A DNA stretch of 35,066 nt, taken from NCBI GenBank assembly GCA_021203745.1, contig JAJQAP010000014.1, forward strand, positions 1-35,066, given 5' to 3'. Below, piece by piece: positions 1 through 35,066 of this stretch. Source of the DNA: Coprobacillus sp. (lineage in GTDB: Bacteria; Bacillota_I; Bacilli_A; RFN20; CAG-826). A program made the position numbers and the translations under genes. The notes beneath the pieces were generated by a model. That model saw only the letters and a list, made by a program, of their open reading frames with translations. It was not told the DNA's origin and did not search any database. Position 1 is the first letter of the stretch, and every line of letters starts with the position of its first letter.

Positions 1-1611
1 TATATCCAAGGTGGAAGAGCCGCGGTAAGAAATAGAGCCTCTAATCTTATAATTAGAGACACTGTCATTAATGGAGGAGCCTATGCAAATCTATTAATCA
101 GTTCATCTTGTAATGTTACCCTAGAAAATGTCACCACAAACCAATATGTAACCGAGGGTCAATATGAAGGAGAAACTGGTGTTATGGGCTTTGGTGTTTT
201 AGTGGAACAGCAAGGTGATGGATCTAATATCACCATTATTGGTGATTTAAAGCAATATAACTGGATTAGTGAAGAAGATACCAAATATTTTGATTACTCC
301 TTTGAGCATGATAGTTATACATCACTTAGTGAGGGACTTGCCTCTGTCTTTGAAACTTACAAAAACTATGAATATGAAGATGAAGACCATGTTATGGAAT
401 TAAATACTGGAATTCTTGGTCTAGACGCTGACTTTACTGTTGACTTTACGCAAATAACAGACGGCATTGTCTATCATGAAATTACAATTATTAATGAACT
501 ATGGGCTTCTTTAGCGGGTTATACAGTGGACGCAAGCGCCACTAGTGAGAACTACATCTTTACTGACTTTGAATTTAATCCATCTAACATCCTTGATTAT
601 GGAGTGGTGGAACCATACTTCCATTGGAATCTAGAATCAGATGAAAATGAAAGAGGTACCACATTTGTCTATAACGCTGATACAAAATTGGTGACAATCA
701 CTATTGCTGTGGGTGATAGTGAGGGTTATACCTGGATCCCTGCAATAACAATTACAAAGTATGGCATACCTCTAGATTACACACTGACAATGGATGAGAC
801 TAAGGATGTTAAAGAGGGTTATACATTTACTAGTGAGGATGAAGGTGATCACTATATAGTGGCTGAATACGATGATGAATATAACTATAAACATAACGGA
901 CTTGATGAAGCAGATGTAGAGTCATATACACTGTCTTACTCCGAAACACTGCATATCTCTGTTATCGTTGAAGTGGAGACTACAAAGCACGCTGAATTTG
1001 AATTCACCTCTAATGATGGACTAACAACATACGATACTAAGGTAATTGATATAGGGTTTGATCATTATGTGACCATTGATAACGATAGTGGTAAATATAA
1101 TAATAATAATGCAGTAGTAGAATATAATCCAACAGATGATAATGGTGATCCATTAACCGATGAGAATGGTGAAGTAGTAACACTATACGCACCAAAAGAA
1201 TACTCAGATACAAGTGGTACAGTACAACGTCTTTTAGGTAACCTCTATTGGTACTATCCTGTTTTAACAACAATTACTGTCTATGATTGGGAAGGCGGCG
1301 TTAGTGATGGAGCACCTCTCACATATGATAGAAATAACACTACAAAATCTGGACTATTCAGTTTTGGTGATGAAACTCCATTCGATGTTTTAACTCCATC
1401 TAGTAACTATTGGAGTGGTCCTTATGATGTTGAAACAACTTGCACATTTACCACAAATAATAGTGTTCTCTGTATTCAAAGTTATGTAAGAAACTATAAA
1501 AACTCTTATTCTGCACAAGAATTTATTGGTGAGTTTACTTACACTGATGAAGCGGGACAAATCTTCCATTATGGAATCGATTATTATCGAGCGGCTCATA
1601 CACCCTCATAA
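1..1611 (+). CDS. Partial exported beta-helix surface protein (5' end outside window)
   Basis: The reading frame is open from base 1, so the annotated-looking ATG at 184 is internal and the gene begins upstream of the window. About 536 residues are visible. The first 60 contain short rungs such as NLIIRDTVINGGAY and NVTLENVTTNQ, the pattern of a right-handed parallel beta-helix (pectate-lyase-like repeats). The rest is acidic, rich in D, E, Y, T and N, with probable beta-sandwich segments and only a few cysteines, typical of secreted Firmicute surface proteins. No LPXTG motif or C-terminal membrane anchor is visible; the protein ends FHYGIDYYRAAHTPS. The missing N-terminus would carry any signal peptide. 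Role unknown; adhesion or glycan binding is possible but is inference. A terminator follows directly. Confidence 0.75.
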   Translation, partial: YIQGGRAAVRNRASNLIIRDTVINGGAYANLLISSSCNVTLENVTTNQYVTEGQYEGETGVMGFGVLVEQQGDGSNITIIGDLKQYNWISEEDTKYFDYSFEHDSYTSLSEGLASVFETYKNYEYEDEDHVMELNTGILGLDADFTVDFTQITDGIVYHEITIINELWASLAGYTVDASATSENYIFTDFEFNPSNILDYGVVEPYFHWNLESDENERGTTFVYNADTKLVTITIAVGDSEGYTWIPAITITKYGIPLDYTLTMDETKDVKEGYTFTSEDEGDHYIVAEYDDEYNYKHNGLDEADVESYTLSYSETLHISVIVEVETTKHAEFEFTSNDGLTTYDTKVIDIGFDHYVTIDNDSGKYNNNNAVVEYNPTDDNGDPLTDENGEVVTLYAPKEYSDTSGTVQRLLGNLYWYYPVLTTITVYDWEGGVSDGAPLTYDRNNTTKSGLFSFGDETPFDVLTPSSNYWSGPYDVETTCTFTTNNSVLCIQSYVRNYKNSYSAQEFIGEFTYTDEAGQIFHYGIDYYRAAHTPS

Positions 1612-1630
1612 ATAATACACTTATAATAAA

Positions 1631-1659
1631 AACCCCGCAGTTTTATGCGAGGTCTTTTT
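1631..1659. terminator. Bidirectional rho-independent terminator
   Basis: Arms at about 1632-1639 (ACCCCGCA) and 1646-1653 (TGCGAGGT) pair with one C-A mismatch around a short T-rich loop. A T-run follows on the + strand and an A-run precedes it, so it can stop both the surface-protein gene and the convergent CBS gene. Confidence 0.8.
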
Positions 1660-1672
1660 ATTTAACTAGTTT

Positions 1673-2110
1673 TTACTTATCTTCAGGAAAAATTCCTAAA
1701 CCAAGTTCTCTAAATTTACTCACTAATGCACTTCTTGTAATGATACCGATAAACATCTTTCGATCATCCACAACAGGAACATAGTTTTGCGTGGAGATTA
1801 ACTCTAAGGAATCTCTTTCTGTGGTTTCCATTGCCACAGATTTAATTTGTCTTCTTGGAGGGACAATAGAGATAGGTTTATCCTCGATATTCTTCATATC
1901 GAAGAAATTATCTTTCAGATAATAGAGTATATCCCCTTCACTAATCGAATATAGGTATATCCCTTCTTCATTTAAAACAGGAATCATACTATATTTTTTC
2001 TCTTCCATCTTTGCCATTACTTCTTTAACACTTTCAGTGTTAGTGATATAGCAAACATCTTTTTTTGGAAGGAGAAGTGATAAAAGATTTATCTGAGGTT
2101 CTTTAGGCAT
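1673..2110 (-). CDS. CBS-domain protein, CbpB/DarB-like (probable c-di-AMP receptor)
   Basis: A 145-residue protein made of two CBS motifs and little else. CBS1 spans roughly residues 18-68 (YSMIPVLNEEG...YSISEGDILYYL) and CBS2 roughly 85-135 (YVPVVDDRKMFIGIITRSALVSKF). Length and the end of CBS2 resemble Bacillus DarB/YkuL and Listeria CbpB (about 147 residues), small CBS proteins that bind c-di-AMP and, in their apo form, signal to RelA and pyruvate carboxylase. That family assignment is from remembered similarity; a generic nucleotide-binding CBS protein remains possible. The start ATG lies inside the end of deoD (8-nt overlap, TATGCCTAA), so the two are translationally coupled. The diadenylate cyclase gene lies divergently just beyond deoD, which strengthens the c-di-AMP reading. 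Confidence 0.7.
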   Translation of the reverse strand: MPKEPQINLLSLLLPKKDVCYITNTESVKEVMAKMEEKKYSMIPVLNEEGIYLYSISEGDILYYLKDNFFDMKNIEDKPISIVPPRRQIKSVAMETTERDSLELISTQNYVPVVDDRKMFIGIITRSALVSKFRELGLGIFPEDK

Positions 2111-2819
2111 ATTGTTCCGCTACCTCAAGGGCTGCTTCTATCATTTTACCGAGACCTAATTGCCTTTCTTCAGGAGTGGCTTTTTTCACTTCCTTTGTAA
2201 AATGATCTGTGACTGTAAGTAGAGTTAACGCTCTTTTCTTTAATGTAATAGCGTTTAGATATAAGGCATAGGATTCCATCTCTACCCCTAAAACATTTAA
2301 ATCTTTCCATTTCTTATAGTAGTTAGGATCGGGGTCATAGAAGACATCTGCACTTAAAACACTTCCTGCGTGATATCTTAGACCTCGTTTGTCTAAAACG
2401 TCTGAAGCCGCTTTCGCAAGTTCAAAATCGGCACCAACACTGATTTGAGGAACACCATATTGATAACCCCAATTTGAATCCGTACATGCTGTCGAGGCAA
2501 GTAATACATCAAAGAGATCAATATCATCTTGATAGGCTCCACATGTTCCTACTCTAATGATAGTTTCTACCCCAAAGAAGGAATATAGTTCATGAGAATA
2601 AATACCAATTGATGGCATTCCCATCCCAGAACCCATCACACTAATTCGCTTTCCATTTTTTGTATAGCCCGTATATCCATACATTCCTCTTACTTGGTTC
2701 ACAAGTTTAGCGTCTTTTAAATAAGTCTCAGCAATCCACTTCGCTCTTAAAGGATCGCCAGGCATAATTACAACCTTTGCGAATGCATCATCTGGGGCGT
2801 CTATGTGAGGAGTTGTCAT
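2103..2819 (-). CDS. deoD: Purine nucleoside phosphorylase DeoD-type
   Basis: Phosphorolysis of purine (deoxy)ribonucleosides to base and (deoxy)ribose 1-phosphate; cytoplasmic nucleoside salvage. The 238-residue length matches the hexameric DeoD family. Visible landmarks: H5, the phosphate-binding MPGDPLRAK (19-27), RVGTCGA (89-95), the nucleoside-binding GVEMESYAL (178-186) and TVTDHF with the catalytic D205, plus R219 in PEERQLG. The start has a good Shine-Dalgarno (GGAGG at about 2828-2832), and a strong promoter lies upstream, so this gene is not leaderless. It is the first gene of a two-gene operon with the CBS protein. A pyrimidine nucleoside phosphorylase at 11054-12355 complements it in salvage. 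Confidence 0.95.
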   Translation of the reverse strand: MTTPHIDAPDDAFAKVVIMPGDPLRAKWIAETYLKDAKLVNQVRGMYGYTGYTKNGKRISVMGSGMGMPSIGIYSHELYSFFGVETIIRVGTCGAYQDDIDLFDVLLASTACTDSNWGYQYGVPQISVGADFELAKAASDVLDKRGLRYHAGSVLSADVFYDPDPNYYKKWKDLNVLGVEMESYALYLNAITLKKRALTLLTVTDHFTKEVKKATPEERQLGLGKMIEAALEVAEQYA

Positions 2820-2846
2820 ATTAATGTACCTCCAATATCTTAAGTT

Positions 2847-2875
2847 ATTATATTTTAAATACTCTCTTTTTTCAA
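2847..2875 (-). promoter_or_regulatory. deoD promoter
   Basis: On the minus strand a -35 TTGAAA (2870-2875) and a -10 TATAAT (2847-2852) are separated by exactly 17 bp. The predicted start near 2840 leaves a leader of about 20 nt containing the Shine-Dalgarno. Confidence 0.8.
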
Positions 2876-2879
2876 TATG

Positions 2880-2897
2880 TGCTTATATATATAAGCA
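2880..2897. promoter_or_regulatory. Perfect 18-bp palindrome upstream of deoD promoter (candidate operator)
   Basis: TGCTTATATATATAAGCA is its own reverse complement. It sits just upstream of the deoD -35 box, centred near -48 from the predicted start, a position suited to an activator or a looping repressor. The AT-only core makes a chance origin conceivable, but the GC-bearing ends match exactly. Confidence 0.5.
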
Positions 2898-2983
2898 TAA
2901 TTTATAAAACCCTCTGCATTTTGAATTAAACAATAAAATATTGCACGTATTTTAATAAAATGACCCATTTTTAATAAAGATTA

Positions 2984-3013
2984 TTGAAGATTTATGTCCT
3001 TTTTTGCTATCAT
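2984..3013 (+). promoter_or_regulatory. dacA promoter (predicted leaderless)
   Basis: A -35 TTGAAG (2984-2989), an 18-bp spacer and an extended -10 TGC-TATCAT (3006-3013). The hexamer ends 6 nt before ATG 3020, so transcription should begin at or beside the start codon. Confidence 0.6.
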
Positions 3014-3019
3014 AAAAGT

Positions 3020-3823
3020 ATGAATTTTGCATTAAATTATCTTTGGGAAGATTCTATGACCGCATTCATTATCTCAATAGTGGTCGTTTTACTCGTTTTT
3101 GCTTTTGTTTACCTTTGTTTATACAGGGTTTGTCGTAAAACATCCGCTTTTATTACAACGAGTATTGCCCTTGTTTTGGCTCTTGCCACCTTAATTTTTG
3201 AATTATTCTATGCATTTATTGCCGTTGTCGCTGTTTTTGCGGTCTTTCTTATTGCGATTGTCTTTGCAAATATCGGCGATGTTAGATCTTTCCTTGGTAA
3301 TCCCTTTAAGAAAACAGGAACTAAACAAAGAGCGACAATTGATCGTATCTACGATAAAAATGAAGTGTTTTCTGAAGTAAATGCTGCGGTGCAGCAGATG
3401 TCTAGATCTAAAATTGGAGCGATTATTACCTTTGAAAGAAACGTCGTCTTATCAGAAAGTACAGAAAAGGGTGTTGCAGTCAACGCTCCTGTAAGTACAG
3501 AACTACTCTTAACTATCTTCTATCCTGGAACTAGACTTCATGATGGGGCGGTTATCATCCACGGAGATGAGATTCTTGCGGCCTCTTGTTTTTACACCCC
3601 AAGCACAAAATCGCTTTCTGAAAAGTATGGTTCTCGTCATAGAGCGGCTTTAGGGATTAGTGAAATCTCTGATTCTGTCACTGTAGTGGTCTCAGAAGAG
3701 ACAGGACGTATTTCTATTGCGTATAACGGAATGCTTGATACAGTGTCTCCCGATAAATTCTTAAATGTCTTCACTAACTACATGAATGATGGTGAAGAGA
3801 AACGTAAAAAGAAAGCTAATTAG
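3020..3823 (+). CDS. dacA: Diadenylate cyclase (CdaA/DacA type)
   Basis: Makes cyclic di-AMP from two ATP. The 267-residue protein from ATG 3020 is close to Bacillus CdaA (273). Three hydrophobic segments (about 14-35, 42-60 and 62-84) anchor it in the membrane. The cytoplasmic DAC domain has LHDGAVII (DGA at 175-177) and GSRHRAALGISE (RHR at 206-208), the two signature active-site motifs. Start choice: the frame extends to a TTG at 2984, but that codon is the probable -35 box. ATG 3020 lies exactly where transcription should start. ATG 3056 has a GGGAAG 5 nt upstream and would give 255 residues, so it remains an alternative. Unlike the usual cdaA-cdaR-glmM arrangement, no cdaR or glmM follows; a terminator does. 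Confidence 0.93.
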   Translation: MNFALNYLWEDSMTAFIISIVVVLLVFAFVYLCLYRVCRKTSAFITTSIALVLALATLIFELFYAFIAVVAVFAVFLIAIVFANIGDVRSFLGNPFKKTGTKQRATIDRIYDKNEVFSEVNAAVQQMSRSKIGAIITFERNVVLSESTEKGVAVNAPVSTELLLTIFYPGTRLHDGAVIIHGDEILAASCFYTPSTKSLSEKYGSRHRAALGISEISDSVTVVVSEETGRISIAYNGMLDTVSPDKFLNVFTNYMNDGEEKRKKKAN

Positions 3824-3837
3824 TTAAATATAAAAAG

Positions 3838-3860
3838 AAGCACCTACATGGTGCTTTTCT
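3838..3860. terminator. Bidirectional terminator between dacA and SPFH-like gene
   Basis: Perfect 7-bp stem AAGCACC (3838-3844) and GGTGCTT (3850-3856) with loop TACAT. It is T-rich after and A-rich before, so it serves both convergent genes. Confidence 0.85.
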
Positions 3861-4283
3861 TTATTTCTTTACTGGTTCAATTTTAATATATTCAATTCCT
3901 ATTTCAGCGAACCCTTCTTTAAATATCTCGTCATTGACACTTTCATGAGTGTCTACAATTGAGATTAACTTATCGTATATCTTTATACCCCCATAATGGT
4001 ATAAACATACATCACTGATTCGATAGTATAGATTAATGGTGTTTCCATTATCGAGTTTATAGGTTCTTACTTGGTCAGTGGTGGGATACCACGCCTTGCG
4101 ATGGTAGACAAGAGGGGCAAAGTAGTACCATCCAGGTTCTAAGAGTTTATAAAACTCATTATACTTTTCCATGATGTATACTCTTCCTTTTCTGACGTGG
4201 TATATGCCTGAAGCAAAGACAACCGCCACAGCAACAATAACCACACCAATCGTCACAAGTAAAGCAATTAATATAACACTCAT
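3861..4283 (-). CDS. Mini SPFH/band-7-like membrane protein
   Basis: A 140-residue protein with one N-terminal membrane helix (about 3-25) followed by VRKGRVYIMEKYNEFYKLLEPGW and YYFAPLVY. This resembles the opening strands of SPFH (stomatin/prohibitin) domains, where a family pattern such as EVYVVERFGKYHRTLEPGLHF is followed by IP and a short turn. The protein then has DNGNTINLYYRISDV, the strand where the family normally reads as a basic/acidic repeat. It stops where a full SPFH domain and coiled coil would continue, so it is either a minimal membrane-anchored SPFH protein or an unrelated fold with similar strands. Function unknown. No Shine-Dalgarno; a TAATAT box ends 6 nt before ATG. It is divergent from the Nudix gene across only 54 bp. 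Confidence 0.5.
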   Translation of the reverse strand: MSVILIALLVTIGVVIVAVAVVFASGIYHVRKGRVYIMEKYNEFYKLLEPGWYYFAPLVYHRKAWYPTTDQVRTYKLDNGNTINLYYRISDVCLYHYGGIKIYDKLISIVDTHESVNDEIFKEGFAEIGIEYIKIEPVKK

Positions 4284-4289
4284 AACTCT

Positions 4290-4331
4290 ATATTAAAACA
4301 TTTACTCTAATTTTAAAAAAGATATTAAAAT
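4290..4331. promoter_or_regulatory. Divergent leaderless-type promoters
   Basis: Minus-strand -10 TAATAT (4290-4295) ends 6 nt before the SPFH-like ATG. Plus-strand -10 TAAAAT (4326-4331) ends 6 nt before the Nudix ATG. No clear -35 boxes and no Shine-Dalgarno sequences are visible in the 54-bp gap. Confidence 0.5.
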
Positions 4332-4337
4332 ATAGGT

Positions 4338-4943
4338 ATGGATTCAAAATACATTTATGACTTTGTAGTGAAAGTGCAGGCAATCTCAAAGATTGGACTT
4401 GTCCATTCTAAAGATCCCTATGCTTTATCTAATTACCAAGAGTTAAGTGATTTATCTACGCACTTTTTAGAGGACTTCCAAGAAGTCAAATTTGATCGTA
4501 ATAACTATTTTGAAAGAAATGTCTACCCCACTCCTAATGTTAGTGTGCGTACGATTATCTTTAACGAAGATAGAACTAAAGTATTAATGGTAAGAGAGGC
4601 TAACACTCATACCTATTCTTTACCTGGAGGTTGGTCAGACTTATATAATAGTCCAAGTGAAACCGCGAAAGAGGAGTGTATGCAAGAAGCGGGAGCGAGT
4701 ATTGAAATAGTAAGACTTGTCGGTGTATGCTCTCGTACCCCATTTAAGCAACCGACCTCAGTTCCTGAATACGTAGTGCTATTTGAGGCAAAACTTGTCG
4801 GAGATTTAAAAGAACATGAGTATGAAACAGATGACGTCAGTTGGTTTGATATAAATAATCTTCCTGAATCCCATAAAGTAACTAATGAAGAAATAAATCG
4901 TTTTGTGAGTGCCGCCTTTAACGGGGAAACAATTTACGATTAA
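4338..4943 (+). CDS. Nudix-fold protein with substituted Nudix box
   Basis: 201 residues: a helical N-terminal region of about 60 residues like the NUDIX_N_2 extension of ADP-sugar hydrolases, then a Nudix fold from about 68 (VRTIIFNEDRTKVLMVREANTHTYSLPGG). The Nudix box spans 98-120. Against the consensus G-x5-E-x7-REUxEExGU, three positions differ: N104 for the first E, E112 for R, and Q116 for the first E of the EE pair; E113, E117 and G119 are kept. Family members cleave nucleoside diphosphates linked to X (for example ADP-ribose) using Mg bound by this helix, so activity may be altered or lost. The gene is monocistronic, apparently leaderless, and followed by an AT-stem terminator. Confidence 0.85.
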   Translation: MDSKYIYDFVVKVQAISKIGLVHSKDPYALSNYQELSDLSTHFLEDFQEVKFDRNNYFERNVYPTPNVSVRTIIFNEDRTKVLMVREANTHTYSLPGGWSDLYNSPSETAKEECMQEAGASIEIVRLVGVCSRTPFKQPTSVPEYVVLFEAKLVGDLKEHEYETDDVSWFDINNLPESHKVTNEEINRFVSAAFNGETIYD

Positions 4944-4972
4944 TAAATAATTTATGATTTATTAACTTTTTT
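4940..4972 (+). terminator. AT-only stem terminator after Nudix gene
   Basis: Perfect 9-bp arms TTAATAAAT (4940-4948) and ATTTATTAA (4957-4965) with an 8-nt loop, then CTTTTTT. The Nudix stop codon is inside the left arm. No G-C pair occurs in the stem. Confidence 0.5.
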
Positions 4973-4986
4973 ATAACCGCATTATT

Positions 4987-4995
4987 TGGTATATT
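4987..4995 (+). promoter_or_regulatory. Extended -10 for RDD operon (leaderless type)
   Basis: TGG-TATATT (4987-4995) carries the TGn extension and ends 6 nt before ATG 5002. The -35 region is only T-rich. Confidence 0.55.
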
Positions 4996-5001
4996 ATTTT
5001 T

Positions 5002-5460
5002 ATGCATGTAAATCGAAGGCTAAGAGCGTTAAAAATATATTCATCACTTGTGGATTTAGTCTTCTGTTTAGTGCTTGCTGCTTTGGTAATCGTCCCTACT
5101 AGCATTAGTTTCTCTCGATTACAAGAAGTCAGTGGAGGGGATATTACAATCCTTGTCTTATCTATCCTTATGGGTTTTGTTTTATCTTTCCTCTATCTCT
5201 TTATCCCTTCCATGTTTATGAAGGGTTACACCATTGGGATGCGCATCTTTCATCTTCAGTTTGTGGATAAAGATGGTAAACCCATATCATTAACAAAGAT
5301 GTTAATTAGATCCTTTGTTGTCTCTCTTGTTTCTTACCTAACTCTAGGGATAGCGATTATTATTAACCTTGTGTTAATAATTAAAAGAGAAGATGTCAAT
5401 GACTTCTATGATATCTATGTTAATGACAATCTCAAACTCGTGGAGGCAGAAGTAGAGTGA
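5002..5460 (+). CDS. RDD-family membrane protein
   Basis: 152 residues, with the family layout: a basic N-terminus, a first helix containing the conserved Asp (ALKIYSSLVDLVF, about 9-30), a second helix (about 48-72), the conserved GYTIGMRIFHLQFVDKDGKPISLTKMLIRSF (about 75-108) and a last helix (about 108-128). RDD proteins are small multi-pass membrane proteins; some are proposed ion transporters and most are uncharacterised. It is the first gene of a three-gene operon: the NERD-like gene overlaps it by GTGA at 5457-5460. No Shine-Dalgarno precedes its own start. Confidence 0.85.
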   Translation: MHVNRRLRALKIYSSLVDLVFCLVLAALVIVPTSISFSRLQEVSGGDITILVLSILMGFVLSFLYLFIPSMFMKGYTIGMRIFHLQFVDKDGKPISLTKMLIRSFVVSLVSYLTLGIAIIINLVLIIKREDVNDFYDIYVNDNLKLVEAEVE

Positions 5461-6077
5461 GCGCCGCACAAATCCTTTATGTTGTGTTTGGTTCTATTGC
5501 GGTTTTAGCAATTATCTTTCTGTGTGTTTTCTTTCCAGTTCGAAGGGTGGTACTAAGAAATCATTACCATTACTTTGATTACCGGATAATCCACAAAATT
5601 GCTGTAGTCTATGACTACTACCTCATTAATAACTTCTCCTTTATCGCTTCTACTGGAGAAAAAAAGAATATTGACCATATCTTATTTGCGAATAAGTATA
5701 TATACTTAATAAACGACGAATGTTATAAAGGGGATATAGAGGGAACCCCAAAAGATCTCTCTTTAGTGGAGTATACAAAAGATGGAAGACACTACATCGA
5801 TAATCCCTATATGTCGATAAACTCCACGATGAAAGAAGCCTCAAAAATGACAGGACTTGACGAATCGTTACTCATTGGAGTGGTCATCGTCAACGACGAA
5901 TGTAAAGTGGGAGTAACCTCTGATAGTAAAACAATCTACCTCATTCAAAGAAGAAAGTTTAAAAAACTCATCAAGGCCATTGAATCAAGAGACGTTGGCC
6001 TCTTAAATCCAGATGAACTCGCTAGTGCGGTTAAAACACTAGATAACATAAATCTCAGGAAAGGAGATAAGAAATAA
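5457..6077 (+). CDS. Membrane-anchored NERD-like protein
   Basis: 206 residues with one N-terminal membrane helix (about 8-29). Residues about 40-150 resemble a NERD (nuclease-related) domain: NIDHILFANKYIYLINDECYKGDIEG, followed later by a YIDNPYMSINSTMKEAS segment, matches the family pattern of an IDH strand, a strand ending near ETK, and a downstream NP motif. The usual catalytic-looking ETK is replaced here (INDEC), so nuclease activity is uncertain. GTG start, chosen because GGAGG lies 10 nt upstream and the codon overlaps the preceding TGA. Downstream gene overlaps by one base (TAATG). An uncharacterised membrane protein is the fallback reading. Confidence 0.5.
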   Translation: MSAAQILYVVFGSIAVLAIIFLCVFFPVRRVVLRNHYHYFDYRIIHKIAVVYDYYLINNFSFIASTGEKKNIDHILFANKYIYLINDECYKGDIEGTPKDLSLVEYTKDGRHYIDNPYMSINSTMKEASKMTGLDESLLIGVVIVNDECKVGVTSDSKTIYLIQRRKFKKLIKAIESRDVGLLNPDELASAVKTLDNINLRKGDKK

Positions 6078-7267
6078 TGCCAGATTATGATAATCCTAAT
6101 GTTGTGGATAATGATTCTTCACCCACGAAAAGAAATATCTGGGTGAATGGTTTTTCTATCTATAAGAGCCAATGGTTAATTAACTGGATACTCTCCTTTG
6201 TAATCATTGCGGTAATATGTGCCCTTTTGTGTCTTGGACTCATTAATTATGGCGGCTATACAATTTTATCCATTGTGGTTATTTTTGTCCCCATTCTTAT
6301 TCTGCCTGTCGTTTTCTCTTGCTTTGCAAATAACTACATGATGTATAAAAATGGGTCTAACCTTACAATGAGAAGTTTCTTCTCTCTCTTTGGTGGATAC
6401 TATACAAGACGATATCGTCAAACTTTCCATTTCTGGAAATCCCTTTTATGGGGACTCCTCGCTTACTTTATCGCCTATATGGTTTTCTACTTTATTGCGA
6501 TACTCGTCTGTCAATCTATCGATGCTTCTTTATATAGTGAAATGAATTCAATTATTAACGAATATGTCTATGAAGGATTACCTACAGAGTACCTCTCTCT
6601 TAATGATTGGTTAATTGAAACGGGTACCTATAACATGTACCTTATATATTCCGTTATTGGAACGGTTCCTGTAATTCTAGCTTTTAATATGACATTCCTT
6701 TATAACATTTCTAAACACAGTGTTTCTGTTTACTATCGTGTGGATCATCCTCAAAATAACCCCGCGACAATCTCAGAAATCTTTAAAATCACCCTTCGTA
6801 TGAATGGAGCGAAGTATCGAGGAGACCTTTGGTCATTTATCGGTCCAGAGTTAGGGATATTCCTCGTTGGTTTCTGTGTGGTCTTTATTCCCCTTGTCTG
6901 TATTAACCCATCTATTGATACCTACCAACTCTATATGGTTTATGGTTTACTTGCTGGTTATGGACTTCTATTCTTCTTTATGCCATTCTTTATGCCTCTT
7001 ACCATGGCGATGAATGAGAAGTGGTCAGACGGCTATCAAAACGCGACCTTACAGTATAACCAGCAGATGTATCAAAGACTCAACGCTCAAGCAATGTATA
7101 CAGAAGCTCAACGTCGAGCGATGGAAGAAGAGATGAGAAAGAATGGTCAAGATCCATATAACACAGTGAATAATGATGACCAAAATAACCAAAATAATAA
7201 TAACGATAATCAAAATAATGGCAATGGAGGATACTACGGAGGAGACGATTCTAACCCCTGGGCATAA
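6077..7267 (+). CDS. Multi-pass membrane protein with Asn/Gln-rich tail
   Basis: 396 residues. Six or so membrane segments are visible: about 33-58, 61-84, 120-146, 186-208, 252-275 and 283-306. The C-terminal 90 residues are soluble: a charged, Q- and A-rich stretch (about 330-355) followed by an Asn/Asp/Gln/Gly-rich low-complexity tail ending YYGGDDSNPWA. It is the last gene of the RDD / NERD-like operon, starts one base inside the preceding stop, and has AGGAAAGGAG upstream. I do not recognise a family. The conserved context suggests the three products act together in the membrane, but no function can be assigned. Confidence 0.7.
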   Translation: MPDYDNPNVVDNDSSPTKRNIWVNGFSIYKSQWLINWILSFVIIAVICALLCLGLINYGGYTILSIVVIFVPILILPVVFSCFANNYMMYKNGSNLTMRSFFSLFGGYYTRRYRQTFHFWKSLLWGLLAYFIAYMVFYFIAILVCQSIDASLYSEMNSIINEYVYEGLPTEYLSLNDWLIETGTYNMYLIYSVIGTVPVILAFNMTFLYNISKHSVSVYYRVDHPQNNPATISEIFKITLRMNGAKYRGDLWSFIGPELGIFLVGFCVVFIPLVCINPSIDTYQLYMVYGLLAGYGLLFFFMPFFMPLTMAMNEKWSDGYQNATLQYNQQMYQRLNAQAMYTEAQRRAMEEEMRKNGQDPYNTVNNDDQNNQNNNNDNQNNGNGGYYGGDDSNPWA

Positions 7268-7287
7268 AAAAAGAGAGATTTCTCTCT
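7265..7287 (-). terminator. Terminator of tRNA-Gly
   Basis: On the minus strand, AGAGAG and CTCTCT arms around a 4-nt loop are followed by a run of seven T. The hairpin begins at the encoded CCA end of the tRNA. Confidence 0.75.
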
Positions 7288-7360
7288 GGAGCAGGCGACG
7301 GGAATCGGACCCGCGTATCTACCTTGGCAAGGTAGTGTTCTACCATTGAACTACGCCTGC
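7287..7360 (-). tRNA. tRNA-Gly (anticodon GCC)
   Basis: 74 nt with encoded CCA. Acceptor GCAGGCG pairs with CGCCTGC, the discriminator is T, and the anticodon stem CTACC/GGTAG encloses TTGCCAA with anticodon GCC. The T arm GCGGG-TCCGATT-CCCGT is intact. It lies convergent with the membrane-protein operon and divergent from gltX. Confidence 0.95.
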
Positions 7361-7404
7361 AAAACTGGTATTTATTATAAGAAAAAGGAGACGTTATTGC
7401 AATA

Positions 7405-7410
7405 TATAAT
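7405..7410 (+). promoter_or_regulatory. gltX -10 box
   Basis: Consensus TATAAT ends 11 nt before ATG 7422, predicting a leader of only 4-5 nt. The AAAGGAG at 7384-7390 is upstream of the predicted transcript start, so it is unlikely to serve as the ribosome binding site. Confidence 0.5.
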
Positions 7411-7421
7411 TTTATAGGCCT

Positions 7422-9095
7422 ATGTTAACCGATAAAGAACTTGCAGATTATATTTTCCCTGAAGTTAAGGAGACAATTGAGGATTTAGAAAAGCGTTACC
7501 CAAAAAGAAACCTCAAAGAAGAGGCAGAGGTAACGAGGTTCGCTCCATCCCCAACTGGTTTTTTGCATACAGGTTCTCTTTTTACCGCGATGATTTGCGA
7601 TAAAGTCGCTCGTCAATCTGGTGGTGTTTTCTATCTACGTCTTGAAGATACCGACACAAAAAGAGAAATTGAAAATAGTAAAACAATTATCCTTGATCAG
7701 TTAAAAGCCTTTAATATCACTCCTAGTGAAGGATTTTTAGGAGATAAGCAAGTCGGAGATTATGGACCATATGTCCAGTCCGAGAGAGCGGATATCTATA
7801 AAGTAGTGATTAAATATTTAATCTCGATAGGAAGAGCCTATCCTTGTTTTGCCACCCAAGAAGAACTTGACGCAATGAGAAAAGAACAAGAAGCGGCAAA
7901 ACTTATTACTGGATATTATGGGCAATTTGCTAAGTACCGTTTCTTAAATAACGATGAAAGAAAAGCCCTAATCGATAGTGGTAAACCTTTTGTTATACGT
8001 TTTAAGAGTTTAGGCAACCACATTAAGAAAATTAGAATCCATGACCTCATTAGAGGAGAGTTTGATATCGCCCAAAACGATCAAGATATCGTCATCTATA
8101 AATCCGATGGACTTCCAACATATCATTTAGCTCATGTTGTCGATGATCACTTTATGAGAACCACCACAGTGATTAGAGGGGAGGAGTGGATAGCCTCTTT
8201 ACCAATCCATCTTGATTTATTTGAGGCGCTTGGTTGGGAAGCTCCTAGATATGCTCATCTTCCGTTAATCTTAAAACAGACAGAAGAGGGGACTAGAAGA
8301 AAACTCTCTAAGCGTCTAGATAAAGAAGCCGCGGTCAGCTTCTTCCTTGAAGAGGGTTATCCAACAGAAGCGATTATTATGTATTTAATGACTATCGCTA
8401 ATTCAAATTTTGAGGAATGGATTTTTGCTCATAAATTTAAAGATATGGACCAATTTAACTTCACTTTTGATAAGGTTTCTTTAGAAGGAGCGCTTTTTGA
8501 TATTAATAAACTCAATTTCTTTAGTCGGGAATGTCTTGCTAAATTAACCAAAAAAGAGATAACGGATATGGCTTATGAGTACGCAACGAAGTATTCTCCT
8601 AAATTAAAAGAGGTGATTGATAGCGATAGAGCTTATTTTGAAGAGATTTTAAATATCGAAAGAGAAAAAGAAAATCCAAGAAAAGATTATTACCGTTTTA
8701 TTGATCTTTATGAAAATATCGCGTTTTTCTACGAGGATGATTGGAAAAATATCGTAAATGATATAAAAAACCTCCCATTTAACAGAGAAAAATATAATAA
8801 CGAAACAATAAAAGAAGTTTTAAGGGCAATTTATGATAATATTGATCTTCCTGACGAGGAAAGTGTTTGGTTTGACCATTTAAAACAAATCGGGGCTAAA
8901 TTAGGTTTTGCCGCAAATAACAAAGAATATAAAGAAAGCCCAGATAGTTATAAAGGAGTGGTCGCGGATGTTGCAGAGATTCTCCGCATTACTTTAACGA
9001 CACGTAAAAATTCACCAAATCTATATTACGTTATGAGAGTTCTTGGACTTGAAAAGAGTAAACAAAGAATTGATTATATAATCACACTCCTATAA
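7422..9095 (+). CDS. gltX: Glutamyl-tRNA synthetase
   Basis: Class I synthetase charging tRNA-Glu; in lineages without GlnRS it also mischarges tRNA-Gln for the amidotransferase route. The catalytic core begins RFAPSPTGFLHTGSL (39-53, the HIGH region) and has KLSKR at about 294-298 (KMSKS equivalent), with IRGEEWIASLPIHL between. At 557 residues it is longer than the typical ~480-490 form, with an extra ~35 residues at the N-terminus (MLTDKELADYIFPEVKETIE...), as in the long clostridial-type GltX. The C-terminal anticodon-binding domain is complete. It is followed within 20 bp by the tRNA-Glu gene, so the enzyme and its substrate probably share a transcript. Confidence 0.95.
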   Translation: MLTDKELADYIFPEVKETIEDLEKRYPKRNLKEEAEVTRFAPSPTGFLHTGSLFTAMICDKVARQSGGVFYLRLEDTDTKREIENSKTIILDQLKAFNITPSEGFLGDKQVGDYGPYVQSERADIYKVVIKYLISIGRAYPCFATQEELDAMRKEQEAAKLITGYYGQFAKYRFLNNDERKALIDSGKPFVIRFKSLGNHIKKIRIHDLIRGEFDIAQNDQDIVIYKSDGLPTYHLAHVVDDHFMRTTTVIRGEEWIASLPIHLDLFEALGWEAPRYAHLPLILKQTEEGTRRKLSKRLDKEAAVSFFLEEGYPTEAIIMYLMTIANSNFEEWIFAHKFKDMDQFNFTFDKVSLEGALFDINKLNFFSRECLAKLTKKEITDMAYEYATKYSPKLKEVIDSDRAYFEEILNIEREKENPRKDYYRFIDLYENIAFFYEDDWKNIVNDIKNLPFNREKYNNETIKEVLRAIYDNIDLPDEESVWFDHLKQIGAKLGFAANNKEYKESPDSYKGVVADVAEILRITLTTRKNSPNLYYVMRVLGLEKSKQRIDYIITLL

Positions 9096-9113
9096 AATAA
9101 TTAAGTGCACCTT

Positions 9114-9188
9114 GGTCCCATGGTCAAGAGGTTAAGACGAGACCCTCTCAAGGTCTAATCCCGGGTTCGATTCCCGGTGGGATCACCA
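9114..9188 (+). tRNA. tRNA-Glu (anticodon CTC)
   Basis: 75 nt with encoded CCA. Acceptor GGTCCCA pairs with TGGGATC (one G-T pair), the D arm ATGGTCAAGAGGTTAAGAC is of Glu type, the anticodon stem AGACC/GGTCT encloses CTCTCAA (anticodon CTC), and the T arm CCGGG-TTCGATT-CCCGG is intact. It decodes only GAG, which is a minor need in an AT-rich genome. It lies directly downstream of gltX. Confidence 0.93.
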
Positions 9189-9204
9189 AAAATAAAAAGA
9201 AAAT

Positions 9205-9231
9205 AAAACGCGTGAAAATCGCGTTTTTTTT
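9205..9231 (+). terminator. Terminator of gltX / tRNA-Glu
   Basis: Arms AAAACGCG (9205-9212) and CGCGTTTT (9220-9227) with a 7-nt loop, followed by further T residues. Confidence 0.9.
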
Positions 9232-9374
9232 CTTCATTTTAAAAACCCTGTAAATTAGGAAAATGTATCAGTTTTTATCAAAAATGCAGTGTTTTTTGGT
9301 TTCAAAAAAACTTGAAAACTACTAGTAAACTCCTAAAAATAACGCAAAACCGCCAATTAATTAACAAAAAAATA

Positions 9375-9402
9375 TTGCATTTTATTATTTTATTTATAAA
9401 AT
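9375..9402 (+). promoter_or_regulatory. Promoter of membrane protein at 9424
   Basis: -35 TTGCAT (9375-9380), 16-bp spacer, -10 TAAAAT (9397-9402). The predicted start near 9409 leaves a short leader with Shine-Dalgarno AGAGGTGAT. The remaining 9232-9374 is AT-rich and shows no gene or clear structure. Confidence 0.6.
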
Positions 9403-9423
9403 ATAAATAAGAGGTGATTTAGT

Positions 9424-10980
9424 ATGAAAACTGGTCTTAAAAAAACATTACTTGTAACTGGATTACTCACCCTTATTCTAGTAGTCATTTGGGCGGTTTT
9501 ATTCCTCATCCAAGGACTATTCCATGAAGGTGATTTCGTTACATATCTAACTAATCAATTTGAGCCCATCAAGACATACTTTGCAAGTTGGAACGGAGAA
9601 GAGTGGAGTGCTCTATTCCAAGTCGATGGATATCTCGGTGAAACAATTGGACTTATCGTTCTAGTTGTCATCATCATTCTATCAATTGTTCTTGCTTGTG
9701 TTGGACGTCGTGGTTGGGTTGTTTTACCACTCCTCGGATTCATTGTTCTCGCAATTGGTATTTGGGATACAAGAGTCACTTGTGGATACCTAATTGATGC
9801 TCTCCTTGGTAGAGATCTACCTAGTGATGTCACAATTTATGCTTACAATCAACTAGGATTCTGGTATTACCTTGGTATGCTTGCTGCATATATCTTAGGT
9901 CTCATCTGTACAGTCATTTTCTGGATTGCATCCCTAAGTGCGACATGCAGAAAGAGAGAAGGTTCTGTTAAAGCATTCTTAAATGAAGAAACAACAGAAG
10001 CTGAATACGAAGGTGAAGTTGTACCTGAGTTTGCCGCTTCAATTGAAGAAGAACCTGAAATTGAAACCGAAGAAGCTCCAAAAGCTGAAGAGAGTGCTAG
10101 TGCAACAGCATCTGATGATCTTGTTAAACTTCTAAGAGAGGTTGTAAGAGACATCGTTAGAGATGAAGTTGCAAGAACTAACGCCAATGGTGAAGTTGGT
10201 GCTACAGAGCTCAATCCACAAACTGGTGTCACATTCGGTGGTCCACTTGTCGTTCAATACTTCAATGGTATTGGCCCAGATGGTAAACCATGCAAAGGTC
10301 CAAAAGAAGAGGATAAGTGTGAATGCCAGGGGGAAACGTTAAGTGGTGAAGAGAAGTCTTCACCAGTAGTTGTTCAAATCTATAATCGTGAAGCGGAAGA
10401 AGCTCCTGCCCCCGTAGAAGAGGAAGAAGTTGTTCCTGAAGCTGAACCTGTCGCTGAAGTCGTGGAAGAGCCTGTCCCAAAACCAGCTCCTGCCCCAGCG
10501 AAAAAAGCCACAAAACCTGCTGCTAAAGCAGTCCCTGTGGAAAAGACAAAAATCGTTCGTATTCCATTCCAGACAAGAATTGTCGAAGCGGACGATGAGA
10601 TGAAGAGCAACTATAATGCCCTCAAGAATAACATTTTATCTTACGGAGTTAAGTCTCGTGTCTCCAATAGTGGTGATACATTCCGTCTCCATCGTAAGAC
10701 ATACGTCAAGATCACGATTGCAGGTAAGAGTCTAAAGCTATACTTTGCTTTAAACCCAGAGGATTACAGAGAGTCCACAGTTCCTGTGCAGGATGCCGGA
10801 GCCAAAGGAATCTATGCTGATATCCCACTTGTGTTCAAGGTCAAGAGCGCTCTATCATTACGTCGTGCCTTCACCTTAATTAGTGAAGTCATGGAAAAAG
10901 ATGATTTAGAGCAGGGTGAAGTTGGTGATGTTGATTGGGTAAAAGATATCGCAATCAATGGTGCTTCTAACGAAGATTAA
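9424..10980 (+). CDS. Membrane protein with acidic linker and recurrent uncharacterised C-terminal domain
   Basis: 518 residues. Four membrane segments (about 9-31, 75-95, 98-115 and 145-170), then a long acidic Glu/Ala/Pro-rich linker (about 185-385). The linker holds a small helix (DDLVKLLREVVRDIVRDEVAR), two similar strands (PLVVQYFNGI and PVVVQIYNRE) and a Cys cluster CKGPKEEDKCEC. The C-terminal domain (about 385-505) starts IPFQTRIVEADDEMKSNYN and includes LSYGVKSRVS, LHRKTYVKITIAGKSLKLYFAL, then DIPLVFKVKSALSLRRAFTLI. I recall this YNALKN / GKSLKLYFALNP pattern at the C-terminus of many Firmicute membrane proteins of unknown role, without a named function. Strong Shine-Dalgarno, own promoter and terminator: monocistronic. 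Confidence 0.7.
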   Translation: MKTGLKKTLLVTGLLTLILVVIWAVLFLIQGLFHEGDFVTYLTNQFEPIKTYFASWNGEEWSALFQVDGYLGETIGLIVLVVIIILSIVLACVGRRGWVVLPLLGFIVLAIGIWDTRVTCGYLIDALLGRDLPSDVTIYAYNQLGFWYYLGMLAAYILGLICTVIFWIASLSATCRKREGSVKAFLNEETTEAEYEGEVVPEFAASIEEEPEIETEEAPKAEESASATASDDLVKLLREVVRDIVRDEVARTNANGEVGATELNPQTGVTFGGPLVVQYFNGIGPDGKPCKGPKEEDKCECQGETLSGEEKSSPVVVQIYNREAEEAPAPVEEEEVVPEAEPVAEVVEEPVPKPAPAPAKKATKPAAKAVPVEKTKIVRIPFQTRIVEADDEMKSNYNALKNNILSYGVKSRVSNSGDTFRLHRKTYVKITIAGKSLKLYFALNPEDYRESTVPVQDAGAKGIYADIPLVFKVKSALSLRRAFTLISEVMEKDDLEQGEVGDVDWVKDIAINGASNED

Positions 10981-11000
10981 TCTACTTTATCAAACATATA

Positions 11001-11031
11001 AAAATCCCTCCATCAATTTGGAGGGTTTTTA
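11001..11031 (+). terminator. Terminator after membrane protein gene
   Basis: 7-bp stem CCCTCCA (11006-11012) and TGGAGGG (11019-11025), loop TCAATT, then TTTTT. The A-run upstream may let it also serve the convergent nucleoside phosphorylase gene. Confidence 0.9.
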
Positions 11032-11053
11032 TTATATATAAATATAGATATAT

Positions 11054-12355
11054 TTACTCAACGACTTCCCAGACCACTGGATGAACCTCTACAGGACTAG
11101 AGACAAATTCATAAGCTTCTTTAATATCGGGGATTAGTTCATTATAGTCCTCTTTATTTGTGTAGATCGTGCAAAGTAAGTCTCCTTTACTAACTTTATC
11201 TCCAACCTTTTTGTCTAAGATGATGCCCGCACTCATATCGATAAGGTCATCTAGTGTTTCTCTTCCCGCGCCTAGTTTCATCGAGGCTTCTCCTATTGCT
11301 AGGGCATTAATCCTTTTGATATATCCTTCTTTATCGCTTCTTACTTCAATGATGTTATTTGATAAAACCCATTTAGAGGGTTCATAGAGATAAGATATAT
11401 CCCCGCCCTGGGCTTTAACCATATTGACTAGACACTGAAAGGCTCTTCCATCTTCAATAACCTTATGAAGCATTGTATCCGCTTCTTCTTTTGAACTAGC
11501 GAGTCCTGCTTGTTCTAAAATTATTGAACCGCATGTATAACATAACTCCATTAAGTCTTTAGGACCATTTCCGTGAAGTGCGTTTATTGCCTCTTTAACT
11601 TCTAGGGCATTACCTACAGCGTATCCAAGTGGTTCATTCATATCGGAGAGAACCGCCTTTGTATTTCTACCTAAGGAGTTACCGATTTCCACCATGGTGG
11701 TGGCGAGCTCTCTTGCGCTTTCTAGGTCTTTCATAAATGCTCCTTCTCCAAAGGTAACATCTAAGAGGATTGTGTCTGTGCCTGAAGCTAGTTTTTTACT
11801 CATTACAGAAGAGGCAATTAAAGGAATAGCTTCTACTGTTCCAGTGACATCTCTTAAAGCGTATAGCTTTTTATCCGCGGGGACAAGTTCACTAGTTTGA
11901 CCAATTATAGCAATACCTATATCGTTAACTTGGTCAATAAACTGCTCATCCGTTTCTGTTATTGATAGACCTGGAATAGATTCTAGTTTATCAAGAGTGC
12001 CTCCAGTATGACCTAGTCCACGTCCAGACATCTTAGCAACTTTTGCCCCACACGCACAAACCATTGGGCATAAAACCAAAGATGTTTTATCTCCTACACC
12101 ACCTGTCGAGTGTTTATCAATCTTTACCCCTTTAATTTTAGAAAGATCCATCGTCTCCCCTGAATATTCCATTTCATGTGTTAATGTGGCAATTTCTCTT
12201 TTATCCATCCCTTGAAAGAGGATAGCCATAGCTAGCGCACTTGCCTGGTAATCAGGGATATCTCCTTTTGTGTATCCTTTAATAAAGAAAGCTATCTCTT
12301 TATCGCTTAAAGGATAACCATCTCTTTTCTTTGTGATGATGTCGACCATTCTCAT
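11054..12355 (-). CDS. pdp: Pyrimidine-nucleoside phosphorylase
   Basis: Phosphorolysis of thymidine, uridine and deoxyuridine in salvage. 433 residues, the usual length for the Pdp/DeoA family. Landmarks: MRMVDIITKKRDGYPLSDKEI, the phosphate-binding KHSTGGVGDKTS (81-92), GRGLGHTGGTLDKLESIPG (111-129), and the C-terminal barrel-sandwich domain with SAGIILDKKVGDKVSKGDLL. Firmicutes usually carry the broad-specificity Pdp rather than DeoA; that choice is from lineage, not from residues. Start at 12355 is preceded by GGGGGAG with a 6-nt spacer; an in-frame ATG two codons later is less well spaced. Divergent from the rRNA methyltransferase gene across 59 bp. Together with DeoD it covers both base classes. 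Confidence 0.92.
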   Translation of the reverse strand: MRMVDIITKKRDGYPLSDKEIAFFIKGYTKGDIPDYQASALAMAILFQGMDKREIATLTHEMEYSGETMDLSKIKGVKIDKHSTGGVGDKTSLVLCPMVCACGAKVAKMSGRGLGHTGGTLDKLESIPGLSITETDEQFIDQVNDIGIAIIGQTSELVPADKKLYALRDVTGTVEAIPLIASSVMSKKLASGTDTILLDVTFGEGAFMKDLESARELATTMVEIGNSLGRNTKAVLSDMNEPLGYAVGNALEVKEAINALHGNGPKDLMELCYTCGSIILEQAGLASSKEEADTMLHKVIEDGRAFQCLVNMVKAQGGDISYLYEPSKWVLSNNIIEVRSDKEGYIKRINALAIGEASMKLGAGRETLDDLIDMSAGIILDKKVGDKVSKGDLLCTIYTNKEDYNELIPDIKEAYEFVSSPVEVHPVVWEVVE

Positions 12356-12402
12356 AATAGTCTCCCCCTTTTATATAAATGTCATTTTTGATAGTTTTAT
12401 TG

Positions 12403-12408
12403 TAAACT
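12403..12408 (+). promoter_or_regulatory. -10 box of methyltransferase gene (leaderless type)
   Basis: TAAACT, preceded by TG, ends 6 nt before ATG 12415. No Shine-Dalgarno and no convincing -35. Confidence 0.45.
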
Positions 12409-12414
12409 TTAATT

Positions 12415-13719
12415 ATGGACTTTGTAAAACATTTAGAAACATACCTAAATAAAGAAGAGATTGATTCACTCCTTACCTCTTTAGATAAACCCCCAAAAGG
12501 AGGAATACTTATTAACCCCAACAAGATTGATAAATCCCTTCTTTTAGATAAATATCCTAGTCTAAAAGAAAACCCTTTAATAAAAAACTCCTTTATCTAT
12601 GATAAAGAAAGTCTTAAACCATCACAAAATCTCTTTTATGAACTAGGGTGTTATTACCTTTCTGATCCAGGAGCGATGATACCCGCTTCAATATTAGAAG
12701 TTAATGATAAGGATATTATCCTCGATTTATGCGCGGCACCTGGAGGTAAATCTATCCAGTTAGCCTTTTCTTATCCTAACTCTTTAATTATCTCTAATGA
12801 TATATCATCCGCTCGTTTAAACTCATTAGAGTTTAACTCAGCTTCTCTAGGTTTAACTAATTTAGTAATTACAAATAATGACTTTAAAAAGAATGATCTC
12901 TATTTAAGCTTTTTAAATTACTTTGATAAGGTCGTGCTAGATGCCCCCTGCAGCGGTTCTGGGATGTTTAGAAAAGAAGAAAAGATGAAAGAGGACTGGA
13001 CCTATAATAAAGTCTTAAAATACCAAAAAGCACAAAAAGAATTAATATTAATGGCCTTTGATATGTTAAAACCAGGAGGAGTCTTATCTTATTCTACCTG
13101 CTCCTATAGTGAAGAGGAGGATGAAGATATAATTGAATACCTTTTAAATAATAGAAGTGATGCTTCTTTAATTAATATCCCTTCCTATTCATCTTTTTAT
13201 ACTAGTAGATATAAACCTTATGGAATTCATCTTTTCCCTTATCTCTACCAGGGAGAGGGTCAATATGTCTGCTTAATAAAAAAAGAAGGTGAATCTATAT
13301 ATACTAATATAAAGAATAAAAAGATAGATAAGGATACCCTTAACTATAAGTCTAGATTTAAAGAAAACCCCTTACCTTATTATTTAGAGTATAAAGGGTA
13401 TTTGTTTGCACTACCTAGACTAATAGATGAGAAAATTTTTAATAAGTTAAATGTCACTTATCCCTGTGTACGTATTGGTAAAATTAGTAACAATCAAGTG
13501 TATAAGTACGATGTCCACTACGGAAGGATATTAAAAGATTACTCGTTTAAATTAGAGTTAACTGAAAAAGAATGTAATGAGTATATAAGTGGCCATACTT
13601 TATCTAAAGACACTAAAGATGGTATTTATCTACTTACCTATAAGGGACTAGGTCTCTCTCTTTGTAAGGTTAATAATAACATTATTAAAAACTGGTATAA
13701 CATCAATCGTTATAAATAA
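12415..13719 (+). CDS. RNA m5C methyltransferase, RsmF/NOL1-NOP2-Sun family
   Basis: 434 residues. SAM-binding motif I LDLCAAPGGKSIQLA (about 103-117), motif IV DAPCSGSGMF with C179, and motif VI YSTCSYSEEEDE with the catalytic C229: the two-cysteine signature of RNA (cytosine-5) methyltransferases. The N-terminal 100 residues carry the family's RNA-binding entry region, including DPGAMIPASIL just before motif I. The C-terminal part (about 290-434) has the length of the RsmF/YebU type accessory domain (GRILKDYSF...GHTLSKDTKDG). Substrate (16S rRNA, 23S rRNA or tRNA) cannot be decided from sequence. Codon use is especially AT-rich. Apparently leaderless. Confidence 0.9.
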   Translation: MDFVKHLETYLNKEEIDSLLTSLDKPPKGGILINPNKIDKSLLLDKYPSLKENPLIKNSFIYDKESLKPSQNLFYELGCYYLSDPGAMIPASILEVNDKDIILDLCAAPGGKSIQLAFSYPNSLIISNDISSARLNSLEFNSASLGLTNLVITNNDFKKNDLYLSFLNYFDKVVLDAPCSGSGMFRKEEKMKEDWTYNKVLKYQKAQKELILMAFDMLKPGGVLSYSTCSYSEEEDEDIIEYLLNNRSDASLINIPSYSSFYTSRYKPYGIHLFPYLYQGEGQYVCLIKKEGESIYTNIKNKKIDKDTLNYKSRFKENPLPYYLEYKGYLFALPRLIDEKIFNKLNVTYPCVRIGKISNNQVYKYDVHYGRILKDYSFKLELTEKECNEYISGHTLSKDTKDGIYLLTYKGLGLSLCKVNNNIIKNWYNINRYK

Positions 13720-13739
13720 TAGTTTTTTGTAAAAAACTA
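13720..13739. repeat. AT-rich inverted repeat after methyltransferase gene
   Basis: Arms TAGTTTTTT (13720-13728) and AAAAAACTA (13731-13739) are perfect complements around GT. It begins one base after the stop codon. It may act as a weak terminator, although no separate T-run follows. Confidence 0.4.
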
Positions 13740-13740
13740 C

Positions 13741-13769
13741 TTGCTATATCGCAAAAATAACAATAGACT
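13741..13769 (+). promoter_or_regulatory. Promoter of first lipoprotein gene
   Basis: -35 TTGCTA (13741-13746), 17-bp spacer, -10 TAGACT (13764-13769). The leader of about 28 nt contains AAAGGAG. Confidence 0.6.
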
Positions 13770-13804
13770 AATAAAAGTTTATGAAAGAAAGGAGAATTTT
13801 TATT

Positions 13805-15544
13805 ATGAAAAAAGGATTAATGACAACACTTGCATGCTTAGCACTTGTCTTCTCTGTTACCGGTTGCGGTTCAAATGAAGGAACAGTCCGTACGATCAGA
13901 GAAGTCTTACAATATGATAATGTTACTGGTCTTTTTGTCCTTGATGGAGAAAAAGTAACCATTAAGAATGCCGTTGTTAATGGTCAACACGGCGATACTT
14001 TAACCATCGCCTTACAAACTACCTACACCACGGTTGAGGTTGTCCAAAAGAAAGCCGATCCTGATATTAAAATCAGAACCACTGTGGATGTCACAGGCAC
14101 TGTTGAAACATATCATGGTCGTTGCCGTATTGTAGACGCCACAGTTACCACAGTGGACGATACAAGACTAGCTGTCTATGTCACAGGTGGGATGACAACA
14201 TTCTCACAATTTGATTCCTTTGGTCGTACAGCCTCAGGTGTCCTTGCTACTGATGTCCCACTTCAAATCGTTTCTTTTAACGGAATAACCGAGTTTAAAG
14301 AAGGTGTAGATTCCATTCTTACCGTCTGTTACCAAGGTGATGAGGATCCAAATGACTATATTGACTTCATCGTCTGGGGTGATACAGATGAGCAAACCCT
14401 TAACTATTTAAATGCCTACTTCTTTGGCAATAACACAGGAAGCGTTGTAACATGGGACGATCCATTTAACTATGCGGATTCTCACTCTGAAATTCCTGCC
14501 ACTTGGACAGGTCTAGGTGAAAAATCCGTTATAAAAGGACTCTATCACTTCTTCTACGATGAAGAACTCGATTCATTTGGTATGGGTCCAATGTTCTACA
14601 TCGATAATATTTGTATACCATCTCTTGAAGGATACGAACTCTATGACGAAGAGAGCGCATTGACAACATTATTTGATAATCTTGCTTCAGCCTATGAATC
14701 TGGTGATGATGGTGCCTCTTACTCCGCTCACATCACATATAAGACCCTTGAAGGTACTGAAATCGATTCTAGCGAGACAACTGGTTGGGTTACTTCTGGT
14801 GATAACCTCTCACCTGAATTTGAAGATTATCTTGCTTTAGGTACCACAGAAACAGAGGATAATTGTTGGGTTAGAGCATGTCCATCACGCTTTGAAGTCT
14901 TATGGAGAGATGCTTCATTAACAAGTGGCGACTACGATTACCTCAATCAAGTATGGGTTGACTGGACCGATGAAGATGAGGAACAATGGACTGATCTATA
15001 TTACTTCTATACTGAAGATGCCTATAATACCTTCATTTCAAGCATTGCTGAAGGTGGATATCAGGGTGAATATACCCCTACGGACAATAATGCGGAATTT
15101 GTGTATACATATGAAGGCACTTGGTATTACTACTACCTTACCCTCTATGATATGGCCTACTACGATACCAGCTTCCATGATAACGGTCAGGTGACAAGAG
15201 ACATCAATGGAGAACAGTTAACCGGTACTCAATTCCTTGTTAACGATTCTAATGTCGTCCATGATCTTTGGGATTGCCTTGCCGGAAATGGATGGGGTAC
15301 TACCTATACCTGGGAAGACGAGGATCTTACTCTTCCAACCCTAGAAGATATCTTCTATGTCAAGGGTGAAGAAGATGGAAACGACTTCTTCCGTGCGACA
15401 TACGCTCGAGATACGGGCTGGTACTATAACACAACCTCACATCCAACTGGTGATGTTGTCTTCTGGGCTTCATTTACCTGGTACTGCGATGTGACAATTG
15501 GTGATAACACCATCGGTAACACTGTTACTGCTGAGAAAGACTAA
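13805..15544 (+). CDS. Lipoprotein A with OB-fold-like N-terminal domain
   Basis: 579 residues from ATG 13805. The frame opens at 13781, but that ATG precedes the Shine-Dalgarno AGAAAGGAG, so 13805 is the start. A signal peptide with lipobox SVTGC (modified Cys at about 21) predicts a lipid-anchored extracellular protein. Residues about 25-115 resemble an OB-fold: TIREVLQYDN, GEKVTIKNAVV, GDTLTIAL, VDVTGTVETYHGRCRIVDATV. The rest is acidic, Tyr- and Trp-rich, with beta-like segments. The neighbouring gene at 15700 is a paralogue; shared blocks include FFG followed by W-x2-PF, then HFFYDEEL and ELYDEES. Function unknown; extracellular ligand binding is inference. Confidence 0.8.
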   Translation: MKKGLMTTLACLALVFSVTGCGSNEGTVRTIREVLQYDNVTGLFVLDGEKVTIKNAVVNGQHGDTLTIALQTTYTTVEVVQKKADPDIKIRTTVDVTGTVETYHGRCRIVDATVTTVDDTRLAVYVTGGMTTFSQFDSFGRTASGVLATDVPLQIVSFNGITEFKEGVDSILTVCYQGDEDPNDYIDFIVWGDTDEQTLNYLNAYFFGNNTGSVVTWDDPFNYADSHSEIPATWTGLGEKSVIKGLYHFFYDEELDSFGMGPMFYIDNICIPSLEGYELYDEESALTTLFDNLASAYESGDDGASYSAHITYKTLEGTEIDSSETTGWVTSGDNLSPEFEDYLALGTTETEDNCWVRACPSRFEVLWRDASLTSGDYDYLNQVWVDWTDEDEEQWTDLYYFYTEDAYNTFISSIAEGGYQGEYTPTDNNAEFVYTYEGTWYYYYLTLYDMAYYDTSFHDNGQVTRDINGEQLTGTQFLVNDSNVVHDLWDCLAGNGWGTTYTWEDEDLTLPTLEDIFYVKGEEDGNDFFRATYARDTGWYYNTTSHPTGDVVFWASFTWYCDVTIGDNTIGNTVTAEKD

Positions 15545-15561
15545 TTACAACATATATAATT

Positions 15562-15586
15562 AACCCTCCCTTTATGGGAGGGTTTT
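15562..15586 (+). terminator. Terminator after lipoprotein A
   Basis: 9-bp stem AACCCTCCC (15562-15570) and GGGAGGGTT (15576-15584) with loop TTTAT, then TT. Confidence 0.9.
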
Positions 15587-15601
15587 ATCCTATTAAGGAA
15601 A

Positions 15602-15625
15602 TGTATAAAAATTCATTTTTATACA
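15602..15625. repeat. 24-bp inverted repeat between the lipoprotein genes
   Basis: Perfect 11-bp arms TGTATAAAAAT (15602-15612) and ATTTTTATACA (15615-15625) around TC, upstream of lipoprotein B. The 2-nt centre suits a dimeric regulator site better than an RNA hairpin. TATTAAGGA occurs on both sides (15591 and 15661). Confidence 0.45.
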
Positions 15626-15699
15626 AAATACTTTATTAAAGACTAAAAGAAGAATAAACTTATTAAGGACAAACGAAAGGAGAAAACAAAAAACAAAAA

Positions 15700-17370
15700 A
15701 TGAAAAAGAAATTATTAACCGCTATGGCGGCCCTTGTCCTCGTCCTTGGTGTCGGGTCTACCACATCTTGTGATGGAAATAATGATGCCACCCTTTATAC
15801 AATCAGCGACCTTTTAGTGTATGATCGTTTTACCGAACAGTTTGACCTCACTGGTCAAAAAGTCAGTCTCGAAAACGTCATTGTGACATCAAGTCATGGT
15901 AATTCTATTACCGTTAGTGAATATGATGGAGTTACCGCAATCGAAGTGATTTTAGCTGATAATAGTCCTGAAGTGACAATTGAAACACTCGTCAATGTCA
16001 CAGGCACCATGAATACATATCATGGCAGAGCGCAAATTATCGATGCCACTGTCGAAACCGTCGATACTGACCAACAAAACTTCTACTACACAACAGGATT
16101 TACTCGTGCCGCTGGTTTTGATAACTACGGAAGACTCGATTCTGGTGTTATCGGTGGTGCTAGCCAAAAGACCGATGGCACATTAAGCCCAATTAAACTC
16201 AGATTAATCTCTTATAATGGAGTAAAAGAGTATAAAGAGGGTGAAGATATTATCCTTACCGTGGCTTATCAAGGAACAGATTATGATGATCCTTATAACT
16301 GGCTTGAACTAGTCCTATTTGGTGATAGTGACCAAGCCACAATTGCTTATTACAATGCCTTCTTCTTTGGCACTGATACTGCCGTCTCTTGGAGCTCTCC
16401 ATTTAGCACTGGGCGAGCGGATCGTTCGATTATCCCTGCGGGATGGACTGGTATAGCGGAGGGTGAGTACTTTGCTTGTACGCTCTTACACTTCTTCTAC
16501 GATGAAGAGTTAAACCCAGATTATGGATCAATGTTCTTCCTCGATAATGTTTGCTTACAATATATTGATAGCTTTGAACTTTACGATGAAGAATCTGATT
16601 TAGGTAATGATCTTGCTAGGTTTGAGACTGCCTTTAATGAAGGAAAAGATGTCAGCTATACAAACACTATCACCTATTCCTATAAAGAGGGTGAAACAAT
16701 TACTCTCGAAGAGTATTACTCAATGAATAGCGCTGCTTACAACCGTTATTTAAATAACCTTGAAACAATCGATAGTGATACCTTTACAGTAAAGGCTACG
16801 CAAAACTACTTTGCCTGGGAAGAAATCTACTATTCCGATCTAACTGATGAAGATAGCTTATCTTATCAAGGAGAAGTTCTTTATACCTATACTGATAGCG
16901 ATGGTTTAACTACAACCGCGCAACTAGACTTTGATGATCAAACTACCTTTAAAGCCTTCCTTGAAAGTGGAACTCTTACAAGTTACACCGATTATATTAC
17001 TTATAACTATGATGGATATGTTTGGACTGACCTAGTCTACTCACTCTTTGATCTCTTTAGTTATTACAACTATTCACGTTCATTCCATCAGACTAATACT
17101 TCCTATACATTAAACGATGACGCTTTAATCGATTATCTCTGGGATGTCCTTGATGCCTTCTTCATGGGATACTCTGATGATTATTATGACTATTATGGTT
17201 ATGCCTTTGATCTCAATAGTTTAACTTATAATAGCAACACAAACACATTAAAATCTAATTACGATTTGGGTGGATGGTACTATGCTGATACATACTATAC
17301 CTCTGTCCTATATCTTGATTATGTCGTCGATAACGTATTAGTACTAGACTTTGGGACTGAAGCTGAATAA
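15700..17370 (+). CDS. Lipoprotein B, paralogue of the preceding gene
   Basis: 556 residues. Signal peptide MKKKLLTAMAALVLVLGVGS with lipobox STTSC (Cys about 24; Thr at -3 is atypical). The N-terminal domain repeats the OB-fold-like pattern of lipoprotein A: TISDLLVYDR, GQKVSLENVIV, GNSITVSEYD, VNVTGTMNTYHGRAQIIDATV. The middle shares HFFYDEEL, FLDNVC and ELYDEES with it; the C-terminal third has diverged, with a Tyr-rich YSDDYYDYYGYAF segment. The two arose by tandem duplication but are separately terminated. The nearest Shine-Dalgarno (AAAGGAG, 15676-15682) is 17 nt from ATG across an A-rich spacer, unusually far. Function unknown. Confidence 0.8.
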   Translation: MKKKLLTAMAALVLVLGVGSTTSCDGNNDATLYTISDLLVYDRFTEQFDLTGQKVSLENVIVTSSHGNSITVSEYDGVTAIEVILADNSPEVTIETLVNVTGTMNTYHGRAQIIDATVETVDTDQQNFYYTTGFTRAAGFDNYGRLDSGVIGGASQKTDGTLSPIKLRLISYNGVKEYKEGEDIILTVAYQGTDYDDPYNWLELVLFGDSDQATIAYYNAFFFGTDTAVSWSSPFSTGRADRSIIPAGWTGIAEGEYFACTLLHFFYDEELNPDYGSMFFLDNVCLQYIDSFELYDEESDLGNDLARFETAFNEGKDVSYTNTITYSYKEGETITLEEYYSMNSAAYNRYLNNLETIDSDTFTVKATQNYFAWEEIYYSDLTDEDSLSYQGEVLYTYTDSDGLTTTAQLDFDDQTTFKAFLESGTLTSYTDYITYNYDGYVWTDLVYSLFDLFSYYNYSRSFHQTNTSYTLNDDALIDYLWDVLDAFFMGYSDDYYDYYGYAFDLNSLTYNSNTNTLKSNYDLGGWYYADTYYTSVLYLDYVVDNVLVLDFGTEAE

Positions 17371-17393
17371 TCAATAATTATCATCTAAAAAAT

Positions 17394-17418
17394 AAACCCT
17401 CTCTTTGAGAGGGTTTTT
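17394..17418 (+). terminator. Terminator after lipoprotein B
   Basis: 10-bp stem AAACCCTCTC (17394-17403) and GAGAGGGTTT (17407-17416), loop TTT, followed by more T. Confidence 0.9.
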
Positions 17419-17442
17419 CTTAATCAATGATATTTATTATAG

Positions 17443-17448
17443 TATAAT
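17443..17448 (+). promoter_or_regulatory. -10 box of glycerol-3-phosphate oxidoreductase operon (leaderless type)
   Basis: Consensus TATAAT ends 6 nt before ATG 17455. No Shine-Dalgarno lies before the start. Confidence 0.6.
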
Positions 17449-17454
17449 AAAAGT

Positions 17455-18891
17455 ATGTACGATGTGCTAATTATTGGAGCAGGAGTTATAGGTGGGTTTA
17501 TTGGCCGAGACCTAGCAAGATATAAACTAAAAGTTTGTGTTTTAGAGAAAAACAACGATGTAACGAGTGGGTCTAGCGCCTCTAACAGCGCCATCATCCA
17601 TTCAGGGTATGACCCAAAAGAAGGTTCTTTAAAACAGAAGTTTAATCTTTTAGGTAATCCCGCTTTTGATAAAGTGTGCGATGAACTAGATGTCCCCTTT
17701 AAGAGAGTGGGCTCTTTAACACTCGCTACAAGTGAAGATGAATTAAATTCTATTAAAGATCTTTATAAACAAGGGCAATCCTATAAAGTAAAGGTATCTT
17801 TACTTAATAGGCAAGAGGTTAAAGCCCTTGAACCAAATATCTCTGATGATGTGCTTGGAGGGTTATACGCTCCTAGTGCCGCTATCATTGATCCTTTCTC
17901 ACTCACTAATCATCTCTTTGAAAACGCAATAGATAATGGTGTTAAACTCTTTTTAAACCAAGAGGTTATAGATATATCTTTAACTTCAAAAGGAAGCTAT
18001 GAAGTAAAAACAAAAGATAACCTATATAGAAGTAAAGTAGTGATAAACTGTGCAGGACTCTATGCAGACAAAGTTGCCGAGATGATTGAAGACGTACCTT
18101 GGAAAATCATTCCAAAGAAGGGTCAATACTATGTCATAGACCACAGCGCAAAACCATTTGTTAATCATATAATATTTCCTACGCCTACGCTTAAAGGAAA
18201 AGGTATCCTTGTTACCCCCACAGCAATGGGAGATTATCTAGTGGGACCAACATCGGATATCGTTGATGATGTTGATGATACCTCCACAAACTCACTTACA
18301 GGAGCATATATTAAAGAGAATGCTTCTAAACTAATAAAAGATATCCCCTTTAAAGACTCTATAAGGGTATTTTCCGGAGTAAGAGCGGCTTCCTCAACAG
18401 GAGACTTTATTATTGAAGGATTACCCACTCATAAAACCTTTATTAATGTCGCAGGTATTGAATCTCCTGGATTGTCTTCTTCTCCAGCGATTGGGGATTA
18501 TGTCGTTAAGAAGCTTGTCTTGCCTTTATTCCCTAATATAAAAGAAAAACCTTACTTTAACCCAAGAGTAAGAAGGTATATAAGGTTTAAAGATTTAACT
18601 GAAAAAGAAAAAGAAGAACTTATAAAGAAAGACCCCAGTTATGGAGAGATAGTCTGCGTTTGTGAACAGATCAGCCTAGGAGAAATACTCGACCTCTTTA
18701 CTAGACCTAATCCCCCAACCTCCATAAAAGCGATAAGAAAGAGACTAGAACTTGGTTTTGGCAAGTGCCAAGGAGGATTTTGCACTCCTAAACTAGTCAA
18801 GATACTCGCCTCTTATTTTAAAGTGGATATGAACGAAATTAATTATGATAACCAGTCTTCTTATATCTTAAAGGAGAAAGTCAAAAAATGA
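17455..18891 (+). CDS. glpA: FAD-dependent glycerol-3-phosphate dehydrogenase-like (GlpA type) with BFD-like [2Fe-2S] domain
   Basis: 478 residues. N-terminal DAO fold with FAD-binding GAGVIGG (8-14) and SGSSASNSAIIHSGYDP, family features of GlpA and the related L-2-hydroxyglutarate oxidases. The C-terminal BFD-like domain has four cysteines in the pattern C401-x-C403 and C438-x4-C443 (VCVCEQ and KCQGGFC), expected to bind [2Fe-2S]. First gene of a three-gene operon with a second flavoprotein and a DUF1667 protein, an arrangement known from Firmicutes and Thermotoga, where the three are thought to form a glycerol-3-phosphate oxidoreductase complex. Another hydroxy-acid substrate cannot be excluded. 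ATGA overlap with the next gene; no glpK or glpF is visible here. Confidence 0.85.
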   Translation: MYDVLIIGAGVIGGFIGRDLARYKLKVCVLEKNNDVTSGSSASNSAIIHSGYDPKEGSLKQKFNLLGNPAFDKVCDELDVPFKRVGSLTLATSEDELNSIKDLYKQGQSYKVKVSLLNRQEVKALEPNISDDVLGGLYAPSAAIIDPFSLTNHLFENAIDNGVKLFLNQEVIDISLTSKGSYEVKTKDNLYRSKVVINCAGLYADKVAEMIEDVPWKIIPKKGQYYVIDHSAKPFVNHIIFPTPTLKGKGILVTPTAMGDYLVGPTSDIVDDVDDTSTNSLTGAYIKENASKLIKDIPFKDSIRVFSGVRAASSTGDFIIEGLPTHKTFINVAGIESPGLSSSPAIGDYVVKKLVLPLFPNIKEKPYFNPRVRRYIRFKDLTEKEKEELIKKDPSYGEIVCVCEQISLGEILDLFTRPNPPTSIKAIRKRLELGFGKCQGGFCTPKLVKILASYFKVDMNEINYDNQSSYILKEKVKK

Positions 18892-20135
18892 TTAAAAAGG
18901 ATTTAGTCATTATTGGGGGAGGCTCCGCAGGTATGGGGGCGGCTCTACAAGCTAATAAACTTGGGATTAAGTCTATTTTAATCATCGAAAAAGAAGACAC
19001 ACTAGGAGGAATCCTCAATCAGTGTATCCATACTGGCTTTGGACTAATTGAGTATAAAGAAGAGTTAACAGGACCTGAGTTTTTAACGAGACTCGAAGAT
19101 AAAGTAAAAGAAGAAGGGATCGAGTATAAACTATCCTCAACTGTCCTTAGTGTCTCAAAGGATAAAGTGGTGACCTACTCTAACAGTAAAGAAGGAGTAA
19201 GAGAAGTGCACGCAAAAGCAATCATCTATGCAGGCGGATGTTATGAAAGAAACGCTGGAGAAATAGAGTTAGGGGGCAAAAGAATATCAGGAATAATAAC
19301 GGCAGGACAAGCCCAGAAGTATTTAAATATCTATGGATACCTAGTAGGGAAAAAGATTGTAATACTAGGAAGTGGCGATATCGGTCTTATTATGGCACGC
19401 CGCTTCACGTTAGAAGGGGCAAAAGTTATCTGTGTTGCAGAGCTATCCCCATACTGCAACGGACTTAACCGAAATGTCGTTCAATGCTTAAATGACTTTG
19501 ATATACCACTTTACTTAAGCACCACAGTAAAAGAGGTTAAAGGGAAAGACCATGTTGAAAGTGTAACACTTGTTAGTGTCGATTCTAAAGGCACACCAAT
19601 TGAGGGAACTGAAAGAGAAATAGAGTGCGATACACTCTGCCTCTCAGTCGGACTAGTCCCATATCTTGGTCCACTTAATAATCTTGATTTGGTTAAAGAT
19701 AAGGCAGGACGTATCGCTGTAAATCAGTACAAAGAGTCATCTTTACCCGGTCTATTTATATGTGGAAACGCTCTCCATGTTCATGATATTGTGGACTATG
19801 TTGTGGAGGAAGCAAGAGAAGCGGCAAAAGGGGCAAAAGCATACCTAGATAACGAGCTTTCAAGTCAGACTGAAACAAAGATTACCTACGGCTCTAATAT
19901 TAACTATGTTGTCCCGCAGTCTGTTGCCACCCCAATCCTTACTGACTTTACCCTTAAGTTTAGGGTGAGATCTAATCTAAAAGATGTCTCAGTTTATATA
20001 TACAATAATGATACTTTAATTAGTAAAACTAATTATACAGCGCTTATCCCTTCCCAAATGGTGATGATTAACCTAAAAAAAGATAAGTTAGAAGAACCCA
20101 TTAACCTATCTATAAAAGTCGAGGAAAGAAAATGA
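18888..20135 (+). CDS. NAD(P)/FAD-dependent oxidoreductase, partner of GlpA-like protein
   Basis: 415 residues. Two dinucleotide folds: FAD-binding IIGGGSAGMGAA (8-19) and a second, NAD-type, VILGSGDIGLIMARR (about 157-171). The family-specific GGILNQCIHTGFGL (about 40-53) and GLFICGNALHVHDIVD near the C-terminus are seen. It belongs to the pyridine-nucleotide-disulfide oxidoreductase superfamily but shows no CxxxxC redox disulfide, as in GlpA-associated and opine/glycine-oxidase subunit proteins. It probably carries electrons between the GlpA-like subunit and NAD or another acceptor (inference). Overlaps both neighbours by ATGA, indicating translational coupling. Confidence 0.88.
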   Translation: MIKKDLVIIGGGSAGMGAALQANKLGIKSILIIEKEDTLGGILNQCIHTGFGLIEYKEELTGPEFLTRLEDKVKEEGIEYKLSSTVLSVSKDKVVTYSNSKEGVREVHAKAIIYAGGCYERNAGEIELGGKRISGIITAGQAQKYLNIYGYLVGKKIVILGSGDIGLIMARRFTLEGAKVICVAELSPYCNGLNRNVVQCLNDFDIPLYLSTTVKEVKGKDHVESVTLVSVDSKGTPIEGTEREIECDTLCLSVGLVPYLGPLNNLDLVKDKAGRIAVNQYKESSLPGLFICGNALHVHDIVDYVVEEAREAAKGAKAYLDNELSSQTETKITYGSNINYVVPQSVATPILTDFTLKFRVRSNLKDVSVYIYNNDTLISKTNYTALIPSQMVMINLKKDKLEEPINLSIKVEERK

Positions 20136-20473
20136 AAGAGTTAGTGTGTATTTGCTGCCCAAGAGGATGTAACCTTACTATCGATGAGGATGGTAAAGTA
20201 AGTGGTAACTTCTGCCCTAAAGGGAAAGAGTACGCTCTTGAAGAGACTAGTGCCCCTAAGCGCACCCTTACGACTTTTATTCGTGTGCAAAATAGAAAAG
20301 ACACCATGCTATCAGTAAAAACAAGTGGGGCTATCCCCAAAGAGAAGATGGGGGAGTTAATGGCATATATCAACGTCTTAAAAGTCAAGGCGCCTATCCA
20401 AATTGGGGATGTTATTGTCACTGATATATTAGGACTTGGGGTTAACCTAGTGGCCACAAAAAATATTTTATAA
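20132..20473 (+). CDS. DUF1667 cysteine-rich protein
   Basis: 113 residues. Cysteines at 6, 8, 9 and 13 (CICCPRGC) and at 29 (GNFCPKGKEYALEE) could hold a metal or Fe-S centre. The CPxGC opening, FCPKGKEYALEE and late PIQIGDVIVTDILGLGVNLVATKN are the DUF1667 pattern. In this family the gene regularly follows a GlpA-like and a NAD/FAD oxidoreductase, as here (ATGA overlap), suggesting an electron-transfer subunit. The stop codon lies within an AT-only hairpin. Confidence 0.88.
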   Translation: MKELVCICCPRGCNLTIDEDGKVSGNFCPKGKEYALEETSAPKRTLTTFIRVQNRKDTMLSVKTSGAIPKEKMGELMAYINVLKVKAPIQIGDVIVTDILGLGVNLVATKNIL

Positions 20474-20485
20474 AAATATTTCTTT
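20461..20485 (+). terminator. AT-only hairpin at end of oxidoreductase operon
   Basis: Arms AAATATTTT (20461-20469) and AAAATATTT (20473-20481) with a 3-nt loop, then CTTTT. Weak stem without G-C pairs; terminator function is likely but not certain. Confidence 0.4.
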
Positions 20486-20503
20486 TAATGAATATATCTA
20501 ATT

Positions 20504-20561
20504 TGATAGAATAATTACAGGAACTTTTCCATAAGAATTATTTTATTTTACTTGATAGAAT
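20504..20561 (+). promoter_or_regulatory. Two tandem extended -10 promoters before RNase J-like gene
   Basis: The sequence TTGATAGAAT occurs twice; each contains an extended -10 TGA-TAGAAT (20504-20512 and 20553-20561). The first has TTAATG 16 bp upstream. The second would start near 20568, giving a leader with GAAAGGAG. Function inferred from spacing only. Confidence 0.45.
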
Positions 20562-20591
20562 CGTCAAAAATTTAGTTTTGAAAGGAGTTTT

Positions 20592-22289
20592 ATGGCCGAT
20601 AGTATTAAAGTGGTCGCTTTAGGCGGGCTTGATGAAAGTGGCAGAGATTGTTATGTCGTCGAAATAAACGATGACATCTTTGTCTTTGATTGTGGTCTTT
20701 CTTTCCCTGATAAATCCACCCCTGGAATTGACTATTTTATTCCTAATGACGATTACCTAGTCGAAAATAAAGATCGTTTAAAAGCCTATATCTTAACCCA
20801 TGGGCACGATGAAAATATCGGTGGTATTCTCTACCTTTATAACCAAGCCCCCGCCCCGATATACTGCACAAACGCGACAAAAACCATTTTACTGGCGGAG
20901 GCGGAGTTTACCCATGTTAAAGTGCCTAAGTTTAACTTTGTGATTATTGAACCTAGTTCCACTCAAGTAATCGCTGGTCATACATTCCAGTTTTTCCAAA
21001 CCGCGCATAACGCTCCTAAATCCTTTGGGGTGGCTCTTGAAACCGACAGGGGTAATATCGTTTATACCTCTGATTTTATCGTGGACTACACTGTGGATGA
21101 TCCTGACTACTACTTTGATTTAAATAAACTCTCTTCTATCGCGGAGAAAGGTACGCTTCTTTTAATGACTGAATCAAAAGGGGCTAATGGTCATGGATAC
21201 TGCTCCCCTCATCATAAACTAACCTCAGTTATTGAAAAGTATTTTACTAATAACGATAATCGTATATTTATCGCCCTTTTCTATCAAAACCTTTTTAGGA
21301 TTACCGAAGTCTTTAATCTCTGTAAAACCCATCATAAAAAGATCTATCCTTATGACGCTTTTACAAGGAGATTCCTCGATATTCTCTTTAAAGAAAATTC
21401 CACAATGCCAATAAAAAAAGAAGACCTTCTCTCTAAAGAAGATCTCTTAAGAGCAAGACAAAGAGATGTTGTAGTCTTAATGCTAGGACAAGGAGACGAA
21501 CTATATAGCTCAATTATCTCTTTAGCAAAGCATGAAAACGAAGATAAGAGAGTGGTCCTCACCAAAGATGATACCTTTATTGTCGCCGCTATCCCAAACC
21601 CTTCCTTTGAATCAATTGCCACAAGAACCATCGATTACCTTTATAGAGCGGGTTGTGAAGTTGTTTGGCCCGCCAAAAAGAAAGTCATCTCTATGCACGC
21701 TGAACAAGATGATTTAAAGCTTATGCTCTCTTTACTTAGACCTAAGTACTATTTACCAGTAAGAGGCTCATATGTCAATTTAATGCATAACGCTAAACTT
21801 GCTCTTTCTATGGGGATAGGACTTAACCACTCTAACGTCTTTATTCTAGATAACGGCACTCAACTAGTCTTTAACGAAGATAAAGTTCAACTTCTTTCAA
21901 ATATCAACAACAGAATCCATGCTTGGCCCACGATGGTAGATGGACTAGGTTATATTAAAGAAGGAGAAGAATTAGTGGATGATAGAAAGAAGCTATCAGT
22001 AGATGGTGTTACCATTTTAGCGGCAACGGTATCTAAATCTAAGCACAAAATCATCGCTGGTCCTGATTGTCAGATGAGGGGTTTTGTCTTTGCAAAAGAC
22101 GCCGAACCAATCTTAAAGAGTATCTCAAATATCTTCGTTGAGGAGATCAATAACATTTTAGTGCTTCCAAACTTTAACTTTGATTTTGAACCCTACTACG
22201 AAGAGATAGAGGAGCGTATTAAGAAGTGGATTAGAAGAGAAAATGGTCGTGAACCCCTTGTGATGCTTGATGTCATCGTTATTGACTAA
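20592..22289 (+). CDS. rnjB: RNase J family protein with degenerate metal site (RNase J2-like)
   Basis: 565 residues: N-terminal beta-lactamase/beta-CASP core (from ALGGLDESGRDCYVVE) and the C-terminal J domain. Active RNase J has HGHxDH, H142, D164, SGHA and PVHGE. Here the first motif is HGHDEN (70-75), so the Asp and last His are replaced by Glu and Asn; H139 and D161 remain; SMHA (H379) remains; PVHGE is PVRGS (R401 at the position of metal ligand H390 in Bacillus J1, consistent spacing). At least two ligand histidines are thus lost. Bacillus RNase J2 is similarly substituted and works in complex with J1, and rnjB there lies near spoIIIE, as this gene lies next to ftsK. I infer a J2-like structural partner; an active J1 should exist elsewhere. 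Confidence 0.85.
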   Translation: MADSIKVVALGGLDESGRDCYVVEINDDIFVFDCGLSFPDKSTPGIDYFIPNDDYLVENKDRLKAYILTHGHDENIGGILYLYNQAPAPIYCTNATKTILLAEAEFTHVKVPKFNFVIIEPSSTQVIAGHTFQFFQTAHNAPKSFGVALETDRGNIVYTSDFIVDYTVDDPDYYFDLNKLSSIAEKGTLLLMTESKGANGHGYCSPHHKLTSVIEKYFTNNDNRIFIALFYQNLFRITEVFNLCKTHHKKIYPYDAFTRRFLDILFKENSTMPIKKEDLLSKEDLLRARQRDVVVLMLGQGDELYSSIISLAKHENEDKRVVLTKDDTFIVAAIPNPSFESIATRTIDYLYRAGCEVVWPAKKKVISMHAEQDDLKLMLSLLRPKYYLPVRGSYVNLMHNAKLALSMGIGLNHSNVFILDNGTQLVFNEDKVQLLSNINNRIHAWPTMVDGLGYIKEGEELVDDRKKLSVDGVTILAATVSKSKHKIIAGPDCQMRGFVFAKDAEPILKSISNIFVEEINNILVLPNFNFDFEPYYEEIEERIKKWIRRENGREPLVMLDVIVID

Positions 22290-22306
22290 GCGGTATAAAT
22301 TCGTTT

Positions 22307-22345
22307 ATGTTGTTTTATTTATAGAAAAACAACATAAATTTTTTT
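22307..22345 (+). terminator. Terminator of RNase J-like gene, abutting ftsK promoter
   Basis: Perfect 10-bp arms ATGTTGTTTT (22307-22316) and AAAACAACAT (22326-22335) with a 9-nt loop, AAA, then seven T (22339-22345). The last T is the first base of the ftsK -10 box. Confidence 0.85.
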
Positions 22346-22350
22346 ATAAT
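22345..22350 (+). promoter_or_regulatory. ftsK -10 box (leaderless type)
   Basis: Consensus TATAAT ends 7 nt before ATG 22358; no Shine-Dalgarno. The -35 position falls in the terminator hairpin and has no good match. Confidence 0.5.
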
Positions 22351-22357
22351 TTATAAT

Positions 22358-25042
22358 ATGCCAGAAAATAATGTTAACTCCTATAAAAGAGGTCTCTATG
22401 TCGCGATAGGTGTTTTTTTGTGGCTTCTTGCGATGGTTTTAATTATTAATATTGGACCTGTTGCTAAAGTTTTATCCTTTATATTCACCTATACCTTTGG
22501 GATTTTAAGTTATGTTATTTATGTTTTGATGCTTGTCGTTGGTTTCTTTTTAATCTTTTTCCAGGATAAGGTAAAGGTTAGCTATCCTTCTAGAGTGGTG
22601 GCCTCTATTGTTTTATTTTTAGGACTCGACATAATTGTTACCGATATATATGTCAGTGTGCTAGATACATCTAGTCTAATTACACTATCAAACTTTACCC
22701 AGTATTTCTCTGATTCTTGCTTTTCTAGTGTAAAGTATATAAGAACCACTGAATTTATTAATCTCTTTAGTGTGGATACCCCATTTGCAGGTGGTTACCT
22801 TGGTTATTTTATCGTTGCCCTTTTAACTAATGTCGGTGGTTATGTTGTATCCTCCCTTCTAATAGTACTCGGAGTGCTTCTCTATTTTGTTCCTAACTTA
22901 AGAAAACTCATAAGACGGAATAGTGAAGTGTCCCCTGAGGGAGAAGATATAGAAATCGACGATAAATCCTTAAAGAAAGAAAAGACCAAGCGTGTCAGGG
23001 TGTCTAACGTCAACGTTGTAAAAGAGGCCAGTGAGGTAGAAGAAGAAGAGATAAGCTATATTCCCACTCAAGGAGAAGGAGTCTTACTTAAACACGCTTA
23101 CTACGATGATGGATCTGCACCTCTCCACGAACAAAGAGGAGGTTTTAGCACCGCTGATGTGCCTTTTATGGATAAAAAGTCTCTCCCTGTTTTAAGCGAA
23201 GAGATAGATTCCCCTAAAGAAATAGAACCAGAAATCTTAAAACCTCAATATAAGGAGCCTGAACCAGTTAGAGAGCAGATTTATGTTGATACCACCTCAA
23301 AAAAAGAAGAGCCAATTAATCTAGAAGAGGAGCAAGACCTATTTGTCTCTTATGATGATGAAGAATTTGAACAAGAGGATATAGAAGAAGAAAAGATTGC
23401 CGCAGTAGAATCTCTTTCTAACTTTAAAGAGAGTGAACCTGAACCTATACAAGAGGCCCCCAATAACGTCTTTATCCCTTCTAGCCAAAAAGAAGAAGAA
23501 GTACCCGTTGTTAATGAAGAGCCAAAGAATGAACTTGAAACACCCGCAAAAAAGAGAATCAATTATATCCCACCTTCTTTAGACTTGTTAAAAGATCGTC
23601 TTTCCTCGTTCGCCGATTCAGGGAATATCCAGATGTCAGAATCGCGCGCCCATATAATCGATGAGAAGATGAAAGAGTTTAGAACGGACGCTCATGTAGC
23701 TTCCTATGTAATAGGACCAACAGTTACAAGATTTAACATTGCGTATGGTCAAAATGTGTCCTACACGAAAGTGGAAAACCTCATTGATGATCTCTCTATT
23801 GCCCTAAATGGGGTCTCCTGTCGTTTTGTTAAGACAGTACTAGGCACTCCTTACTCAGGAATAGAAATCCCAAATGAAAACAAAACTACAGTGGGCTTTA
23901 AAGAAATACTCAAAAAACTCCCTGACCCTAAAGAGCATCCTCTTGCCGTGGGATTTGGAGTTAATGTTGATGGACAAACTATTTGGGCTGATTATGATCA
24001 GTTCCCCCACGCCATTATTGCTGGGACCACTGGTAGTGGTAAAACCGTCTTTGTGGAGTCAATCATTGCCACCCTTATCATGCGTAACTCCCCAGATGAT
24101 GTCAAAATTATGATTGTGGATCCTAAGTTTGTCGATTTAACGAAGTTTGATGGTATCCCACATTTACTCTGTCCAATAATCGCGGATTACTCTCAGGTTA
24201 ATGTTGCCTTTAAGAAGTTAATCGAGGAGATGAATAGAAGATATGAAGTCTTTAGAAATGCGAGAGTGGGGGATATTAAAACCTTTAATAAATACGCGAG
24301 AGCAAATAATTTAGAAACAATGCCCTCAATCTTCGTCTTTATCGATGAGTTTGCAGATCTTGTTGGAGAGATAAAAGAGATCACTAATCTCTGTCAAAGA
24401 CTCGCGCAAAAATCAAGAGCCGCGGGTATATATCTATGTATTGCTACGCAACGTCCTGATAAAAATGTTGTCACCGGTAACTTAAAAGCTAATTTACCGA
24501 CCCATATTGCTTTAAGAACATCTAATGTGACAGATTCTATTACAATACTTGGAGAGAAAGGTGCTAACTACTTACAAGGAAAAGGCGATATGCTCGTTCA
24601 AACTCCTGATGTTAACCAAGGTGACTCGACAAGACTTCAAGGTTGTTTCCTTGATGATGATGAGATATTTGGAATAGTAAACTATCTAAAAGAAAACTAT
24701 AAACCTGATTATGATCCTAACTTCCTCGATTTAGTGGACCATTCGGAAGAGGCCGCTGACGAAGTTGTTAAAGCGGGAGTGTATGGTTCCTCTAACGATT
24801 TAGACGCTGATGGTAAATACAGTGCCATTAAAGAATGGGTCATGGGACTAGACTATGTCAGTATGAGTAGAATCCAGGTGGAGTGGTCAATAGGATTCTC
24901 TCGCGCAAGACGCATCTTTAACCAGCTTGTCAGTGAAGGAATCATTGAGCAAACAAGTGCGACCTCAAATAAAGGGAGTAAGGTTTTAATCCATGAAGAA
25001 GAAGTCGATTATGAAGTAGATAGTGAGGAGGTACTATACTAA
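22358..25042 (+). CDS. ftsK: DNA translocase FtsK/SpoIIIE
   Basis: ATP-driven pump that clears chromosomal DNA from the division septum. 894 residues in the standard order: four or so N-terminal membrane helices (about 12-190), a long acidic linker (about 195-400), then the alpha/beta/RecA motor with Walker A GTTGSGKT (556-563) and Walker B VFIDEFADL (D663, E664), and the C-terminal gamma winged helix (about 830-880, GFSRARRIFNQLVSEGIIE) that reads orienting sequences. FtsK versus SpoIIIE naming is arbitrary here since sporulation genes are not seen. First gene of a long run with acpS (1-base overlap), pullulanase, plsC, a small membrane gene and an HflX-like gene without visible terminators. 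Confidence 0.95.
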   Translation: MPENNVNSYKRGLYVAIGVFLWLLAMVLIINIGPVAKVLSFIFTYTFGILSYVIYVLMLVVGFFLIFFQDKVKVSYPSRVVASIVLFLGLDIIVTDIYVSVLDTSSLITLSNFTQYFSDSCFSSVKYIRTTEFINLFSVDTPFAGGYLGYFIVALLTNVGGYVVSSLLIVLGVLLYFVPNLRKLIRRNSEVSPEGEDIEIDDKSLKKEKTKRVRVSNVNVVKEASEVEEEEISYIPTQGEGVLLKHAYYDDGSAPLHEQRGGFSTADVPFMDKKSLPVLSEEIDSPKEIEPEILKPQYKEPEPVREQIYVDTTSKKEEPINLEEEQDLFVSYDDEEFEQEDIEEEKIAAVESLSNFKESEPEPIQEAPNNVFIPSSQKEEEVPVVNEEPKNELETPAKKRINYIPPSLDLLKDRLSSFADSGNIQMSESRAHIIDEKMKEFRTDAHVASYVIGPTVTRFNIAYGQNVSYTKVENLIDDLSIALNGVSCRFVKTVLGTPYSGIEIPNENKTTVGFKEILKKLPDPKEHPLAVGFGVNVDGQTIWADYDQFPHAIIAGTTGSGKTVFVESIIATLIMRNSPDDVKIMIVDPKFVDLTKFDGIPHLLCPIIADYSQVNVAFKKLIEEMNRRYEVFRNARVGDIKTFNKYARANNLETMPSIFVFIDEFADLVGEIKEITNLCQRLAQKSRAAGIYLCIATQRPDKNVVTGNLKANLPTHIALRTSNVTDSITILGEKGANYLQGKGDMLVQTPDVNQGDSTRLQGCFLDDDEIFGIVNYLKENYKPDYDPNFLDLVDHSEEAADEVVKAGVYGSSNDLDADGKYSAIKEWVMGLDYVSMSRIQVEWSIGFSRARRIFNQLVSEGIIEQTSATSNKGSKVLIHEEEVDYEVDSEEVLY

Positions 25043-25353
25043 TGGCAGTAGGAATTGACTTAGTTAATGTTAATCGTATTAAAGAAGATGAGGCTTTTGT
25101 TAGCCACATTTTAGCGGAAGAAGAAAGAGATGCATATTATAGAAGAAGCGATAAAAAGATATATCTAGCCTCACGTTGGGCCATCAAAGAGGCCTTTATT
25201 AAAGCATTAGGGAAAGGAGTGAGTTACGATAAAATCATCGTCTGTAACGAAGTAAATGGGAAACCCTATATCAAGTATGGGGGACAAGTATATAAGGGTG
25301 TAAGCGTTTCCCACGAAAAGGATTACAGTGTTGCTATCGTAATTGTGGACTAG
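25042..25353 (+). CDS. acpS: Holo-[acyl-carrier-protein] synthase
   Basis: Transfers 4'-phosphopantetheine from CoA to the acyl carrier protein, activating fatty-acid synthesis. 103 residues, shorter than the usual 115-126. Metal-binding Asp in GIDLVNVNRI (D6), the RWAIKEAFIKALGKG motif with E50, and the C-terminal VSVSHEKDYSVAIVIV are all present. It starts in the ftsK stop (TAATG) with GGAGG upstream, so translation is coupled. Lipid genes acpS and plsC share this operon with ftsK, linking membrane synthesis and division by context. Confidence 0.93.
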   Translation: MAVGIDLVNVNRIKEDEAFVSHILAEEERDAYYRRSDKKIYLASRWAIKEAFIKALGKGVSYDKIIVCNEVNGKPYIKYGGQVYKGVSVSHEKDYSVAIVIVD

Positions 25354-25355
25354 CC

Positions 25356-27497
25356 ATGAAAAATTCATTTGCCACCGCCAAACTTATGGACTTGCGTCAC
25401 ATCGCTGTGATGATCTTTACTAACCTTAAAGAAAAGGAAAACTATACCTTCTACCTCAAAAAGGATGATGGAGAAAATAAGATTTTAAGAAAAGGAAGAC
25501 ATATGGCCTCTAACGGGGTCATCATCTACTACCTTAATCTAGATGAAGACTTCCAGTTTGGTCATCAGTATGAAATTAATCTCGATTCTTTCTCTCCTTT
25601 AACAATCGATGTCAGTGACGCGCCAACATTTGCTGAGTTTGACAGTATGTTTACCTATGATGGGGATGATTTAGGGGCTACTTACACTAAAGAGAAAACA
25701 GAATTTAACTTATGGGCCCCAATATCCTTAAACGTGTTTCTAAAAATAGAAAACGATAAAGGAGATTTTGACCTTATTGAAATGAAAAGAACCGATAAAG
25801 GAGTCTATAGACTTACCCTTAAAGGAGATTATCTAGGAAGAAAATACCATTATGTTGTGAATAACTACTCCTATACAAAAGAGTGTAATGATCCTTATGG
25901 AAAAGGGGTTAGTACAAACTCGCTTTATTCAGTAGTGGTAGATACAAATAAGATTGAACAAAGAAAGAAGGTAGCGCTTACCACTAAACTATCTTCCTAT
26001 ACGGAGCATATTATCTATGAAACCCATGTTAGAGACTTTACTGAGCATAAAGGAACGGATATAGTCCATAAAGGAACATATCAAGGTTTCTATGAAGAGG
26101 GGAGAAAAACCTTGCAAGGTAATCCATGTGGACTAGACTATTTAAAGTTTATTGAAGTCACAACCATTCAGCTTCAACCAATCCTCGATTACCAAACTGT
26201 GGATGACAACAATGTAGCAAATGAATATAACTGGGGTTATGACCCAATCTCTTTCTTTAGCCTTGAGGGTTCACTCTCTGAGGATCCTACAGACCCACAT
26301 CTAAGACTAACTGAAGTCAGAGAACTCGTTGATACCTATCATAAAAACGATTTAAGAGTGACACTAGATGTCGTCTATAACCATGTCTATGACTATTTAA
26401 ACTGCGACTTTGAAAAGGTCGTTCCTAACTACTTCTTTAGACGTGGTAATACCGGTTATATTAGAGCGACATCAGGTTGTGGTAATGATTTTGCCTCTGA
26501 ACGTCCAATGGCTAGAAAAGCGATAATTGACTCCCTCCTCTATCTAGTAAAAACCTTTGATTTTGATGGTTTTAGGTTTGATTTAATGGGATTACTTGAT
26601 ATTGACACTATTACACAAGCCTATAAAGAGTGCAAAAAGATTAAACCCGATATTATCTTCTATGGAGAGGGTTGGAGTATGGATCCTGATTATGGAGAGT
26701 ATAGAGCGACTATCTTAAACTCCTATAAACTCGATAATGTGGCCTTCTTTAACGATGCCTATAGGGATATTATTAAAGGACCAACCTCCGACTATAACCT
26801 TTCGATGACTGGATATGTTGGTTCTAACTCTTCTTACCTACCTAGCGTGGTGTATGCCCTTTTTGGAACATGCGTTGATATGGATGGGAATGTCAAAAGG
26901 TTTAAAGATGTAACCCAATCCCTTAATTTTGTGGAGTGTCATGATAACCACACGCTTTACGATAAACTATTTGCCTCTAATCCTGATGATGACGAAGAGA
27001 CTCTCCTTAAAAGAGTGATGCTAGCAAATACCATTGTCGATCTCTCTTATGGTATCCCATTTTTCCATATGGGAGAGGAAGTAGGATTATCTAAACACGG
27101 ACTCGGTAATACCTATAATATTGTGAAAGTGAACAATATGAACTATAAAACAGTGGATGAGCGTTTTGATATGGTGATTAAGTTTAAAACCGTCAATCAC
27201 TTAAGAAGAAACGCCAGTCCTCTCTTTAAAGAAAAAGACATGCCTAAACTCATTAAAGAGTTTGATATAAACTACGATTTATCACCATTAATTATTATCT
27301 CTTCCACTTCCAAAAAGGTTTGTCCTGAAGGAGTTAAAGAAGTAGCAATAATTATTAATAACCAGACTTATGGGACAACATTAACACTAGATGACTGGTT
27401 TATCATCTATTTCCTCAATGGAGGAATCCTTGACTACAAGCAGTGGGTAAAAGAGTTAATTATCCCCCCATTAAGTTATACAATACTATATAAGTAG
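25356..27497 (+). CDS. pulA: Type I pullulanase (GH13, alpha-1,6 debranching enzyme)
   Basis: Hydrolyses alpha-1,6 links in pullulan, glycogen or limit dextrins. 713 residues: N-terminal beta domains including a CBM48-like segment (about 98-170, EFNLWAPISLNVFLKI), then the GH13 barrel with the pullulanase signature YNWGYDP (291-297), LDVVYNHVY, catalytic nucleophile GFRFD (D409), acid/base YGEGW (E438) and HDNHT (D530), and a C-terminal beta domain. No signal peptide, so it is cytoplasmic and probably acts on stored glycogen or imported oligosaccharides. No obvious Shine-Dalgarno; the start lies 2 nt after the acpS stop, suggesting coupled translation. No other glycogen genes are in the window. 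Confidence 0.93.
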   Translation: MKNSFATAKLMDLRHIAVMIFTNLKEKENYTFYLKKDDGENKILRKGRHMASNGVIIYYLNLDEDFQFGHQYEINLDSFSPLTIDVSDAPTFAEFDSMFTYDGDDLGATYTKEKTEFNLWAPISLNVFLKIENDKGDFDLIEMKRTDKGVYRLTLKGDYLGRKYHYVVNNYSYTKECNDPYGKGVSTNSLYSVVVDTNKIEQRKKVALTTKLSSYTEHIIYETHVRDFTEHKGTDIVHKGTYQGFYEEGRKTLQGNPCGLDYLKFIEVTTIQLQPILDYQTVDDNNVANEYNWGYDPISFFSLEGSLSEDPTDPHLRLTEVRELVDTYHKNDLRVTLDVVYNHVYDYLNCDFEKVVPNYFFRRGNTGYIRATSGCGNDFASERPMARKAIIDSLLYLVKTFDFDGFRFDLMGLLDIDTITQAYKECKKIKPDIIFYGEGWSMDPDYGEYRATILNSYKLDNVAFFNDAYRDIIKGPTSDYNLSMTGYVGSNSSYLPSVVYALFGTCVDMDGNVKRFKDVTQSLNFVECHDNHTLYDKLFASNPDDDEETLLKRVMLANTIVDLSYGIPFFHMGEEVGLSKHGLGNTYNIVKVNNMNYKTVDERFDMVIKFKTVNHLRRNASPLFKEKDMPKLIKEFDINYDLSPLIIISSTSKKVCPEGVKEVAIIINNQTYGTTLTLDDWFIIYFLNGGILDYKQWVKELIIPPLSYTILYK

Positions 27498-27504
27498 GAG
27501 TACT

Positions 27505-28290
27505 ATGCTACATTACACGAGAGCAGTTTGTAAGTTTGGTTTTCCCTTTATTGGGGGTTATTTACTCTCGATTAGACCAAGGTGTAAACACGAGGATAAA
27601 CTTAATAACGAGAAGCGTTATAAAAAGGTCCATAAACTCATTAAAAGACTCTCAAAAGACTTAAAAGTGGACTTTATTATTGAAGGAGAAGAAAACATCC
27701 CTAAGGATGGACTAGTCTTATACACTCCTAATCACTTATCTTTTTATGATCCTTTAGCGTTTCTATCCTTCTACGAGAAACCAATTACATTTGTTGCAAA
27801 AACTGAAATCTCTCATTACCCTGTCATTGGAGTGTGTGTCAATTATCTTCGCGGTTACTTTATGGATAGAGAGGATATGAAAGGTTCTTTAAAGGTCATG
27901 AATAATGTTCAGGAGAGACTAGAATCAGGAGATCAGTCTTGGTTTATCTATCCAGAAGGAAAAAGAAATAGAGATCCCCTTCATAAAATGAATGATTTCC
28001 ATTATGGGTCATATCGTAATCCAATGAGAGCGAAAGTCCCAATTGTCCCCGTTGCAATCTATGGGACCTTTAGGGTGTTAAAACTAAGACCCCAATATAA
28101 AAAATACCCGATTTTTGTGAAGTATTTAAAGCCTTTATACCCAGAGGAGTATGAAAATATGACCTCTCAAGAAGTGGCAAAATATTGTCAAGACCAGGTT
28201 CAAAAAGCACTTTCATTTGATATAAGACGAAAAGACGCCGAGTATATGAAAAGTCAATGCAAACATTACAAGACCAATTTAGTGTATTAG
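27505..28290 (+). CDS. plsC: 1-acyl-glycerol-3-phosphate acyltransferase (PlsC family)
   Basis: Acylates lysophosphatidic acid to phosphatidic acid at the membrane. 261 residues with catalytic NHLSFYD (76-82, the NHx4D box), the glycerol-phosphate-binding block EGKRNRD (151-157) and VPIVPVAIYGTF. An N-terminal hydrophobic patch (about 8-22) may associate with the membrane. Shine-Dalgarno TAGGAG; 7-nt gap after the pullulanase gene. The extended basic C-terminus (about 225-261) is somewhat longer than typical. Substrate specificity cannot be read from sequence. Confidence 0.9.
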   Translation: MLHYTRAVCKFGFPFIGGYLLSIRPRCKHEDKLNNEKRYKKVHKLIKRLSKDLKVDFIIEGEENIPKDGLVLYTPNHLSFYDPLAFLSFYEKPITFVAKTEISHYPVIGVCVNYLRGYFMDREDMKGSLKVMNNVQERLESGDQSWFIYPEGKRNRDPLHKMNDFHYGSYRNPMRAKVPIVPVAIYGTFRVLKLRPQYKKYPIFVKYLKPLYPEEYENMTSQEVAKYCQDQVQKALSFDIRRKDAEYMKSQCKHYKTNLVY

Positions 28291-28302
28291 AAAGGAATAG
28301 GT

Positions 28303-28467
28303 ATGGGATTAAAAGACATTAAACTCGAAGAAAGAAGTGAAGACGAACCTAAGTTCAATCGTAAGAATAAGACCGATAGAAGGATAGTTATTATGCTCGT
28401 CTCTATTTTAGCGGTCGTTATTCTCCTTCTCGTCGCGTTTGTTTTAATCTATTACCTCGTTTTATAA
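28303..28467 (+). CDS. 54-residue single-pass membrane protein
   Basis: Missed by a 60-residue cut-off. ATG 28303 with GAAAGGAAT upstream; 54 codons end in TAA, and the next gene's ATG follows directly. The protein has an acidic start (MGLKDIKLEERSEDEP), a basic middle (KFNRKNKTDRR) and a C-terminal helix (IVIMLVSILAVVILLLVAF) ending in YYLVL. The basic-then-hydrophobic order predicts N-in topology with almost nothing outside. Placed between plsC and the HflX-like gene with no gaps, it is almost certainly translated. No family recognised. Confidence 0.75.
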   Translation: MGLKDIKLEERSEDEPKFNRKNKTDRRIVIMLVSILAVVILLLVAFVLIYYLVL

Positions 28468-29664
28468 ATGGCAAAAAAGAGAAAGAGTCTAGAAGGGATA
28501 CTGATTGATCCACGTCTTCCTGGAGATAAGCATTTACGGGTCGCCTATTTTTTAGGCTGTGGAATATGTGATAATCTTATCACCTTCGGAAAACAGTTAC
28601 CCGTATTAGAGGGAGAAGTTATCTTTGAAGATGAAGATATAGAAGCCCTTAGTTATTTAATAAACCGTGAAATCGATAGTGGACAAGACAGTGATTATAT
28701 CCTTCTCTTTGATGTTGATCTCTCTTTATCTAACTATAAACTCATTACAAAGAACTTCCCTTACCCAGTCGCGGATATCTCGATCCTTTTATATAACTAT
28801 TTGATGTCCACAAAGAAAAACGATGCTTATTCTCTTTTACTCATGAAGTTTTATGACATCCTTGAAGAAAGGGATAGACTAAGACATCTAAAAAGAATCC
28901 CACAAAAAGAGTTGAAAGTGGATTTTGAACAGTCGAGTGACGTTAATGACCAGATTAAAGAAGTCTTTTCAAAAAGAGAGAAGAAGTTTCAAAAAGCCCT
29001 CGATAGTGGTTTACCCATAATATCTGTTTTAGGCGCAGGTGCGACTTCTAAGCATATAGTCTCCTATCTATTAACACACTTTGAGTTCCCGTTAGAAGAG
29101 ACGTATTTCCGTCATGAGTTTGATTCTAGGCTCTCTTTAATTAATAACTACCAGTACCCTTCTTTTTATCTTCATAACGCTCTTCCGTTTACCACTAACG
29201 AATGTAAATACTACGACCAGTGCTTTGCGCCAATGTATGAGGAAATGGGTTATGCCTCTCTTTATATCGTTGTCGTTGATGCCTTCCAAGAAGACTATGA
29301 TGAAAGACTAAAAAAGTACGATAATTACATCAAATCGATTGCAAAAAGGAAAGATTATAAGATAATTCATCTTTTAGATGAAGATGAGTTTGCCCCTTCC
29401 CAACTTTCTCGTCTTCCTCGTGTTAATGAATATATTACCGATATAGGAGATTCTCTAGATAAGGAAGAAGTGCTCTCTTTTATCTTTGAGAGTATCTATG
29501 AAGATTGGAAAGAAGTAACCCTTTTATTACCATACGAAATTGATATTAACGCCTTTCGAAAAGAAAACTATGTTAAGAGTGTTGAAGAAACAAAAAACGG
29601 CCATCTCATAACCTGCCGTCTTAACCCATTAAATCAGGATAAATATAAAGATTATTTACTCTAA
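28468..29664 (+). CDS. HflX-like protein with ablated GTPase motifs
   Basis: 398 residues that follow the HflX layout end to end. The N-terminal domain (about 8-140) has DYILLFDVDLSLSNYKLITKNF matching the family's 'aDlvifDdeLSpsQ.rNLek' strand and a DxxxLLYxYL segment. A helical linker (about 131-180, EERDRL...FSKREKKFQKALDSGLP) matches the HflX coiled coil and 'SGLP'. Then VLGAGATSK (187-195) takes the place of P-loop GYTNAGKST, VVVDAFQEDYDERL the place of 'VVDASDPDYEEQ', and the C-terminal LLPYEIDINAF...VEETKNGHLITCRLNP the HflX end domain. G1 keeps Lys195 but loses Gly and Ser/Thr, and the G3 (DTVGF) and G4 (NKxD) motifs are absent. Probably a non-hydrolysing ribosome-associated relative (inference). 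Confidence 0.6.
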   Translation: MAKKRKSLEGILIDPRLPGDKHLRVAYFLGCGICDNLITFGKQLPVLEGEVIFEDEDIEALSYLINREIDSGQDSDYILLFDVDLSLSNYKLITKNFPYPVADISILLYNYLMSTKKNDAYSLLLMKFYDILEERDRLRHLKRIPQKELKVDFEQSSDVNDQIKEVFSKREKKFQKALDSGLPIISVLGAGATSKHIVSYLLTHFEFPLEETYFRHEFDSRLSLINNYQYPSFYLHNALPFTTNECKYYDQCFAPMYEEMGYASLYIVVVDAFQEDYDERLKKYDNYIKSIAKRKDYKIIHLLDEDEFAPSQLSRLPRVNEYITDIGDSLDKEEVLSFIFESIYEDWKEVTLLLPYEIDINAFRKENYVKSVEETKNGHLITCRLNPLNQDKYKDYLL

Positions 29665-30210
29665 ACTTAAGCCTCGTCGTTTGAGCTCTGCAACATACTC
29701 AGTATAAATTTGGTATGTGACCTGTTCGACGTTTTGAGTTTGAGAATTAACCACAAAATCGACTGTGGCAATTTGAGTAGGATCAAAAGCGGTTCTATCG
29801 TGGATGATCCTCTTTTTTGCGTCTTCGTTATTATCTCCTCTTATCATCATTCTTTCAAATCGTGTGGCTTCATCCGTTTGAAGAAAAAAGGTGATTATTG
29901 AAGGATCATTTAAGGCGATATAACTTCTTAAGCCTTTTGGATCAATAACCACACATTTATTTAATGAGATTCCTGATTTTGTACTTCCGTAGTAGTTATC
30001 GTTAAAGACGGTATACTCGACGAATTCATCATTAGATATCATCTGGTCAAACATCTCTCTAGTCACAAAGAAATAATCCACGCCATCGATTTCACCCACT
30101 CTCTTAGGTCTTGTCGTCGTGGTTATTACTTTTGTAATTCCATACTTAGAAGCAAGTAGTTTTGCTACTTCTGTTTTACCACTTGCACTTGCGCCTGCTA
30201 GAACAACCAT
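29656..30210 (-). CDS. gmk: Guanylate kinase-like protein
   Basis: Expected reaction: ATP + GMP to ADP + GDP. 184 residues, slightly short (usual ~205). P-loop GASASGKT (6-13), the GMP-binding TTTRPKRVGEIDGVDYFFV, EFVEYTVFNDNYYGS and the lid region with RMMIRG are all recognisable; the normal GPSGxGKS becomes GASASGKT. It may be the housekeeping Gmk or a diverged paralogue. Its 3' end overlaps the HflX-like gene tail to tail by 9 bp, so no terminator separates the convergent transcripts. Upstream on the minus strand is a -10 TATAAT (30237-30242). Confidence 0.85.
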   Translation of the reverse strand: MVVLAGASASGKTEVAKLLASKYGITKVITTTTRPKRVGEIDGVDYFFVTREMFDQMISNDEFVEYTVFNDNYYGSTKSGISLNKCVVIDPKGLRSYIALNDPSIITFFLQTDEATRFERMMIRGDNNEDAKKRIIHDRTAFDPTQIATVDFVVNSQTQNVEQVTYQIYTEYVAELKRRGLSLE

Positions 30211-30220
30211 TTTTAGTGTT

Positions 30221-30242
30221 TCTCTTGTATAAGAGAATTATA
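30221..30242 (-). promoter_or_regulatory. gmk-like -10 box with start-site hairpin
   Basis: Minus-strand TATAAT (30237-30242) precedes an inverted repeat TCTCTT-GTAT-AAGAGA (30221-30236) that covers the predicted start site. No strong Shine-Dalgarno precedes ATG. Confidence 0.4.
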
Positions 30243-30282
30243 CACATTTTTACGTTGTAAAATAAATTTTTTTTCATTTTTT

Positions 30283-30316
30283 AGGAAATTTTTCCTTTAA
30301 CTCGTCTACTTATAGT
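30283..30316 (+). promoter_or_regulatory. Tad-like operon promoter with inverted repeat over the -35 position
   Basis: A -10 TATAGT (30311-30316) has no -35 match. The place where a -35 would lie (30288-30294) is covered by the inverted repeat AGGAAA-TT-TTTCCT (30283-30296), a candidate operator or activator site. AGGAGG follows at 30321-30326. Confidence 0.4.
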
Positions 30317-30333
30317 AATTAGGAGGAAAAAAT

Positions 30334-30657
30334 ATGATTAAAAAAAATCACACACAACTAACTAGTGATGTAAAAGAAATTGCCACTCTCTATTTCTATT
30401 ATCAGTATAAGTTAAAGCACTCTCATGGACTTGGATCCACCAACTATGAAGAGTATCAGCAGACAGTGGATCGTATCGATTTAGCTTTCTCCTATTTAGA
30501 GGAGGATGAAAAAGACATCATTAATAACGAATTCTTTTATCAATCCTCACCAGATTGGTGGGAACTTACTTACTCAAAAGCGGAGTTTAATCGTAAAAAG
30601 GATTTAGCGATGAGTAAGTTTATTAACTATTTTGTTTCAGGAGGTATGGCATGTTAA
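30334..30657 (+). CDS. Small helical protein, possibly sigma-70 region 4/ArpU-like
   Basis: 107 residues, all helical in character. Residues about 45-100 (VDRIDLAFSYLEEDEKDIINNEFFY...WWELTYSKAEFNRKKDLAMSKFINYF) loosely follow the pattern of ArpU/RinA-type sigma region 4 proteins: a 'L.eeEr.II...yf' helix, a Trp-x-Ile/Leu turn, then a serine-led recognition helix and a basic C-terminal helix. Strong Shine-Dalgarno AGGAGG. First gene of the Tad-like operon; the next ATG is inside its end (7-nt overlap). It could be the operon's own regulator, but the HTH assignment is weak and a structural role is possible. Confidence 0.4.
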   Translation: MIKKNHTQLTSDVKEIATLYFYYQYKLKHSHGLGSTNYEEYQQTVDRIDLAFSYLEEDEKDIINNEFFYQSSPDWWELTYSKAEFNRKKDLAMSKFINYFVSGGMAC

Positions 30658-31829
30658 AACAAGTACTTGAAACTGCGCTTATTATTGTCTTAGCGGATTC
30701 TGCTTTTAGCCCTGATCTTCCAGGTATCGACGGTTCTTTACCCACGATTACTGATTATAACTTTTCTATGGAGGTCGCCGCGGAGACCGATTTTGGAACG
30801 TATGACTACGACTTTGATAAAACCGAGTTTACTCTCCCTATCAGTATAGGCTCAGGATATAACGACTGGACCTTTACATGCACCGCTGGAGTGTACGCCC
30901 CAAAAGATGACGGAACATATGATACTTATCCCGATAATGGAGACATGGGTACATATACTTTCACTGTTGGCAAGGATGGTAATGAAATTATGCATGGGAA
31001 AACCGAAACCTATGAGGCAAAATTTACTGTCGGTTTCTTTAAAAACAAAGATTATGAGAGAGAAATTTGGGAACACCTTTATCTCGTCTTTTTTATCGAT
31101 GGAACCGCTCCAAGCGACAAAGTAATTCCTGATGATACTCCAACATCATATACCTTCTATTCCGAGTTTATACTAAGAGGATTTGGAAAGTATAAAGTTA
31201 AAGCGGGCACTAAAGAATTCTATCCAATCGATGACCATATTGTTTTTGGAGGCACTAGAGAAAATGGTAATGTCACCGAAACAGTGGACTTTTCAAGCAC
31301 AAAAGATGCGATATGTGAAGAAAAGTATCTCAGCATAAACGATTCATTTGATATTGCCTACACCGCAACAGATAGAGAATATTCGGCTAGTCCTAACATA
31401 ATCGATGCTTGGATTTATGTCGTTGATCCTAATAACTACTTTGAGTATATGCATTCAGCTTCTGTCGATAACTTTGCTATCTCTCTAGATCACGAAAAGA
31501 AAAACTCTAATGATTATATAGATAAAGATGGAAATACCGTGCAAGTTACTGGTTCTTTCTGGGTCGGGGGAGAAACATATTGGGTTGACCCAAGTACCCT
31601 AACTATGTCTTTAAAACAGGAGACTCGTTTTTACGAGGAAACCACTAATTTCTACTTTAAAGTGGGATATTACGACTTAATTAAAGAAAACTGTGAGTTT
31701 TATTTTGTGGCAAAAGACGTCGGATACAATGAAGCCACTTACATCATACCGCTCAATTTCCTTGGTGATCATGATTACTATGGATCTTGCCTAGATAGCG
31801 ATTACTGCATGCACTACGGGAGAGGCTAA
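30651..31829 (+). CDS. Large beta-rich protein of Tad-like operon
   Basis: 392 residues. The N-terminus MLKQVLETALIIVLADSAF is a short hydrophobic stretch with an embedded Glu (residue 7), reminiscent of a type IV pilin-like N-terminus but with no clear GxxxxE cleavage site. The rest is beta-rich, acidic and Tyr-rich, with several immunoglobulin-like looking strands (TYTFTVGKDGNEI, FYSEFILRGFGKYKVKAG, TNFYFKVGYYDL). Near the end CLDSDYC has two Cys. Unrecognised; from its position between a regulator-like gene and pseudopilin genes it may be an exported adhesin or minor pilin of the apparatus (inference). Confidence 0.6.
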   Translation: MLKQVLETALIIVLADSAFSPDLPGIDGSLPTITDYNFSMEVAAETDFGTYDYDFDKTEFTLPISIGSGYNDWTFTCTAGVYAPKDDGTYDTYPDNGDMGTYTFTVGKDGNEIMHGKTETYEAKFTVGFFKNKDYEREIWEHLYLVFFIDGTAPSDKVIPDDTPTSYTFYSEFILRGFGKYKVKAGTKEFYPIDDHIVFGGTRENGNVTETVDFSSTKDAICEEKYLSINDSFDIAYTATDREYSASPNIIDAWIYVVDPNNYFEYMHSASVDNFAISLDHEKKNSNDYIDKDGNTVQVTGSFWVGGETYWVDPSTLTMSLKQETRFYEETTNFYFKVGYYDLIKENCEFYFVAKDVGYNEATYIIPLNFLGDHDYYGSCLDSDYCMHYGRG

Positions 31830-31831
31830 AA

Positions 31832-32206
31832 ATGGCAAATATGTTTCTCTGCATCATGTTCGCTTGTATGTTTGCGCAGTATTTCTATATCAATTTAAAT
31901 GTGCAAATACTCAACAATGCTGTAGAGAATCTCCCTGTTGCACTTGTTTCTTCCTGTGTGGATCTTAGGTTTGATTACCCATTTTTTGATCAAACGAAAT
32001 TAGAAGAGTGTGTGGGTGAATACTATGATTACTCATTAAAGGTGGTCCATGAGGTTTCTTATAGTTATTACACAAGGACAGGAGAAATTGACCTTCCTGA
32101 TGAAAATATGGCAATGGGGGTAGATATTACCTTAACGAGTAGTTTCTCAACATTCTATACATATTCAAAGACAATGTTTTATGAAATCGTAGAGGGCTTA
32201 GCATGA
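31832..32206 (+). CDS. TadE/pseudopilin-like protein 1
   Basis: 124 residues. One N-terminal membrane helix (about 3-24), then a soluble part of about 95 residues with a few Cys and a beta-like C-terminus (MGVDITLTSSFSTFYTYSKT). Size, single helix at the start and location directly before the CpaF/TadA ATPase match TadE-like pseudopilins of Tad systems; sequence alone is not diagnostic. The start is 2 nt after the preceding stop, and the next gene overlaps its end by 4 nt (ATGA). Confidence 0.5.
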   Translation: MANMFLCIMFACMFAQYFYINLNVQILNNAVENLPVALVSSCVDLRFDYPFFDQTKLEECVGEYYDYSLKVVHEVSYSYYTRTGEIDLPDENMAMGVDITLTSSFSTFYTYSKTMFYEIVEGLA

Positions 32207-33267
32207 CGGATAATAAAGCGCTTGGTTATATTGAAGGTTCTTTCTTAAGGCCGATATTAAATCTAAAAGGAGTGACGGATATCTCCTTTAACGGCCACGA
32301 ACTCTTCTATATGGATAATAACAGTGGAAGGATAAAATCGGATATCCAACTTACAAGCGATGAGGCTACAGACTTTATAAGACAAATTGCTAATTTATCG
32401 AAACAGCAATTCTCTTATTCAGAACCAATTCTCGATGTCACTGTGGATCTATATAGAATAAGTGCGATTCATCATTCAATTGCCCTCTACGATGGAGAGG
32501 AGGTGACGACCTTCTCAATAAGAATCGCCAGAAAGAACCTTCAAATTGATGATAGTAGTGATTTCTTTACTAAACCTTGTCGTGATTTAATACTACACGC
32601 GCTAGAAAAGAAAATCCCTATTGTTATAGGAGGAGAAACATCATCAGGAAAAACAGAACTGCAAAAGTATCTTCTCTCTAACCTTAAACAAAGCGATAGG
32701 GCAATAGTCATTGATCAAGTGGCAGAACTAGACTACTGCCACGAATACACAAGGTGCGATCTTACCATTTGGCGGTCTAACCAAGAGAGAAAGAAGGTAA
32801 CAACAGATTACCTATTAAGTGTCTCCTTAAGAAATAATCCTGACTGGATAATTGTCGCGGAGACTCGAGGGGAAGAAGTAATCAATATCATCAATTCAGT
32901 AATGACAGGACACTCAATTATTACGACAATACACGCAACAGATGCCTACTCAATTCCAGAAAAGATTGCTCTTATGTCGATGATGAGTGATAGGAAACTA
33001 GATTATGAGAGTGTCCTAAAAGATGTCTATTACCACCTACCCCTATATGTATATGTCCAAAGGGATTTTGAAGGGGGAAGAATTAAAAGATATATCAGCT
33101 CAATAATGTACGTATTACCAAATGGGGAAAAGTACTTACTCTATGATAAAGAAAGGAACAGTCCATATCTAAAAATGAATCAAAATAATCAACTTTTAAA
33201 AGATATTACACCAAAAGACATTCATATTTACGATGCTTTTGTGGAGGAAAATCATGAAAAAAAATAA
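32203..33267 (+). CDS. tadA: CpaF/TadA-type secretion ATPase
   Basis: Cytoplasmic ATPase powering Tad/Flp pilus assembly or secretion. 354 residues. Walker A GETSSGKT (144-151), Asp box IVIDQVAEL, Walker B region NNPDWIIVAETRGEE and His box GHSIITTIHATDA, in the right order. The N-terminal domain is short (family ~400-450), missing the FHA-like extension. GETSSGKT replaces the commoner GGTGSGKT. Flanked by TadB- and TadC-like genes, which confirms the Tad type rather than a type IV secretion VirB11 ATPase. Confidence 0.9.
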   Translation: MTDNKALGYIEGSFLRPILNLKGVTDISFNGHELFYMDNNSGRIKSDIQLTSDEATDFIRQIANLSKQQFSYSEPILDVTVDLYRISAIHHSIALYDGEEVTTFSIRIARKNLQIDDSSDFFTKPCRDLILHALEKKIPIVIGGETSSGKTELQKYLLSNLKQSDRAIVIDQVAELDYCHEYTRCDLTIWRSNQERKKVTTDYLLSVSLRNNPDWIIVAETRGEEVINIINSVMTGHSIITTIHATDAYSIPEKIALMSMMSDRKLDYESVLKDVYYHLPLYVYVQRDFEGGRIKRYISSIMYVLPNGEKYLLYDKERNSPYLKMNQNNQLLKDITPKDIHIYDAFVEENHEKK

Positions 33268-33967
33268 AAATAATAATTATGTTACATACATTTTAGTTTC
33301 TCTTCTTATTGGAATTTTATTCTATCTTTCTACCTCAATGCTTCTTGTCTCTTTAGCGGTCTTTCTAGTCTTCTTTCTTTATCTTATTCTTCGTGTGGAA
33401 CGAGTCTACAAGAAGACTCAAAAGAGAAATCAGAGAGTGGACTTTGCTTATAATCTCATCAATAACACTATTTCTTCAATCAGTGTCTATGGAAATATCA
33501 ATGAAGCAGTGGATCACGCCCTAACTACTTATGATATTTCGAAAATTAAAGAGATAGGAAATATCTCAAATATGGAAGGGCTAGATAAACTTCAATATCT
33601 ATCATCTTACTTCTCCCTTCCAATCTATGATGCATTCTTAAACATCCTTGAACTATATCAAGAAAATGGTGGAAACATCCTCGATATGAGTGAGCATCTT
33701 CTTTCAGAAACAAGACAGATTCAAAACAATCTCTTATCCACGAATACCCTTTATAGGAGTAAAGCCACAAACGTGGTGATGCTTTGGATCTTTGCCCTTA
33801 TCGTTCCTGTTTTTATCCGTTTTGCCCTTGTGGATTTCTATTCATCATTGATTAGTTCCGCAATATATGTCGCAGGCATTGTATTGACCTATGCCCTTGC
33901 CCTTATCACCATTGAAATATTCTGTAACAAATTTTCAAATCAGAGAGTTAAAGGAGTGGATTTATGA
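33254..33967 (+). CDS. tadB: TadB-like inner-membrane platform protein
   Basis: 237 residues from ATG 33254, chosen because GGAGG lies 7 nt upstream; the frame opens at 33233. Two N-terminal membrane helices (about 9-50), a cytoplasmic T2SF-like domain (about 60-165, NLINNTISSISVYGNINEAVDHAL...FLNILELYQENGGNILDMSEHLL) and two C-terminal helices (about 170-225). Overlaps tadA by 14 nt and tadC by 4 nt. Confidence 0.75.
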   Translation: MKKNKNNNYVTYILVSLLIGILFYLSTSMLLVSLAVFLVFFLYLILRVERVYKKTQKRNQRVDFAYNLINNTISSISVYGNINEAVDHALTTYDISKIKEIGNISNMEGLDKLQYLSSYFSLPIYDAFLNILELYQENGGNILDMSEHLLSETRQIQNNLLSTNTLYRSKATNVVMLWIFALIVPVFIRFALVDFYSSLISSAIYVAGIVLTYALALITIEIFCNKFSNQRVKGVDL

Positions 33968-34647
33968 GTAAAAAGGAAAAGAAAGAGAAAAATACTACCG
34001 AAACAAAATCTAGGTCTTCCTCAAGTAAAAATACCATTTTAATCCTTGTTTGTAATATCGCCGTCATCCTTGTAGGAGCGCTCCTCGTATATTTCTATTT
34101 CTCATACATGATTATTGTAATTTTCGTTGTTGTTCTCCTTTTGATGGACTATTACTTCTACTCCCAACGCATTAATAAGAAGAAGAGGGAGCAGGAGCAA
34201 AGGGAAGAAGAGTTTATCTCACTCATTACATATTTTAAAATCTACCTCACTAATGGAATCAATGTTTATCAGTCATTACAGCTTGCCTCTTCATTCCTCT
34301 CGGAATGGATGAAAGAACAAGTTGACCAGCTCCTACAAGAAATTGATAACGATAAAACAATAAACCCATACTTAAACTTTGCTTCCCTTTTTAGTCTTCA
34401 TCATTATGAGGATGTAATGACCGCAATATATCAGCTCGTGGATCAAGGAGGTGACCCAGCTTATATGAACAAGTTTGTTTATACCTTTGAAAAGATAGAA
34501 GAAGAAGATAACAAATATCGTCACGATAAAGACGAAAGAGGCATGAATATTGTCAGTGCCCTCCCAATTGTTGGATGTTGTCTATTTACCATCTGTCTTA
34601 CCTTTGGAATTATATCGATGTTAGGAGATTTCATGGATGTCCTCTAG
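33964..34647 (+). CDS. tadC: TadC-like inner-membrane platform protein
   Basis: 227 residues: basic, Ser-rich N-terminus (KKEKKEKNTTETKSRSSSSKN), two helices (about 23-65), a T2SF-like domain (about 80-190, SLITYFKIYLTNGINVYQSLQLASS) and a final helix (about 198-220). Position after tadB and the paired architecture identify it as the second platform component. The next gene overlaps its end by 11 nt. Confidence 0.75.
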   Translation: MSKKEKKEKNTTETKSRSSSSKNTILILVCNIAVILVGALLVYFYFSYMIIVIFVVVLLLMDYYFYSQRINKKKREQEQREEEFISLITYFKIYLTNGINVYQSLQLASSFLSEWMKEQVDQLLQEIDNDKTINPYLNFASLFSLHHYEDVMTAIYQLVDQGGDPAYMNKFVYTFEKIEEEDNKYRHDKDERGMNIVSALPIVGCCLFTICLTFGIISMLGDFMDVL

Positions 34648-34987
34648 TCTTGGTTTAATCATCTCGATGCTATTTGTCGCTATCACCTTCATGTTTGGAG
34701 GAGACCTCCTCACCCTCCAAGCCGCTTTTACTAGTCTAGAAAACGCCGCAAATGACATTGCTTACTTTGTCGCATACTATTTCGATTTCTCTGATGAATT
34801 TGTCGCTTATCTCGAAGAAATGTATACCGTCAAAATAACAAGTGACACTGGCATATATGGTGGTGCCTATGGCGATATGGTTGATTTCTATGTCACCAAA
34901 ACAGTGGACCACTTATTCATCATGGGTACAGAGTATACCCTAACAGTAGAAAGGACAGCGATTCTAGGTTCTTATGGTTTGTTTTAA
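34637..34987 (+). CDS. TadE/pseudopilin-like protein 2
   Basis: 116 residues. N-terminal membrane helix (about 4-22, LGLIISMLFVAITFMFGGD) and a soluble, partly beta domain ending GTEYTLTVERTAILGSYGLF. ATG 34637 lies within the tadC end (11-nt overlap), without room for a strong Shine-Dalgarno. The layout parallels the pseudopilin-like gene at 31832. The pilin assignment is from context and topology only. Confidence 0.45.
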   Translation: MSSSLGLIISMLFVAITFMFGGDLLTLQAAFTSLENAANDIAYFVAYYFDFSDEFVAYLEEMYTVKITSDTGIYGGAYGDMVDFYVTKTVDHLFIMGTEYTLTVERTAILGSYGLF

Positions 34988-35025
34988 AAAATTATCGATA
35001 AAAATTAATTTAGAAAGGAGGTATT

Positions 35026-35066
35026 ATGGGAGAGTTTAATGGAGTAGTCCTTAGTATTCTACTTGT
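35026..35066 (+). CDS. Start of further Tad-like operon gene (cut by window edge)
   Basis: AAAGGAGG with an optimal spacer precedes ATG 35026. Visible residues MGEFNGVVLSILLV show a hydrophobic start with an Glu near position 3, as in a pilin or membrane protein. The frame stays open to the edge. The strong ribosome site, unlike those of the preceding coupled genes, suggests a product needed in greater amounts, such as the major pilin. Confidence 0.5.
   Translation, partial: MGEFNGVVLSILL

Follow-up and report, generated by a model that had tools for sequence, protein, structure and literature searches.

The gene at positions 20592 to 22289 on the forward strand of the window, the whole 35,066-nucleotide stretch analysed here from a Coprobacillus sp. 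assembly, belongs to the RNase J2 clade and is an RNase J2. It is, with high probability, the orthologue of rnjB, encoding a protein that would bind at most one metal ion, would have weak or no RNA-hydrolysing activity and would act mainly as a partner subunit of RNase J1. The host belongs to the Bacilli, is uncultured and has a small genome; its group includes genomes in which TGA is a sense codon, as in the Mollicutes.

The open reading frame starts with ATG and, with its stop codon counted in the interval, encodes 565 amino acids without an internal stop. The protein has a complete RNase J architecture, in which the metallo-beta-lactamase (Lactamase_B, PF00753), beta-CASP (RNase_J_b_CASP, PF22505) and C-terminal (RNase_J_C, PF17770) domains each score above their Pfam cut-offs. 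The best NCBIfam model is the RNase J family model TIGR00649, whose score of 360 bits lies below the curated cut-off of 400, and the family assignment is therefore based on domains, tree and fold instead. In its AlphaFold model (mean pLDDT 89.2), the protein has chain A of the RNJ2-RNJ1 model 9a5v as top PDB match, followed by other RNase Js. The possibility of a pseudogene was rejected, because the frame is open and dN/dS is about 0.06 for the closest pair of J2 genes (G001 and G002; dN 0.06 versus dS 1.04); the gene is under purifying selection and is not decaying. Sequencing error or chance was likewise rejected as a source of the unusual motifs described below, since relatives carry the same substitutions: HxHDEN and PVRG[ST] are common to the window protein and its counterparts in the closest genomes (66–69% protein identity).

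In Bacillus subtilis J1, metal 1 is coordinated by H74, H76, H142 and D164, and metal 2 by D78, H79, D164 and H390 (PMC5383250). The corresponding motifs of the window protein were located by script, starting at residues 70 (HGH, within LTHGHDENIGG), 137 (TAH), 160 (SDF), 367 (SMH) and 389 (PVRG). By alignment, the metal-1 equivalents H70, H72, H139 and D161 are all intact, and the metal-2 equivalents are E74, N75, D161 and R391, with the bridging D161 as sole survivor. The HGHDEN motif (codons 70–75, 20799..20816, forward strand, as are all features given here) thus keeps both histidines of metal 1 and has Glu and Asn in place of the Asp and His of metal 2. H139 (21006..21008) and D161 (21072..21074) align with H142 and D164 of B. 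subtilis J1. At codons 391–393 (21762..21770), R-G-S replaces H-G-E, so that the metal-2 ligand H390 becomes R391 and the glutamate becomes S393. A further change affects codons 365–369 (21684..21698), where VISMH replaces the HTSGH of J1; H364 is lost (V365), and S366 and H368 are kept (S367 and H369). In the J1 of Staphylococcus epidermidis, in its own numbering, H364, S366 and H368 recognise the 5' phosphate (PMC7864078). With metal-1 ligands intact and metal-2 ligands changed, the loss is limited to metal site 2. The intact HxHxDH and PxHGE motifs of an RNase J1 with two metal sites are absent, HGHDEN and PVRGS standing in their place, and the window protein shows the RNase J2 pattern of kept metal-1 and non-conserved metal-2 ligands. 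The preliminary description of this sequence had proposed the change from HGHxDH to HGHDEN at residues 70–75, which the motif script confirmed, and that from PVHGE to PVRGS, which is also real, although the arginine is R391 and not, ten residues higher, R401. It was similarly right that H139, D161 and a third histidine persist, but the latter is H369 and not H379, and its assertion that metal ligands had been lost through more than one change holds for metal site 2 but not for metal 1, which keeps all four.

The rooted tree places the window protein inside a clade of 110 J2 sequences (support 0.998) that includes B. velezensis RnjB, Cytobacillus, Listeria and the S. epidermidis J2, making it monophyletic with characterised J2s (B. 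velezensis RnjB and S. epidermidis J2) and bearing out the RNase J2 identity first proposed. The outgroups of this tree are actinobacterial, clostridial and fusobacterial sequences taken from large plasmid-collection records, several of them chromosome-like. The J1s carrying a histidine at the position of residue 391 (H391) lie outside the J2 clade, and the window protein does not group with them; within the clade, H391 is missing in every member except Listeria. Before outgroups were included, a single branch with support of 1.0 parted 107 sequences without H391 from 97 sequences with it, with zero misplaced.

The assembly of the window genome is incomplete (960,803 bases in 92 contigs, 81% complete) and contains one full-length RNase J, which could be taken to mean that the window protein is the only or main RNase J of its genome, with altered ligands, and not a J2. 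A second RNase J with an intact motif, for which the preliminary description had advised a search, was nevertheless found in the same genome. Its first 103 codons, which read HGHEDH, lie at the end of contig 11 (C11:25641-25949) and are 90% identical to the J1 of one same-genus genome. The window protein is hence not the sole RNase J, a possibility that this J1 fragment refutes, and the fragment, the tree position and the presence of J1 in all three same-genus genomes together leave the only-or-main reading with a negligible probability. The fragment is located downstream of a gene that, judged by its sequence, is probably the peptide deformylase gene def, as rnjA is in Bacillus. The remainder of this J1 falls outside the contig, and that the gene is intact is deduced from its relatives. 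At least two RNase J matches were obtained in 53 of the 58 genomes searched, the window genome included, and most relatives carry both paralogues, so that J2 coexists with an intact-motif J1 both in the window genome, as the HGHEDH fragment, and in its genus. The window genome also encodes RNase Y.

Directly 3' of the J2 gene lies ftsK/spoIIIE (22358..25042, 894 amino acids; Pfam FtsK_SpoIIIE, FtsK_alpha and FtsK_gamma), and 39 loci have a co-oriented ftsK downstream of J2. The synteny with ftsK/spoIIIE invoked at the outset does match rnjB, but it has no diagnostic value, because an RNase J also lies directly upstream of ftsK in Collinsella, an actinobacterium and hence a member of a different phylum (L251). 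Identification of J2 from synteny alone was rejected on these grounds, and the distribution of the arrangement hints that RNase J and ftsK may have been neighbours before J1 and J2 diverged, and that their order is not a J2 signature. On the other side of the gene, the region directly upstream (17455-20473) encodes a type 2 glycerol-3-phosphate oxidase-like protein, a pyridine nucleotide-disulphide oxidoreductase and a DUF1667 protein, the last two of which precede J2 in 13–15 related loci. Further upstream, two adjacent large open reading frames (13781-15544, 587 amino acids, and 15700-17370, 556 amino acids) have zero Pfam matches. Downstream of ftsK, in the region 30334-34987, a run of short open reading frames surrounds a type II/IV secretion ATPase (32203-33267) and may represent an operon for competence or pili.

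Across the J2 copies of the window's order, the two metal sites have had different fates. H75 and H391 are each present in none of 52 sequences, and the metal-1 ligands are retained in 47–49 of them (90–94%). Of the 74 J1 columns that are near-invariant (97% or more conserved), 25 are at least 90% conserved in these J2s, and they include the four metal-1 ligands and H369. Among the 110 J2s, the HxH motif and H139 tend to be kept or lost together: 102 sequences have all of these histidines, 5 have none and 3 are mixed. Because the sequences share ancestry, such counts do not represent independent events; on the tree, 3–5 events are needed for the loss of each of H70, H72 and H139. The frequent preservation of the metal-1 site among J2s suggests that some function remains to it. 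Within the class, J2s with H75 belong mainly to one group, in which residue 391 tends to be Ile, and another group lacks H75 and tends to have Lys or Arg there; the branches parting the two groups are weakly supported. An order of decay is thereby suggested, in which H391 is gone throughout the sampled class, H75 in most copies and the metal-1 site in a handful. Least ordinary are the near-constancy of Lys/Arg at position 391 and the existence of a few J2s that also lack the metal-1 histidines.

The latter copies are L027, L050 and L053 (from genomes G029, G009 and G039) and L191 and L193 (from G072 and G115); in them, HGH and H139 have given way to other residues, for example KGK and A, and the frames are open over their full length, in L191 and L193 when TGA is read as Trp. 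All five are candidate complete pseudoenzymes, as judged from their sequences, and provide natural tests of RNase J2 function without catalysis. Two other copies depart from the usual gene structure. In L072 (G022:C1:368400-370300), the J2 gene is split into three pieces that occupy different frames and include one TGA, which points to a pseudogene or a faulty assembly, and the J1 of the same relative (L095) is open; in L109 (G045:C3:97000-98950), the frame spans 609 amino acids, versus the usual 550–580, in two match pieces with a gap between them, which suggests an insertion near residues 85–128.

The window protein might itself be a pure pseudoenzyme, with no catalytic metal and no cleavage, its histidines serving folding or persisting as relics. 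Such a reading falls within the J2 assignment, differing from the favoured one in the state of site 1, and we regard it as possible though rather unlikely. Metal 2 and H364 are indeed lost in the window protein, the copies L027, L050 and L053 of the same order, which lack the metal-1 histidines too, indicate that the gene can be maintained once its metal sites are gone, and a Staphylococcus aureus J2 with the H76A/H78A substitutions grows as wild type, its active site being apparently dispensable in vivo under the tested conditions (PMC3937233). Against this, the joint retention of HxH and H139 is as expected for a functioning metal site, the S. epidermidis J2 binds Mn despite a comparable loss (PMC7864078), and the Enterococcus faecalis J2 is a weak exonuclease whose activity is abolished by H69A and H71A (PMC5383250).

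A different role for the surviving site would follow if R391 replaced metal 2 and stabilised phosphate, leaving a one-metal nuclease with an activity of its own, perhaps endonucleolytic. The conserved metal-1 ligands, the Lys or Arg found at position 391 in 43 of the 52 J2s of the order, and the prevalence of Ile at this position in those J2s of the class that keep H75 would fit such a mechanism; H364, however, is lost, and the Lys/Arg and Ile states track separate tree groups, so that the association is confounded with ancestry. We hold this to be very improbable for the window protein, and give equally little credence to its extension to the order, in which J2 would be a one-metal enzyme with a conserved Lys/Arg 391 substituting for the second metal.

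Under the favoured reading of the window protein as a J2 partner subunit of J1, any single metal ion would be bound at site 1, J1 would perform 5'-to-3' degradation within a J1-J2 complex, and J2 would modulate stability, substrate choice or localisation. Complexes of J1 and J2 with altered activity are established for Bacillus, as is binding between the two proteins for Enterococcus (PMC5383250, PMC6759994), where those of E. faecalis associate at 74 nM (PMC5383250); in S. aureus, deletion of J2 harms growth (PMC3937233). J2 proteins of this kind are not simply dead, as the E. faecalis and S. epidermidis J2s illustrate (PMC5383250, PMC7864078). The metal-1 site that most J2s still have and the S. 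mutans J2, reported as a potent nuclease with a motif nearer the J1 consensus (PMC6759994), suggest some caution towards a role as mere partner. In the literature, we found no work on RNase J2 evolution in the Lactobacillales or on RNase J pseudoenzymes in Mycoplasma, and none linking RNase J to RF39, a guessed lineage name. The division of labour between J1 and J2, known so far mainly from work on Bacillus, staphylococci, enterococci and streptococci, would with the present gene extend to uncultured small-genome bacteria near the Mollicutes.

The window J2 is a known kind of protein, and loss of one of the two metal sites is already known for the J2s of Bacillus and Staphylococcus. The initial comparison with a non-catalytic Bacillus J2 partner stands as regards J2, which the tree supports, but not as regards a plainly non-catalytic protein, given the activity of the E. 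faecalis and S. epidermidis J2s. B. velezensis RnjB (L253) shares with the window protein its clade, the HGHDEN motif (LTHGHDENIGG) and the loss of the metal-2 histidine (its own motif being PVNGE), and its gene also lies upstream of ftsK and is paired with a J1 near def. The two proteins are about 32% identical over 509 residues, and B. velezensis J2 has HVSGH and the Glu of PVNGE where the window protein has VISMH and PVRGS; the B. velezensis rnjB-ftsK interval, moreover, holds a ClpP family protease and a YlzJ-like gene, both absent between the two genes here. The best PDB sequence match of the window protein is the S. epidermidis J2 (PDB 6k6w), which has also lost site 2 and whose structure contains a single Mn, with endonuclease activity reported for the protein (PMC7864078). 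This J2 carries HGHEHA, E166 and PVQGE, with the consequence that His80 and Glu166 supply part of its metal coordination, whereas the window protein keeps D161 and has E74 and N75. Lastly, B. subtilis J1 (PDB 3zq4) shares fold, domain order and metal-1 ligands with the window protein, but has both metal sites and a full HTSGH motif; two of its metal-2 ligands, and the histidine that opens HTSGH, are missing from the window protein.
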